From the NCBI GenBank assembly GCA_947173895.1, contig CAMWGU010000015.1:1-57330 (forward strand): a stretch of DNA of 57,330 nt. Reading direction: 5' to 3'. This stretch comes from an uncultured Bacteroides sp. (GTDB lineage Bacteria > Bacteroidota > Bacteroidia > Bacteroidales > Bacteroidaceae). A model generated the notes under the pieces. It made no database searches. It was not told where the DNA came from and saw only the letters and a program-made list of their open reading frames with translations. The position numbers and the translations under genes are program-made. Of the stretch, positions 1 to 57,330 are shown piece after piece (positions within the stretch are counted from its first letter, which is position 1; every line of letters starts with the position of its first letter).

Positions 1-325
1 AACGCGAGAACGCGAGAGAGAAAAAACAACAGGGAGATACGGAGAAACATTCAAATTCAAAACAAAAGAGGCGAAAAAAACGAAAAGAGATTGTGAAAGC
101 AGGACTCCATCCGATGGACTTTGGAACAAATAGAGAGCAAGATTTTTTTATGAACCTTCTGGGAAAGAGAACTTTATTATTTTTTGCTAAATGGCTAATA
201 CCAAGCTTGTAATTTATGAATATGTAATGTTGAATAAAGGGAAATAAAGAATAAAACGTAACGTACCTACATTCCAAGGCATAAAAAACAAATCAATTAA
301 ATCTACTAATTAAAAGGCTTTTTTT
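1..325. other. Gene-poor left edge of the window
   Basis: No complete gene is visible. The first 100 bases are very purine-rich. On the plus strand, the frame starting at base 3 is open to a TAA at 210-212 (about 69 codons, very Lys/Arg-rich at first) and could be the 3' end of a gene starting outside the window. The composition is odd and I do not recognise the translation. The rest is AT-rich spacer leading to a hairpin and the promoter of the helicase gene. Confidence 0.3.
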
Positions 326-332
326 ATGCCTT
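276..332. terminator. Hairpin with 13-bp arms upstream of the helicase gene
   Basis: AAGGCATAAAAAA at 276-288 is the exact inverse of TTTTTTATGCCTT at 320-332, separated by about 31 bases. The T-rich right arm makes it terminator-like for rightward transcripts. The A-rich left arm would act similarly on the other strand. It overlaps the region just upstream of the helicase -7 box. Confidence 0.5.
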
Positions 333-347
333 TTATAAGATTTCAGT

Positions 348-355
348 TATCTTTG
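348..355 (+). promoter_or_regulatory. Bacteroides-type -7 box for the PIF1-like helicase
   Basis: TATCTTTG fits the TAnnTTTG -7 consensus of Bacteroidetes. It lies about 18 bases before the ATG at 374 and would start transcription near 362. This rules against translation from the upstream in-frame ATG at 326. The -33 element is weak. Confidence 0.55.
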
Positions 356-373
356 CTCATTCATTTTAAATGT

Positions 374-2386
374 ATGGACAAAATGCAGGTAGATACCCAT
401 AACAAAGAATTTCAAGACGCCTTGAATCTCATTCAATATACACGCCAGTCTATTTTCTTAACTGGAAAGGCGGGCACAGGCAAGTCTACCTTTCTAAAAT
501 ACGTGTGCGAAAACACCAAAAAGAAGCATATCGTTCTGGCTCCCACAGGAATAGCAGCTATCAATGCCTGCGGAAGTACCCTACATAGTTTCTTTAAACT
601 ACCATTCCATCCATTACTTCCAGATGATCCAAATTTCAGTTTGAGAAATGGAAAACTACACGATTTTTTAAAATACACCTCAGCCCATCGTAAACTGATA
701 AAAGAAGTGGAGCTAGTGATTATTGACGAAATCTCTATGGTAAGGGCAGATATCATTGATTTCATAGACAAAGTATTACGAACATATTCACAAAACATGC
801 GATCCCCCTTTGGTGGCAAACAAATCTTGCTCGTGGGAGATGTATTTCAACTAGAACCAGTCATAAAGAATGATGAACGCGAGATCATCAGCCGGTTCTA
901 TCATACTCCTTACTTTTTCTCAGCACGGGTCTTTCAAGAAATAGAACTAGTATCTATCGAATTGACCAAAGTGTATCGACAATCTGATCCTATATTTATC
1001 AACGTACTGGACCGCATACGAACCAATACAGCCGAAACAACGGACCTTCAACTACTGAATACCCGTTATAACGCCCAAATAGAAACAAACGAAAGTGATA
1101 TGTATATCACACTTGCCACCCGAAGAGATACCGTTAATTTTATCAATGAAAAAAAATTAGCCGAACTGCCAGGAACATCAACCCTTTTAGTCGGTGAAAT
1201 AAAAGGAGAGTTTCCAGAAAGTAGCCTGCCTACCCCAAAAGACCTAGAAATAAAACTTGGAGCGCAAATCATCTTTATAAAAAACGATTACGAGCGACGC
1301 TGGGTAAACGGTACTATCGGCACAATTTCGGGTATTGACAACGAAACAGGCAGTCTGTATATCACCACAGAAGACAATAAAGAATTAAAAGTACAGAAAG
1401 ACAGCTGGCGTAACATACGGTATAAATACAATGAACAAGAAAAGAAAATAGAAGAGGAAGAATTGGGAGTATTTATACAATATCCCATACGATTGGCATG
1501 GGCTATTACTATACACAAAAGTCAAGGATTGACCTTCAACCGAGTAATTATCGACTTCACAGGAGGCGTATTTGCCGGTGGACAAGCCTATGTGGCATTG
1601 AGCCGATGTACTTCATTGGCCGGCATCTTATTGAAAAAGCAAATCATGCAGGGAGACATTTTTGTACGTCCTGAAATTGTAAATTTCGCACAACAATTCA
1701 ATAATCGACAATCCATTGAGAGAGCGTTGAAACAGGCACAAGCCGATATGCAATACATAGAAGCCATAAAACAATTTGATAAAAGAGATTTCGAAGGCTT
1801 TCTTGAACATTTTTTTCTAGCCATCCATTCGCGTTACGATATAGAAAAACCTCTGATAAAACGATTCATACGCAAAAAACTAGAAATCATCAATACACTA
1901 AAATCTGAAAACGAACGTTTGAAAAAACAACTCTATGTACAGTGTAAGAATCTAGAAAAATATGCCCGCGAATATTACCTGATGGGAAACGAATGTATTA
2001 CTCAGGCTCATGACGCACGTGCTGCCATCGCCAATTATAATAAAGCAATCGAACTGAATCCCACATATACGGACGCTTGGGTGCGCAAAGGAATTACCTT
2101 ATATAATAATGATGAATATTACGAAGCTGAAATCTGTTTAAATGAAGCGGTACGCCTCAGCCCAGCCCTATTCAAAACTGTCTACAACCGAGGAAAGAAC
2201 AGGTTAGCACTGGGTAATGTGGAAGGAGCTTTGGGAGATTTCGATCGGGCTACCTCCTTAAAACCAGAACACCCCCAAGCTCATGAATACTTTGGAAACG
2301 CATTAATGAAAATAGGAAAAACGGACGAGGCAGCTTTACAATGGGCTATTGCGGAACAATTGCGTAAAAAGAAATCAAAAGATTAA
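374..2386 (+). CDS. PIF1/RecD2-like ATP-dependent helicase with C-terminal TPR repeats
   Basis: A superfamily 1B DNA helicase, probably 5'-3', acting on DNA in the cytoplasm. Walker A GKAGTGKST is at residues 31-39, followed by the Walker B motif VIIDEISMV, the LVGDVFQLEPV motif III region, and a C-terminal UvrD-like block with HKSQGLTF and YVALSRC. After about residue 470 comes a charged linker. At about 540-670 there are three TPR-like helical repeats (NKAIELNP, NEAVRLSP, DRATSLKP). The start at 374 is chosen because an in-frame ATG at 326 lies inside a hairpin and upstream of the likely transcription start. The next gene follows after 6 bp, so the two are probably co-transcribed. The TPR fusion suggests a protein partner, which the sequence does not identify. 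Confidence 0.88.
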   Translation: MDKMQVDTHNKEFQDALNLIQYTRQSIFLTGKAGTGKSTFLKYVCENTKKKHIVLAPTGIAAINACGSTLHSFFKLPFHPLLPDDPNFSLRNGKLHDFLKYTSAHRKLIKEVELVIIDEISMVRADIIDFIDKVLRTYSQNMRSPFGGKQILLVGDVFQLEPVIKNDEREIISRFYHTPYFFSARVFQEIELVSIELTKVYRQSDPIFINVLDRIRTNTAETTDLQLLNTRYNAQIETNESDMYITLATRRDTVNFINEKKLAELPGTSTLLVGEIKGEFPESSLPTPKDLEIKLGAQIIFIKNDYERRWVNGTIGTISGIDNETGSLYITTEDNKELKVQKDSWRNIRYKYNEQEKKIEEEELGVFIQYPIRLAWAITIHKSQGLTFNRVIIDFTGGVFAGGQAYVALSRCTSLAGILLKKQIMQGDIFVRPEIVNFAQQFNNRQSIERALKQAQADMQYIEAIKQFDKRDFEGFLEHFFLAIHSRYDIEKPLIKRFIRKKLEIINTLKSENERLKKQLYVQCKNLEKYAREYYLMGNECITQAHDARAAIANYNKAIELNPTYTDAWVRKGITLYNNDEYYEAEICLNEAVRLSPALFKTVYNRGKNRLALGNVEGALGDFDRATSLKPEHPQAHEYFGNALMKIGKTDEAALQWAIAEQLRKKKSKD

Positions 2387-2392
2387 AATAAT

Positions 2393-3007
2393 ATGCTTTT
2401 AAAACTTTATCATAAAAACAATCATCCCAAAGATTTGGAAAAAGTAATCCAAATACTGGAAGAAGGCGGACTGATCATTTATCCCACTGACACTACGTAT
2501 GCCATCGGATGTCACGGATTAAAGGAACGTGCCATAGAACGCATCTGTAAACTAAAAGGCATTGATCCACGTAAGAATAATCTATCTATTATCTGTTATG
2601 ACCTGAGCAACATCAGCGAATATGCCAAAGTGGACAACAATACATTTAAACTAATGAAACGGAATCTTCCTGGTGCATTCACTTTCATCTTGAACACCAG
2701 TAGCAGATTGCCCAAAATTTTCAAGAACCGCAAAGAGGTAGGTATCCGTGTACCCGACAACAACATCGTCAGGGAAATATGCCAATTGCTAAATGCGCCG
2801 ATCATGACCACCACACTGCCACTGAAAGAGAACGAAGACATAGAATACATCACAACTCCAGAATTAATTGAAGAAAAATTCGGCAAAGAGGTGGACCTTG
2901 TCATTGACGGAGGGATCGGAGGGATAGAACCCTCAACCATTGTAGACTGTACAAACAAAGAAGCAGAAATTATTCGTCAAGGCAAAGGTATCCTGAACGA
3001 TTTTTAA
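2393..3007 (+). CDS. Sua5/YciO/YrdC-type L-threonylcarbamoyladenylate synthase
   Basis: Members of this family make threonylcarbamoyl-AMP from threonine, bicarbonate and ATP for the t6A modification of tRNA position 37. The 204-residue protein is a single YrdC domain. It has the N-terminal strand GGLIIYPTDTTYAIGCH, the KLKGIDPRKNNLS substrate-binding segment, PGAFTFIL, and the C-terminal PSTIVDC, all characteristic. There is no Sua5 C-terminal extension, which matches the short YrdC/YwlC form. A YciO-like protein without proven synthase activity cannot be excluded. It starts 6 bp after the helicase gene and probably shares its transcript. Confidence 0.85.
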   Translation: MLLKLYHKNNHPKDLEKVIQILEEGGLIIYPTDTTYAIGCHGLKERAIERICKLKGIDPRKNNLSIICYDLSNISEYAKVDNNTFKLMKRNLPGAFTFILNTSSRLPKIFKNRKEVGIRVPDNNIVREICQLLNAPIMTTTLPLKENEDIEYITTPELIEEKFGKEVDLVIDGGIGGIEPSTIVDCTNKEAEIIRQGKGILNDF

Positions 3008-3053
3008 TCTGATTTGTTTAATTAGTAAAATTCAAATTTAAAATAGATTGATT

Positions 3054-3887
3054 ATGTTATTAGCATCTGAAACCAACATCCAACTAACTAATGCGTTAGA
3101 GAAATTGATTGACTCCGGTATTCAACTAGGAACAAAAGTATTAGGAGCTCTTCTTATTTTTGTGATTGGAAAATTTCTTGTAAACTGGTTGAACAAACTT
3201 TTTGCCCGTATCTTGGAAAAAAGGAAAGTAGAACCCAGCATCCAATCGTTTTTGAAAAGCATGGTAAACATATTATTACTCATCATGCTGATTCTTGCCG
3301 TGATCGGGAAACTGGGAATTGAACTCACAGGATTCGCTGCCCTACTTGCTTCCGCAGGTGTGGCCATCGGTATGGCATTATCCGGTAACTTACAGAACTT
3401 TGCCGGAGGGCTGATCATCTTATTATTCAGACCATACAAAGTAGGCGATTTTATTGAAGCTTCCACAGGCGCATCGGGTACGGTAAAAGAAATACAGATA
3501 TTCCATACGATTCTTGTCACCGCCGATAACAAGATGGTATACGTACCTAACGGTGCTATGAGTAGCGGGGTGATTACGAATTACAATAAACTGGACACAC
3601 GCCGTATAGAATGGAACTTCGGAATAGAATATGGAGAGGATTATAATAAAGTCACACAAATATTGCAGGAAATCATTGCTCATGATAAGCGCATACTTAC
3701 TACTCCAACTCCATTCATTGAACTAGGCGAACTTGCTGCCAGCAGTGTCAACATAAAAGTCCGTGTATGGGTGAAGAGTACTGATTATTGGGATGTATTT
3801 TTCAGTATGAACCAGACTGTTTATACCACATTTAACAAAGAATGTATCAATTTCCCATTCCCTCAACTTACTGTGCATCAAGCATAG
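3054..3887 (+). CDS. Small-conductance mechanosensitive channel, MscS type (short form)
   Basis: An inner-membrane channel that opens under membrane tension to release solutes in hypo-osmotic shock. About 277 residues with three N-terminal membrane helices. The third is the Gly/Ala-rich pore helix (AGVAIGMALSGNLQNFAGG) leading into the conserved RPYKVGDFIEA beta-domain, followed by a soluble C-terminal vestibule. The ATG at 3054 is preferred over an upstream in-frame TTG at 3048. It lies 46 bp after the Sua5-like gene, and a short hairpin with 7-bp arms at 3925-3944 follows it. A second, longer MscS homologue lies near 47 kb. Confidence 0.9.
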   Translation: MLLASETNIQLTNALEKLIDSGIQLGTKVLGALLIFVIGKFLVNWLNKLFARILEKRKVEPSIQSFLKSMVNILLLIMLILAVIGKLGIELTGFAALLASAGVAIGMALSGNLQNFAGGLIILLFRPYKVGDFIEASTGASGTVKEIQIFHTILVTADNKMVYVPNGAMSSGVITNYNKLDTRRIEWNFGIEYGEDYNKVTQILQEIIAHDKRILTTPTPFIELGELAASSVNIKVRVWVKSTDYWDVFFSMNQTVYTTFNKECINFPFPQLTVHQA

Positions 3888-4028
3888 ACAAACCAAAGCA
3901 TAAAAAACGCCCTTGTGCCCTTGTGCCTACCCCAAAAGGTAGGCCGTATTTCTCTAAAGCCATTGACTATCAGTTATTATGCAGACATACAAAAATTCCT
4001 TTCCACGTCTGATTGTCCACTATCACCA

Positions 4029-4997
4029 TCAGTCGCGGAAAGAAGAAATAATCATAGAGTACACCCTCTCCGATATGCGTGCGATAGCTTGTGCGGCCTG
4101 CGCCTCATTGCCCTGAAAGTCTTTGACGAACACGGCCAGCGTATAATGTACACCAGCAGGCAAACAGATGTAGCCGACGTCATTGTGGGCTACCAATATT
4201 CCGCCCTCTTTCGTATAGCCGGAACCTGTCTTGTGGGCAAGGCTCACCCCTTCCTTGCCAATGAGAGGAGCCGCTATCCGGTCTTTGCCGGTCGCGCATT
4301 CGCCCAACGCTTTCTGGATGAAGGCTTGCTTCTCGCGGCTCACCAAGCTGTCGGTGAACAGGCGCTCCATCAGCATCGCCGCCCCGAGAGGCGAAGTGCA
4401 GTTGGAATAGGCTTTGGCATGGTCGGCTGCCATCTCCGACTCCGTATAGGCTATCCAGAAACTCGCACGGGGAATGAGCGTCGCTATGAAGCGGTCGGTT
4501 TCGGGGACGCCGATCAGTTTTTCGAACATCAGGTTGCTGGCATTGTTGTCGCTTTGCTGAAGCGTATAGCACAACAAGTCTTTCACCGGCAACGTCATCA
4601 CCGGCTCCTGATGATCCTTCAGCATGGGGCTCCAAGTGTGGGCATCGAGTTCGTCCCTCTTGATGGTCATCAATGTGTCAAGGGAAAGCCCGTCAAGGTC
4701 GAACTGATGGCAAACCGCCAACGCCTGATGAACCTTGAACACGCTCATCATGGGATAGATGTTCTCATTGTTGACCGCAACGGTATCGCTGCCGTTTATG
4801 ATGACAGCCACGCCTATCTCACCGGGATAGCCCGCCACGATTTGGGCGATGGTATCGGTCAGGACATCCGTATAGCTCCTCTCTTTCTTCCCCGTTTCCG
4901 ATGACGGCGACATGAGTCTCCATGCCACCAGACCCATCAAGACAATACCCGAAACAATGATGCAAGTTTTTCCTAATTTTGTCATAAGCACATACAT
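4029..4997 (-). CDS. Class A beta-lactamase, CfxA-like (subclass A2)
   Basis: A periplasmic serine beta-lactamase hydrolysing penicillins or cephalosporins. Visible motifs are SVFK at residues 85-88 (catalytic Ser85), SDN at 149-151, KTGS at 256-259, and an omega loop with TESEM around Glu186, the probable general base. The usual Asn four residues after that Glu is replaced by Ala. An N-terminal hydrophobic segment (about residues 11-28) is a signal peptide or anchor. The reading agrees with CfxA proteins, as I remember them, along nearly the whole length of about 320 residues, but it is clearly not identical. The start could also be Met5 (4985). It begins 1 bp after the HxlR gene and is probably co-transcribed with it. 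No Tn4555-type mobilisation genes are visible nearby. Confidence 0.9.
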   Translation of the reverse strand: MYVLMTKLGKTCIIVSGIVLMGLVAWRLMSPSSETGKKERSYTDVLTDTIAQIVAGYPGEIGVAVIINGSDTVAVNNENIYPMMSVFKVHQALAVCHQFDLDGLSLDTLMTIKRDELDAHTWSPMLKDHQEPVMTLPVKDLLCYTLQQSDNNASNLMFEKLIGVPETDRFIATLIPRASFWIAYTESEMAADHAKAYSNCTSPLGAAMLMERLFTDSLVSREKQAFIQKALGECATGKDRIAAPLIGKEGVSLAHKTGSGYTKEGGILVAHNDVGYICLPAGVHYTLAVFVKDFQGNEAQAAQAIARISERVYSMIISSFRD

Positions 4998-4998
4998 A

Positions 4999-5373
4999 TT
5001 ATATTTTTCCTACACTCTTCTTTCTATCGTTCATAATCGCGTCCATATTCTCCAAAGCCCAACCAATCAAGGCATTGATGTGCGGAAGTAATGATTTCGC
5101 CCTTTCCGTCAAGGCATATTCCACACGAGGCGGCACTTCCGGATAGATTGTGCGTGTCACAAAGCCGTCTTCTTCCAGTGTGCGCAACGTCACGGTCAGC
5201 ATCTTCTGCGAAATATCCGAAATCTCACGCTGCAACTCCTTAAAACGCACAGGCCGGTTCTGCCTGTCAAGGGTGTATATCACCAGCAGCGACCATTTAT
5301 CACCGAATCTCGACAGGATGTTTCGTATAGGGCACCCCGGAAATAGGGCATCTTCGATAGTTGTTCTATTCAT
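4999..5373 (-). CDS. HxlR-family winged-helix transcriptional regulator
   Basis: A 124-residue DNA-binding protein with the HxlR signature: an N-terminal Cys (GCPIRNILSRFGDKWSLLVI), a winged helix with RFKELQREISDISQKMLTVTLRTLEEDG, and the wing PPRVEYALTE. Family members often sense electrophiles or oxidants through this Cys and control a neighbouring, often divergent, gene. Here the cupin gene is divergent and a class A beta-lactamase follows by 1 bp, so either or both may be targets. The upstream promoter fits the Bacteroides consensus, and a near-palindrome in the divergent spacer is a candidate operator. The effector is unknown. Confidence 0.88.
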   Translation of the reverse strand: MNRTTIEDALFPGCPIRNILSRFGDKWSLLVIYTLDRQNRPVRFKELQREISDISQKMLTVTLRTLEEDGFVTRTIYPEVPPRVEYALTERAKSLLPHINALIGWALENMDAIMNDRKKSVGKI

Positions 5374-5399
5374 AATATGTTGTATATCTATTCACTCTA

Positions 5400-5431
5400 C
5401 AAAAGTAATCAAATACCTTCTAATCACCAAA
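5400..5431 (-). promoter_or_regulatory. Promoter of the HxlR/beta-lactamase unit
   Basis: On the minus strand a TTTG (5431-5428), a 20-bp spacer and TACTTTTG (5407-5400) match the TTTG/TAnnTTTG promoter consensus. Transcription should start a few bases downstream, about 20 bp before the HxlR ATG. Confidence 0.65.
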
Positions 5432-5483
5432 GAGAAATTATTTCAAAAAAGATCCAAACGCAAACACCTCAACACCAGCAAAG

Positions 5484-5499
5484 GTTACTTCGAGGTAAC
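5484..5499. promoter_or_regulatory. Near-palindromic candidate HxlR operator
   Basis: GTTACTTCGAGGTAAC is a near-perfect palindrome: GTTAC/GTAAC arms around a TCGA centre, with one symmetric pair mismatched. It sits in the spacer between the divergent HxlR and cupin promoters, where an autoregulator of this family would be expected to bind. Its role is inferred from position and symmetry only. Confidence 0.4.
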
Positions 5500-5521
5500 T
5501 AATTGAGTGTTAAGAACCTAC

Positions 5522-5552
5522 TTGTGCAAATAAAAATAAGTCCGCACCTTTG
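5522..5552 (+). promoter_or_regulatory. Probable promoter of the cupin gene
   Basis: TTGT (5522-5525), 19 bp, then CACCTTTG (5545-5552). The second element differs from TAnnTTTG only in its first base. It lies about 55 bp before the cupin ATG and about 25 bp downstream of the candidate operator. Confidence 0.45.
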
Positions 5553-5606
5553 CAGCGTAAAAGACAACAAGAAACTTTATTTACTAACCATTAAAAAGGA
5601 AAGAAT

Positions 5607-6056
5607 ATGAAACAGATTGAGCAGATTGCGGAAGCAACGAATTTCAAAGCCATCAATGTGGGCAAAATGAGTGATTTGAACGGATATGTACTGGAACTCG
5701 GCCCCGAAGTGAAGATTCCGGGAAAGGTCTTTGGAGGAGCGGCCCTCGGCGCCACCGGCGGCGAATTCTCCATGCAGGTGTTTCAGCCCGGCACGGAGAC
5801 CGGCTTCCTGCATACGCACAAGAAGCACGAAGAACTCTACTTCTTCCTCGGCGGCAAAGGCGAGTTTCAAGTAGACGACCGGGTGTTCCCCGTGGAAGAA
5901 GGCAGCGTGGTGCGTGTGGCTCCCGACGGGAAACGAAGCGTGCGCAACAACGGAACAGAACCGCTCGTGATGCTCTGCGTGCAATATCACGGCAACATGT
6001 TCACGGAGGAAGATGCGACCGACGGGGTAATCCTGAACGAGCCGGTAAAGTGGTAA
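5607..6056 (+). CDS. Cupin-domain protein (single beta-barrel)
   Basis: A small cytoplasmic cupin of 149 residues. Cupin motif 1 is visible as LHTHKKHEELYFFLGGKGEFQVDD, giving His, His and Glu metal ligands. Motif 2 (VRVAPDGKRSVRN) is less canonical and seems to lack the usual final His. Related proteins bind a metal and act as sugar isomerases, dioxygenases or sensors, so substrate and reaction cannot be given. The gene is divergent from an HxlR regulator, an arrangement typical of HxlR targets that respond to reactive compounds. It uses noticeably GC-rich codons compared with genes before 4 kb or after 11 kb. Confidence 0.85.
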   Translation: MKQIEQIAEATNFKAINVGKMSDLNGYVLELGPEVKIPGKVFGGAALGATGGEFSMQVFQPGTETGFLHTHKKHEELYFFLGGKGEFQVDDRVFPVEEGSVVRVAPDGKRSVRNNGTEPLVMLCVQYHGNMFTEEDATDGVILNEPVKW

Positions 6057-6057
6057 G

Positions 6058-6474
6058 CTCCTGACCTTCCATCCGCAAGGCATCGGATTCAGCCGGATAA
6101 ACAATAAAGGCTTCGAACGCGAAAGCGCCGAACCGAACGGAACGAAACGCAATACCATGAGCATCTGCGTCAAGAACATCAACTTCCGTGCCGACAACAA
6201 ATTTATCCAAGAGACTGGAGAGCATTGCTACCTGGACCGTTCCAAGTGGAAGTTCCGTCGCTCCTCGCAGCGATACACGCCGGAACAACGCTTGAAGATG
6301 GCACAAGACTATCTGGAACAGCACCCGCTGATGAAGGTCACCGACTACTGCCAACTCACGGGACTGCTGCGAAACGCCGCCGCCCGCGAACTGAAGCTGT
6401 GGAGCGAAACGCCCGACAGCGGCATCGGAACGATGGGAAGAGAGACACACAAGGTGTATATCAGGAAGAGATAG
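6058..6474 (+). pseudogene. 5'-truncated HU-like DNA-binding protein remnant
   Basis: The reading frame is open from just after the cupin stop and contains the C-terminal part of the Bacteroidales HU-like/IHF-like family, seen in SICVKNINFRAD, HPLMKVTDYCQLTGLL and THKVYIRKR. Intact members are roughly 200 residues with an N-terminal HU fold. Here only about 105-135 residues can be translated, and most of the HU fold is missing. The first available ATG is at 6157. This looks like a recombination scar fused behind the cupin gene. A short expressed protein from 6157 is possible but would lack the normal DNA-binding arm. Confidence 0.6.
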
Positions 6475-6575
6475 AAAAATAACATATATGATTATTTATA
6501 GCCGATATTTGGTTATTAATCATCATATATGTATATTCATTTCACCGGAAAGGCCGATAAACAAATGAACCAATT

Positions 6576-6619
6576 CCGTAATATTGTCCCTTATTATTAG
6601 CAATATTACGGATTTTTTA
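6576..6619 (+). terminator. Rho-independent terminator
   Basis: CCGTAATATTG (6576-6586) and CAATATTACGG (6601-6611) are perfect 11-bp arms around a 14-base loop, followed by ATTTTTTATA. It would end rightward transcription from the cupin and HU-remnant region. Confidence 0.75.
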
Positions 6620-6694
6620 TACATTTGCATTCGGATTGAGAAAAGACTCTGTCCGTAACATATTAGAAAAAGAAAAGCGTATGCTGACCTCTTG

Positions 6695-6813
6695 TGAGTG
6701 AAAACCTGAGAAATTTTCAAAGATGACAAGAACGGCATAGTGGTTCTCACGCTATAAGCGTGGGCTGCTATTACCATATCTGTCATCAAAGGTTTTCTCA
6801 GGACCTTCACTCA
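6695..6813. repeat. Nested inverted-repeat element, MITE-like or structured RNA
   Basis: The segments 6695-6728 and 6781-6813 are imperfect inverse copies sharing TGAGTGAA, CCTGAGAAA and GATGACA blocks. Inside the 52-base centre lies a second perfect hairpin, CACGCT-ATA-AGCGTG (6748-6762). No reading frame explains this symmetry. It may be the paired ends of a decayed small transposable element or a folded leader for the gene starting at 6901. Confidence 0.5.
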
Positions 6814-6900
6814 AAGATGTTGTAGTATTGCAGTTCCACGCTTTGCATTTTTACAACCGCCTGTATCTGGAACTGACAGGCATTCAATATCCTATTAAAT

Positions 6901-7581
6901 ATGGAACAACATTTCTGCCAAAGCTGCGGTATGCCCCTGACCGATGAGAACAGAGGGACAAATGCGGACGGAAGCCGCAGTGAGGACTATTGCGTCTATT
7001 GCTACCAAGGCGGTAAGTTCACACAAGACTTCACCATGAACCAGATGGTGGAATTCTGCCTGCAATTCTTAGACCAGATAAATGCTCATACAGGTCAGAA
7101 GCTGACTCCCCTGCAAGCTAAAGAACAGATGCTGCAATACTTTCCGCACCTGAAGCGATGGAAAGAGGCAGACGAACGGACGCTGACCGAAAAGGCCACC
7201 GCCCTGCTTGCCCAATGCGAGCATATTACAATTGCCTCGATTGATGCCAACGGCTATCCTCGCCCCGTACAGATGGCCAAAATAGAGACAAAGAGTTTCA
7301 ACGAGGTCTGGATGGCCACCAGCGCCAACGCCATGAAAGTGACAGACTTCAAGCAGAACCCCAAAGCCGGACTCTGCTACGACCATTACGGCAACGGTGT
7401 GGCACTGCGCGGCACGGTAGAAGTCACCACCGACAATTCCACGCGCCAAGCGATGTGGCAAGAGTGGTTCATTCATCATTTCCCCGGTGGGCCAAGCGAC
7501 CCGGACTATGTCTTGCTCCACTTTACCGGCACGGAAGCCACCTTCTGGATAAACGGCGAATTTGTTCACTCTAGCATCTGA
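6901..7581 (+). CDS. Zinc-ribbon plus pyridoxamine-5'-phosphate-oxidase-like flavoprotein
   Basis: A two-domain protein of 226 residues. The N-terminus is a putative zinc ribbon with CQSCGMPL near residue 6 and CVYCYQGG near residue 31, followed by the EFCLQFLDQ-type helix usual in that domain. From about residue 95 it is a PNPOx-like split barrel (ITIASIDANGYPRPVQMAKI, NPKAGLCYDHYGNGVALRGTVEV), as in general stress protein 26-like proteins that bind FMN or a related cofactor. The exact substrate is unknown. Its stop overlaps the next ATG by one base, so it heads a three-gene run with a DUF3795 protein and a DJ-1/PfpI protein. Confidence 0.85.
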   Translation: MEQHFCQSCGMPLTDENRGTNADGSRSEDYCVYCYQGGKFTQDFTMNQMVEFCLQFLDQINAHTGQKLTPLQAKEQMLQYFPHLKRWKEADERTLTEKATALLAQCEHITIASIDANGYPRPVQMAKIETKSFNEVWMATSANAMKVTDFKQNPKAGLCYDHYGNGVALRGTVEVTTDNSTRQAMWQEWFIHHFPGGPSDPDYVLLHFTGTEATFWINGEFVHSSI

Positions 7582-7931
7582 TGCCTATGAAACCAATCGT
7601 ATCCGATACGCGAAACATTGCCGCTTGCGGCCTTTACTGCGGAGCTTGCCGCAAGTTCCTAACCGGAAAATGTCCCGGATGCAAGCAAAACAACAAGGCG
7701 AGCTGGTGCAAGATACGCTCGTGCTGCCTGGCAAACAAGTTCAATACCTGTGCCGAGTGTCCGCGCAATGTGCAAACGTGCAAAGTGTTCTCCAACTGGA
7801 TAGGGAAGTTTTTCGCCTTCCTGTTCAAGTCCGACCGCCCTGCCTGCATCCGCTACATCAAGGAGCATGGCGAACAAGCCTTTGCCGAAGAGATGACCCG
7901 AAGAAAATGTCAAACCATAAAAAAGAAATAA
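7581..7931 (+). CDS. DUF3795 cysteine-rich small protein
   Basis: A 116-residue protein (or 114 from the ATG at 7587) dominated by cysteine pairs: CGLYCGACRKF, CPGCK, CKIRSCCLAN, CAECPRN and C in VQTCKVF. This is the DUF3795 pattern, presumed to bind metal, and its biochemical role is not established. The C-terminus is basic (KCQTIKKK). The start overlaps the previous stop as TGATG, indicating translational coupling, and the DJ-1-like gene begins 2 bp after its stop. Confidence 0.8.
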   Translation: MPMKPIVSDTRNIAACGLYCGACRKFLTGKCPGCKQNNKASWCKIRSCCLANKFNTCAECPRNVQTCKVFSNWIGKFFAFLFKSDRPACIRYIKEHGEQAFAEEMTRRKCQTIKKK

Positions 7932-7933
7932 AC

Positions 7934-8545
7934 ATGAAGAATGAAGTATTATATCTGCTGCTGAACGACTACGCCAACCACGAAACAGTCTATCTTTCGG
8001 AAGCCATCGCCTCCGATGAAACGGCTTTGAAAGCCAACCCGAAGTATGTCAACAAGGTGGTTGCCCCGACATTGGAACCGGTGCAATCCATCGGAGGCCT
8101 CCGCACCCTGCCGGACTATTCGTTCGACACCATGCCTGACGACTATGCCGCCTTAGTGCTGATTGGCGGCTTCGGCTGGAGCACGCCCGTTGCCGAAAAG
8201 GTGGTGCCCATTGTCCGGCAAGCCATAGAGAGGGGCAAGATTATCGGCGCCATCTGCAATGCCGCTTCCTTCATGGCAAAGCACGGCTTCCTGAATGCTG
8301 TGAAGCATACCGGCAACGGACTGGAGCAACTGAAGCTGTGGGGTGGTGACAACTATACCCATCCCGATGGCTATGTCCATGCCCAAGCCGTCAGCGACCA
8401 ACACATCGTAACTGCCAACGGTTCCGCCACCATGGAGTTTGCCAAAGAGCTCTTGTTGCTGCTTGAGAACGACACACCGGAACACATCGAAATGTATTAT
8501 CAATTCAACAAACAAGGCTTCTGCGCCCTGTTTCCCAAAATCTGA
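7934..8545 (+). CDS. DJ-1/PfpI family protein (class I glutamine amidotransferase-like)
   Basis: A 203-residue single-domain protein. The nucleophile elbow GAICNAA places the reactive Cys at residue 108, and LIGGFGW forms the oxyanion-side loop. Family members act as proteases, glyoxalases/deglycases, chaperones or isonitrile hydratases, so only the fold class can be assigned. The start is the ATG at 7934, 2 bp after the DUF3795 stop. A longer open frame from 7562 runs through the preceding gene in another frame and is not credible. With the flavoprotein and the Cys-rich protein it forms a likely stress-response operon. Confidence 0.85.
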   Translation: MKNEVLYLLLNDYANHETVYLSEAIASDETALKANPKYVNKVVAPTLEPVQSIGGLRTLPDYSFDTMPDDYAALVLIGGFGWSTPVAEKVVPIVRQAIERGKIIGAICNAASFMAKHGFLNAVKHTGNGLEQLKLWGGDNYTHPDGYVHAQAVSDQHIVTANGSATMEFAKELLLLLENDTPEHIEMYYQFNKQGFCALFPKI

Positions 8546-8677
8546 AGACTATGGCCTACTCTACTGATTTCATAGAGTCAGGCCCGTTTCCCCTTTTATT
8601 TATTTTAACAATCCGATGAAAAGCGGCGGATAGTATCGTCTCCTGATGATCTTTGCGATGTTTACCGAGGCCAATGA

Positions 8678-9748
8678 AGCATTGAAAGCAAAGTCAAGTT
8701 TCCTCAAGTCTCTTGCCTGGCAATCATTGCTATATCGGCAGGGTATTGGTATTCCTGTAGTTCTCGCAACCCAATCGCTGAAATTTGGGAACAAACTTTA
8801 TATGAAGACTATGCAAACAAAATGAGTGAAATCAAAGTAAGTAAGATACATACACTGTCCGATGCAACTTCATCCGACATCAAAATCGAGACTGAAAGCC
8901 AAATATTGCATATAAAAAAGGATAGCACACAATCTTACATGGAAATCGAAAAAGATTTTTTGGCTGACTAATATTATTTATCAGTCTATAATCCGGTGAA
9001 TATCGAAAAGCTAGAGCGCCTTTTCCAATCAAGACTGAAGAAAAAAAAGGGGTTAATTGTGGGACGGCCGTGTCTATTTACAGCAAAGGTAGTACCAGAA
9101 AAAACCTTTGTGGTGTAGAAGATGTGACAGACCTGCATGGCTATCTGAAATTGGCATACAAAGTAGATATTCAGGATGTCATACTCTTGGAGGCCTATGT
9201 CAAGGGCAGTTGGTTGGAAAGGTTATTGTGGGGAAAAGGCTATTATATCGTATTATCCTTGATTCTTTTGGGGATGCTGATTTTGTTAGTGTTAGAAAAA
9301 AGAGGCCGATTATCCGGGAAATTCCTTTGTTTTCAGCTGTAGAACCCGTTCAGCAAAATGTGGAACCGGTTACAGAACTTATAGAAGTACAAGTTCAACT
9401 GAAGTTGGATTTTCATCCAACATCCTCGATTGTTATTCTAGACGAAAAGAAACATACTTTGATTTATGAGGATAAGGAAATATTGCTTGCTCCGAGAAAA
9501 TATTCAGTTTGTTTTATCTGTTGGCGCAAGGACAAAATTATTTCCAGCTGCATGATTCCTTGTTTCAAAATCTCTAGTAGGACAAAAGGAATGCAGACAA
9601 GAAGCATTTGAAACAACTCGTAATCCGCTTACGGAAAGAATTGGAAAACGTGCCGCTAAATATTGCTGTGATACGGGGCAGCGGATACCAAATCAAAAAA
9701 GAAGATGATATGGAAATCATTATCAAACAAATAGAATGTAATAATTGA
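8678..9748 (+). pseudogene. Broken membrane-anchored winged-helix regulator
   Basis: The protein can be read only by changing frame. Segment 1 (8678-8968, stop TAA at 8969, then readable to 9115) gives a hydrophobic signal/anchor, NPIAEIWEQTLYEDYANK and a periplasmic-looking stretch. Segment 2 (9070-9342) gives DLHGYLKLAYKVDIQDVILL and a membrane helix (YYIVLSLILLGMLILLVLE). Segments 3-5 (to 9748) give ILDEKKHTLIYEDKEILL, FYLLAQGQNYFQLHDSLFQ and a typical winged-helix end, LRKELENVPLNIAVIRGSGY. Intact, it would have been an extracytoplasmic sensor, one membrane segment and a cytoplasmic DNA-binding domain, as in ToxR-like proteins. At least one nonsense codon and three frame changes show it is dead. 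No intact start codon was found. Confidence 0.65.
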
Positions 9749-9864
9749 AAACCCATTTCCCTATTTTGCGACTATTTTAATAAATAAAAAAAGGAGTAAC
9801 GCCTTTAACAAATAGAATAAAAGTTTTAATTTATGTTATAAATAATACTTTTTTATTTGTTTTA

Positions 9865-9895
9865 TTTGCAGATTCCACTAATATTCGTACCTTTG
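9865..9895 (+). promoter_or_regulatory. Strong Bacteroides-type promoter of a small transcript
   Basis: TTTG (9865-9868), 19 bp, TACCTTTG (9888-9895) is a full match to the consensus. No protein gene follows; a terminator comes about 60 bases downstream. Confidence 0.7.
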
Positions 9896-9901
9896 CATTG
9901 T

Positions 9902-9963
9902 GTTTTTCATAGTATTAGATTTAAGGTTAACAAAGGTTGGAGCAAGGCGTTGCTCCTTTTTTT
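9902..9963 (+). ncRNA. Candidate small RNA of about 60 nt
   Basis: The interval runs from the expected start of the promoter at 9865-9895 to a textbook terminator: GGAGCAA (9939-9945), loop GGCG, TTGCTCC (9950-9956), then seven T. There is no start codon with a useful frame. Before the hairpin lies an AT-rich single-stranded stretch (TTTTTCATAGTATTAGATT and following). It could be a free sRNA or the leader of a gene since lost. Ends are predicted, not measured. Confidence 0.55.
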
Positions 9964-10239
9964 ATATAGAAGTTTATCATAACGCAACCTCATCGTTTTC
10001 CAAATCAGCAGAAATTTCGTATTAGTATCCATTTCCTTTATGCGCACAATATATAGTCAATCCGAATAGGAAGAATTTCACAACAATCCCCTACTTAATT
10101 GTTACCACCCAATACACATTCCCCTTGGACGTATGCACCCACTCGCCCGGCTGAAGCAGGATGCAGCTCAGGCTGTAAGCATAAGCAGTCATGCCGGGGA
10201 TGGCACGGCAAAGCGGCAGCAATCCGTTGAGGGCGATAG

Positions 10240-10790
10240 CGAGATCGCGGCGTGGCATCTCGGCGGGAACCGGAGGTGACAAGATTTTACTTCCGAAGAA
10301 ATATGATGTACATGCAGGCCTGTGCATCGGAACACGACAGGCTTGTTCGTTGCACAAACCTAGCCTGTTCACCGCAATACATTTCGCCTTATCGTAAAAA
10401 CACGTACGTATGTGTGGGCTTGTACATACGTACGTATAGGCTTACACATACGTATGTATAGCCTCACACGTACGTACGTGCAGAGCACACCATCCCCTCA
10501 TCAGGTTGCTTCTCCCCCTTCTCCCTTCATCCTTTCATTTTTCAGTAAACCATCTATCAATCAATAGGTTAAAAATGACAGAACATCCCCTCATCCTCCT
10601 TTCAGCCATCTGCACAAGTCCCTTCACATCTACCTTCAGTGGTTTCAGCCATTCAACTTTTGTTCGCCAATGAAGGGAGCCGACGGAGTGTCCTTTCACA
10701 CTTGTCCCCCCATCAGAAGGGCGTTTCGGCAACTAATGAAAGGATGAAAAGGAAAAGTAGAATCACATCAATACTGTGGATTATTTGAAG
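10240..10790 (-). repeat. Composite dispersed repeat, copy 1 (inverted relative to copy 2)
   Basis: Read on the minus strand this segment aligns by eye with 33541-34050. In order, the shared parts are a CAGTATTGAYGTGATT start, runs of CCTTTCAT/ATGAAAGGA, GTGAAAGGACACTCCGT, AACCTATTGATTGATAGA, the 22-bp palindrome array (10400-10487 here), and GAACAAGCCTG near the end. No transposase or convincing reading frame is inside. It occupies most of the extra DNA that splits the repeat at 10055-10950. Confidence 0.7.
10400..10487. repeat. Four tandem 22-bp palindromic units (ACGTACGT array), copy 1
   Basis: Units start at 10400, 10422, 10444 and 10466. Each centres on TACGTATGTA or TACGTACGTA-like palindromes flanked by a short GGCTT/CCTC spacer. 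Neighbouring units can pair into alternative hairpins. The same four-unit, 22-bp layout occurs at 33894-33981. Confidence 0.75.
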
Positions 10791-11290
10791 GGGCAACCAT
10801 GCAAAAAATGTTATTTTCGGACAATGTAGGGCCGACAGACAATGGTAATGCGTTAGAGCCGGCAAGCGAAGGTTCTTGGCCGGGAAGCAAAAAGACTTGG
10901 GAATACAGATACCACCGGTTGCGATGTCCCTATGATTATAGGTAGCTGACGAATATTACCAACGAAATAAAACAGAATGATACGGCATCTAGAAAAGATC
11001 TGTATCATCCTGTAAAAAGAAATCCTTTCTAACAAAAAAAAACATAGCCGGAAGTGTGAAACCGGGCAAACCATCTGCAAGGAAGTATGATTTTATATGT
11101 CATGACGGACGTGTCCGATCTGGCGTATAGAATCATTCTTCCCGAGTTTGCCTACGTGTGTGACGGCTTGTTTATTTATGAATCCAGCGGTCACACACGA
11201 CTTTCCGCTTCCGGCACGAAGAGACAACAAAAAAGAAAAGGCATCTGGAATACTGTAAAAGCACCTCTTTGGCATAAGCACAAAAGAAAT

Positions 11291-11345
11291 GGGCCTTGCC
11301 TCATTAGTCTAAACAGTTGTTTAGGTGTGAGGCAAAGCCCTTTTA
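11291..11345 (+). terminator. Hairpin terminator
   Basis: GGGCCTTGCCTCA (11291-11303) pairs with TGAGGCAAAGCCC (11328-11340) with one mismatch and is followed by TTTTATC. No intact gene upstream uses it, so it may be left over from a lost gene. Confidence 0.6.
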
Positions 11346-11463
11346 TCAGCTTATGCAGTAGTCGGCACACGTTCGTTCAAAATTCTTTTGGACGATGGTG
11401 TACTGACATAAAATCGCTTTTACGGAAAAACGTATATGATAAAGAAAAAATCAGGGAGATTCA

Positions 11464-11495
11464 TTTCAAAATTTCCCGTTTCATTGTTACTTTTG
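11464..11495 (+). promoter_or_regulatory. Orphan Bacteroides-type promoter
   Basis: TTTC (11464-11467), 20 bp, TACTTTTG (11488-11495). Downstream there is only an 11-codon frame (ATG at 11525, ending TAA at 11558-11560) and a weak hairpin near 11580, before genes of the opposite strand. It may drive a tiny peptide or RNA, or be a remnant. Confidence 0.35.
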
Positions 11496-11762
11496 CATAC
11501 GAAGAGTTCTTTGAGGGTTACGCAATGCGCAGAAAAATAATGCAGCAGATAACTAACTAAATCGTAACCTATTACTATTATGAGCAATTAACCTAAGCTC
11601 ATTTCCAATAAATTACACACTTTTCGTAACTTCTTAGGACCAAAACCAATAACAAAACATGACAATGGACAGAACATCAATCAATATAAATCATTCCAAC
11701 GACACAGACAGGCACAAAAACACCTCATGCCACCATGTTTTTTTGCGCACAACATTCTACTC

Positions 11763-13244
11763 TTAGAATTGAAAATAAATGAACGGCTGAATATCACTGC
11801 TCTTCAACTGAATGACCAGATAGATCAGTAACACTAATAGTAATGCTTTTCCCAACAAAGGTAACCGGATGACTCCGCGACAACAAACACATTGCCAACT
11901 GTCGGGCACAAAATGGAACACATAGCCAATTCCCATCAAAGCAAACACTTTCCAATAGCCTTTCACCAACTGCACAAACACTTCCGGATGAAAAGCTGTA
12001 GCAATCTGCCTCAACATGACCATGGAAGATTCGAATGTGTCATTCCGAAAGAATATCCAACAGAAACAAACGAAATGGAAGGTAAAAAGAATCGCAAAAA
12101 ATTTGCGAATCCCCCTGCTAGTGGCTGTTTTAGGTTTATGCAACAAATTGCGCCAACATTTTTGTGCTGCAAGAGCAAGACCATGAAAGCCTCCCCATAC
12201 TATAAAATTCCAGGAAGCTCCATGCCACAGGCCACCTAATAACATAGTCAGGAACAAATTGACATACGTACGGACCTTCCCCTTACGGTTCCCGCCCAAT
12301 GAAATATAAAGATAATCGCGCAGCCAAGTGGAAAGCGAGATATGCCAGCGGTGCCAAAAATCGGTTATGCTGTCGGCCTTATAAGGAGAATTAAAGTTCA
12401 TGGGAAAACGAAAGCCCAACAACAAAGCAAGCCCGATAGCCATATCACTATAGCCGGAGAAATCACAATAGATCTGCAAAGCATAGCCATATATACCAAA
12501 CAGATTTTCGAGTCCAGAATAAAGAGCCGGATTCTCGAAAATACGTTCTACAAAGTTCACACTGATATAATCAGAGATGATGGCTTTTTTAAACAATCCA
12601 CAAATGATAAAGAAAACACCTGTACCAAACATCTCGGAAGAAACAAACAACGGTTGCCTGATTTGAGGAATGAAATCGCGAGCACGCACAATAGGACCAG
12701 CCACCAGCTGCGGGAAAAAAGAAACATAAAAAACATAATCGAGCAACCGGCGCAAAGGCATCAATTCACGACGATACACATCAATGGTATAGCTTAAAGA
12801 CTGGAAAGTAAAAAACGAAATTCCTACAGGCAAAAATATATCCAACGGTTGGAACTTGCCATCCCATAAAGGAGCCAACATCTGATAAAAGAAATTGGTA
12901 TACTTGAAATAACAAAGCAGCCCCAGATTGACACACAAACTGAGCAACAGCAACGTTTTCCGCTTCCACTTAGTTTCAGTATGCACCATACACAATGCCA
13001 GCCAATAGTCTGTCAACGTCACTACTCCTAACAGAAAGAAATAAAATCCACTGCTTTTATAATAAAAATAATAAGAAAATAAGGTTACAAACAAAATGCG
13101 CGCCGTATCTTGTTTCTTCAACAACATATAAATCAGGCTAAAACCTAAAAACAAAAACAAGAACAAGCCGCTACTAAAAATCATCGGTTGTCCGGCATCA
13201 TAAGTCAATACCTCTGTCAATTTACTCCAATCTAGTTGCCACAT
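11763..13244 (-). CDS. MBOAT-family O-acyltransferase (AlgI/DltB-like)
   Basis: A polytopic inner-membrane protein of 493 residues that moves an acyl group, usually acetyl, across or within the membrane for attachment to a surface polymer. The MBOAT signature is clear: NSPYKADSITDFWHRWHIS (His298/His301), LRDYLYISLGG, and LLGGLWHGASW with the probable catalytic His341. About ten hydrophobic segments are visible. It overlaps the preceding SGNH gene by 23 bp and is last in a three-gene minus-strand unit, as in alginate O-acetylation sets where AlgI works with SGNH proteins. The glycan acceptor is unknown. Confidence 0.9.
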   Translation of the reverse strand: MWQLDWSKLTEVLTYDAGQPMIFSSGLFLFLFLGFSLIYMLLKKQDTARILFVTLFSYYFYYKSSGFYFFLLGVVTLTDYWLALCMVHTETKWKRKTLLLLSLCVNLGLLCYFKYTNFFYQMLAPLWDGKFQPLDIFLPVGISFFTFQSLSYTIDVYRRELMPLRRLLDYVFYVSFFPQLVAGPIVRARDFIPQIRQPLFVSSEMFGTGVFFIICGLFKKAIISDYISVNFVERIFENPALYSGLENLFGIYGYALQIYCDFSGYSDMAIGLALLLGFRFPMNFNSPYKADSITDFWHRWHISLSTWLRDYLYISLGGNRKGKVRTYVNLFLTMLLGGLWHGASWNFIVWGGFHGLALAAQKCWRNLLHKPKTATSRGIRKFFAILFTFHFVCFCWIFFRNDTFESSMVMLRQIATAFHPEVFVQLVKGYWKVFALMGIGYVFHFVPDSWQCVCCRGVIRLPLLGKALLLVLLIYLVIQLKSSDIQPFIYFQF

Positions 13245-14175
13245 AATTATTATACGCTTTAATCAATGCTTGATGCAATAAATTACCTTGCAAACGATAT
13301 CCTTCGGGAGTAAAATGAATCCCGTCCGGACGAAGCATGTTATGTTTAGTCCAGTTACGACAAGCATCCGTTTTTCCACCTATTATATTATACATATCCC
13401 ACACCGCTATCTGATGCTCTTGTGCATACTCTTTTATGACATGGGCAGCCCACACAGTCCGTGGATTTATGGTACGCACCTTGCGTCGTCCAACGTATGC
13501 TCCCGGAGGTGTTGTCAGCAAAAAGGTCACTTCCGGACAAGCCTCTCTTAGCATAAACAGCAATTTATCCACCTGCGATTTATGAGTCTGAACTTGATAA
13601 CGGCGGCTGTGTGCCTCATTAGTCCCGAATGACACAATTATCAGGTCGGGATGTAAAGAAGCTATCTCTTTGACTTTCTCCTCATCGGAAAAAGTCAAAG
13701 AAGTAGCCCCATTAATGCCATAAATATGATAAACAATGCCTGGTTCGCCTGTTTCGCGAGCCAAGCCGCTAGTACGATATGAAATGGTATCCGGAAAAAC
13801 CGACTCTGAGCCAAAATCATTCTCCAAACAACGACGGGTAACCAACGGATACAAATGCCCCCGCACATGCGAATCGCCTATATGGACCACACGTACCGGA
13901 CCAGCCATATCACTCAACTTTTGAAAAAAGACAGAGAGGGAATGATTCTTGTCTTCTATCACATTATCTAAAACATGTACAAAACTGCCTGGAAGCGAAT
14001 CTCTCACTGTGATCAACCGCACACTATAATGCATTTCTCTTGTTTGCTCGGACATCTGGAGCGGATTCAACGGAGAGGGTAATACCGGAATCGCATCCTG
14101 AGCATACATACACGGGAACGACAGAAAAACTGTAACGATACTAAAAAACAAATAAAAGGACATGCTATTCTTCAT
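13222..14175 (-). CDS. Periplasmic SGNH/GDSL-like hydrolase or O-acetyltransferase (proximal to MBOAT)
   Basis: A secreted protein of about 317 residues with a signal peptide (MKNSMSFYLFFSIV...YAQ). Block I is HIGDSHVRGH with the nucleophile Ser, block III is IIVSFGTNEAHS with the oxyanion Asn, and block V is DGIHFTPEGYRL with the Asp-x-x-His pair, so the catalytic triad appears complete. Such proteins transfer or remove acetyl groups on glycans. The frame extends to 14208, but the ATG at 14175 gives the best signal peptide; 14163 is also possible. It overlaps both neighbours, pointing to one transcript. Partnership with the MBOAT protein is inferred from context. Confidence 0.82.
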   Translation of the reverse strand: MKNSMSFYLFFSIVTVFLSFPCMYAQDAIPVLPSPLNPLQMSEQTREMHYSVRLITVRDSLPGSFVHVLDNVIEDKNHSLSVFFQKLSDMAGPVRVVHIGDSHVRGHLYPLVTRRCLENDFGSESVFPDTISYRTSGLARETGEPGIVYHIYGINGATSLTFSDEEKVKEIASLHPDLIIVSFGTNEAHSRRYQVQTHKSQVDKLLFMLREACPEVTFLLTTPPGAYVGRRKVRTINPRTVWAAHVIKEYAQEHQIAVWDMYNIIGGKTDACRNWTKHNMLRPDGIHFTPEGYRLQGNLLHQALIKAYNNYVATRLE

Positions 14176-15538
14176 AAGCTTTGCGTTTTTCGTATTGTTC
14201 TTTACCATACATCAATGTCTCAAACAAAATGCCAGCCAAATGTTTACCACCTTTAAAATTGATATGAGTATAATCAAGATTAGCCATCTTCTGATTAACC
14301 ATTCCGACAATGCTTCCTTGACCTCCCATCGCCTCATACATATTCCAAAAAGCAATGTGACTATCCGCCGCTATGGATTGTTGATAACGGATCAGATTTT
14401 TCACCCCGGGCATAGTACGTAATTCTCCATATTCATTCTTATATTCACGATCACCCACACTGACAAGCAAGATACTACTCTCTGGAAATGCTTTTTTCAA
14501 ATGCTCTATTACTGTAAGCATTCCTTTTTTATACCCATCATAATTTGTTCCTCGTTGTGTGGCTACATTCAGACCATACTGTATCACAATTAAATCATAA
14601 GGACGAAGATGATGGAAACCACACAATGTATGTAAAGGAATGTTGCGCAAATGCAAACCACTACTACCACGTACGCTGAAATTATCTAAAGAGATTCCCC
14701 GCTTGCCATCCATGGCCACTCCGTAAAAGACAGCCGAATCAGCTCGCTCAACATTCCATCGTACTTGCCCTATCCTACCCTCCACTGATACAGCCTGTAT
14801 AACTCCAGTTCCTGTTTTCTCATACAACTCCCCTTGGGCAGCGCCATTCACCCTTGAACGGACTGTTACATCTCCTTTATTAAAAAAGTAAAAGGTAGAA
14901 ATCTCACAAGTGTCCAGCCTCGAAGCATATTTATTCTGACCTTTCAGATGTACATAAGCTCCTTCATAAGGCAAAAAATAATGTCCGGAAATGCCTTGTT
15001 GCAATTTGTCAAAGCCAACAGAATCATTAGACGAATGGCTTTTCCATCCTCCAAAATTATGACGGACTGTAGGCCGATAGCCGGTGATGGTGGAAGTAAC
15101 TGGAATATATCCTACTCCACAACCACCAAATTGGTGTTGAAACATCTCCCGTAGGTCGGCAGTAAAAATATCCGCTTCAATAAAAGAATCCCCAAAATAG
15201 GCGATACGCACAGGACGATCCATTGTTTGTATCTGCAAAAGCGTTTCATAAAAATGTTTCATTCCTCGCATTGTAGAATCTGAATAATCTTCAATACAAG
15301 TCATTCCCATCTTACATGTATCCACAAAAACAGGTTTAACTGGAGAAGAAAGAACAAGAGTATCGGAATCACAGACTTCCTCTGGAACATCCGGACGAAT
15401 GTCAGCCAACAAATCAACCCGACGCAAAGGCTTATCACTCAATGACACAGATGGAAAAAAACACAGTCCTATTAACACTCCTACTACCATCAGAGTGAGA
15501 AAGAAAGTGGCTGATATATAATTCTTCATATTTTGCAA
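14165..15538 (-). CDS. Second SGNH/GDSL-like secreted protein, larger
   Basis: 457 residues, with an N-terminal hydrophobic segment (about residues 8-28) as signal peptide or anchor. Block I is IAYFGDSFIEADIF, an oxyanion-type block is LIVIQYGLNVATQ, and block V is LDYTHINFKGGKHLAG with an Asp and His. Between blocks I and III there is an inserted beta-rich region of about 150 residues, possibly glycan-binding. First gene of the unit with the second SGNH protein and the MBOAT acyltransferase. It resembles AlgJ/AlgX-like or peptidoglycan/glycan O-acetyl enzymes only at motif level, so acceptor and direction of reaction are open. Confidence 0.78.
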   Translation of the reverse strand: MQNMKNYISATFFLTLMVVGVLIGLCFFPSVSLSDKPLRRVDLLADIRPDVPEEVCDSDTLVLSSPVKPVFVDTCKMGMTCIEDYSDSTMRGMKHFYETLLQIQTMDRPVRIAYFGDSFIEADIFTADLREMFQHQFGGCGVGYIPVTSTITGYRPTVRHNFGGWKSHSSNDSVGFDKLQQGISGHYFLPYEGAYVHLKGQNKYASRLDTCEISTFYFFNKGDVTVRSRVNGAAQGELYEKTGTGVIQAVSVEGRIGQVRWNVERADSAVFYGVAMDGKRGISLDNFSVRGSSGLHLRNIPLHTLCGFHHLRPYDLIVIQYGLNVATQRGTNYDGYKKGMLTVIEHLKKAFPESSILLVSVGDREYKNEYGELRTMPGVKNLIRYQQSIAADSHIAFWNMYEAMGGQGSIVGMVNQKMANLDYTHINFKGGKHLAGILFETLMYGKEQYEKRKAYEE

Positions 15539-15555
15539 TATTTGTAAACCAGCCG

Positions 15556-15563
15556 CAAAAGTA
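15556..15563 (-). promoter_or_regulatory. -7 box for the O-acetylation unit
   Basis: The minus strand reads TACTTTTG about 18 bp before the ATG of the larger SGNH gene. A clear -33 TTTG is not seen. Confidence 0.4.
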
Positions 15564-15687
15564 ATGATTTTTTAGACGGAATGCTTCATGGTATAGGCTA
15601 AAAAAAGAAAAAGAGAGTATGTCAGACAAAAGGATCATTCCATTTTAATCCTACACACTCGCTTTTCTCATTATTTCCCGGCTTTTT

Positions 15688-15981
15688 TTAAATCGTTTTC
15701 TCGATATTCCATACAAAAGCACGAAGCCCTAACTGCTCGGTTTCTTTATCCATTTTGTGCAAAGCCTCCAACAATAGATCTACTTTGGCATCATCCACCA
15801 CAGTCATAATGGCCGAACACATGCTGGGCCAAGCATGGCTACCATAATGAGGATCTCCTTTCACAGAGCCACGCCCCTGTAATTGTTGCCAATAGCTGAA
15901 TCCACGACAATTATGTCGATCCAGTAAAGCCAGTATCCGTTCATAGAAAGCCTGATCGAAAGTTATGAAAACTGATTTCAT
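15688..15981 (-). CDS. PII-like transporter-associated protein (PG0541-type)
   Basis: A 97-residue protein with a ferredoxin-like PII fold pattern: KSVFITFDQAFYERILALLD at the start, a loop with GRGSVKGDPHYGSHAWPS, and the strand-helix-strand SAIMTVVDDAKVDLLLEALH. It resembles the small proteins linked to RND pumps in Bacteroidetes (PG0541 family). The typical GlnB uridylylation T-loop Tyr motif is not obvious. It follows the RND pump gene by 34 bp as the last gene of the efflux run. Known PII-like proteins bind nucleotides or metals and modulate transporters; that role here is inference. Confidence 0.75.
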   Translation of the reverse strand: MKSVFITFDQAFYERILALLDRHNCRGFSYWQQLQGRGSVKGDPHYGSHAWPSMCSAIMTVVDDAKVDLLLEALHKMDKETEQLGLRAFVWNIEKTI

Positions 15982-16015
15982 TGTTTCACTCTTTATTGTT
16001 TAATTTATGTTCTCA

Positions 16016-19000
16016 TTATTCCTTTTTATTTTTAATCATTTCCGTTTTATGGATTTGATAATAGTCATTCAGTTCACGGGCCGCCTTCATTTTCTTACGA
16101 CTACGTTTAATTCCCGTTCCTGCAAATGAGCAATAAAGTACCGGAACAAGAATCAAAGTAAGTATAGTAGATACGGTCAGACCTCCAATTACGGATACCC
16201 CCAAAGGACGCCACATTTCCGATCCTTCACCTCCACCTATTGCCATTGGAACCATACCCAAAATAGTGGTCAATGTAGTCATCAGCACCGGACGCAAACG
16301 GCTACGTCCCGCAACCACAACCGAATGGATGACCGACATGCCTCGCTCACGACATAGCGTAATATAGTCGATAAGCACAATACCATTTTTCACCACAATA
16401 CCAATCAGCATAATTCCTCCCAGCAAACTCATGACATTCAAAGTAGTTCCTGTACTGAACAAGGCCATCAAAACCCCACTAAATGCAAACGGAATGGAAA
16501 ACATAATAATGAACGGATAGGTTAATGACTCAAATTGTGCAGCCATTACAATAAAAACCAACACAATAATCAACACAGCCAATGTTCCCAAATCGCTGAA
16601 CGAATCTTGCTGATCCTCATACGAACCAGCTACCTGAATACTGATACCGCTAGGCAAATCCATCTTATCGATTATAGCTTCACCAGCAGATACCACACTA
16701 CCCAAAGGAGCACCCGAAATCACAGCAGACACCGTCACTATACGTTCGCGGTCTTTACGTTCAATGGTAGGAGGAGCCGATCGCTCTACCACCGTGCCTA
16801 CATCCTTTACGCGAATCGCCTTACCTTCATTGGAGTAAATCAAAATGTTCTCCAAATCTTCAATGCTGGTACGGAACTGCGGAGCATAACGCACCTTAAT
16901 ATCATATTCGTCACCGTCCTCACGGTAATAAGAAGACAATGCACCATTGATACGATTACGCAGATACAGAGCTGCTGTCGAAAGATTCAGCCCATGCAAA
17001 GCTAATTTTTCACGATCAAAGTCCACCTGATATTCAGGCTGATAATCCTGCCGGCTGATATTTACCTCAGATACTCCGTTCACCTTCAACAAAGCCTCCT
17101 TCAAATCAGCAGCCGCCTTGTCTGTCCCGGTAAAATCATATCCATATATTTCAAAATCTGCACTGGCTTGTCCTCCCATACCACCACTACTACCGCCCAA
17201 AATTACTTGAGCTTTGTCCAGTTCGGGATAAGCTTTCAGGTCCTCACGCATACCGTCACAGACTTCTGCCAATGTAACAGAACGTTGATCAGGATTATAA
17301 AGATTGACATTAAACGAAATAATGTGGCTACCATTGTCTTGAATAGACGCCCAAGTATTATCAGAATCAGCTTGTCCCACAGTATAGTTACAAATACGCA
17401 TCACACCTTCATATTTTTTCAGCCACTTTTCAGTTAGTTCCTGAGCCAATGCCTGAGCACGTTCCACACGAGCTCCAATAGGCAATTGCAACTTCACAGA
17501 AATACGGCTGTTATCCTGTGATGGGAAGAATTCCGTACCAATACCTTTCGCACAAATCAAACTGAGAATAAAGATTCCAAGACATCCGGCAACAATCGTC
17601 TTACGATGGCGGACCGCCCAGTTCAACCTTTTTTGATACCAATTGTCCAATCCGTCCAATGTATGCTCGATCGGTTTATAAAAAGCAAGAAACCACTTGC
17701 TTTGCTTTTTCTGTAAACGAAGCAGTTGTGCACACATCATCGGAGTAAACGACAAAGCCGAAATGGTAGAAATAGTCATGATGACACACATCATCCAACC
17801 TAACTGACGGAACAAGACACCAGACATTCCGCTGACCATTGTCAAAGGGAAGAACACTGCAATCATAGTCAATGTAGAGGCGATAACAGAGATAGCCACC
17901 TCATTCGTAGCATGAATAGCCGCCTGTTTCGGTTCAGATCCGCGTTCGATATGAGTTGTCACATTCTCCAACACAACAATAGCATCATCCACCACATTAC
18001 CAATTGCAATAGAAAGACAAGACAAGGAAATGATATTCAAAGAACCTCCATCCGTAATGGCCAAATAAATGAAAGAAGCAATCAAAGACATCGGAATCGT
18101 GATACAGATAATCACCGTGGCACGCCAACGCCCTAAAAAGATAAAAACCACCAATACCACAAACAAAATAGCATACATAATAGTTTCTGTCAAACTATCA
18201 ATGGTATTCAAAATATTATCCGAGGTATTCACAATAACTCCCAGCTTCACATCACTAGGCAACGACTTCTGCAACTTAGGAAGTTGTTCCATCACTTTCT
18301 TTGAAATATTCACAGAGTTAGCTCCCGATTGCTTCTGTACAACAATCATTGCTCCCTGTACACCATTATTATAGGTTTTCTGTGCACGTTCTTCCACCGA
18401 ATCGACCACCGTTGCCACATCACGTAAATACACAGAAGCACCATTATGTACCCCCACTACAATGTTCTCCATATCTTTCGGCTCCTTGAATTCACCTTCC
18501 ACACGCAACGAATAGGTATTGCTTCCCACATCAAATGTTCCACCTGGCGTATTTCTATTTTCAGCTCCAACAATAGAACTGATCGTTTCGATCGTCAAAT
18601 CATACGCATCCAACTTGTTTGGGTCACAATAAATATTCACTTCGCGCTTTGGCGCACCAGCAATAGACACCGTACCTACACCAGGCACACGCGCCAAAGG
18701 ATTCACCACATTATCATCCAATATCTTATAAAGGGCAGGCTGACTTTCCTCAGCCTGAACAGACAGCAACAGGATAGGAATCATATCCGTACTAAATTTA
18801 AAGATAATCGGAGTATTGACTTCATCAGGAAGCTGCGAGCTTACCATATCCAATTTGTCACGCACATCATTGGTCAACACATCAATATCATATCCATACT
18901 CAAATTCCAAAGTAATTACAGATATATTTTCTGAAGACTTGGATGTAATGTGTTTCAAATTACTAACCGAGTTAAGCGTGTTTTCCAACGGACGTGTCAC

Positions 19001-19195
19001 GTTGTTTTCTATATCGGAAGCACTAGCACCCTGATAAGACGTCATAACCATAATGGTATTAGTGTCAATATCCGGATACAAGTCTACCGGAAGTTTCGAC
19101 AGTGAGAACAGACCAAAGATCGCTACAGCTAGAAAGCATAGCGAGGTCATAATCGGTTTTTTAACCGCTCCTTCGTATAAACTCATATTTATCAA
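16016..19195 (-). CDS. RND efflux pump, inner-membrane permease (pump 1)
   Basis: 1059 residues with the AcrB/MexB-type layout: an N-terminal helix, large periplasmic loops, and two sets of membrane helices. Proton-relay residues are present: the Asp pair in IAIGNVVDDAIVVLENV and the Lys in IGIVVKNGIVLIDYI. It exports drugs, lipophilic compounds or endogenous metabolites with the adaptor and outer-membrane channel encoded just upstream. Order channel, adaptor, permease, PII-like protein matches the PG0538-PG0541 set of Porphyromonas as I recall it. The adaptor stop lies 31 bp upstream. The C-terminal tail is charged (KNKKE). Confidence 0.93.
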   Translation of the reverse strand: MINMSLYEGAVKKPIMTSLCFLAVAIFGLFSLSKLPVDLYPDIDTNTIMVMTSYQGASASDIENNVTRPLENTLNSVSNLKHITSKSSENISVITLEFEYGYDIDVLTNDVRDKLDMVSSQLPDEVNTPIIFKFSTDMIPILLLSVQAEESQPALYKILDDNVVNPLARVPGVGTVSIAGAPKREVNIYCDPNKLDAYDLTIETISSIVGAENRNTPGGTFDVGSNTYSLRVEGEFKEPKDMENIVVGVHNGASVYLRDVATVVDSVEERAQKTYNNGVQGAMIVVQKQSGANSVNISKKVMEQLPKLQKSLPSDVKLGVIVNTSDNILNTIDSLTETIMYAILFVVLVVFIFLGRWRATVIICITIPMSLIASFIYLAITDGGSLNIISLSCLSIAIGNVVDDAIVVLENVTTHIERGSEPKQAAIHATNEVAISVIASTLTMIAVFFPLTMVSGMSGVLFRQLGWMMCVIMTISTISALSFTPMMCAQLLRLQKKQSKWFLAFYKPIEHTLDGLDNWYQKRLNWAVRHRKTIVAGCLGIFILSLICAKGIGTEFFPSQDNSRISVKLQLPIGARVERAQALAQELTEKWLKKYEGVMRICNYTVGQADSDNTWASIQDNGSHIISFNVNLYNPDQRSVTLAEVCDGMREDLKAYPELDKAQVILGGSSGGMGGQASADFEIYGYDFTGTDKAAADLKEALLKVNGVSEVNISRQDYQPEYQVDFDREKLALHGLNLSTAALYLRNRINGALSSYYREDGDEYDIKVRYAPQFRTSIEDLENILIYSNEGKAIRVKDVGTVVERSAPPTIERKDRERIVTVSAVISGAPLGSVVSAGEAIIDKMDLPSGISIQVAGSYEDQQDSFSDLGTLAVLIIVLVFIVMAAQFESLTYPFIIMFSIPFAFSGVLMALFSTGTTLNVMSLLGGIMLIGIVVKNGIVLIDYITLCRERGMSVIHSVVVAGRSRLRPVLMTTLTTILGMVPMAIGGGEGSEMWRPLGVSVIGGLTVSTILTLILVPVLYCSFAGTGIKRSRKKMKAARELNDYYQIHKTEMIKNKKE

Positions 19196-19226
19196 ATTAA
19201 AGATTGAAAACTAAAAAATCATCTTT

Positions 19227-20252
19227 TCAATTTACCGCCACTTCTATATCATCCGCCAAACGGGTCTGGCCGGCAATAACTACCTGTGAATTATCATCCA
19301 CTCCGGAAATCAATTCATATTCGGTATCCATACGACGCCCCAATTCCACTTTATTGTAAGAAACCTTACCATTTTTGTATACATATACATAACGATCGCC
19401 CGAACCTGCCCGCTTCACGACAGCCTGATCCGGAACCACTACATGTCGTAATGTACCAAAACTCACAGTAACCCGACCGAACATTCCCGGACGTACATGT
19501 TGGTTGATATTAGCCAATTTCACCTCTACTGGAAAAGTATGGGTAGTAGCATCAATAGTTGGATAAACCAGACTGACTTTTCCTTCAAATTCCTCATCAC
19601 CATAAACATCAAATTTAACCTTGACATTCATTCCTTTAACTACTTTCGGGAAGTAAGGTTCAGAAACATTGATCAATAGCTTTACAGGTGTAATTTGTTC
19701 AACCACAAGTACAGGAGTAGCAGAAGAAGAATATAAATCACCATTATCAAAATTACGTGCTGTAACTACTCCACTGATAGGACTCAACAATTGAGTATTT
19801 TCCAATAGATTGTTATAAGAAGTGCGACGTACATCCAATGTGGTTTTTGCTGCATCCCACTCCGATTTAGAAGCTCCACCCACTTTATACAGTTCATCTA
19901 TACGTTTGAATTCCGTTTCTTCATTCTCTAATTGTAATTTCATCTGCTTCAAATTTGCCGCATCCATCTGCACCAGTTTCTGGCCTTTAGTTACCCGGTC
20001 ACCCACTTCTACCAAAATACGGTCTATACGTCCTGGAGAAGTCGGAGCTATATTGTTTTTCGCTTCCGCTTCCACTATAGCTGTATACTCCTCAATCTGA
20101 TCCACATCACGTGAAGTTACAGAAGCAAGTTTTACCACCGGTTTATCTTCCACAATGGTATCATCAGTCGCAGTCTTGTTGTCCGTTCCACCTGAGCATG
20201 CGCCTAACATGGTTACTACCAGCAAAGTTACAAATTGAAAATATTTTCTCAT
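19227..20252 (-). CDS. RND periplasmic adaptor (membrane fusion protein), lipoprotein, pump 1
   Basis: 341 residues. The N-terminal lipobox LGAC (MRKYFQFVTLLVVTMLGAC) predicts lipid anchoring. A split lipoyl-like domain is visible (NNIAPTSPGRIDRILVEVGDRVTKGQKL and LLSPISGVVTARNFDNGDLY), with a coiled-coil hairpin between them (about residues 100-140) and a beta-barrel after. It bridges the pump and the outer-membrane channel. Neighbours are the TolC-like gene 29 bp upstream and the pump 31 bp downstream, so the stoichiometric complex is encoded in order. Confidence 0.92.
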   Translation of the reverse strand: MRKYFQFVTLLVVTMLGACSGGTDNKTATDDTIVEDKPVVKLASVTSRDVDQIEEYTAIVEAEAKNNIAPTSPGRIDRILVEVGDRVTKGQKLVQMDAANLKQMKLQLENEETEFKRIDELYKVGGASKSEWDAAKTTLDVRRTSYNNLLENTQLLSPISGVVTARNFDNGDLYSSSATPVLVVEQITPVKLLINVSEPYFPKVVKGMNVKVKFDVYGDEEFEGKVSLVYPTIDATTHTFPVEVKLANINQHVRPGMFGRVTVSFGTLRHVVVPDQAVVKRAGSGDRYVYVYKNGKVSYNKVELGRRMDTEYELISGVDDNSQVVIAGQTRLADDIEVAVN

Positions 20253-20281
20253 ACTGTTTTTTATGTTAATGTGTTATTTTA

Positions 20282-21607
20282 TTATTCTGTTACCTCATCA
20301 ATGCCTAATACTAGATCTAAATCAGCCTTTGCAACCAAATAATCATAAATGGACTGGTTATAAGTGAGTCTCGCCTCTGTCAATGCAACTTCCGAACTAT
20401 TCAATTCAAGAATCGTACCTTTTCCCACTTCATATCTTTTTTCAGCAATGACACGTCCTTTCTCCGCTTGAAGCACAGCCTCCTTGTTGCTTACCACTTG
20501 TTCCGTACTGGCAGCCATGTTATCTAAATAACTAGTAGCTTGCATTGTAAGTTGGCGTTCCGTATTGATACGATTCTCTTCTAATTGCTTCATCTGAATA
20601 CGAATCTGCTTCAGTTGAGTGAAATTACTTCCTTTGAATAAGGGAATGCTCAAATTCAAACCAATTGTAGAATAAGGCCTCCAACTATATTCCTTGAATT
20701 TGAAATTATTGTTCATTGAAGTATACATATACTGAAAACTAGCAGAAAGAGTCGGCATAAAATGAGTATATTGCATCTTCAAAGTTTGCTTCAATTGCAA
20801 GGCATTCAAATCCAATTGCTTCAATGCACTATTATTCGTCAAATAATTCGGGCGAGGCATAGCCTGCCGAGTAAACATGGAAATTTCATAATCTTTCAGA
20901 TTTCCTTCAACCTTCACCTTAATTTCCGATTCCATCCCCATCAAGACTTTCAACTGCAAATTCGCTAAATTCACTCCATTACGTGCAGACACTACTGTGG
21001 GTTTCAAGCTGCGCATCTGTACTTCTGCACTGATTTTATCATACTCACTGACAGTACCCTGTTCGTACTTGGCTTTCACCACATGATAATTGTCTTCACT
21101 CTGCTTATAACTTTTCAGTAATACCTCATAACTATCCTGTGCCAATAACAACTGAAAGAAAGCTTTTGTAACCTGATTCACCATATCCAACCGTGATGCA
21201 CGTGACTTTTCTATCGCCAAATCCACATCTGTCCGAGTCAGACTAATACTTTTGTAAAGAGTTGGAGCAAATACAGGCAAACTGATAGACAAACCACCAC
21301 TATAGGTATTGTCCGTACCTACCTCTATCACCTTTCCCTCCATAGCAAAGGACTGTTTCTTTATAGCCCGTGAATAACTTCCCACCAGACTGGCCTCAGG
21401 AAAAAGTCCTGTATAGGCCTCCCGACGAGCTTCTTTCTTCAACTGGATTTCCTGACCGGCAACCTTAATAGTAGGATTATCACTCAATGCGATTCGTACC
21501 GCATCCTGCAAATTAATCCTCAATGTATCTTGTGCCTGTGCACTTTGCGTTGTTATATAAAACAACAAAAGCAAAATCAATGTAGGTTTATAAAAAAAAT
21601 TCATCAA
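20282..21607 (-). CDS. TolC-family outer-membrane efflux protein, pump 1
   Basis: 441 residues with a cleavable signal peptide (MMNFFYKPTLILLLLFYITT, ending QAQ) and no lipobox, unlike the channel of pump 2. Two long alpha-helical repeats with OEP-type motifs are present (LQDAVRIALSDNPTIKVA, YEQGTVSEYDKISAEVQ, YEVGKGTILELNSSEVALTEA). It forms a trimeric barrel and helical tunnel for pump 1. It begins 32 bp after the TetR gene and precedes the adaptor. Confidence 0.92.
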   Translation of the reverse strand: MMNFFYKPTLILLLLFYITTQSAQAQDTLRINLQDAVRIALSDNPTIKVAGQEIQLKKEARREAYTGLFPEASLVGSYSRAIKKQSFAMEGKVIEVGTDNTYSGGLSISLPVFAPTLYKSISLTRTDVDLAIEKSRASRLDMVNQVTKAFFQLLLAQDSYEVLLKSYKQSEDNYHVVKAKYEQGTVSEYDKISAEVQMRSLKPTVVSARNGVNLANLQLKVLMGMESEIKVKVEGNLKDYEISMFTRQAMPRPNYLTNNSALKQLDLNALQLKQTLKMQYTHFMPTLSASFQYMYTSMNNNFKFKEYSWRPYSTIGLNLSIPLFKGSNFTQLKQIRIQMKQLEENRINTERQLTMQATSYLDNMAASTEQVVSNKEAVLQAEKGRVIAEKRYEVGKGTILELNSSEVALTEARLTYNQSIYDYLVAKADLDLVLGIDEVTE

Positions 21608-21639
21608 CTATTATTCTTTGATTTATAACTTATTAGTAT

Positions 21640-22293
21640 TTAACCGCATTTATTACGTTCGTCACCTTTGAAATTCAATAAAAAATCATCCACTATTTTC
21701 AATCCCTTTTCAGTGGAAATGCCACGCATGTGCATGAACACTACTGTTTCATAAATTTCTCCAGGCGAATAAGATTTACATATTTCAGAGCGCAACAGTA
21801 AATCCATTTGCTCACACACCATGACACGTACAATATTGTAGTTCACATCACGTCTGAAAATACCTTGCTCTACTCCCTTCTTATAAAATTCCATCGCTGA
21901 GTCCAGATTTTCCTTCCGGCTCTCATCAATGTAGCGTACAACTTTAGGATATTTCTCAATATCCTCAAAAAATCTTCTATTTGTATGCTGGAAATCCAAA
22001 ACGTTTCTTTGGAAAAACTTCAAGAGAACTTCCAAAACATTCTCAGCCTTGGAAGCCACTTGAGTCATATATTCCTGCATCTCCTCCCTATGTAACTTCA
22101 TAACATCAAGTAATAAATCCTCTTTGTCGTGAAACAATTCATAAAGCGTTCTTTTAGATATAGACAATCCAGCAGCAATATCATCCATTCTCACAGTTTT
22201 GATTCCTTTCTGCGTAAACGCTTTTGCAGCCGCTAGAACAACATGCTCCTTCACAACCATTTTATCTATTCTTTTTTTCTTAACGCTATTCAT
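21640..22293 (-). CDS. TetR-family transcriptional regulator
   Basis: 217 residues with a TetR N-terminal helix-turn-helix at about residues 25-60 (GIKTVRMDDIAAGLSISKRTLYELFHDKEDLL). The C-terminal ligand domain is helical and not family-specific. It is embedded between the LpxA-like gene (31 bp upstream) and the pump-1 channel gene (32 bp downstream), so it probably represses one or both efflux pumps and itself. No clear palindromic operator was identified by eye. The ligand is unknown, likely a pump substrate. Confidence 0.9.
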   Translation of the reverse strand: MNSVKKKRIDKMVVKEHVVLAAAKAFTQKGIKTVRMDDIAAGLSISKRTLYELFHDKEDLLLDVMKLHREEMQEYMTQVASKAENVLEVLLKFFQRNVLDFQHTNRRFFEDIEKYPKVVRYIDESRKENLDSAMEFYKKGVEQGIFRRDVNYNIVRVMVCEQMDLLLRSEICKSYSPGEIYETVVFMHMRGISTEKGLKIVDDFLLNFKGDERNKCG

Positions 22294-22324
22294 TACTAAA
22301 CATAAAGAGAAATAAAAGATACGT

Positions 22325-23098
22325 TTATTTTATGATACCCAATTTGGAACTTCTGACAAAATCTATCAAATGTACAATCTCAAGACTAGAAGGAACCTGC
22401 TCTTCAATACGACGCAACGCATCCTCAATAGATGTATTCGCTTTATATAAAATACGAAAAGCATGCGCTATATGCTTTATAACCGTTTCCGAGAAACCTT
22501 CATGTTGCAATACTGTCGTATTGACACAATAGAAAGAAGTCGGTTCATGGGCTGCCACACAATAAGGTGGAATATCTTTGGTAAAACGACAACCACCTTG
22601 TACTACTGCATACATACCCAAACGGGTCTTGCCTTGCATGAGAACATTGGAAGTAAGGATAGCATAATCCTCAATAACGCAACATCCAGATACCTGTGAG
22701 CCATTTCCTATAATACAATTGTTACCCATAATTACATCATGCGAGACACGTACGCCCTGCATGATGAAATTCCCATTCCCCACCACAGTTTCATCCCCAG
22801 CAAAAGTAGCACGGATAATTACTGCATTCTCACGAATTGTATTATTATTTCCTATACGGGCAATCGTATCATCGCCTTTATAGTTAAAATCTTGTGGAGC
22901 CGCAGCAATCACAGCTCCATTATAAATAGTATTTCCGTTACCGATGCGTGCGCCGCTCATAATACTGGCGTTGGGCATGATGACATTATCATCACCTATC
23001 TCTACATTCTTATCAATATAGACAAAAGGGTGAATAGTTACGTTTTTCCCAATTTTTGCTGATGGGTCTACATAAGCTAACGGACTAATCATATTCAT
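22325..23098 (-). CDS. LpxA-like acyl-[ACP]-UDP-GlcNAc O-acyltransferase
   Basis: 257 residues of left-handed beta-helix hexapeptide repeats (IGKNVTIHPFVYI, IGDDNVIMPNASI and onwards) and a C-terminal helical domain. LpxA hallmarks are AAAPQDFNYKGD (residues 65-76), NTIRENAVIIRAT, and SHD with His120 corresponding to the catalytic His of LpxA. It would transfer a 3-hydroxyacyl chain to UDP-GlcNAc in lipid A synthesis. Bacteroidales usually keep the main lpxA next to the lpxC-fabZ fusion, so this copy inside an efflux operon is probably a paralogue with a distinct acyl chain or acceptor. The spacing (18 and 31 bp) supports co-transcription. Confidence 0.85.
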   Translation of the reverse strand: MNMISPLAYVDPSAKIGKNVTIHPFVYIDKNVEIGDDNVIMPNASIMSGARIGNGNTIYNGAVIAAAPQDFNYKGDDTIARIGNNNTIRENAVIIRATFAGDETVVGNGNFIMQGVRVSHDVIMGNNCIIGNGSQVSGCCVIEDYAILTSNVLMQGKTRLGMYAVVQGGCRFTKDIPPYCVAAHEPTSFYCVNTTVLQHEGFSETVIKHIAHAFRILYKANTSIEDALRRIEEQVPSSLEIVHLIDFVRSSKLGIIK

Positions 23099-23116
23099 TC
23101 TATTTTTTAAGGTTAA

Positions 23117-24517
23117 TTATTCACGTCCACCGCCCAATGCGCTGTACAGATTGATAACAGCCTGCATACGCTGGAAAGTATCGGATACTTCGTTCAACTT
23201 GGCACTCAGCAATGACTGTTGTGCAGTAATGATTTCCAGATAAGTGGCCTTTCCTGCCTGAAACAAATCATTGTTCATCTCCACCGCTTTTTGCATTTCA
23301 AAAACCTGTGCCTGGTGTTCGCTCAACTTTTTGTCTGCTGTATCATACAAGAACAAAGCATCACTTACTTCCTTGCCAGCTTCCAAAATAGTTTGCTGAT
23401 AATTCATCTTGGCAATCTGTTCTTCCGCTTTCGATACTTTTAAATTAGCAATCAATTTTCCACGTTGAAAAATGGGCTGCGTCAATGAGCCGATAGCATT
23501 CCAAAGCATAACGGCAGGATTAGAAATCACTGTACCATTGGAACCATTAGTCCATCCCAAAGTACCTGTAATATTGACACTGGGATAAAAAGCAGAACGC
23601 GCCTGATTGGTAGTATAATAAGCACTGGCCAATGCCAATTCTGCCGCTTTTACATCGGGCCGGTTCTCAAGCAACTGTAAAGGAACTCCCACAGCCAAAT
23701 CTGTAGGCATCACTTGTTCCTCTAATGTTCCACGATCTATATTCTGGGGAGCCTTTGCCAACAATACGGAGATAGAATTCTCAGTTTCGCGCACCTGACG
23801 TTTCAAGTCTGCCAATGAAGCCTCCGTCTGATGATAAGCCCCTTTACTCTGTGCCACAGCAGCTTCTGTAGTCATACCAGCTTCCTTCATTGCTTCCATT
23901 GTGCGCACTGTTTCTTTCATTAACACCACATTCTGCTCAGTCACACTTACTTGACGGTCAAGCATCAATAAAGAATAATAAGCATTGGCTATACCACCAA
24001 TCAACTGTGAACGCACTGCTTGCTGATAGGCCTTGCTCTGCAAATAAGAAGTTTTCTGGCCACGATGGGCATTCAGCAATTTGCCGAACAAATCAACTTC
24101 CCAGCTTGCAGAAGCAGGTAAAGTATAGTTCTTTACAGGAGTACTTTTGTCCACACTAGTTAACGAACCTTGTGGAGCAAGGGCCAAAGAAGGGAGATAA
24201 GACAAACGAGCCGACGTCAATAACGCCTTCGCCTCCTTCACACGCAAGATAGCAGCCTGCATATCTACATTGTTTGCCAATCCCTCTTCAATCAGCATCT
24301 GCAATTTCGGATCACGGAAAATTTCCTTCCATGACAAGTTACCCATATTGGTTGTATTGTTAGCAACCAAGGTATCGTTGGCGGCAACCGGGTCACGATA
24401 GATGCCTGTGGCATCTATCGACTCGGGACGATCGTATGATTTATAGATGTGGCAACCGCTTAATAAAAACGTCGCGCAACATAATCCTATTATCTTTTTC
24501 ATTGTTCTTCTGTTCAT
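23117..24517 (-). CDS. NodT/OprM-type outer-membrane efflux lipoprotein, pump 2
   Basis: 466 residues with a signal peptide and lipobox LSGC (FLLSGCHIYK). It contains the two OEP helical repeats and the characteristic LPASASWEVDLFGKL and PLQLLENRPDVKAAELAL motifs of the NodT/OprM group. It forms the outer-membrane channel of pump 2. Its start overlaps the end of the AcrB-like gene by 4 bp, showing tight coupling. The LpxA-like gene follows after 18 bp. Confidence 0.93.
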   Translation of the reverse strand: MNRRTMKKIIGLCCATFLLSGCHIYKSYDRPESIDATGIYRDPVAANDTLVANNTTNMGNLSWKEIFRDPKLQMLIEEGLANNVDMQAAILRVKEAKALLTSARLSYLPSLALAPQGSLTSVDKSTPVKNYTLPASASWEVDLFGKLLNAHRGQKTSYLQSKAYQQAVRSQLIGGIANAYYSLLMLDRQVSVTEQNVVLMKETVRTMEAMKEAGMTTEAAVAQSKGAYHQTEASLADLKRQVRETENSISVLLAKAPQNIDRGTLEEQVMPTDLAVGVPLQLLENRPDVKAAELALASAYYTTNQARSAFYPSVNITGTLGWTNGSNGTVISNPAVMLWNAIGSLTQPIFQRGKLIANLKVSKAEEQIAKMNYQQTILEAGKEVSDALFLYDTADKKLSEHQAQVFEMQKAVEMNNDLFQAGKATYLEIITAQQSLLSAKLNEVSDTFQRMQAVINLYSALGGGRE

Positions 24518-27500
24518 TTACGGGTGTATTGTTCAATTTCGGGTTCAATCTCTGTATTGTCCACACTTTCCCATTCAATCGGTTTAAATTTTTCCTGTAA
24601 CCATTGGAATACCACAAACAATACGGGTACGATAAAAATCTGAAAGATCATACCAATCAACATACCACCAATAGCCGAGGCTCCCAAAGTACGGTTACCA
24701 TGAGCACCAACTCCCATAGCCAACATCAACGGAATCAAACCAACAATCATGGCCAACGAGGTCATTAAGATCGGTCGCAAACGAGCCGCTGCACCCAAGA
24801 CCGCAGCCCAGGAAATACTCATTCCCTGCTTACGGCGATCCAAAGCAAACTCTACAATCAGAATGGCATTCTTCGCCAACAATCCCATCAACATGATCAA
24901 TGCAATCTGCATATAAATATCATTTGACATGGTTCCTAAAATCATCTTCAAAGCCGGAATATTTCCCAATGCTGCAAATCCGTTTACAAACAGGAAGCTA
25001 CCCAACAGACCAAACGGCACTGAAAGCAATACGGACAATGGCAAAATGTAACTTTCATACTGTGCACTCAGCAACAAGTAAACGAATACAAAACACAGAA
25101 TAAAAATGATACCTGTAGAACTGCCACTGGTAGATGCTTCTTCACGAGCCATACCTCCTAACTCATAACCGTAACCAGTAGGCAAATTCTCTTTAGCTAC
25201 TTCTGCAATAGCCTGCAAAGCCTGTCCAGAAGTATAGCCACTGGCAGGAGCCACCATCACTTTGATAGACGTATAAAGATTAAAACGGCTGATAACATCT
25301 GGTCCATATACTTTCTTGACAGAAATGAACTGGGAAATAGGAGCCATCTCATTTCCATTACGTATCTTGATACTATTCAAGGATTCCAAATTCTTGGTTG
25401 CTTCGGGTTCCGCCTGAATCATAACACGATACATCTTACCGAAACGGTTGAAGTTAGAAGCATACAAACCACCGAAATATCCCTGCATAGTAGTCAGAAT
25501 ATCACTGGGACTGATGCCCGCCTTCTTACAAGCAGCAGCATCAATATCCAACATATATTGGGGGAAATTCGGATTGAAAGTAGTCTGGGCCGAATTTATT
25601 TCGGGACGTGCCTTCAACGCATCCATATAGTTCAAAACTACATCATAAAAATGATTCAAGTCTCCACCGGTCTTATCCTGCATATTCAACTCTATATCAC
25701 TGGATGCAGAGTAACCCGGAATCATCGGAGGAGCAAAGAACAAGACCTGTGCATCTTTAATAATTTTCTGCGCACGCATAAACAATGTACCTACCACCAC
25801 ATCTGAGTTCTGCATCATAGAACGTTCTTCCCAATCTTTCAATTTGATAATCAAAGAGCCGTAAGAAGGACCTTGACCACCAATAAAACCGAAACCAGAA
25901 ATGACTGTACGCGATCCTACTGCGGGTTCGGAAGCCACGAGACTGTCTACCCGGTTCAATATCTCCATGGCACGTTCCTGCGAAGTTCCAGGAGGCAGTG
26001 TCACCGCCCCCATAATAGTACCGGTATCTTCATTAGGCACCATGCCCGTCGGAGTAATCTTCATAAAGAATACCAACAGAATGATAGAAGCGGCAACCAA
26101 CCCGAATGACAACCATTTCTTATGGATAAAGAACACTACATGCTTCTTATACTTCTTCAATATAGAATCATAAGCCGCATTAAAGGCTGTATGAAAACGT
26201 TCTATACGGGTCATCTTCTTTGCTCCATGTCCTTCATCATGCGGTTTCAAGAAAATAGCGCACAATGCCGGTGACAAAGTCAATGCATTTAAAGCAGAGA
26301 AACCTATAGCGATAGCCATAGTGACACCAAACTGACGATAGAACGTACCAGCTGTACCGCCCATGAAGCTTACCGGAATGAACACAGACATCATTACTAA
26401 TGTAATAGAAACGATAGCACCACCCAGTTCGCTCATAGCATCAATGGAAGCTTCACGAGAAGATTTGTAACCTTGATCCAATTTGGCATGAACTCCCTCG
26501 ACGACGACAATGGCATCATCGACCACAATCGCAATGGCAAGCACCATCGCCGAAAGAGTCAGCAGATTCACACTGAAGCCAATCAGTTTCAGCACAAAGA
26601 AAGTAGCCACCAGCGCTACCGGAATAGCAATAGCCGGAATCAGTGTTGAACGCATATCCTGCAAGAAGATATATACTACAATAAACACCAAGATAAATGC
26701 TTCAATCAATGTCTTAATCACCTCATGAATAGAAGCGAACAAGAAGTCATTGGCATTTTGGGCAATATTGATATTCAAACCAGTCGGAAGTGATTCCTGT
26801 GCTTTTGCAAGTACTTCTTCCAAATTAGAAATAGTTTCGGTAGCATTAGTACCTGCCATCTGATAAACGATACAAGATACAGCCTTGTGTCCATTTACTG
26901 TATTATTGAATGTATAAGCCAGACGCCCTAATTCTATATCGGCTACATCTCCCAAACGAAGTACATTACCATCCGGCAAGGCCTTGATAACAATATCTTC
27001 AAATTCATTTGTTTGCTGCAAACGTCCTTTATAACGGATCGTATATTGGAAAGTCTGATTGCCACGTTCACCGAACTGTCCTGGAGCTGCCTCAATATTC
27101 TGTTCGGCCAATGCTGCCGAAACATCAGTAGGGATCAGTTTGTACTGTGCCATCACATCCGGTTTCAACCAGATACGCATAGAATAATCCTGTCCCAACA
27201 CATTAGCGTCACCGACCCCCTTTACACGCTTGATTTCAGGAATCAAGTTAATATTAGCATAGTTTTCAATGAACTCAGTATTATACGAGTCTGTTTCATC
27301 ATACAATGAAAAGACCATCAACATGGAGTTCTGGCGTTTCTGGGTAGTCACACCCACCTTGGTTACTTCAGCAGGCAACAATCCTTGTGCCATAGAGACA
27401 CGGTTCTGCACGTTAACGGCCGCCATATCCGGATCTGTTCCCTGATTAAAGTAAACATTAATATCGGCAGCACCGTTATTGGATGCTGATGACTGGATAT

Positions 27501-27732
27501 ACATCATGTTCTCCACACCGTTTATCTGGTCTTCCAACGGAGCAATAACCGAATTCAATACAGCTGTGGAGTTTGCGCCAGTATAGGTGGCACGTACCTG
27601 CACCGTAGGAGGAGCAATATCCGGATACTGTGTAATCGGTAACGTAGCGAGTCCGATGATACCCAGAATTACTATCAAAACAGAAATTACCGTTGACAGC
27701 ACTGGACGATTAATAAATCTATCTAGTTTCAT
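24514..27732 (-). CDS. RND multidrug efflux permease, HAE1/AcrB type, pump 2
   Basis: 1072 residues starting MKLDRFINRPVLSTVISV, typical of AcrB-like pumps. It has the Asp pair in LAIAIVVDDAIVVVEGV and the Lys in GLLAKNAILIVEFALDR needed for proton relay, the GGTAGTFYRQFGVTMA region, and twelve predicted membrane helices. It probably gives resistance to dyes, detergents, bile acids or antibiotics, and the substrate range cannot be read from sequence. It is encoded between its adaptor (50 bp upstream) and its channel (4-bp overlap). Confidence 0.95.
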   Translation of the reverse strand: MKLDRFINRPVLSTVISVLIVILGIIGLATLPITQYPDIAPPTVQVRATYTGANSTAVLNSVIAPLEDQINGVENMMYIQSSASNNGAADINVYFNQGTDPDMAAVNVQNRVSMAQGLLPAEVTKVGVTTQKRQNSMLMVFSLYDETDSYNTEFIENYANINLIPEIKRVKGVGDANVLGQDYSMRIWLKPDVMAQYKLIPTDVSAALAEQNIEAAPGQFGERGNQTFQYTIRYKGRLQQTNEFEDIVIKALPDGNVLRLGDVADIELGRLAYTFNNTVNGHKAVSCIVYQMAGTNATETISNLEEVLAKAQESLPTGLNINIAQNANDFLFASIHEVIKTLIEAFILVFIVVYIFLQDMRSTLIPAIAIPVALVATFFVLKLIGFSVNLLTLSAMVLAIAIVVDDAIVVVEGVHAKLDQGYKSSREASIDAMSELGGAIVSITLVMMSVFIPVSFMGGTAGTFYRQFGVTMAIAIGFSALNALTLSPALCAIFLKPHDEGHGAKKMTRIERFHTAFNAAYDSILKKYKKHVVFFIHKKWLSFGLVAASIILLVFFMKITPTGMVPNEDTGTIMGAVTLPPGTSQERAMEILNRVDSLVASEPAVGSRTVISGFGFIGGQGPSYGSLIIKLKDWEERSMMQNSDVVVGTLFMRAQKIIKDAQVLFFAPPMIPGYSASSDIELNMQDKTGGDLNHFYDVVLNYMDALKARPEINSAQTTFNPNFPQYMLDIDAAACKKAGISPSDILTTMQGYFGGLYASNFNRFGKMYRVMIQAEPEATKNLESLNSIKIRNGNEMAPISQFISVKKVYGPDVISRFNLYTSIKVMVAPASGYTSGQALQAIAEVAKENLPTGYGYELGGMAREEASTSGSSTGIIFILCFVFVYLLLSAQYESYILPLSVLLSVPFGLLGSFLFVNGFAALGNIPALKMILGTMSNDIYMQIALIMLMGLLAKNAILIVEFALDRRKQGMSISWAAVLGAAARLRPILMTSLAMIVGLIPLMLAMGVGAHGNRTLGASAIGGMLIGMIFQIFIVPVLFVVFQWLQEKFKPIEWESVDNTEIEPEIEQYTRK

Positions 27733-27782
27733 TCTCTATATATCTTATTTTTATATAAACGAAATAATCTATTTAGGTGTAA

Positions 27783-29003
27783 TTATTTAAAAGCCGTAGC
27801 AATATTACCCTCTTTCTGATCTTTCAAGTGCTGCTGATATTTAGCTTCTTTCTGTTCCGGAGTAATTGGAGTAATAGTTTGTCCGTCTTTCAATGTCTGC
27901 ACGCCTTCCACTACGATCTTGTCACCTGACTTCAACCCATCGGTTACAATATAATTCTTACCGTCATTCAAATTCGAAATCCGGATTTCAGTATGTTTTA
28001 ATGTATTGTCCGACTGAAGTACATAGACAAATTTCTTGTCCTGAATTTCCTGAGTAGCAGACTGAGGTATCAGAATAATGTCTTCCATTGTATAAGGGAA
28101 AATCACATTAGCCATTCCTCCGCTACGCAATATCATCTGCGTGTTTGGAAATATGGCACGCATGCTGACAGAGCCAGTGGCCTGGTCAATAACGCCGCTT
28201 ACTGCATCAATTCGTCCTCCTTCATCATATATCGTACCATCGGCCAGTTCCAATTTCACAGCCGGCATCTTCTCCAGCTGTTCCTTCAGCGTACCGCCCG
28301 CTTTGGTCAATCCTAATAATTGTTTTTCTGTCATAGAGAAGTACACATACATTTCGCCTATTTCACTCACTGTAGTCAAAGGTTGCGCCACCGAAGGACT
28401 CACCAAACTACCAACACGATAAGGGAAAGTACCAACCACCCCATTGGAAGGACTTGTCACCGTACAAAAACTCAAATTCTGGCGAGCACTGGTCAGTTGA
28501 GCCTCAGCCTGTGCCAATCCGGCTTTAGCAGAAAGCAATTGGTCAACTGCACTTTGATATTCAAAATCACTAATAATTTTCTTTTCATACAGATTTTTTT
28601 TCTGTTGCTCATTCAATGTCAATGTATTGACATTTGATTTTGCCATTCCTACGGCAGCTTTTGCCTGACGCTCAGCAGCCGCATATTGTGTAGGATCAAT
28701 CTGAAACAATGGCTGTCCCTTTTTCACTGTGGCACCCTCATCCACACATAATTTCACAATAAATCCAGAAACTTGAGGACGCACCTCGATATCCTGAAAA
28801 CCTTTAATCGTAGCGGGATAGGAAGTAGATTGCTGACTGGCCGTAGAGTGCACTGTCAATACGGTGAACTCATCATCACCCAATTTCATACCGCCCTGAT
28901 TGCCGCCACAACTGCTTAAAACAGTTATTGCCACCGTAAACATTGCCATACGGCTCCATAAAAAACATTTCATACCATTTACTGTCATCTTCATAACTAA
29001 CAT
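27783..29003 (-). CDS. RND periplasmic adaptor (AcrA-like lipoprotein), pump 2
   Basis: 406 residues as drawn. Starts at 28994 or 28973 (MKCFLWSRMAMFTV) are equally possible, and the last gives the neatest signal peptide before the lipobox LSSC. The domains are a split lipoyl motif (EVRPQVSGFIVKLCVDEGATVKKGQPLFQIDP and TVTSPSNGVVGTFPYRVGSLV), a coiled-coil hairpin between, then beta-barrel and membrane-proximal domains. It is first in the long minus-strand run, with a Bacteroides -7 box about 80 bp upstream. Confidence 0.93.
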   Translation of the reverse strand: MLVMKMTVNGMKCFLWSRMAMFTVAITVLSSCGGNQGGMKLGDDEFTVLTVHSTASQQSTSYPATIKGFQDIEVRPQVSGFIVKLCVDEGATVKKGQPLFQIDPTQYAAAERQAKAAVGMAKSNVNTLTLNEQQKKNLYEKKIISDFEYQSAVDQLLSAKAGLAQAEAQLTSARQNLSFCTVTSPSNGVVGTFPYRVGSLVSPSVAQPLTTVSEIGEMYVYFSMTEKQLLGLTKAGGTLKEQLEKMPAVKLELADGTIYDEGGRIDAVSGVIDQATGSVSMRAIFPNTQMILRSGGMANVIFPYTMEDIILIPQSATQEIQDKKFVYVLQSDNTLKHTEIRISNLNDGKNYIVTDGLKSGDKIVVEGVQTLKDGQTITPITPEQKEAKYQQHLKDQKEGNIATAFK

Positions 29004-29079
29004 TATTGGACTTTATTTATTTTATCAATTTAACAGAGACTATAGAAAACTTTTCAAACCAAATTAGTTTTTATCGGCA

Positions 29080-29087
29080 CAAAAATA
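29080..29087 (-). promoter_or_regulatory. -7 box of the efflux run
   Basis: The minus strand reads TATTTTTG, matching TAnnTTTG, about 77 bp before the annotated adaptor start. No good -33 TTTG is visible upstream, as often seen for regulated promoters. Confidence 0.5.
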
Positions 29088-29366
29088 GTCATTTTTTCGG
29101 CATTTGATCGTATAGCTTCATAGCTTTAACTATTAATAACGTGCATGCAAGAGACAGTGCGAATCATGTAAAGTATATTCCACCATTTTCATTTCTTTAT
29201 CCGGATCCACTTCTTCCAGCACATCCCTACATTGCCTTATCCGCATAAAGTTCAGGCGGTCGGCATAATGTCACCTTGACATCGCAGGCAACAAGATTCA
29301 TATTAAAAAGACCATCAATCAAGAATCATTTTGCACCACATAAACTTCGATTTATAATTTTATTTG

Positions 29367-29374
29367 TATTTTTG
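29367..29374 (+). promoter_or_regulatory. -7 box of the malic enzyme gene
   Basis: TATTTTTG, followed by GCCGCC and an AT-rich leader of about 40 bases to the ATG at 29422. The upstream element is weak (TTCG with 17-bp spacing). Confidence 0.5.
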
Positions 29375-29421
29375 CCGCCAATTTAAAACAATAATATAGA
29401 AAATTAGAAAGGAAAAAGATT

Positions 29422-31704
29422 ATGGTCAAGATTACAAAAGAAGCCGCCTTGCTTTACCATTCGCAAGGCAAACCTGGAAAGATTGAGGTTATACCTACCA
29501 AACCATATAGTACACAAACAGACTTATCGCTAGCCTACTCACCCGGAGTAGCTGAACCATGTCTGGAAATCGAGAAAGATCCACAAACCGCATACAACTA
29601 TACTGCCAAAGGCAACTTGGTGGCCGTCATCTCAAACGGCACTGCCGTATTAGGATTGGGTGACATAGGTGCTTTAAGTGGAAAACCAGTAATGGAAGGC
29701 AAAGGATTACTTTTCAAAATCTACGCCGGTATTGACGTGTTCGATATTGAAATAGACGAAAAAGACCCTGATAAATTTATTCAGGCAGTAAAAGCCATCG
29801 CCCCCACATTCGGAGGTATCAATCTGGAAGATATCAAAGCACCTGAATGTTTCGAAATAGAAACCCGACTGAAAGAAGAGCTGGACATCCCAGTAATGCA
29901 TGACGACCAACATGGCACAGCCATCATCTCCGCCGCCGGATTGCTGAATGCACTAGAAGTGGCTGGAAAGAATATTGAGAAAGTGAAAATCGTAGTAAAC
30001 GGTGCCGGTGCCTCCGCCACATCTTGCACCAAACTGTACATGGCTCTAGGAGCTCGCAAGGAAAATATCCTCATGCTAGACAGTAAAGGCGTGATTACCA
30101 GCGACCGTCCTAATCTGACAGAAAACAAAAAAATCTTTGCTACCGACCGCCGCGACGTTCATACCTTGGAAGAAGCCATCAAAGGAGCCGACGTATTTCT
30201 AGGATTATCTAAAGGCAATGTGTTGACACAAGACATGGTTCGAAGCATGGCCGACCATCCCATCGTTTTTGCACTGGCCAACCCTACGCCGGAAATTTCA
30301 TACGAAGATGCCATGGCATCCCGTCATGATGTGTTAATATCTACCGGACGTTCCGACTACCCTAACCAAATAAACAATGTAATTGGCTTCCCTTACATAT
30401 TCCGCGGAGCACTGGATACCCAGGCCAAAGCTATCAATGAAGAAATGAAACTGGCGGCCGTACATGCCATAGCCGATCTGGCCAAGCAACCTGTTCCTGA
30501 TGTAGTAAACGAAGCATACCATGTCAACAACTTCACTTTCGGCCCCAACTATTTCATCCCAAAACCCGTTGATCCCCGTCTGATAACCGAAGTTTCCATG
30601 GCGGTAGCCAAAGCAGCTATGGAATCGGGCGTGGCACGCAAGCATATCACCGACTGGGAAGCTTATAAAATCCGCTTACGCGAATTGATGGGACAAGAAA
30701 GCAAACTGACACGCCAATTATACGAAACTGCCCGCCGTGATCCGCAACGCGTGGTCTTTGCCGAAGGAATTCACCCCAATATGCTGAAAGCTGCCGTAGA
30801 AGCCAAAGCCGAAGGCATCTGCCACCCTATCCTATTAGGAAACGACGAACGAATTGAAAAACTGGCCAAGGAACTTGATCTCAGCCTGGAAGGTATCGAA
30901 ATCATAAATCTGCGACATGACCGCGAAGCAGAACGCCGCGAACGATACGCACGCATTTTGTCGGAAAAACGCGCACGCCAAGGAGCCAACTTTCAGGAGG
31001 CCAACGACAAAATGTTCGAACGCAATTATTTTGGCATGATGATGGTCGAAACGGGAGAAGCCGACGCATTCATCACCGGACTTTACACCAAATATTCCAA
31101 CACCATCAAAGTGGCCAAAGAAGTCATAGGCATCCAACCGGAATACAAACATTTCGGAACCATGCATATTCTGAATTCAAAGAAAGGAACTTACTTTGTG
31201 GCCGATACGCTGATCAACCGCCATCCAAACACCGATACGCTAATTGACATTGCCAAATTATCCAAAAAAACCGTAGAATTCTTCAATCACGTCCCACACA
31301 TAGCCATGTTGTCATATTCCAATTTCGGATCGGACACAGAAGGCAGTCCGGCTAAAGTGCATGAGGCAGTGAACTATATGCAAGAAGCGTATCCAGAATT
31401 GGCCATAGATGGAGAAATGCAAGTCAAATTCGCATTGAACTCCCAATTGCGCGACGAAAAATATCCCTTCACCCGCCTGAAAGGCAAGGAAGTGAACACA
31501 TTGGTATTCCCCAACTTAAGTTCGGCCAATGCCACCCACCAACTGATCCAATCCATGAGCGAGACAGAAGTGATAGGCCCGATACAAATGGGACTGAATA
31601 AGCCCATCCATTTTACAGACTGTGAAGCTTCCGTACGCGACATAGTCAATATCACCGCGGTTGCAGTCATCGACGCTATCGTTGACAAGAAAAAAAGAAA
31701 ATAA
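29422..31704 (+). CDS. maeB: NADP-dependent malic enzyme with C-terminal phosphotransacetylase-like domain
   Basis: 760 residues, the size of MaeB-type fusions. It decarboxylates malate to pyruvate and CO2 with NADP reduction. The N-terminal malic enzyme domain shows [55 protein letters not shown] and the nucleotide-binding [15 protein letters not shown]. From about residue 430 it is a phosphate acetyltransferase-like domain ([47 protein letters not shown]), thought to be regulatory in these fusions. It is followed by a hairpin and a small membrane protein gene, then by glutamate dehydrogenase on the same strand. Confidence 0.95.
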
Positions 31705-31725
31705 ACCAACCGGTTTTCGGACACG

Positions 31726-31764
31726 GGGGTAATGCAGACTTTCTACCAAAGCCGGCATTACCCC
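31726..31764 (+). terminator. Hairpin after the malic enzyme gene
   Basis: GGGGTAATGC (31726-31735) pairs perfectly with GCATTACCCC (31755-31764). There is no T-run after it, so it may be a weak terminator or an mRNA 3' stabiliser. Confidence 0.4.
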
Positions 31765-31830
31765 ATATTCCGAAAGCAACAAGATAATAATCAATTTAAT
31801 ATTCCATATCATCTCTACCCCAAAAACGCC

Positions 31831-32007
31831 ATGCATAAAAAGCCACTTTCTCTTCCACAAATCATCGCCCTGTCTCTGTTATGGATTTCTATTTGCTACA
31901 TTATTTTAACAGGAAGCGAACATATTGACGGTCCTCTGATACTATCCATTATCATTTCGGGAGTATTAGTCTTTATTCCACTACTAAAGTACATCAAAGA
32001 AAGATGA
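31831..32007 (+). CDS. Small membrane protein, unknown function
   Basis: About 58 residues from the ATG at 31831 (MHKKPLSLPQ). Two hydrophobic segments (about residues 10-28 and 33-50) are separated by GSEHIDGP, and the protein ends with a basic KYIKER. The open frame extends upstream to 31732, but that part lies in the malic enzyme hairpin and is unlikely to be translated. No family recognised. Two-helix small proteins of this type are common between metabolic genes in Bacteroidales. Its function is unknown. Confidence 0.55.
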   Translation: MHKKPLSLPQIIALSLLWISICYIILTGSEHIDGPLILSIIISGVLVFIPLLKYIKER

Positions 32008-32083
32008 AAATAATCTTTTATCCACATTTTGGTTTACATTTTGCACATATTGATATTTTTTCTCGCATTTTCTTTATAAATTG

Positions 32084-32114
32084 TTGCATAATCAAAAAGA
32101 TATCTATATTTTTG
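32084..32114 (+). promoter_or_regulatory. Promoter of glutamate dehydrogenase
   Basis: TTG (32084-32086), 20 bp, TATTTTTG (32107-32114), about 65 bp before the ATG at 32179. The leader is AT-rich. Confidence 0.6.
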
Positions 32115-32178
32115 CATCACAAACCTAGAAAAAAAGATAAAGAGAACCAATTAACAACTATAAATAAAGCAATAGATT

Positions 32179-33513
32179 ATGAATGCAGCAAAGGTATTAG
32201 ACGATCTGAAAAGAAGATTTCCCAATGAACCTGAATACCATCAGGCGGTAGAAGAAGTGTTAGGAACAATCGAAGAAGAATACAACAAACATCCTGAATT
32301 TGATAAAGCAAACTTGATTGAACGTTTGTGTATCCCCGACCGCGTGTACCAGTTCCGTGTAACTTGGATGGACGACAAAGGCAACATCCGGACCAACATG
32401 GGCTACCGCGTACAACATAACAACGCTATTGGCCCATACAAAGGTGGTATTCGTTTCCACTCTTCTGTAAATCTGGGAATTTTGAAATTCCTTGCTTTCG
32501 AACAAACATTCAAGAACTCGCTGACCACGCTTCCGATGGGTGGTGGAAAAGGTGGTTCCGATTTCTCTCCGCGTGGCAAATCAAACGCCGAAGTGATGCG
32601 TTTCTGCCAAGCCTTCATGTTGGAATTATGGCGTCACATCGGTCCTGAGACTGACGTCCCGGCAGGCGACATCGGTGTAGGCGGCCGGGAAGTGGGTTTC
32701 ATGTTTGGCATGTACAAAAAACTCTCTCATGAGTTTTCGGGCGTGCTGACCGGTAAAGGCCGTGAATTCGGAGGTTCACTGATCCGTCCCGAAGCAACCG
32801 GTTATGGAAATATCTACTTCCTGATGGAAATGCTGAAAACCAAAGGAACAGATTTGAAAGGAAAAACTTGTCTAGTGTCAGGCTCCGGCAATGTAGCCCA
32901 ATACACTGTAGAAAAAGTAATCGAACTAGGCGGTAAGGTAGTAACCATGTCCGACTCTGATGGCTACATCTATGATCCGGACGGAATAGATCGCGAAAAA
33001 CTGGATTTCATCATGGAACTGAAAAATCTGTACCGGGGTCGTATCCGCGAATATGCCGAGAAATACGGATGCAAATATGTGGCAGGTGCGCGTCCTTGGG
33101 GCGAGAAAGCTGACATAGCATTGCCTTCCGCCACTCAGAACGAGATAAATGGAGACGAAGCCAGACAATTGATTGCCAATGGAGTCATTGCGGTCAGCGA
33201 AGGAGCCAACATGCCTTCCACTCCGGAAGCCATCCGTGTATTCCAGGAAGCACAAATCCTATATGCTCCAGGCAAAGCGGCCAACGCCGGCGGTGTGTCT
33301 GTGTCCGGATTGGAAATGACCCAAAACTCTATCAAACTGGGATGGAGCCAAGAAGAAGTGGACGAAAAGTTGAAAAGCATCATGAAAAACATTCACGAAG
33401 CCTGCGTACAATATGGAACAGAAGCCGATGGCTATGTGAACTACGTAAAAGGTGCCAATATAGCAGGATTTATGAAAGTAGCCAAAGCGATGATGGCGCA
33501 AGGCATTGTCTGA
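32179..33513 (+). CDS. gdhA: Glutamate dehydrogenase, NADP(H)-type hexameric form
   Basis: 444 residues, the standard length of bacterial GdhA. It catalyses reductive amination of 2-oxoglutarate to glutamate for ammonium assimilation. Visible motifs: GYRVQHNNAIGPYKGGIRFH, the catalytic-Lys region LPMGGGKGGSDFSPRGKS, PAGDIGVGGREVGFMFG, the dinucleotide loop SGSGNVAQYTVEK, and AGGVSVSGLEM. NADP preference is inferred from overall similarity to E. coli-type GdhA. It has its own promoter, and the composite repeat follows its stop. Confidence 0.96.
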   Translation: MNAAKVLDDLKRRFPNEPEYHQAVEEVLGTIEEEYNKHPEFDKANLIERLCIPDRVYQFRVTWMDDKGNIRTNMGYRVQHNNAIGPYKGGIRFHSSVNLGILKFLAFEQTFKNSLTTLPMGGGKGGSDFSPRGKSNAEVMRFCQAFMLELWRHIGPETDVPAGDIGVGGREVGFMFGMYKKLSHEFSGVLTGKGREFGGSLIRPEATGYGNIYFLMEMLKTKGTDLKGKTCLVSGSGNVAQYTVEKVIELGGKVVTMSDSDGYIYDPDGIDREKLDFIMELKNLYRGRIREYAEKYGCKYVAGARPWGEKADIALPSATQNEINGDEARQLIANGVIAVSEGANMPSTPEAIRVFQEAQILYAPGKAANAGGVSVSGLEMTQNSIKLGWSQEEVDEKLKSIMKNIHEACVQYGTEADGYVNYVKGANIAGFMKVAKAMMAQGIV

Positions 33514-33540
33514 AAACAATAGTTTCTGTCTGGTTGCCCT

Positions 33541-34050
33541 TTCAAACAGGCAACAGTATTGACGTGATTCCATTTTTCCCTTCGTCCTTTCATTTACTGC
33601 CAAAACGCCCTGTTGATGGGGGATTCGACTGTGAAAGGACACTCCGTAGGGTCCTTTCATTCTACTTTCAGCGTCCTTTCATCCGCGGACAAAAGCAAAA
33701 TACCTGCCTCCCCTGAAGGCAGATGTGAAAGGACTTGGACAGCGTGGCTGAAAGGAGGATGAAGGGATGCCCTGTCATTCTTAACCTATTGATTGATAGA
33801 CGGTTTTACCCAAAATGAAAGGATGAAAGGAAAAAGGGAAAAACCAACTTGGTAAGAGGGTGATGCTATCTGCCCTTACACAAGCATCGGGTTACACATA
33901 CGTATGTATCAGGTTACACATACGTACGTATCGAGCTACACATACGTATGTATCAGGCTACACGTACGTACGCACAAGCTTGGCCTGTGTGGCGAACAGG
34001 CCAAGCTTGTACTGCGAACAAGCCTGCATGTTCCGCAATATTCTGTGCCC
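33541..34050 (+). repeat. Composite dispersed repeat, copy 2
   Basis: It aligns by eye, in inverted orientation, with 10240-10790. Shared blocks in order are CAGTATTGACGTGATT, repeated CCTTTCAT, GTGAAAGGACACTCCGT, AACCTATTGATTGATAGA, four 22-bp palindromic units, then GCGAACAGGCC and GCGAACAAGCCTGCATGTTCC. It lies between gdhA and a HAD phosphatase gene and contains no plausible coding frame. Sequence identity looks high in blocks with small indels. Confidence 0.7.
33894..33981. repeat. Four tandem 22-bp palindromic units, copy 2
   Basis: Units start at 33894, 33916, 33938 and 33960. The first three begin ACACATACGTA and the fourth ACACGTACGTA. Each carries a self-complementary TACGTATGTA/TACGTACGTA core. 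Exact 22-bp periodicity matches the array at 10400-10487. Confidence 0.8.
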
Positions 34051-34077
34051 AAATTCACCTTTCACGGAGATTTTCCG

Positions 34078-34085
34078 TAAGTTTG
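34078..34085 (+). promoter_or_regulatory. -7 box of the HAD phosphatase gene
   Basis: TAAGTTTG fits TAnnTTTG and lies 33 bp before the ATG at 34119, just beyond the end of the composite repeat. Confidence 0.5.
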
Positions 34086-34118
34086 CAGTTCATTCATTTC
34101 AGTAAAAGAAAAACGAAT

Positions 34119-34796
34119 ATGAGAAGACTTGTAATATTTGACTTGGACGGCACATTGCTAAACACCATTGCCGACCTAGCAGCCGCCACCAATCAGGCTT
34201 TACAGCATTATGGCTATCCTACACATCAAACAGAAGCATACCATTTCTTCGTAGGAAACGGAATCAACAAATTATTTGAACGCGCATTGCCCGAAAAGGA
34301 ACGGACAGAAGAGAACATACTGAAAATACGCTCACAATTCATCCCTTACTATGACCGGCACAATGCCGACATGAGCCGTCCCTACCCCGGTATTCCTGAA
34401 TTATTAAAAACACTACAACAACAAGGCATCATGATAGCGATCGCCTCAAACAAATACCAAATGGCCACCAGCAAACTGGTAGCCAGATATTTCCCCACAA
34501 CGCACTTTGTAAAAATACTAGGGCAACGAGAAGGAATCCCCGTCAAACCCGATCCATACATTATCTATGAAATAATGGAAACAGCAGGAGTAGAAAAAGA
34601 AGATATACTCTATGTAGGTGATTCTGATGTGGACATCCGGACAGCACACAATGCGGGAGTCACGGCAGTAGGTGTAACCTGGGGATTCCGCCCGCGCACA
34701 GAACTTGAAGCCCTGCATCCTGCACACATCATAGAAGAAGCCAGCGAACTGATCCCACTCATTCAAGCGACATCCCCATCCGCTTTCATCCGTTAA
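34119..34796 (+). CDS. HAD-superfamily phosphatase, phosphoglycolate phosphatase-like
   Basis: 225 residues. HAD motif I is FDLDGTLLN at residues 7-15 with the nucleophile Asp, motif II is AIASNK, the motif III Lys lies in GIPVKPDP, and motif IV is YVGDSDVDI. A helical C1 cap lies between motifs I and II. This is the Gph/PGP subgroup, which removes phosphate from 2-phosphoglycolate or similar small phosphoesters; the actual substrate is open. The frame is open upstream to 33948, but that stretch is the dispersed repeat, so the ATG at 34119 is used. It converges with the DUF4435 gene, whose stop is 1 bp away. Confidence 0.88.
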   Translation: MRRLVIFDLDGTLLNTIADLAAATNQALQHYGYPTHQTEAYHFFVGNGINKLFERALPEKERTEENILKIRSQFIPYYDRHNADMSRPYPGIPELLKTLQQQGIMIAIASNKYQMATSKLVARYFPTTHFVKILGQREGIPVKPDPYIIYEIMETAGVEKEDILYVGDSDVDIRTAHNAGVTAVGVTWGFRPRTELEALHPAHIIEEASELIPLIQATSPSAFIR

Positions 34797-34797
34797 A

Positions 34798-35808
34798 TCA
34801 GATTTGATTAAGAAAGCGCTCTATATCGGCTTCCAGTTTCTTATAAAGAGGAGATAATTTATAGCCGGTATGCTTGCGGAGTACAATCTCTACTCCCAAC
34901 TGCCGGTGCCGATAACTGGTCAATTCGTTATGAAACTGCACATCATGTTCGGCCAAAGCTTTGATCTCCTCCTCGCGTTCATGGCGCAATACATTACAAA
35001 CCGGGACCAGCAATTTCATGACTACCCTATCCATTATATGATGACCCTGAATGAACATATAAACATTCTCTTCGTTCACTCCTAACCGGGTAAACTCCAC
35101 TTTCAGCGCTTCTATCTCTTCCAGCTCTTTCGGGTGCCTATGCTCCAGTTCCCGCAATTTGCGCTTTACCTTACGCTCCATATGCTCCAGGCTTCGCTCG
35201 GGATAAAAGACATCCACTTTTTCCAGTTGCACGTATGAGCAAAAATGCAACAATGAAAATTCAGACAGATTATGTTTCCTATAAAACCAAACAGACCATA
35301 CAAACAACGGATAAGCAATCCGAGAATACATACGCATAAAAGCTGCAAAATCTATCAGCGGATGATCATTCAGTGTCGCCATGACGCATACTTCATGCAA
35401 GGCTTCAGCATAACACTGGTAATTCTCTATAGCATAAGCATACGTATGAAAAACATACCTATTATTAATAATGTAGTGCGATGTCTGTGTAGCTCCCTGC
35501 AACAAATAGTCATAATCGCTGTCCACACAAGCAATCATGTTCTGCCCCAACCGAGCTCCCAACTCATTCATCAGCACCGTTTTCTTCCCTTTGGCCAAGC
35601 TTGTTTTAGAAGGAAGCATCACCTCGAAATAACGGGTTTCGTCCTCATATTCCCCCAACACAGTGCGCCAAAATGAAACATCATCATAACTCTCCACATA
35701 GGCTATGATCTTACGACGCGACTTTCTAGGTTTCAGCCTATTGGCTGCACCAATATATAAAGAGGACAGATTTTCAGACAATCTCTTTCCCATACCATGG
35801 TTGTTCAA
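34798..35808 (-). CDS. DUF4435 protein with Toprim-like motif (AriB-like effector candidate)
   Basis: 336 residues. Near the N-terminus, IIAYVESYDDVSFW holds a conserved Glu39, and MIACVDSDYDYLL holds Asp96, Asp98 and Asp100. Together they give the Glu then Asp-x-Asp pattern of Toprim nucleases. The rest is helical and charged. DUF4435 proteins paired with an ABC-type ATPase form the PARIS anti-phage system (AriA/AriB) and relate to split OLD nucleases. Here the ATPase gene is 6 bp upstream on the same strand. A defence role is inference; an RNA or DNA cleavage activity is plausible but not shown. Confidence 0.75.
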   Translation of the reverse strand: MNNHGMGKRLSENLSSLYIGAANRLKPRKSRRKIIAYVESYDDVSFWRTVLGEYEDETRYFEVMLPSKTSLAKGKKTVLMNELGARLGQNMIACVDSDYDYLLQGATQTSHYIINNRYVFHTYAYAIENYQCYAEALHEVCVMATLNDHPLIDFAAFMRMYSRIAYPLFVWSVWFYRKHNLSEFSLLHFCSYVQLEKVDVFYPERSLEHMERKVKRKLRELEHRHPKELEEIEALKVEFTRLGVNEENVYMFIQGHHIMDRVVMKLLVPVCNVLRHEREEEIKALAEHDVQFHNELTSYRHRQLGVEIVLRKHTGYKLSPLYKKLEADIERFLNQI

Positions 35809-35814
35809 ATGGAT

Positions 35815-36636
35815 TTATCGTGTAATGTCGCTCACCTCGGTCACCGCATCCAGCCAACCGTCCATAATCACAGCCGGCGAATGAGTCGTTAAAATGATTT
35901 GCACATTTGGATTCAATTCGCGTATCAAGGCTATCAGCCTCTGCTGCCATTCTACATGCAGGGAAATCTCGGGTTCGTCCATAAAGAGCACCCCCGGACG
36001 ATTGTCTTGCACCAGCACAGTCAGCAGAATGACCAGAATTTGCTTCTCGCCCGATGACAACTGATAAGGATAAAGCGTGTCCCCATCCTGCTCGAACAAT
36101 ATTTCGTTGTTTGTCCGGATAATCTTCTTACCCGTTTCACCAAACAGGCTATCCATCAGATCCTGGAATTTCGTTTTGGGATAAGACATGCGAGCCGCCC
36201 GTTGCTGTCCGTCAGACTCTCCTGAAGTAAGACATTCTATAATCCGATTACCCACATTCACCTGATAATCCAGATAACGCCGCTGTAATTGATAAAGTTG
36301 CCAGTCCAACTCCGTCTTTACGTTCTTGTCTGCCATTTTTTCCAAAAGGTCCGAATGAATCAAAGGCCGGTCAAAACTGCGGATCACATCAAAATGTATC
36401 AGCGTGGCGTCTTCGGGAGAGAAGACAAAATGCACGCCTGGAGCCGATCCGTTGCTCAATGCCCCGCCTTCCAGTGCGGTCAGGCTGTTTACCGACCTGT
36501 TCAAAATTGTACTTTTGCCGATACCATTCACTCCGCTCAGAATATTGACATCCGGACGAAGCTCCCACGAGATGTCCTTGCGGCCCCAAAGCCGTTTTAT
36601 CTCGATACGCTTTATATAATCAGCTTGTCTTTTCAT
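35815..36636 (-). CDS. AAA/ABC-type ATPase (OLD/AriA-like), partner of DUF4435
   Basis: 273 residues, compact. Walker A GVNGIGKST is at residues 35-43, a QQRAARMSYPKTKFQDL segment lies mid-protein, the ABC signature is LSSGEKQ, Walker B is VLFMDEPEISLH with the catalytic Glu, and the switch His is in LTTHSPAVI. This is the SMC/RecF/OLD type of ATPase without a long coiled coil. It is shorter than the AriA proteins I recall, so it may be a minimal relative. Gene order ATPase then DUF4435 matches PARIS. It could also be a repair-type ATPase with a Toprim partner. Confidence 0.8.
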   Translation of the reverse strand: MKRQADYIKRIEIKRLWGRKDISWELRPDVNILSGVNGIGKSTILNRSVNSLTALEGGALSNGSAPGVHFVFSPEDATLIHFDVIRSFDRPLIHSDLLEKMADKNVKTELDWQLYQLQRRYLDYQVNVGNRIIECLTSGESDGQQRAARMSYPKTKFQDLMDSLFGETGKKIIRTNNEILFEQDGDTLYPYQLSSGEKQILVILLTVLVQDNRPGVLFMDEPEISLHVEWQQRLIALIRELNPNVQIILTTHSPAVIMDGWLDAVTEVSDITR

Positions 36637-36853
36637 CTTTCGATTGATTTACTCCTAAGCAAAGATATAAAATATATGAAAAACATCCTACATTTACACC
36701 GTTATTTTTAAGGCCAATGACCGCATCCGGATCTACAAGTCCCTCCTGCCGTATAATTAAAGTTTTTCTGCCCGCAAGTGCTGTCTCTGCGGTCGGCATG
36801 ATAAACTATGGCGTCTACCCGTTTCTGCCGGCATATTTTATAAGAACTGATCG

Positions 36854-37702
36854 CTATTTTCGCTCCAACTCGTCCAGCCAAGCCTCCGTATCTTTCCAAA
36901 GCTGTCGGGCCTGTGGGTGATTCATATACTTTTCTCTTACCCTCCTTGGTTTGCCCGAAGCGAACATCTGTCCTGTCACTCCTTCCCAACGTTCGTCCAA
37001 AAGCAGACCAACTGCCGTTGCTGCTCCCTGTTTCGGAGTACGGATGCAAGGACGGAACAGCAGATCGGTCAACGGATCGAACCACATGTCCATACGTATG
37101 ATGTTGGTAGAGACCACACCCGGATCGGCCGCATTGACAGTGATTCCGTATGCCTTCAGCTTTTCAGAAAGCTCACGGGTAAACAACCATAAGGCCAGTT
37201 TCGTATTGCTGTAAACGGGAATACGCAAAAAAGTCCCTTTCTTTCCCCGAGCGAAAAATTCGGGAGTTATTTTCCCAATGGCATAAGTGCATGAAACCAT
37301 ATTTACGATCCGGGTTCCCCGACCCATCAGAGGAAGCAACTTCGTTGTTAGCAAGAAGGGAGCAACATAATTCACCGCCACGGTATGTTCCAGTCCGTCT
37401 TCAGTAATTTTCAGTCCGGTGGTGCTCATTGTACCTGCATTATTCATCAGCAGATCAATGTGTTTTCCCCGTCCCAACAATTCATCGGCCACATTAGTCA
37501 CAGACGCCATCGAAGCCAAATCGATCTGTCGTACCTCTATTTCTTGGTTTCCAGTCTCTAAAATCAACTGGTTTCTGCGCTCCTCTCCCTTGAAAAGCGT
37601 ATAACACAGCATAATCACATGATAGCCTGCTTGTGCCACAGCACGGGTTATCTCGGTTCCCATCCCTCCATCGGCACCTGTTATAATTGCTAGTTTACTC
37701 AT
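36854..37702 (-). CDS. Short-chain dehydrogenase/reductase, probable hydroxysteroid dehydrogenase
   Basis: 282 residues. The cofactor motif TGADGGMGTEI is at residues 8-18, NNAG at 87-90, catalytic Ser137 in NMVSC, and Tyr164/Lys168 in YSNTK, so the enzyme should be active. It resembles retinol-dehydrogenase-like SDRs. Its start overlaps the stop of the old-yellow-enzyme gene by 4 bp, and a 5-alpha-reductase gene lies upstream. A three-gene set of 5-alpha-reductase, 5-beta-reductase and 3-beta-hydroxysteroid dehydrogenase has been described in gut Bacteroidales that make isoallo bile acids, and this gene fits the dehydrogenase. Position and stereochemistry of the reaction are inferred. Confidence 0.82.
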   Translation of the reverse strand: MSKLAIITGADGGMGTEITRAVAQAGYHVIMLCYTLFKGEERRNQLILETGNQEIEVRQIDLASMASVTNVADELLGRGKHIDLLMNNAGTMSTTGLKITEDGLEHTVAVNYVAPFLLTTKLLPLMGRGTRIVNMVSCTYAIGKITPEFFARGKKGTFLRIPVYSNTKLALWLFTRELSEKLKAYGITVNAADPGVVSTNIIRMDMWFDPLTDLLFRPCIRTPKQGAATAVGLLLDERWEGVTGQMFASGKPRRVREKYMNHPQARQLWKDTEAWLDELERK

Positions 37703-38958
37703 CGGTTCTCCATTTTTTTTATTTCACGTTCCAAACAAGGAGGCAACGGCTCTTTCAGGTGTTGGTGACATGCCATGTCAATGGTATACATCCTGGCAAT
37801 GCAATAGTTGCTGTGACCGCAACTGCAACGCGCCTTCTCTTCAGCCTTCATCCGATTGACAAACGCCGGTTCGTTCAGCAACGCCCGTCCCATCTGCACA
37901 AACTCGAATCCATCCTCCAACACCTCGTCTATCTTCTCACGAGACACCAGTCCTCCTACATAAACCAAGGGAATCTCTTTAATTTCCTTCCGAAACCTTA
38001 AGGCATCTTCCAGAAAATAGGCTTCTTTGAAAGGTACGGTGGGGATCATCCACCGGCCTACCATGCGCACACCATATTTCAGCCACCAGCAATTCATGTA
38101 ATGTGTCATGCTTCTTACAGGCATCGCTCCCCGCATGACATACATGGGAGCCTTGCTCACAAACCCTCCGCTCAGCACCAGCGCATGCGCTCCGTCATGC
38201 ACCAGACGTTTGGCCACCTGTAACGCTTCATCTATTTCCATTCCTCCCTTAAATCCGTCGCACATATTGGTCTTTACCAAGACAGCCATATCATTGCCCG
38301 CAGCTCGCATCACCTCTTCCATCACCATATCCATAAAACGCATCCGATTCTCGAGCGACCCGCCAAATTCATCTTTGCGACGGTTTGTGTAAGGAGACAA
38401 GAACTGGCTGATAAGGTAGCCGTGCCCCGCATGAACTTCCACCGCATCGAATCCTGCCTCGCGCGCCAGATGTACCGACTGTCCGTATGCCTTCGCTAGT
38501 TGTGACAACTCCTCCTTACGCAATCCGCGCACCCAAGTGGGCGAATAAAGGTTGAAACCGGAAGACGCTCCGACAGGTGTCACTCCGCAAATACTCTTAT
38601 GAGACATATTTCCACAATGCCCCAACTGAATGCTTACGGCAGCTCCTTCCTTATGAACCGCATCGGTTATTTCTTTCAAGCCCGACACGATCTCAGGGCG
38701 CATCCACAATTGTCTGTCAAAAGACAAACCACTCCGATCCACGGCCGCATAGGCCACAGTGGTCATCCCCACCCCGCCTGCTGCCACTGAGCAATGATAC
38801 TCCTTCAACTGACTGGAAGGCGCATTGCCCGGACACATGCTTTCAAAAGCCGCCGAACGAATGGTGCGGTTGCGCAGAGTCAGCGGTCCGATAGAAGCGG
38901 AAGTAAATAATTTAGAATTCTTCATTTCTGCATTATGTTTAGTGTTCATGCCTCCCAT
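37699..38958 (-). CDS. Old-yellow-enzyme-family NADH:flavin reductase, probable steroid 5-beta/ene reductase
   Basis: 419 residues (starts at 38949 or 38925 also possible). An OYE TIM barrel with IGPLTLRNRTIRSAAFE, QLGHCGNMSHKS, the active-site EVHAGHGYLISQFLSPYTNRR, and a C-terminal FVQMGRALLNEP FMN site. Near the end CSCGHSNYC and AC suggest an iron-sulphur cluster as in BaiCD-type or 2,4-dienoyl-CoA reductase barrels, but the NAD(P)/FAD domains of those are absent. Its context beside 5-alpha-reductase and SDR genes points to reduction of a 3-oxo-delta-4 steroid or bile acid. The substrate is inferred, not shown. Confidence 0.82.
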   Translation of the reverse strand: MGGMNTKHNAEMKNSKLFTSASIGPLTLRNRTIRSAAFESMCPGNAPSSQLKEYHCSVAAGGVGMTTVAYAAVDRSGLSFDRQLWMRPEIVSGLKEITDAVHKEGAAVSIQLGHCGNMSHKSICGVTPVGASSGFNLYSPTWVRGLRKEELSQLAKAYGQSVHLAREAGFDAVEVHAGHGYLISQFLSPYTNRRKDEFGGSLENRMRFMDMVMEEVMRAAGNDMAVLVKTNMCDGFKGGMEIDEALQVAKRLVHDGAHALVLSGGFVSKAPMYVMRGAMPVRSMTHYMNCWWLKYGVRMVGRWMIPTVPFKEAYFLEDALRFRKEIKEIPLVYVGGLVSREKIDEVLEDGFEFVQMGRALLNEPAFVNRMKAEEKARCSCGHSNYCIARMYTIDMACHQHLKEPLPPCLEREIKKMENR

Positions 38959-38992
38959 CCCAAGGAGACAGTCTTTCCTAATTTTTATAGAT

Positions 38993-39757
38993 TCAATAAA
39001 TAAAAGGAATCATCCTCTTCCTGTTTCCCACAGCCTCTCTGCCGAATTCCTCGCGATAGCGGTTCCGGATAGAATGGGCACGCGGAGCCAGATTGGCAAA
39101 CGTCCACAATACAAACACCCATGCTGCAGGCGAACAAGTCAGCACAGCAAATCCAATCCATTCCAGCCATTCGCCCAAATAATTGCCTGAAGTGACATAA
39201 CGGTACATTCCTTTCTGAGGCAAATAATGGCGTGTATCACCCGGTTTGCGTAAATGACGAATCACACTGTCGGAATGTAGATTAATCCCCATTCCGGCAA
39301 AGAACAATCCCGTACCAAGCCAAAACAAAGGAGTATCGAGCCAGCCATCCGCATAAAGCGTATCCGGAGCCAGATAGAACAACCACTCACCCTGCATCAA
39401 ACCGTTCAGCACGTTAAAGGCCACCCCCATCAACATAATAGAAAGAGGCATCCGACTTTTTCCTTTCAGCAAAAAAGGGAAAATGAAAGAGCGCTGAAAA
39501 TAGTGCAACTCAAAGAAAAGAAAAAAAAGGAAGGGAACCGTGTTGAAACGCACCGGACTGTTCCACCACAGATACAGCATCACAAAAAACACCGGAGCTT
39601 CCATCAGAATCCAGCCCGCTTTGTTGCCTACAGACATGCCCCATTTCGCTGTGCGAAACATTCCATATCCGGCACGCACATAGTAAAGTGCTACAAACAC
39701 AACCACTGCCAATATAGACATGGTCAATAACAAAAGATCAAAAGTCTGTTGTCCCAT
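38993..39757 (-). CDS. 3-oxo-5-alpha-steroid 4-dehydrogenase (SRD5A-like membrane reductase)
   Basis: 254 residues with about six or seven membrane helices. It is strikingly like animal and bacterial steroid 5-alpha-reductases: Glu53 in LMEAPVFFVM and Tyr86 in FFELHYFQRSFIFPF correspond to the substrate-contacting Glu and Tyr of SRD5A2. The NADPH region GINLHSDSVIRHLRKPGD and YVTSGNYLGEWLEWIGFA is conserved, and the protein ends RMIPFIY. It should reduce the delta-4 bond of 3-oxo steroids or bile acid intermediates to the allo (5-alpha) form. First gene of a three-gene unit; the next gene begins 34 bp on. Confidence 0.92.
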   Translation of the reverse strand: MGQQTFDLLLLTMSILAVVVFVALYYVRAGYGMFRTAKWGMSVGNKAGWILMEAPVFFVMLYLWWNSPVRFNTVPFLFFLFFELHYFQRSFIFPFLLKGKSRMPLSIMLMGVAFNVLNGLMQGEWLFYLAPDTLYADGWLDTPLFWLGTGLFFAGMGINLHSDSVIRHLRKPGDTRHYLPQKGMYRYVTSGNYLGEWLEWIGFAVLTCSPAAWVFVLWTFANLAPRAHSIRNRYREEFGREAVGNRKRMIPFIY

Positions 39758-39939
39758 ATTCGTTCCTCCTTCTATCAGATTCTGTTTTCTAACAATTCAT
39801 TCCCAAAATTAAAGAATAATTTCAAAAGAGACAACGATTCAGTTTCTTTTTGCCGCAAAGTATGCAAATTCTCCCGATATAATGACCAACAGGACACTAA
39901 GTAAAGACTGTTCTCCTACAAAAAAAAAAATTAAATTCA

Positions 39940-39970
39940 TTTCTAATTAACAATTAAAAGCGTACTTTTG
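39940..39970 (+). promoter_or_regulatory. Promoter of the S41 lipoprotein gene
   Basis: TTTC (39940-39943), 19 bp, TACTTTTG (39963-39970). Transcription would begin near 39977, so the in-frame ATG at 39968 is not usable and 39992 is the start. Confidence 0.6.
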
Positions 39971-39991
39971 AACTCAATAAAATCAATCATT

Positions 39992-41779
39992 ATGAAACAA
40001 ATCTATGACCTCCGTCTTTTTCTATTCTTATCAGTTGTCATACTACTCTTCACTTCGTGTAGCGATCATGACAACAACAATGAGCTTCTTCCCGGCGTGA
40101 CCTATACAAACTGGACAGAAGGGGCCCCCCTTGAAATGGATAAAAGCAACACCCTGACCATCCACTTCAATGCCGCTGCTCCATGGACGGCTTCTGTCGC
40201 TTCGGGAACAGATTGGTGCATTTTATCCCCCACTTCCGGAAGCAAAGGACAAAGTTCCTTCACTATAACTGCCAATACCGAAGCTACTACCCAACGAACC
40301 GCAAAAATCATCATCCGCATAGACGGATATCAATCTACCAGCCTCGAAGTGACCCAGAAACCGGAAGGAGACAGAGAGGTGAATGAAAAGGTAGACAAAT
40401 ACCTGAGCAGCATGTACCTTTGGAACGATGAATACAAAACATTGAAACTTGATTACAACAAGGACTATGACGCTTTCTTTTATGACGCTTTAGGCAGCAT
40501 GACCACCAACACACTAGACAACAAACCATATACTGGGAATGATGGCAAGACTTACCACTCCCTTTTCTCCTACATCACTAAAAAAAATCCCGCCCGATCA
40601 GCACTAAGTTATCCACTACAGGAAAAAGAAAAAGAATATAGTTTCGGCATTATTGGAATGACAGTTGTCATTATCGACAGCTACGGACATTACGCTTTCT
40701 GCATACAAGGTGTCTACCCCGATTCGCCGGCATCACATGCCGAAATAAAACGTGGGACTCTCATAAGCGAGATCAATGGCAATAAAATTACCAAAGACAA
40801 CTACATAGACCTGTATTGGGATTTACTATATCCAGAAAGCCCAATTGCTTTAAACATAAAAGAACTTACCTTCACGGAAAATCTGACAGACGGAATGAAA
40901 GAATATACCATGACAGCAGAAGCCATATACAAGAATCCTGTCATTTATCAAGATATTATAGAAAAAGAAGGGGCAAAAAGAATTGGATATTTGGTCTATA
41001 CAGAATTTGATGCCGGATATGACGATACGCTATTTGAAGTGTTCAAGAACTTCAAAAGCCGGAATATCACCGACCTGATTCTCGACCTACGCTACAATGG
41101 AGGCGGACATGTGATTTCCAGCAACTTCATAGCATCCTGCATCGCCGGAAGTGCCTATCAAGATGCTGTTTTCATAAAATACCGATACAATAAAGAAAGA
41201 ATGCAAAAGCAAAACAATAAAAAATCAGAAGAGAAGTCCGTATATTCATTTTATCAAAACCTGAACACCTCCTTATCGGCCTGCGATTTAAGTTTGAGAC
41301 GAATATATTGCTTAGTAGGCAGAGCCACCGCATCGGCCAGCGAATTGCTCATCAACACTCTGCTCGGTATAGACATAGACGTCATATTGATAGGAGAAAA
41401 TACCACCGGAAAAAATGTAGGTATGGAACCAGAAGAGATTTCTGTAGACGAAACCACCTACGAAGTATACCCCATTACGTTCCAGACTTACAATGCCAAA
41501 GATAACGGAGATTACGAAAACGGATTCATTCCCAACATTCTGATGAATGAAAATGATATAAATAATGATGGATATTTTGATAAATACATCGAATTCGGTC
41601 ATCCGGACGAACCGCTGTTAAGCAGAGCTATTCAAGAAATAACCGGACAAGCATCTCCCCGAACACGTAGCGCAGCAAGCAAAGGATTCAAGAGCTATGC
41701 CATAGAAACGCCACACATATTCCGGCCGGGATACCAAAGCATGATAAAATCCGTCTATGACACAGACATTGAACGATAA
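39992..41779 (+). CDS. S41-family peptidase lipoprotein with BACON and PDZ domains
   Basis: 595 residues. Signal peptide and lipobox TSCS (MKQIYDLRLFLFLSVVILLF then TSC) with a following Asp-rich stretch, so it is probably surface exposed. Next come a BACON-type beta domain (LTIHFNAAAPWTASVASGTDWC to LEVTQKPEG), a PDZ-like domain (GVYPDSPASHAEIKRGTLISEING), then the peptidase S41 core with LILDLRYNGGG and the nucleophile Ser in GRATASASELL. BACON domains in Bacteroidales bind glycoprotein or mucin-like targets. It likely processes secreted or host proteins at the cell surface. The helicase downstream is separated by 55 bp. Confidence 0.9.
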   Translation: MKQIYDLRLFLFLSVVILLFTSCSDHDNNNELLPGVTYTNWTEGAPLEMDKSNTLTIHFNAAAPWTASVASGTDWCILSPTSGSKGQSSFTITANTEATTQRTAKIIIRIDGYQSTSLEVTQKPEGDREVNEKVDKYLSSMYLWNDEYKTLKLDYNKDYDAFFYDALGSMTTNTLDNKPYTGNDGKTYHSLFSYITKKNPARSALSYPLQEKEKEYSFGIIGMTVVIIDSYGHYAFCIQGVYPDSPASHAEIKRGTLISEINGNKITKDNYIDLYWDLLYPESPIALNIKELTFTENLTDGMKEYTMTAEAIYKNPVIYQDIIEKEGAKRIGYLVYTEFDAGYDDTLFEVFKNFKSRNITDLILDLRYNGGGHVISSNFIASCIAGSAYQDAVFIKYRYNKERMQKQNNKKSEEKSVYSFYQNLNTSLSACDLSLRRIYCLVGRATASASELLINTLLGIDIDVILIGENTTGKNVGMEPEEISVDETTYEVYPITFQTYNAKDNGDYENGFIPNILMNENDINNDGYFDKYIEFGHPDEPLLSRAIQEITGQASPRTRSAASKGFKSYAIETPHIFRPGYQSMIKSVYDTDIER

Positions 41780-41834
41780 ACATTTATACACTTCAAGTAG
41801 AACACACGCATAACCAAGCATTACCAAAACGATC

Positions 41835-43727
41835 ATGAAACCACATAACCCACTATCTGCAAGCATCAGCAAGTTGCAACAAAAAGAGTTGTTGCTTCGC
41901 TTGGAATATGAATATGAAAAAGAAGCATTCAAGCAGCAGAGCGAAGCAATGGGTATAGGGCGCAAAGTGAAACGAGGCTTATGCTGGTATCCGGTCAGTA
42001 CCGGCAAAAGCTATTACAACTCTTTAAACCAACTGGTAGTAGAGGTAGGAAGGCAAGAAGACAAAGAAATAGAACATGTATTCGAGTTCGGACGTCCTGT
42101 CTGTTTCTTCATTCAGGATGCCTATGGAAGCATCTACTATTTCAACTTTACGGCTACGGTGAATTATGTGGATGAAGATCGTATGGTTATTGTACTGCCA
42201 TCGACCGATGCACTGACTGCCATATTGGGCGCCGATCGACAATTAGGAGTTCAACTCTATTTTGACGAAACCAGTTATCGGCTGATGTTTGAGACCATGA
42301 ACCAAGTAATCAAAGCCAAAGACAACCGTCTAGCCGAATTACGGGATATCTTTCACGGTACTCTTCAGGCACAGACTTTCAGTTTCAGTCCCAGCCGTTT
42401 CCCCTGGCTGAATAGTACTCAGGAAGAAGCTGTCAACAAAGTGATGCATGCCAAAGATGTGGCTATTGTCCACGGACCTCCCGGTACCGGAAAAACTACC
42501 ACCTTGGTAGAGGCCATTTATGAAACATTGCACCGAGAAAACCAAGTTATGGTATGTGCGCAAAGCAACATGGCAGTAGACTGGATCAGCGAAAAACTGA
42601 CAGATCGGGGTGTTCCGGTTCTCCGTATCGGCAATCCCACCCGAGTGAATGACAAAATGCTGTCGTTCACCTACGAGCGACGTTTCGAAAGCCACCCGGA
42701 CTATCCGCAGCTTTGGAACATCCGCAGAGCTATACGCAAACTATACAGCTGTTCGCGCAAAGGTGCGGAACGAGAAAGCATACGGCTCAAAATCAATTCA
42801 CTGAAAGACCGTGCCATCGAATTGGAGATACGGATCAATGAAACCCTATTTGGCGAAGCACGTGTCATTGCCTGTACATTGGTCGGCTCCGCCAACCGGG
42901 TGCTGGCAGGACATCGATTCGGAACATTGTTCATTGACGAGGCGGCGCAAGCCTTGGAACCTGCCTGCTGGATCGCCATACGCAAGGCAAACCGAGTTAT
43001 TCTGGCAGGAGACCATTGCCAACTTCCTCCTACCATCAAATGTATGGAAGCAGCACGAGGCGGACTAGACCGTACCCTAATGCAAGAAATTGTGAAAAAC
43101 AAACCGGAAACAGTTTCTCTGCTGAAAGTCCAATACAGAATGAATGATGAAATTATGCGTTTCTCTTCGGAATGGTTCTATCACGGAGAAGTGAAATCCG
43201 CACCCGAAGTGAAATATCGCGGCATTCTAGATTATGACACTCCCATCGAATGGGTGAACACAGAAGGAATGGACTACAATGAAGAATTTGTAGGCGAGAA
43301 CTTCGGTCGAATTAACAAAGCCGAAGCGGCACTGTCTGTCTTACAACTGGCACAGTACATTCAAAAGATAGGAAAAAAGCGTTTTCTAGAAGAACAGATT
43401 GACGTGGGATTAATCTCCCCTTATAAAGCACAAGTACAATACCTTCGACAACTGATAAAACGAGACGGCTTTTTCAAACCCTACCAACATCTCATCACGA
43501 TCAATACGGTAGATGGCTTTCAGGGACAGGAACGAGACATCGTACTGATCAGTCTAGTACGCGCCAACGAAAACGGACAGATCGGATTTCTGAACGATTT
43601 GCGACGGATGAACGTGGCAATTACTCGTGCACGCATGAAACTGATCATACTGGGAGATGCCGCCACTTTGACCAAACATCCGTTTTATAAGAAACTCTAC
43701 GAACACATTCAGTCGTTACATGAATAA
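41835..43727 (+). CDS. Superfamily 1B helicase, Upf1/IGHMBP2/DNA2-like
   Basis: 630 residues. Walker A GPPGTGKTT is at about 214-222, Q motif SPSRFPWLNSTQEEAV just before, Walker B LFIDEAAQALEP, motif III VILAGDHCQLPP, motif V NTVDGFQGQERDIVLISLVRAN and motif VI NVAITRARMKLIILGD. The N-terminal 190 residues form the beta-barrel typical of the family. It acts on RNA or single-stranded DNA in the cytoplasm; a repair or RNA-surveillance role is possible. No nuclease domain is fused. It follows the S41 gene but may have its own promoter. Confidence 0.93.
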   Translation: MKPHNPLSASISKLQQKELLLRLEYEYEKEAFKQQSEAMGIGRKVKRGLCWYPVSTGKSYYNSLNQLVVEVGRQEDKEIEHVFEFGRPVCFFIQDAYGSIYYFNFTATVNYVDEDRMVIVLPSTDALTAILGADRQLGVQLYFDETSYRLMFETMNQVIKAKDNRLAELRDIFHGTLQAQTFSFSPSRFPWLNSTQEEAVNKVMHAKDVAIVHGPPGTGKTTTLVEAIYETLHRENQVMVCAQSNMAVDWISEKLTDRGVPVLRIGNPTRVNDKMLSFTYERRFESHPDYPQLWNIRRAIRKLYSCSRKGAERESIRLKINSLKDRAIELEIRINETLFGEARVIACTLVGSANRVLAGHRFGTLFIDEAAQALEPACWIAIRKANRVILAGDHCQLPPTIKCMEAARGGLDRTLMQEIVKNKPETVSLLKVQYRMNDEIMRFSSEWFYHGEVKSAPEVKYRGILDYDTPIEWVNTEGMDYNEEFVGENFGRINKAEAALSVLQLAQYIQKIGKKRFLEEQIDVGLISPYKAQVQYLRQLIKRDGFFKPYQHLITINTVDGFQGQERDIVLISLVRANENGQIGFLNDLRRMNVAITRARMKLIILGDAATLTKHPFYKKLYEHIQSLHE

Positions 43728-43818
43728 GTTACAGCATCCATTGCCATGGCGGAACCGGTTCCACATCATCCGGTTCCGCATGAAATTTGCCAACAAGTAC
43801 ATTCATCTACCAGCTGTG

Positions 43819-44193
43819 TCACGATAAAAGCTTACCCATAAACTTCTTGCTATCCACAATGTAACGCACATGTACACCTTCACCTATCAACCCTTTACTG
43901 TCTTGTGCCTGCACCTCAAAGGTCAGTTTTCTTCCTTCCACCTCTTTCAGCAAAGCTGTAGCCGAGACTGTTTCTCCCACAGCCGATGGTTTAACATGAG
44001 TGGTGTTCATCAAGGCACCTACCGTTGTAGCTCCCTCGGGCAATTCACCGGCCACCGCATTCATGGCGGCATTTTCCATCAATGCCACCATAGCAGGAGT
44101 GGCAAACACATTCAAATCTCCGCTGCCCATCGTGGCAGCCACATTCATTTCCGACACAACGGTCGTTGAAGTATAAGTTAATCCTATTTTCAT
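43819..44193 (-). CDS. Hot-dog thioesterase, fluoroacetyl-CoA thioesterase (FlK)-like
   Basis: 124 residues, one hot-dog fold. Thr32, Glu40 and His66 (FATPAMVALMENAA and TTHVKPS) have the same spacing as the catalytic Thr-Glu-His triad of FlK (8 and 26 residues apart). In anaerobes without fluoroacetate exposure such proteins probably hydrolyse other small acyl-CoA esters, so the substrate is unknown. Minus strand, followed upstream by a DUF1232 protein gene 24 bp away; the pair is probably one transcript. Confidence 0.85.
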   Translation of the reverse strand: MKIGLTYTSTTVVSEMNVAATMGSGDLNVFATPAMVALMENAAMNAVAGELPEGATTVGALMNTTHVKPSAVGETVSATALLKEVEGRKLTFEVQAQDSKGLIGEGVHVRYIVDSKKFMGKLLS

Positions 44194-44217
44194 TCTTTCT
44201 ACATTATTATATATTCA

Positions 44218-44580
44218 TTATCCTTCCACCAATTCATATTTCAATTCCGAAAACCAGCGTTCCAATATATTATCCACTTCCGATTCTATCTCGGGAGTCA
44301 CATAGCGACATACCTTCTTATAAGCATAAGTCAAAGAAACAGCCTCATCAATCCACCCAACCAACGGCAATCTTTTGGCTGAAAGCAAATCTACAGGCAA
44401 CACTAAATACGAGAGCGCTGCTACAATCAGCATCTTATCTGAATACGGAGTTTCAGGACTCCGCAACACATAATACAAAAGAAGCAGCGGACGAGTAGCT
44501 GTCCGTCCGGCCTTCTTCGCATAATCTGTAATTTTTTCCAAAAGGAAGGCATAATCCAGCCCATTCTTTTCTGTTTTCAT
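44218..44580 (-). CDS. YkvA/DUF1232-family small membrane-associated protein
   Basis: 120 residues. The DUF1232 core is visible as PYSDKMLIVAALSYLVLPVDLLSAKRLPLVGWIDEA, with two helices around the conserved PVDLL turn. The rest is charged. The family is widespread with no established function; suggestions include association with membrane or envelope processes. It precedes the FlK-like thioesterase on the minus strand with a gap of 24 bp. Divergent from the sensor gene starting at 44824. Confidence 0.85.
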   Translation of the reverse strand: MKTEKNGLDYAFLLEKITDYAKKAGRTATRPLLLLYYVLRSPETPYSDKMLIVAALSYLVLPVDLLSAKRLPLVGWIDEAVSLTYAYKKVCRYVTPEIESEVDNILERWFSELKYELVEG

Positions 44581-44796
44581 CAGTCTATTCGTTTAATTTA
44601 TATATTAAAATTTCAGATTCACTTCATTAATATTTATCACTCTGCAAATATTATTACTATTTTCCTCATACCGCTCTTCTATGTTCATTCTGCTAAACAA
44701 CAGCCAATCCCGTCTCTATATTCTTGTTTTACCATTTAGACGCAAGACAAATGAAAAAAGTTGCACTAACAAAAATACTTTTATTAAGAAAAGGAG

Positions 44797-44804
44797 TATA
44801 TTTG
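44797..44804 (+). promoter_or_regulatory. -7 box of the kinase-like gene
   Basis: TATATTTG, a full TAnnTTTG match, 19 bp before the ATG at 44824. The -33 region is A/T-rich without a clear TTTG. Confidence 0.5.
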
Positions 44805-44823
44805 CAAAAAAACTGTTTCTAAA

Positions 44824-46320
44824 ATGAAAAAGATTGTTCTAACATTAGCACTTGTTCTTTATTTCTTTACAGGACAAGGACAAATTACAACTACACCAAC
44901 AGGTGTCAATATCAAAGAGCTAAATGCGAAGTGGGCAAGATTTTCCCAATATGCCGAGCAAAAGAATGTAGAAAAAGCGGTAGAAGAGGGAATAAATGTG
45001 AGTGTACTTTTTACTCAAAACAAACAATACAAAGAAGCTTTCGCCACTTGCCGACAAATGGATGCCTTAATTTATTATGGCGAACAGCAAAAAAAGTCAC
45101 CCGAATACAAATTACGCTTCATGTTGGCCAAAGAACGACTGCGTATGTATACCAACCTGAAGAACACCGAGCAATGCAAAATCTTGCTTAAACAGCTACA
45201 CACCTATGCCGACCAGTTGAAATCAGACTCATTGACAGAAGCACTTCTAATGACAGAAGCAGGCTATTACCAGACTTTCGGCATGACAGACAAAAGTCTG
45301 GAATGTTACAATGCCATATTTCAAAAACGATCGGCTGGCAAAGACGAACAAGGAATAGACCTGTGCTATCAGGATATGCTGAAGTATGCCGAACAAAACA
45401 ACAACGCACCGCTGGCCATTGCTATGCGAAAACTATACACATCATGGCAAGACTCTATTAAAGCAGTGAAAGCCGTTCGTGAGCTGAACACATTGCAAGA
45501 GAAATACCAAGCCAGTCAAAAGGACCTACAGGAAAAAGAAAACAAAATTACCACAGACCTGTTTATTATCATTGCTTTATGTGTACTTTCGGCTGCACTA
45601 GCCGCTGCATTATTATTTCTGACCGCTTTGCAATTCAAACATACACGTCAGGTAAAAAAATTGAAACATAGCCTGCAAATAGCCAACGAGAACAATGAAC
45701 AAAAATCCCAATTCATAAGCAATATCAGTTCTCAGATTGAACCAAGCCTGAATATCATGGACAAAGCGACAACAGACACTATGTCCAATCCAATACTACA
45801 TGAAAACATCAAAGCGTTGAAAGAACTGATGACAGCTATTCAGACTTACATCGCACTGGAAGAAACACGTGAAGAGTACTATCCATTGAGCGAACTGAAC
45901 ATAAGCGCCTTATGTGAAAGCATCATGGAAAATGCCCAAAAAAACTTCGGACCTGGAGTAGAAGCTGTAGTCAATGTCCCACGCATCAATATCAAAACTA
46001 ACGCAAAAGAGCTGGAACGTATCTTGAACCATCTGTTGAATAATGCGGCCGAATATACGGAAAGCGGCAAAATCTCACTTGACTTCAAGAAACGGAGTGC
46101 CCACACTCACCAGTTCATCGTGACGGATACGGGAACAGGAATTGCGAGCGAGAAGCGCAAGAACTTGTTCAAACCTTTTGCCGAGATACATGACCTGACT
46201 CAAGGAAACGGCTTGGGTTTGCCTACATGTAGCCTTATCGCCTACAAACTGAACGGAACTCTGACTTTAGACACCGATTATAAGAAAGGAACCCGGTTTG
46301 TCCTAGAACTTCATGTGTAA
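44824..46320 (+). CDS. Sensor histidine-kinase-like protein with degenerate H-box
   Basis: 498 residues: signal peptide (about 1-20), a periplasmic helical region with TPR-like repeats (about 30-230), one membrane helix (about 247-271), then a dimerisation helix and an ATPase domain. The ATPase has N-box NHLLNNAAEY, G1 DTGTGI and G2 GNGLGLPTC, so nucleotide binding looks intact. The dimerisation helix reads FISNISSQIEPSL at about 296-308, where a kinase would have FLANMSHEIRTPL. The phosphoacceptor His is replaced by Ser and the following residues by QIEPS. It therefore probably cannot autophosphorylate at the usual site. No response regulator is adjacent. Confidence 0.8.
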   Translation: MKKIVLTLALVLYFFTGQGQITTTPTGVNIKELNAKWARFSQYAEQKNVEKAVEEGINVSVLFTQNKQYKEAFATCRQMDALIYYGEQQKKSPEYKLRFMLAKERLRMYTNLKNTEQCKILLKQLHTYADQLKSDSLTEALLMTEAGYYQTFGMTDKSLECYNAIFQKRSAGKDEQGIDLCYQDMLKYAEQNNNAPLAIAMRKLYTSWQDSIKAVKAVRELNTLQEKYQASQKDLQEKENKITTDLFIIIALCVLSAALAAALLFLTALQFKHTRQVKKLKHSLQIANENNEQKSQFISNISSQIEPSLNIMDKATTDTMSNPILHENIKALKELMTAIQTYIALEETREEYYPLSELNISALCESIMENAQKNFGPGVEAVVNVPRINIKTNAKELERILNHLLNNAAEYTESGKISLDFKKRSAHTHQFIVTDTGTGIASEKRKNLFKPFAEIHDLTQGNGLGLPTCSLIAYKLNGTLTLDTDYKKGTRFVLELHV

Positions 46321-46391
46321 CCGTTTGGCTATACAACTCTATTATTTAGGAGATTAACACACTTTTCTATCTCATCATAACAGCCAATAAA

Positions 46392-46429
46392 ACACGTACG
46401 TATGTGTGAACCATCACATACGTACGTGT
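46392..46429. repeat. Perfect ACGTACGT hairpin between convergent genes
   Basis: ACACGTACGTATGTG (46392-46406) and CACATACGTACGTGT (46415-46429) form 15-bp perfect arms around an 8-base loop. It is built from the same units as the arrays near 10.4 and 33.9 kb. Placed between convergent genes, it could end transcription from both sides or be a lone repeat. Confidence 0.65.
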
Positions 46430-46468
46430 AAATAACCGGAAATGAATCTCCCCGCCCTGGCGCAATTT

Positions 46469-47671
46469 TTATTCCGACAAGCACGAGGAAAGAGACACTA
46501 CATCCAATCCTGTCGGGCTTTGGAACACCCTCAACCCGAATCGGGGAAGCACCGCCAGCAAATGATCGAAAACCTCAGCCTGCAAGCGTTCGTATGGAAC
46601 CCAGTCCTTATTGGCAGAGAAAAAATAAAGTTCTATCGGCAATCCTTGCGGCGTGGACTGTAACTGGCGCACCATCAAAGTCATCTCTGTATTCACCCGA
46701 GGATGGTGGCTTAAATAATATTCCAGATAATGGCGAAACACATACAGATTCACCTCTTCTTGCCCTGTTTTCTCAAAGCCGGCCATCCAATCCTGACTCT
46801 CGAATTCCCCCATTTGCTCCGCTGTACAGAAGCGAACGGTATTCATATCAATATGAATAGAGCGTTTCACCCGACGCCCGCCGCTTTCACGCATGCCACG
46901 CCAGTTCTGAAACGAATCGCTGACCAAAGCATAAGGAGGAATCGTAATAATAGTATTATCCCAATTCCTCACCTTCACAGTGGTAAGGGTTACTTCCACT
47001 ACTGTTCCATCAGCCCCATACTTCGGCATCATAATCCAGTCTTCCGGACGAAGCATATCATTGGCAGAAAGCTGCACTCCGGCCACCAGTCCCATAATCG
47101 TGTCTTTGAACACTAGCATCAAAATGGCAGCAGAAGCACCCAAGCCCGTCAGGATATTCATCGGGTCCTTGTCTATCAGGGTGCTGATAATGATAATCAC
47201 GCCAATGCAAATCACCACCAGCTTTATCATTTGGTAAACCCCTTTCAAAGGATGATTCTTCAGTTTCTCATGTTCGCTGGATATGGTATACAAAGAGGTC
47301 AGAAAAGCACATAGCAACTTCATAGAAACAATAGTGATATACACTATACATAGCTTTAGCAGGAATCCCAAAGTCACAGGCTCGTGTGGAAAAGCAAAAG
47401 GCAACAGTGCGTATAACACAATAGGCGGAATCAGGTGACACATAGCATTCAGCACTGCATCATTAAACAAATAATCATCCCATGTGACCTGGGTTCTTGC
47501 CGTAAGTTTGTTAATAGCCGGCACTACTACCTTCCGGCAAAAGAAATCTGCCAGAAAAGCAACAATCAGAATACCAACAATGATCACTGCACGCTGAGTA
47601 AGATTCAATGTATCTTGACGCACTCCTATCTGCTGCAACAAGTCGGTGAGACTACTATTGACCGTATCCAT
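46469..47671 (-). CDS. Mechanosensitive channel, MscS/YbdG-like longer form
   Basis: 400 residues with about five hydrophobic segments. The MscS domain has TGLGASAAILMLVFKDTIMGLVAGVQL (pore helix equivalent), then NDMLRPEDWIMMPKYGADGTVVEVTLTTVKVRNWDNTIITIPPYALV. The long N-terminal extension and the C-terminal domain resemble YbdG-type channels. It responds to membrane tension or osmotic stress in the inner membrane. A secreted protein gene lies 23 bp upstream on the same strand and may be co-transcribed. Confidence 0.88.
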   Translation of the reverse strand: MDTVNSSLTDLLQQIGVRQDTLNLTQRAVIIVGILIVAFLADFFCRKVVVPAINKLTARTQVTWDDYLFNDAVLNAMCHLIPPIVLYALLPFAFPHEPVTLGFLLKLCIVYITIVSMKLLCAFLTSLYTISSEHEKLKNHPLKGVYQMIKLVVICIGVIIIISTLIDKDPMNILTGLGASAAILMLVFKDTIMGLVAGVQLSANDMLRPEDWIMMPKYGADGTVVEVTLTTVKVRNWDNTIITIPPYALVSDSFQNWRGMRESGGRRVKRSIHIDMNTVRFCTAEQMGEFESQDWMAGFEKTGQEEVNLYVFRHYLEYYLSHHPRVNTEMTLMVRQLQSTPQGLPIELYFFSANKDWVPYERLQAEVFDHLLAVLPRFGLRVFQSPTGLDVVSLSSCLSE

Positions 47672-47694
47672 CGTTTCCTTATTTCAAAAAAGCG

Positions 47695-48237
47695 TTATTT
47701 GCCAAACAGATTATTAATCAATGACATTGACTCCATCAAGACAGAACCCAACGCATCTTGGGCGAACGTCACCGAATAATTTTGGGGAGACAACTGCATA
47801 TCCAGTCTCACAAGTCCATTCTTACCCAATTTCTTCAGTTCTTTCGCCTTTATATTGTAATAGGCAAAACGGCGAAAACTTTGAAACACATCCTCCATCT
47901 CCACATCTACATGCTGCAGAACGGAAGCACCTCCAGCCACTGTGGAAAGCTCTATTGCCTTTCCATTATCCAGTGTCAGGATGCATTGGCTCCCATCGGG
48001 TATCTGCACCTCATGTCCTGATCCGATAGTGACAGCAAGCGAATAACGCACAGTACTCTTATACTGAAATCCGGCAAGCGCCACATACACATCCATATCT
48101 CCCGAAACTCCCAAATTCATTCCCTCGCACACTATTGTACGTACTCCAGACCGATTGGTCTCATCATACATCACTCTCTGCGCCATCATGCCCACGCTAA
48201 AAAGCAGCAAGACAAACAAAAACAATACTTTTTTCAT
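47695..48237 (-). CDS. Secreted protein of unknown function
   Basis: 180 residues. A clear signal peptide (MKKVLFLFVLLLFSVGMMAQ) is followed by a mostly beta-rich mature region (VRTIVCEGMNLGVSGDMDVYVALAG, QCILTLDNGKAIEL) and a C-terminal helix. No family is recognised and no lipobox is present. It sits 23 bp upstream of the MscS-like gene and is divergent from etfB. Similar small periplasmic proteins are common in Bacteroidales. Confidence 0.7.
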   Translation of the reverse strand: MKKVLFLFVLLLFSVGMMAQRVMYDETNRSGVRTIVCEGMNLGVSGDMDVYVALAGFQYKSTVRYSLAVTIGSGHEVQIPDGSQCILTLDNGKAIELSTVAGGASVLQHVDVEMEDVFQSFRRFAYYNIKAKELKKLGKNGLVRLDMQLSPQNYSVTFAQDALGSVLMESMSLINNLFGK

Positions 48238-48379
48238 ACGCTTTTCTTATTTACTATAATTTAATATATAACAAATCAAATACCATTATATATCTATCAA
48301 TCGGGGCGAAAGTTACAAAAAAAACACCGATCCATTGCGCAAACACCGCATTTTTGTGCATATTTTCTTCTTATATCCT

Positions 48380-48409
48380 TTTGCCGCTCAAATTGTTTCA
48401 GTAAATTTG
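48380..48409 (+). promoter_or_regulatory. Promoter of the etf operon
   Basis: TTTG (48380-48383), 18 bp, TAAATTTG (48402-48409), about 39 bp before the etfB ATG at 48448. Confidence 0.6.
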
Positions 48410-48447
48410 TCGCCGGAATATTACTAATACCAAATATATTAAAGTAT

Positions 48448-49341
48448 ATGAGTTTAAAAATTGTAGTACTGGCAAAACAAGTTCCTGACACACGCAATGT
48501 CGGGAAAGACGCCATGAATGCTGACGGTACAATCAACCGTGCAGCACTTCCGGCTATCTTCAATCCGGAAGACCTGAACGCACTGGAACAGGCGCTCAGA
48601 CTGAAAGACACACATCCCGGATCTACTGTAACCATTCTGACAATGGGCCCCGGCCGTGCAGCCGAAATCATTCGCGAAGGCTTATACAGAGGAGCAGACA
48701 ATGGATATTTATTGACCGACCGCGCTTTTGCGGGTGCCGATACCCTGGCCACTTCATACGCCATCGCTACCGCCATCCGCAAGATCGGCGAATATGACCT
48801 GATCATCGGCGGACGCCAGGCCATCGATGGCGACACAGCCCAAGTGGGACCACAAGTGGCCGAAAAACTGGGATTGAGCCAGATTACTTACACCGAAGAT
48901 ATTCTGAATGTAGACGAAACTGCTCGCCGCATCACCGTAAAACGCCACATTGACGGCGGAGTGGAAACAGTAGAAGGCCCTTTGCCCATTGTACTGACAG
49001 TAAACGGAAGTGCAGCTCCCTGCCGTCCGCGTAACGCCAAATTATTACAGAAATACAAACGCGCTTTGGGCGCACAGGAAAAAGCAGCCATCACCAAAGA
49101 AGGCGCTGAACTTCCCTACGCTGAATTATATGAAAAATTCCCTTACCTGAATATCACTGAATGGAATGTGGCCGATGTAGAAGGAGACACCAAGCAATGC
49201 GGTCTGTCCGGATCGCCCACCAAGGTGAAGAAGATAGAGAACATAGTCTTCCAGGCCAAAGAAAGCAAGACTCTGACAGGAAGCGACCACGATATAGAAG
49301 ATTTGATTGTAGAACTGTTAGCTAACCATACAATAGGATAA
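48448..49341 (+). CDS. etfB: Electron transfer flavoprotein, beta subunit
   Basis: 297 residues. ETF-beta signature: KIVVLAKQVPDT at the N-terminus, GTINRAALPAIFNPEDLNALEQALRLKD, and the nucleotide-binding IIGGRQAIDGDTAQVGPQVAEKL. With EtfA it carries electrons between acyl-CoA dehydrogenases and other redox partners. It begins a three-gene operon with etfA (5 bp gap) and an acyl-CoA dehydrogenase. Whether it is a bifurcating type cannot be decided from this view. Confidence 0.96.
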   Translation: MSLKIVVLAKQVPDTRNVGKDAMNADGTINRAALPAIFNPEDLNALEQALRLKDTHPGSTVTILTMGPGRAAEIIREGLYRGADNGYLLTDRAFAGADTLATSYAIATAIRKIGEYDLIIGGRQAIDGDTAQVGPQVAEKLGLSQITYTEDILNVDETARRITVKRHIDGGVETVEGPLPIVLTVNGSAAPCRPRNAKLLQKYKRALGAQEKAAITKEGAELPYAELYEKFPYLNITEWNVADVEGDTKQCGLSGSPTKVKKIENIVFQAKESKTLTGSDHDIEDLIVELLANHTIG

Positions 49342-49346
49342 CGATT

Positions 49347-50366
49347 ATGAATAATGTATTTGTATATTGCGAGATTGAAGGCACCACTGTGGCCGATGTG
49401 AGTCTCGAACTTTTGACAAAAGGCCGCAAATTAGCTAACCAGTTGGGTTGCCAGCTTGAGGCAATCACCGCCGGAACCGGCCTTACAGGAATTGAAAAGC
49501 AAGTATTGCCCTACGGAGTGGACAAACTTCATGTGTTCGATGCTCCGGGGCTGTTTCCTTATACCTCACTCCCCCACACCTCCATTCTGGTGAACCTGTT
49601 CAAAGAAGAAAAGCCACAAATCTGCCTGATGGGGGCCACTGTAATTGGCCGCGACCTGGGTCCGCGCGTTTCCTCCGCCCTGACCAGCGGACTGACAGCC
49701 GACTGCACCCAGCTGGAAATAGGATCGCACGAAGACAAGAAAAACAGTATCACCTACGAGAACCTGCTGTATCAGATCCGTCCTGCTTTCGGCGGTAACA
49801 TCGTGGCAACCATCGTAAATCCCGAACACCGTCCGCAGATGGCAACCGTACGCGAAGGAGTGATGAAAAAAGAAATACTAGACGAAAACTACAAGGGCGA
49901 AGTAGTAAGCCACGATGTAGCCAAATTTGTTCCTGAAACCGACTATGTGGTGAAAGTCATCGACCGACACGTGGAAAAGGCCAAACATAACCTGAAAGGC
50001 GCACCTATCGTGATTGCCGGAGGCTATGGTATGGGATCTAAAGAAGGTTTCGACAAACTGTTCGAACTGGCCAAAGAACTTCACGCCGAAGTGGGTGCCA
50101 GCCGTGCAGCCGTTGATGCAGGCTATGCCGACCATGACCGCCAAATCGGACAAACCGGAGTCACCGTCCGTCCTAAGTTGTATATTGCCTGCGGTATTTC
50201 CGGACAAATCCAGCACATCGCCGGTATGCAGGATGCAGGCATCATCATCTCAGTGAACAACGATCCGAACGCTCCTATCAATGCTATTGCCGACTATGTA
50301 ATCAACGGCACAGTGGAAGAAGTCGTTCCGAAATTGATTAAATATTATAAAAAGAACAGTAAGTAA
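49347..50366 (+). CDS. etfA: Electron transfer flavoprotein, alpha subunit
   Basis: 339 residues. C-terminal FAD-binding region with GGYGMGSKEGFDKL, VGASRAAVDAGYADHDRQIGQTG, and the conserved YIACGISGQIQHIAGM, then SVNNDPNAPI. It forms the heterodimer with EtfB and binds FAD. The stop overlaps the start of the acyl-CoA dehydrogenase gene by one base (TAATG), so translation is coupled and the three products are likely made together. Confidence 0.96.
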   Translation: MNNVFVYCEIEGTTVADVSLELLTKGRKLANQLGCQLEAITAGTGLTGIEKQVLPYGVDKLHVFDAPGLFPYTSLPHTSILVNLFKEEKPQICLMGATVIGRDLGPRVSSALTSGLTADCTQLEIGSHEDKKNSITYENLLYQIRPAFGGNIVATIVNPEHRPQMATVREGVMKKEILDENYKGEVVSHDVAKFVPETDYVVKVIDRHVEKAKHNLKGAPIVIAGGYGMGSKEGFDKLFELAKELHAEVGASRAAVDAGYADHDRQIGQTGVTVRPKLYIACGISGQIQHIAGMQDAGIIISVNNDPNAPINAIADYVINGTVEEVVPKLIKYYKKNSK

Positions 50367-52072
50367 TGGCAAACTTTTATACCGATATACCGGAACTCAA
50401 ATATCACTTGAACAATCCGATGATGGAGCGCATCTGTCAACTGAAAGAGCGCAACTATAGAGACAAAAACGAGTTCGACTATGCACCGCAAGATTATGCC
50501 GATGCCATGGATTCGTATGATAAGATACTGGAAATCACAGGTGAAATAACGGGAGAAATCATCGCTCCCAATGCCGAAGGAGTGGACGAAGAAGGTCCTC
50601 GCTGCGAAAACGGACGTGTGGAATATGCTTCAGGAACCAAACAAAACCTGGATGCAATGGTAAAAGCCGGACTGAACGGCATGACCATGCCTCGACGTTT
50701 TGGAGGCCTGAACTTCCCCATTACCCCCTACACCATGTGTGCGGAAATCGTTGCCGCAGCCGATGCAGGCTTCGGAAATATCTGGTCCTTGCAGGACTGT
50801 ATCGAAACACTGTATGAATTTGGAAACGAAGACCAGCATAGCCGTTTCATTCCCCGCATCTGTGCCGGAGAAACAATGTCTATGGACTTGACCGAACCCG
50901 ATGCAGGCTCCGACCTTCAATCAGTGATGCTGAAAGCCACTTTTGATGAAGCCAACAATTGCTGGCGCCTGAACGGTGTGAAACGCTTCATCACCAACGG
51001 CGATGCCAACCTCCATCTGGTGCTGGCACGTAGCGAAGAAGGTACCAAAGACGGACGTGGCTTGTCCATGTTCATTTATGATAAGAACGAAGGTGGTGTG
51101 GACGTGCGCCGCATCGAGAACAAACTGGGCATCCACGGTTCGCCTACTTGCGAACTGGTGTACAAGAACGCGAAAGCCGAACTTTGCGGCGACCGTAAGC
51201 TGGGCTTGATCAAATACGTCATGGCATTGATGAATGGTGCGCGTTTGGGTATCGCAGCCCAGTCCGTAGGCTTATCACAAGCCGCCTACAACGAAGGACT
51301 GGCATACGCCAAAGAACGCAAGCAGTTTGGAAAAGCCATCATCGACTTTCCGGCAGTATATGACATGTTGGCCATAATGAAAGCCAAACTGGACGCAGGC
51401 CGCGCATTGCTCTACCAGACTTCACGCTATGTAGACATCTATAAGGCTTTGGATGATATTGCCCGCGAACGCAAACTAACTCCCGAAGAACGTCAGGAAC
51501 AAAAGAAATATGCCAAACTGGCTGATGCCTTCACACCGCTAGCCAAAGGCATGAACTCGGAATATGCCAACCAAAACGCCTACGACTGCATCCAGATTCA
51601 CGGCGGATCGGGCTTCATGATGGAATATGCCTGCCAGCGGATCTACCGCGACGCACGCATCACCAGTATTTACGAAGGTACTACCCAGCTGCAAACCGTA
51701 GCCGCCATCCGCTACGTGACCAACGGTTCATATATAGCCACTCTGCGCAACTACGAGGCTGTTCCTTGCAGCGAAGAGATGCAGCCGCTGATGAACCGCG
51801 TGAAAGAAATGGCCAACAAGTTTGACGCCTGCACCAACGCCGTCAAGGAAGCTCAGAACCAAGAACTGCTGGACTTCGTGGCACGCCGCCTGTACGAAAT
51901 GGCTGCCGTATGTGTCATGTCGCACCTGATCATACAAGATGCGACCAAGGCACCCGAACTGTTTGCCAAGTCGGCCCAGGTTTATGTGAACTATGCAGAA
52001 GCCGAAGTGGAAAAACACTTCAACTTTATCCGCAAGTTCCAAGCAGACGAACTGGAGGCTTACCGCAAGTAA
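50366..52072 (+). CDS. Acyl-CoA dehydrogenase, large form
   Basis: 568 residues, longer than the usual 380 because of an added C-terminal helical region, as in the large Bacteroidales and beta-proteobacterial forms. Visible motifs: MSMDLTEPDAGSDLQSV, RLNGVKRFITNGDANLHLV (FAD and substrate site), YAKERKQFGKAI, IQIHGGSGFMMEY, and IYEGTTQLQT with the probable catalytic Glu. It oxidises acyl-CoA and passes electrons to the EtfAB pair encoded just upstream. Chain-length preference is unknown. A terminator follows at 52132. Confidence 0.93.
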   Translation: MANFYTDIPELKYHLNNPMMERICQLKERNYRDKNEFDYAPQDYADAMDSYDKILEITGEITGEIIAPNAEGVDEEGPRCENGRVEYASGTKQNLDAMVKAGLNGMTMPRRFGGLNFPITPYTMCAEIVAAADAGFGNIWSLQDCIETLYEFGNEDQHSRFIPRICAGETMSMDLTEPDAGSDLQSVMLKATFDEANNCWRLNGVKRFITNGDANLHLVLARSEEGTKDGRGLSMFIYDKNEGGVDVRRIENKLGIHGSPTCELVYKNAKAELCGDRKLGLIKYVMALMNGARLGIAAQSVGLSQAAYNEGLAYAKERKQFGKAIIDFPAVYDMLAIMKAKLDAGRALLYQTSRYVDIYKALDDIARERKLTPEERQEQKKYAKLADAFTPLAKGMNSEYANQNAYDCIQIHGGSGFMMEYACQRIYRDARITSIYEGTTQLQTVAAIRYVTNGSYIATLRNYEAVPCSEEMQPLMNRVKEMANKFDACTNAVKEAQNQELLDFVARRLYEMAAVCVMSHLIIQDATKAPELFAKSAQVYVNYAEAEVEKHFNFIRKFQADELEAYRK

Positions 52073-52131
52073 ACACTCCGCCTGCATTTCGGTTTTGTCT
52101 GCGCCATCCGCATTTCAAAACCTTATCTATA

Positions 52132-52169
52132 AAAACAGCGTGTCCGAATGCCGAACACGCTGTTTTCTT
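52132..52169 (+). terminator. Rho-independent terminator of the etf operon
   Basis: AAAACAGCGTGT (52132-52143) and ACACGCTGTTTT (52155-52166) are perfect 12-bp arms followed by CTTTATC. Confidence 0.85.
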
Positions 52170-52194
52170 TATCGTTACCAATAATATCACTGCG

Positions 52195-52430
52195 CACAAA
52201 TAGGAAGAATTTCACAACACTGCCTGCTCTTCTGTTCGCTACTACCCAATACACATTCCTCTTGACCGTATGCACCCACTCGCCTGGCTGGGGCAGGACG
52301 CGGCTCAGGCTGTAGGCGGTCATGCCACGCATAGCCTTGCCGTAAAAAACGTACAATACAGATGCCACCGGTTGCGATGTCCCTATGATTATATCAGGCT
52401 AACGTAATATTGCCAATCGGAAATATCCGC
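52195..52430. repeat. Short continuous relative of the repeat at 10.06-10.95 kb
   Basis: Its left part (to about 52330) matches 10055-10195 and its right part (about 52358-52410) matches 10892-10950. On the minus strand it gives PGEWVHTVKRNVYWVV, close to the peptide from the 10-kb copy. The two halves are only about 30 bases apart here. No intact coding frame is convincing. Confidence 0.6.
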
Positions 52431-52443
52431 TGCTCCATAATAA

Positions 52444-52486
52444 TTGCCCCCTTCCAGATTTTTCCATCATCCGGAAGGGGGCATTT
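52444..52486. terminator. Hairpin terminator downstream of SusD
   Basis: TGCCCCCTTCC (52444-52454) pairs perfectly with GGAAGGGGGCA (52472-52482), followed on the plus strand by TTTTA. It is GC-rich and stands between convergent units, so it probably serves both. Confidence 0.7.
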
Positions 52487-52518
52487 TATGAAATCACTAT
52501 TTTATCAAGATTTGTCAG

Positions 52519-54129
52519 TTAGTAGCCCGGATTCTGTTCGATATTCGGATTCTTATCGAGTACACCGGTCTGAGAGAACGGCAAATAACGGTTTTTAGGC
52601 TCAAACTTACGCGTTTCAATCAATGCTGAACCGGTCACTGTTGCACGTTTGTAAGGATCAGTCTCGCTATAGTTCACCGTACCTGTGATACGCTTCAACT
52701 CACCGTTCATCACTGTTTCGGCTACCATCTTGCCACTTGCATCTTTCCAGCGCAGGATATCGGCACGACGCAAGCCTTCACCGGCAAATTCCACACAACG
52801 TTCGCGACGGATCAGTTCACGCAAAGTCTCCTTGGTGGCATACTTGGCACGATCTACCTTCGGCATGCCCACACGCTGACGGATGGCATCCACGTAATCA
52901 TAAACCTGTGCAGACGGGCCGTTCAATTCATTCTCGGCTTCGGCCCAGCTCAACAAAACTTCAGCATAACGGAACACAATGACACAAGCTGCCGTATTCC
53001 ATATATTGGAGTATTGGTCTATCGGATCCAGATACTTGGCCCAACTGAGCGATGTCTTCGAAGCATTGTCGGTATAAAGAGGATAATTTATATTCTTCTT
53101 ATTATCTACCATTTCATCCAATGTATTCAGAATTGAGCCTCTCCATTCCTGTCCGGGAAAAAGGACAGTCATATCCATACGCGGGTCACGATTGGCAAAC
53201 GGATGAGTTTCGTCATAACCCGAGCCAGCTTCTTCTTTCAACAAGCCGTTGTCCATTTCGTACATGTCCACCAGATTCTGTGTAGGCACGATGGAAGACC
53301 ATCCCGCATCGGCATTATTATACATCTGCCCAATGGTACCCAAGCCGAAAATATTCTCAATTCGCTGGTCGGCCAGAATGACTTCCTTTGAATCCACTCC
53401 CGAAAGACGGAACAAATTCTCATAATCATTATCCAATTCATACTGGCCTAAGTTAATGATATCCTGAGCTGCGTTCTTCGCCTTGGCCCAATCTTCGTAA
53501 TAAAGCGCCTCACGCATCTTGATGGCCAAAGCCGCTCCCTTGGCAATGCGTCCGCGTACAGACGGAGCCACATTGATAGAAGCAATCGCCTCGTCCAAAT
53601 CCTGAGCTATCTGCTGGCGTACTTCGGTCTCCGTATTACGCGGCACCTGAGCTTCTTCGGCCGTAGAATACGATTCGATGATGGGCACACCACCATACCA
53701 CCAGTTCATGATGAAGTAGCGATACGCACGAATGGCCTTGACTTGTGCTATCAAGTCAGCTTTCTTTGCAGGAGAAGAAAATTCCACATTGTCAATGTTC
53801 TCGAGCACTGTGTTACAACGGCGGATGATGGCAAAGTTATAGAAAGAAGCGCCCGTATTGCTGCTGGCCAGCGAACCATCTCCCCACACACGCCATCCTT
53901 CCCATGGGAAATTGTTGTAACCGATGTCCGAACCACAATCCAAGTATAACAAAGATCCCGGATCGAGTAATCCGTTATAACAGCCCACTACAAAGCTTTC
54001 CGCATCTACCTCTGTTTTCCACGTAGTAGAAGGAGACAAAGCGTCCTTGGGTGCCGTATCCAGAAAGTCGGAACACGAAGCCGACAACAAAGCGACACCT
54101 GCCAATAAATATGTTGATAAACGTTTCAT
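52519..54129 (-). CDS. SusD/RagB-family glycan-binding lipoprotein
   Basis: 536 residues. Signal peptide and lipobox SASC (LLAGVALLSASCSDFLDT) followed by the SusD N-terminal motif APKDALSPSTTWKTEVDAE. Helical TPR-like core (AQVKAIRAYRYFIMNWWYGGVPI, ALAIKMREALYYEDWAKAKNAAQDII) and the C-terminal RagB region (IRRERCVEFAGEGLRRADILRW, ending NIEQNPGY). It binds oligosaccharides at the surface as the lid of the SusC transporter encoded 41 bp upstream. No glycoside hydrolase follows it, so the substrate cannot be guessed. Confidence 0.95.
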   Translation of the reverse strand: MKRLSTYLLAGVALLSASCSDFLDTAPKDALSPSTTWKTEVDAESFVVGCYNGLLDPGSLLYLDCGSDIGYNNFPWEGWRVWGDGSLASSNTGASFYNFAIIRRCNTVLENIDNVEFSSPAKKADLIAQVKAIRAYRYFIMNWWYGGVPIIESYSTAEEAQVPRNTETEVRQQIAQDLDEAIASINVAPSVRGRIAKGAALAIKMREALYYEDWAKAKNAAQDIINLGQYELDNDYENLFRLSGVDSKEVILADQRIENIFGLGTIGQMYNNADAGWSSIVPTQNLVDMYEMDNGLLKEEAGSGYDETHPFANRDPRMDMTVLFPGQEWRGSILNTLDEMVDNKKNINYPLYTDNASKTSLSWAKYLDPIDQYSNIWNTAACVIVFRYAEVLLSWAEAENELNGPSAQVYDYVDAIRQRVGMPKVDRAKYATKETLRELIRRERCVEFAGEGLRRADILRWKDASGKMVAETVMNGELKRITGTVNYSETDPYKRATVTGSALIETRKFEPKNRYLPFSQTGVLDKNPNIEQNPGY

Positions 54130-54170
54130 AATATTCTATATATTGATTAAGATTATATGTTGACTATCTA

Positions 54171-57100
54171 TTAAAATGTAATGTTCACACCAAATGAATG
54201 TGTCTTGTTCAACGGATAACTTGACAGACGCTCACTGACGGTTTCCGGATCCACATTGATCGGCATACTGTCGAAAGTCAACAGATTTTCTGCCGAATAA
54301 TAAATACGAAGATTCTGAATGCCGCACTTTTCAATCCAGTTCTTCGGGAAAGTATATCCCAGCTGGAAAGTTTTCATGCGAAGATAGCTGGTATTGATAA
54401 TCCAGAAATCGGACATTACGACAGAAGCTTCGCTCGGAGACTGACGCGATTCGGCAATACGGGGCATGCTGGCATTCTTGTTCTCGGGAGTCCAACTGTC
54501 CAGCCATGCCGTAGAAGGATGACCAGCACTACCGGAGAATTCACCGAAAGCTTCCTTGGTAAAGGCATAACCTACACCTGCAGCACCAGTGAAATTCATC
54601 GATACATCCACATTCTTATAACCTGCATTCAGATTGAATCCAAATGTAAACTTGGGGTCGCTCGTCTTATAAAGCTCACGGTCGCTACCCGTCAGTTTTC
54701 CGTCGCCATCCGTATCCACATAGCGCAAGTCACCGGCTCTGAACTTCTTTCCAAACGGATTTCCATATTTGGCTTCCCATGCGGCAGCTTCTTCATCCGA
54801 CTGGAAGAATCCGTCCGTACGATAAACAAACCAAGAATGAATAGGAGAACCGACCTCACGCATGTAGCTTCCGTCTTCCATGCGCTCCACACCGCCCAGG
54901 TCTTCAATGGTATTCTTGTTGTAAGCAAAGTTTCCTGATACGCCCCATGACCAATCATTGTAGCGATCATTGTATGCCAGCTGGAGTTCCACACCGGTAT
55001 TCTTCATTGAACCTACATTGTCCTTGTATGCGCTCAAAGCAAATTCCTGAGGAACAGAAACATTCATGATGATGTCTGAGGTCTTTCTGTTATAGTAATC
55101 CACAGAACCTGTTACCTTGTTGAACAACGTAAAGTCCACACCAATGCCCCAAGTAGTGGCTTTTTCCCATGAAAGAGTAGCAATCTTATAAGAACCTTGG
55201 TAATAACCGGTGGTCAACGCGCCTCCGAAAGGATAGTTGGCCCCCAGGCTGTAAGTGTTCAGCCAAGGATAGAAGTCACCTCCTGTAGGAGAACCATTGC
55301 CCAACGCATCCTGATTACCTAATTGTCCCCAAGAAGCACGGATTTTCAGATTGGACAACCAATTCTCGCGCAAACCTTCCATGAAGGATTCTTCGCTGAT
55401 GCGCCATGCACCCGAGAATGAAGGGAAGTATCCCCAACGGTTGCCCGGAGCGAAACGAGAGGAAGCATCGGCACGCACATTGGCCTCGAACAGATATTTG
55501 CCACGATAATCATAGTTCACACGACCGAAGTAAGAAAGCATGTTCAGCTCGCGGGTATATCCGCTGTTGGTCTGCGTCGCGGTAGCACCAGCATTCATAT
55601 CGTCCAACTCGTTGTTGGGGAAATTTTCACGATACATGGAGTTGTAACGAACATCAAAAGCTTCGGCATGGTATCCCAGCATCACCTTCAGTCCATGGTC
55701 GCCAAACTGTTTGTCGTAGTTCAGCAACGCATCAAAGTTATACCGGTTCCAGTTTCTGAACGATTCGGTCAAACTATTGGGACGTGCTGCCTGTGCAGGG
55801 TCGTTTTCAATCTTCTTCACGAAAGCCTTGTAGTGCTGGTCGTCGTTCACGTATGCACCGGTGACCGTAGCTTTCAGTCCGTCAATGATTTCATAATCCA
55901 ATGACAGCATGCCGGTAAAGTTCTGGTTGTATTTATCTACCGTCTGTCCCGAATCCAGCCAAGCTATCGGGTTACCGTCATTGGTTTGCCCGTATGTCCC
56001 GTCTTCTTTCTTGATAGGAATCATCGGGCTCAAGATGTTCAGCTGACGGATAATCTGGTCGGACCATCCACCGCCATAGTTGGAGTTCGGGTCTTTGTAA
56101 TCGTTCTTGATATAAGCCAAGTTCATGCGTGCATGCAACTTTTTAGTGATATTCACATCCAGATTCATACGACCGTTAAACTGGCTTCTTTCCGAATTGG
56201 GCAGGATACCGGTCTGCCCTAGATAACCGATGGAGGCCATATACTTGGCTTGGTCGGTACCTCCATTGATGTTCACATTGTGCTTGTGTATCACACCGGT
56301 CTGATAGGCGGCATCATTCCAGTCCGTATTGGGATGGCCGTAAGGATCTGTTCCGTTTTCGAACAGGCGGATGTCCTCGTCGCTATAGCGATGGGGCTGC
56401 CCGTTGGCATCGTCAATGCGGTTGTACAGTCTGGCATAATCGGCCGAGCTGACACGGTCGATGGTAGCCGTAGCATTCTGGAAACCGACGTATCCATTGT
56501 ACGAAATGCGGGGCGCACCCGTCTTACCCCGTTTAGTAGTAATCAAAATAACACCATTGGAAGCCTTCGAACCGTAAATGGCAGCCGACGAAGCATCCTT
56601 CAATACAGAAATCGACTCGATGTCATTCGGGTCGAGGTCGTTCATCGATCCGCTTTCCACACCATCAATCAAGATATAAGGCGAAGCGTTGTTCAAGGTT
56701 CCTACACCACGAATGCGAATGTTGCTTCCGTCCTCGCCCGGACGGCCTTGACCGGCAGTAACCGTCACACCCGGCATTAAACCCTGCAAACCGGACGATA
56801 CGTTGGAGATAGGACGGTTAGTCAGTTCCTCGCTATTCACCTGTGCCACCGCACCGGACAGGTTGGCTTTCTTCTGCGTGCCGTAACCCACTACTACTAC
56901 TTCACTCAATGTTTTGGAATCTTCTTTCAAGACTACTTTCAGCGGAGTGCCATTCCATTTTATTTCCTGAGTCTGATAGCCCACATACGAAATGACCAAT
57001 ACATCTCCTTTTTTCACATTATCAAGGCTGAAGTTACCATCAAAGTCGGTTATGGTACCATTCGTAGTTCCCTTCACTACTACCGAAGCACCGATGACAG

Positions 57101-57257
57101 CCTCTCCTGTAGCGTCTTTCACAATACCTTTGCATGCCCCATTCTGTTGTACAATGGCAGGAGTATTGATTTCGGGAGCCGTAGCAGTCGCAGTATTGCC
57201 CACTGACAAACCTCCTAAAAACAACAACATGCTAACTGATTTCAGTCGTTTTAACAT
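54171..57257 (-). CDS. SusC/RagA-family TonB-dependent outer-membrane transporter
   Basis: 1028 residues. Signal peptide, then a carboxypeptidase-like beta-sandwich (CKGIVKDATGEAVIGASVVVKG to VVLKEDSKTLSEVVVVGYGTQ), which includes the SusC-type TonB-box region VVVVGYG. The plug domain follows (NRPISNVSSGLQGLMPGV, RIRGVGTLNNASPYILIDGVE), then a large 22-strand barrel ending SFGVNITF. It imports oligosaccharides or other large nutrients with the SusD partner. No sigma/anti-sigma pair lies within the window upstream (only 73 bp remain), and no promoter match was seen there, so regulatory genes may be outside. Confidence 0.96.
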   Translation of the reverse strand: MLKRLKSVSMLLFLGGLSVGNTATATAPEINTPAIVQQNGACKGIVKDATGEAVIGASVVVKGTTNGTITDFDGNFSLDNVKKGDVLVISYVGYQTQEIKWNGTPLKVVLKEDSKTLSEVVVVGYGTQKKANLSGAVAQVNSEELTNRPISNVSSGLQGLMPGVTVTAGQGRPGEDGSNIRIRGVGTLNNASPYILIDGVESGSMNDLDPNDIESISVLKDASSAAIYGSKASNGVILITTKRGKTGAPRISYNGYVGFQNATATIDRVSSADYARLYNRIDDANGQPHRYSDEDIRLFENGTDPYGHPNTDWNDAAYQTGVIHKHNVNINGGTDQAKYMASIGYLGQTGILPNSERSQFNGRMNLDVNITKKLHARMNLAYIKNDYKDPNSNYGGGWSDQIIRQLNILSPMIPIKKEDGTYGQTNDGNPIAWLDSGQTVDKYNQNFTGMLSLDYEIIDGLKATVTGAYVNDDQHYKAFVKKIENDPAQAARPNSLTESFRNWNRYNFDALLNYDKQFGDHGLKVMLGYHAEAFDVRYNSMYRENFPNNELDDMNAGATATQTNSGYTRELNMLSYFGRVNYDYRGKYLFEANVRADASSRFAPGNRWGYFPSFSGAWRISEESFMEGLRENWLSNLKIRASWGQLGNQDALGNGSPTGGDFYPWLNTYSLGANYPFGGALTTGYYQGSYKIATLSWEKATTWGIGVDFTLFNKVTGSVDYYNRKTSDIIMNVSVPQEFALSAYKDNVGSMKNTGVELQLAYNDRYNDWSWGVSGNFAYNKNTIEDLGGVERMEDGSYMREVGSPIHSWFVYRTDGFFQSDEEAAAWEAKYGNPFGKKFRAGDLRYVDTDGDGKLTGSDRELYKTSDPKFTFGFNLNAGYKNVDVSMNFTGAAGVGYAFTKEAFGEFSGSAGHPSTAWLDSWTPENKNASMPRIAESRQSPSEASVVMSDFWIINTSYLRMKTFQLGYTFPKNWIEKCGIQNLRIYYSAENLLTFDSMPINVDPETVSERLSSYPLNKTHSFGVNITF

Positions 57258-57330
57258 AATACTAAAGTTTAAAGTGTTTAATTATATAGCTTAATTTAAG
57301 AAAATGCTGGATTATTTTAAAACCATATAT

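Follow-up and report, generated by a model that had tools for sequence, protein, structure and literature searches.

The window, i.e., the whole stretch of 57,330 nucleotides that was analysed, carries three adjacent genes that raise the question of whether they act together on steroids, and whether they belong to a bile acid pathway already described in other gut bacteria. The first-pass annotation had placed here, on the minus strand, an SRD5A-like 5-alpha-reductase (5AR), an old-yellow-enzyme protein (OYE) and an SDR. All three open reading frames are there, and their families are backed by Pfam matches (Table 1). As judged from sequence and gene context, the trio is highly likely to be an operon of the Bacteroidales 5AR/5BR/3-beta-HSDH kind that remodels the steroid A ring.

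Table 1. Features of the three-gene locus, with positions counted along the window.
Feature	Position	Strand	Length and evidence
5AR, SRD5A-type	38993..39757	-	254 aa; Steroid_dh PF02544, E=6.2e-40
OYE ("5BR"), single-domain FMN ene-reductase/dehydrogenase	37699..38958	-	at most 419 aa; Oxidored_FMN PF00724, E=6.5e-52
SDR type B, putative 3-beta-HSDH	36854..37702	-	282 aa; adh_short PF00106, E=1.9e-31
Candidate operon promoter, -7 element TAnnTTTG (TAATTTTG)	39804..39811	-	begins 54 nt ahead of the ATG of 5AR

Organization and conservation of the locus

The overlap of 4 bp that had been noticed between the OYE and SDR genes is seen at 37699-37702 (ATGA). Translation of OYE probably starts not at 38958 but at the ATG at 38925 (codon 12), which is about where the P. 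vulgatus protein and most sister proteins begin. Upstream of 5AR, the element TAnnTTTG, which we take to be the Bacteroides-type -7 consensus, is a possible operon promoter. It is present, by raw count, in seven of the nine upstream regions compared, starting 45-46 nt upstream in L002-L006 and lying at -30 in L012, while among these nine it is missing from L007 and L013. A sigma-70 scan returned 6 sites, fewer than the shuffle mean of 9.4, and is uninformative on Bacteroides promoters.

The AAA ATPase and DUF4435 genes that lie downstream were considered as further members of the operon and rejected, given that they have a promoter-like element of their own, picked out by eye at 36660-36667 (minus strand; TATCTTTG). 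The ATPase is found in 22 of the 23 other same-genus genomes and adjoins the trio in only four of them (G002, G010, G015, and G019), and all six genomes that lack the trio still carry it. The gene found between SDR and the ATPase in P. vulgatus was also rejected as a fourth member, because it encodes an opposite-strand membrane protein. Its translation, read by eye, is EamA-type transporter-like.

The genome is congeneric with Phocaeicola vulgatus ATCC 8482, in which the orthologues of 5AR, OYE, and SDR (85, 90, and 86% identity, respectively; L003) are found in the same order, as they also are in a contig labelled Parabacteroides (L007). Among the 23 other genomes of the genus, the trio is adjacent in 17 (one with a split OYE), and six have none of the three genes at the thresholds used. 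Of the 31 loci fetched by a contig search that favours close relatives, 29 have OYE immediately after 5AR. Given this adjacency and the all-or-none occurrence of the trio in the genus, the association of the genes is not due to chance. In a Bacteroidales sample, the best matches to 5AR come from 29 loci, and in 27 of these OYE stands beside it. None of the 14 fetched loci where 5AR has 33-40% identity has OYE beside it, and seven loci with 48-58% identity have no adjoining OYE (L059, L068, L086-L089, and L091), the genome of L091 carrying OYE on another contig.

Active sites of the three enzymes

The substrate Glu and Tyr that had been recognized in 5AR, Glu53 and Tyr86, are kept in all 32 aligned rows, and the residues of the NADPH site (Asn159, Asp163, Arg170, Asn222, and Arg226) are intact, with the roles of these residues in SRD5A enzymes taken from the available excerpts of PMC7815742. 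In the structure database, 5AR matches PbSRD5A (7c83, E=3e-46) and human SRD5A2 (7bw1, E=4.7e-40), which it resembles over nearly its whole length, in the catalytic Glu and Tyr and in the NADPH residues. It differs from them in the QEY signature, which reads MEY here, with Met52 in the place of Gln in 32/32 rows. MEY is also found in 85 of 85 homologous loci, not all of them independent and one of them from Nocardia. For this reason, the idea that Met for Gln marks a new bile acid clade was rejected, and MEY looks like a common bacterial form of QEY. Met52 should be no bar to activity, since close relatives with reported activity fall in the MEY group. Allo bile acids are the products of the Firmicutes 5-alpha-reductases BaiP and BaiJ, which the abstract of PMC9645264 sets apart from the membrane-associated 5-alpha-reductases of Bacteroidetes.

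OYE retains His176, His179, and Tyr181 in 30/30 rows. The cysteines reported at its C-terminus are Cys378, Cys380, Cys386, and Cys397, with a spacing of Cx1Cx5Cx10C, and are accompanied by His382. The first-pass annotation was also right that OYE is devoid of the extra NAD(P)/FAD domains of BaiCD-type enzymes: no FAD/NAD(P) domain is found in its 419 residues, and the match to the NCBIfam BaiCD model is confined to positions 1-261 of 642, with 176.9 bits against the cut-off of 825 for the full-length Fe-S flavoenzyme. BaiCD/FadH-type Fe-S flavoenzymes share with OYE the N-terminal FMN barrel, the active-site Tyr and a group of Cys residues at the equivalent C-terminal position, but have an FAD/NAD(P)H half that OYE does not. 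Rather than falling among unrelated reductases, the 25 cluster OYEs group with the unlinked homologue L100 (100/99 support), to the exclusion of FadH and six generic OYEs, in a tree that left out BaiCD and hormone 5-beta-reductase sequences and in which some outgroup branches are very long. OYE belongs to a separate clade, in which the ene-reductase site is intact and the C-terminal Cys/His patch is conserved.

SDR follows the classical pattern (TGxxxGxG, NNAG, and Ser-Tyr-Lys), with TGADGGMG at 8-15 and NNAG at 87-90. Its triad, described previously as intact, is Ser137-Tyr164-Lys168 and is kept in the 20 rows compared. Among the best 25 of 197 NCBIfam matches of SDR, no model reaches its cut-off, and for either of the two SDR types considered below no specific HSDH is named among the best 25 models. 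One type-A protein has a match to a 7beta-HSDH model that is far below the cut-off. SDR is a putative 3-beta-HSDH, and the 3-beta stereochemistry of type B is not readable from sequence.

Relation to the isoallo cluster and choice of substrate

Reviews describe a cluster of 5AR, a flavin oxidoreductase and 3-beta-HSDH in gut Bacteroidota that converts 3-oxo-LCA to isoalloLCA, and the pathway appears in the available excerpts of PMC10382948, PMC11271093, PMC8850271, PMC12697870, PMC9645264, and PMC12292970. The species for which PMC10382948 reports formation of isoalloLCA from 3-oxo-delta4-LCA include B. (Phocaeicola) dorei. The clustering of an SRD5A-type 5AR, a BaiCD/BaiH-like flavin oxidoreductase and an SDR is observed here, as in the isoallo cluster (5AR, 5BR, and 3-beta-HSDH) of Parabacteroides merdae and other gut Bacteroidota. 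Those are other species, and the present trio is known from its genes and is likened to theirs by family and gene order. The earlier remark that the same trio is known from gut Bacteroidales agrees with these reviews and with the orthology and synteny in P. vulgatus and other gut Bacteroidales. By this likeness, the trio is a Phocaeicola copy of an already described cluster, real and not new. The term "reductase operon" holds as far as the trio is supported by orthology and synteny, but the flavoenzyme in the published pathway runs as a dehydrogenase. Given that it makes delta4 from a 5-beta substrate, the system would amount to an A/B-ring epimerase, which is more than a series of reductases.

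Very probably, the gut bacterium uses the trio to invert the shape of bile acids and of steroids related to them. By analogy with the literature on other species, from which the reactions are carried over, the FMN-dependent OYE would take two hydrogens from C4-C5 of a 3-oxo-5-beta bile acid (e.g., 3-oxo-LCA) to give the 3-oxo-delta4 compound, and in reverse would convert delta4 substrates to 5-beta. The membrane 5AR would next transfer hydride of NADPH to C5 from the alpha side, while Tyr86 and Glu53 bind the C3 ketone and C4 receives a proton from the Glu, to give the flat 5-alpha (allo) ketone, which SDR would reduce to the 3-beta alcohol, an isoallo bile acid. Testosterone and progesterone, as 3-oxo-delta4 hormones, would join the sequence of reactions at 5AR. 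For the organism of the window, the substrate, direction and stereochemistry are inferred. Its own genome (94.8% complete) has no match to the bile-salt-hydrolase (CBAH) family, and its best match to the type-A SDR, at 30%, is not a close homologue. For this reason, the organism may rely on its gut neighbours to supply bile acids in free, 3-oxidised form.

It is possible, though rather unlikely, that host delta4-3-ketosteroid hormones (e.g., testosterone, progesterone or glucocorticoids) are the main compounds that the operon inactivates or remodels, with bile acids as a side activity. This proposal overlaps with the preferred one, the enzymes being identical. Testosterone and progesterone are substrates of SRD5A-family enzymes (PMC7815742), and PMC12589954, as far as its excerpts go, finds the DHT/T ratio in women to be associated with microbial 5-alpha-reductase genes from Bacteroidales species and cites B. 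uniformis and Odoribacteraceae as having 5-alpha-reductase activity. Against this, the reviews PMC10382948 and PMC11271093 describe the three-gene cluster as one for bile acids, and OYE lacks the Asn166/Ser171 (ci2350 numbering) given as the hormone-reductase signature in the excerpts of PMC12238238. The bile-acid-reductase signature given there, Tyr or Ser/Glu, is not matched either, given that OYE has Gly180 and Gln185 in 30/30 rows when aligned via the active-site Tyr.

It is improbable that OYE, instead of being the 5-beta enzyme, is a reductase for a different double bond of the ring system (delta1 or delta6), with 5AR and SDR doing the rest. PMC12238238 likewise reports a delta6-3-ketosteroid reductase family, but the Bacteroides pathway uses a 5-beta-reductase according to PMC11271093 and PMC12697870, though PMC10382948 treats the role given to the flavin oxidoreductase as hypothesised. 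What favours a delta1 or delta6 enzyme is that the active-site residues of OYE are unlike those of both described 5-beta-reductase groups. That the trio is a general ene-reductase/ketoreductase operon serving enones and sterols of dietary or plant origin, with incidental steroid-like chemistry, is very improbable given the 5AR partner, the all-or-none inheritance, the published cluster activity and the separate tree group of the cluster OYEs, although the nearest solved OYE structures are NADPH dehydrogenase/YqjM-type enzymes, the nearest solved SDR (3rd5) is an entry without stated function, and OYEs and SDRs are often promiscuous.

Two SDR types and the third step

Across Bacteroidales, the slot after OYE is taken by an SDR of type A, of type B, or by A then B. 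In the genus of the window, type B comes directly after OYE, and its orthologue stands beside OYE in all 17 other same-genus genomes with 5AR. Type A directly follows OYE in 13 of the 31 fetched loci, and therefore the third step of the bile acid pathway proposed here is not fixed. Type B is exemplified by this window, Phocaeicola and Bacteroides, and type A by contigs labelled Muribaculaceae and Alistipes. A tentative and still doubtful proposal is that the SDR after OYE determines what a cluster makes, with two or three types of product in all, where B would give 3-beta (isoallo) products, A the other stereochemistry or an oxidising 3-HSDH, and A with B the full inversion from 3-alpha,5-beta to 3-beta,5-alpha. 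In this proposal, OYE, which stands alone with its Cys/His patch and lacks the FAD half, would exchange electrons in both directions with an outside carrier (e.g., ferredoxin or ETF).

Within the genus, the all-or-none trio can be used as a clean genetic marker, and the existence of two types of SDR offers a simple, testable hypothesis on which stereoisomer each species may make.

Genetic setting of the trio

The three minus-strand genes claimed by the first-pass annotation were found as open reading frames at exactly the positions listed in the table, with Pfam scores all well above the cut-offs, and the claimed overlap of OYE and SDR is seen in the ATGA shared by the OYE stop and the SDR start. 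As annotated, 34 bp separate 5AR from OYE; the gap widens to 67 bp with an OYE start at the ATG at 38925, which approximates the start point of the P. vulgatus OYE and most sister proteins. A TAnnTTTG element, which corresponds to the Bacteroides -7 consensus, precedes 5AR in the window and in L002-L006 (L-numbers denote loci fetched from other genomes or records, G-numbers genomes of the comparison set), beginning 45-54 nt before the gene's start, and in L012, where the distance is 30 nt; L007 and L013 showed no such element upstream of 5AR.

Features of contig C15 (the window) of the 3.26-Mb genome, 94.8% complete
Feature	Position	Strand	Remarks
5AR	38993-39757	minus	254 aa; Pfam Steroid_dh
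OYE	37699-38958	minus	419 aa; Pfam Oxidored_FMN
SDR	36854-37702	minus	282 aa; Pfam adh_short
ATPase and DUF4435 protein	34798-36636	minus	273 aa and 336 aa; PADLOC
S41 peptidase	39968-41779	plus	BACON domain; divergent, ~210 bp from 5AR start
ETF-domain protein and acyl-CoA dehydrogenase	48448-52072	plus	48448-49341 and 50366-52072; ~9 kb from operon

Downstream of the trio, two proteins score as components of the PARIS defence system, the ATPase as AriA (E=4.3e-59) and the DUF4435 protein as AriB (E=3.7e-70). Given that the ATPase is found at 75-93% identity in 22 of the 23 other same-genus genomes, it behaves like a genus core gene rather than a mobile defence island.

Conservation of the trio and association of OYE with 5AR

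The window proteins are 85%, 90% and 86% identical to the 5AR, OYE and SDR of P. vulgatus, in the same gene order. The genome is taken to belong to the genus of P. vulgatus because the same-genus genome G010 carries its 5AR at 2545071, as does the P. vulgatus ATCC 8482 locus (NC_009614.1, L003). The sample of 40 genomes, the window genome among them, includes 23 other genomes of this genus. In 17 of these the three genes are adjacent and in the same order, with the OYE frame split in one (G019). None of the three genes was detected in the other six (two at least 98% complete, four 54-84% complete) at E thresholds of 0.001 for 5AR and OYE and 1e-30 for SDR.

A 5AR search of GTDB-species genomes, which uses short exact peptide patterns and is therefore biased to close relatives, gave 31 loci; OYE lies directly downstream in 29 and not in L031 and L032, both Flavobacteriales contigs. 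A 5AR match occurs in 63 of 295 Bacteroidales genomes (own included), and of the 29 loci from other genomes that this search gave, 27 have OYE adjoining 5AR, L059 and L068 having none beside it. Among 20 further fetched loci, OYE was beside 5AR in one (L090) and absent there in 19, where 5AR identity to the query is 33-40% (14 loci) or 48-52% (L086-L089 and L091). Association with OYE is thus a mark of a single 5AR clade, with exceptions. Because some genomes recur across sets (for example G010 and L003, G019 and L004), these counts are not independent of one another.

Some genomes or assemblies carry interrupted members of the trio: the OYE frame is split in P. sartorii (L004, 6801-8046), 5AR lies in two pieces with a gap between in L030 (3251-3880), and a type-B SDR, the window kind, is split in L020 (6134-6855). 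The trio also occurs at 6001-8884 of L092, a 140-kb circular record labelled Phocaeicola massiliensis plasmid (OY726067.1), which may be a mislabelled chromosomal piece.

Residues of 5AR and OYE

The nearest solved structures to 5AR are PbSRD5A (7c83, E=3e-46) and human SRD5A2 (7bw1, E=4.7e-40), with alignments spanning nearly the full length. The claimed substrate Glu and Tyr are present as Glu53 and Tyr86 in 32/32 rows and are the equivalents of E57 and Y91 in SRD5A2, proposed in the excerpted text of PMC7815742 to hold the C3 ketone. N159, D163, R170, N222 and R226 are kept in 31/32 rows; the one exception is a gap, consistent with L030, which entered the alignment with its best segment (1-131) alone. 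PbSRD5A and SRD5A2 have Gln at the first position of the QEY signature, whereas the window 5AR has Met, as do 85/85 homologous loci, Flavobacteriales and Nocardia included. Gln mutants of SRD5A2 lost activity according to the same excerpts. In the present branch a requirement for this Gln is unlikely, because excerpts of PMC10382948 tie a Bacteroidales 5AR genetically to alloLCA formation (LCA, lithocholic acid series).

His176, His179 and Tyr181 of OYE are found in 30/30 rows, and Tyr181 aligns with E. coli FadH residue 167 (Met counted), presumably the catalytic Tyr that PMC12238238 gives as Y166 for 1PS9. Two positions in ci2350 are said in the available portion of that paper to separate hormone from bile-acid reductases; the window residues, Gly180 and Gln185, fit neither group. 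The C-terminal cysteines reported earlier are present as Cys378 (24/30 rows; Ser in five, a gap in one) and Cys380, Cys386 and Cys397 (each 29/30, the miss being the gap of a shortened row, identified by its coordinates as L004), and His382 is kept in 28/30. A profile alignment placed Cys378, Cys380 and Cys386 on three FadH CIGCNQAC cysteines, the fourth being without match. From this conservation and alignment, an Fe-S or metal site in OYE is plausible but unproven.

OYE does lack the FAD/NAD(P) half of larger flavoenzymes, as had been proposed, and an ETF would be conceivable as its electron partner; an ETF-domain protein and an acyl-CoA dehydrogenase are encoded elsewhere in the window. In a tree built from 25 cluster OYEs together with FadH, L100 (a homologue apart from the cluster, 56% identical, whose genome also has 5AR) and six generic OYEs from the same order, the cluster OYEs and L100 formed one group with 100/99 support; long branches were flagged by the tree program.

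Two SDR types and the published pathway

The best model for the window SDR is a PRK06197-type SDR, with a score under its cut-off, and the triad described as intact (Ser137, Tyr164, Lys168) is found in 20/20 rows compared. In the 31 fetched loci, OYE is followed by type B alone in 14 and directly by a distinct type A in 13, of which six have a B-type SDR after it (split in L020). Neither type follows OYE in L025, where the sequence ends 332 nt past OYE, and L026; the remaining two loci have no OYE. Type-A proteins have 262-274 aa (whole frames read) and are 19-34% identical to type B in local alignments. In the 29 short Bacteroidales loci, a type-A start follows OYE in 12 and a type-B start in seven, with neither type within the 1.5-kb flank in 10. 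A type-A query (L028) gave a best match of 30% identity in the window genome, and no CBAH-family match was found there (94.8% complete); neither absence is certain, given that the assembly is incomplete.

The primary papers on the pathway are reportedly Li et al. 2021 and Sato et al. 2021. According to excerpts of PMC10382948, 5AR shares its gene cluster with a predicted 3-beta-HSDH and with an NADH:flavin oxidoreductase, for which a role as the 5-beta-reductase is hypothesised. The same excerpts state that P. merdae loses its alloLCA derivatives when 5AR is disrupted, and that P. merdae, O. laneus and B. dorei convert 3-oxo-delta4-LCA to isoalloLCA. The indirect pathway is given as 5BR, 5AR and 3-beta-HSDH in the portion seen of PMC9645264, and Bacteroidetes enzymes or a gene cluster converting 3-oxoLCA to isoalloLCA are mentioned in parts of PMC11271093, PMC8850271 and PMC12697870. 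With this cluster in print, in the sources as excerpted, and the trio syntenic with that of P. vulgatus, the bile-acid/steroid reading of the first-pass annotation is supported. The trio is a further species' copy of the described cluster; the two SDR types and the clade of stand-alone, Cys-bearing OYEs could be a small new element.
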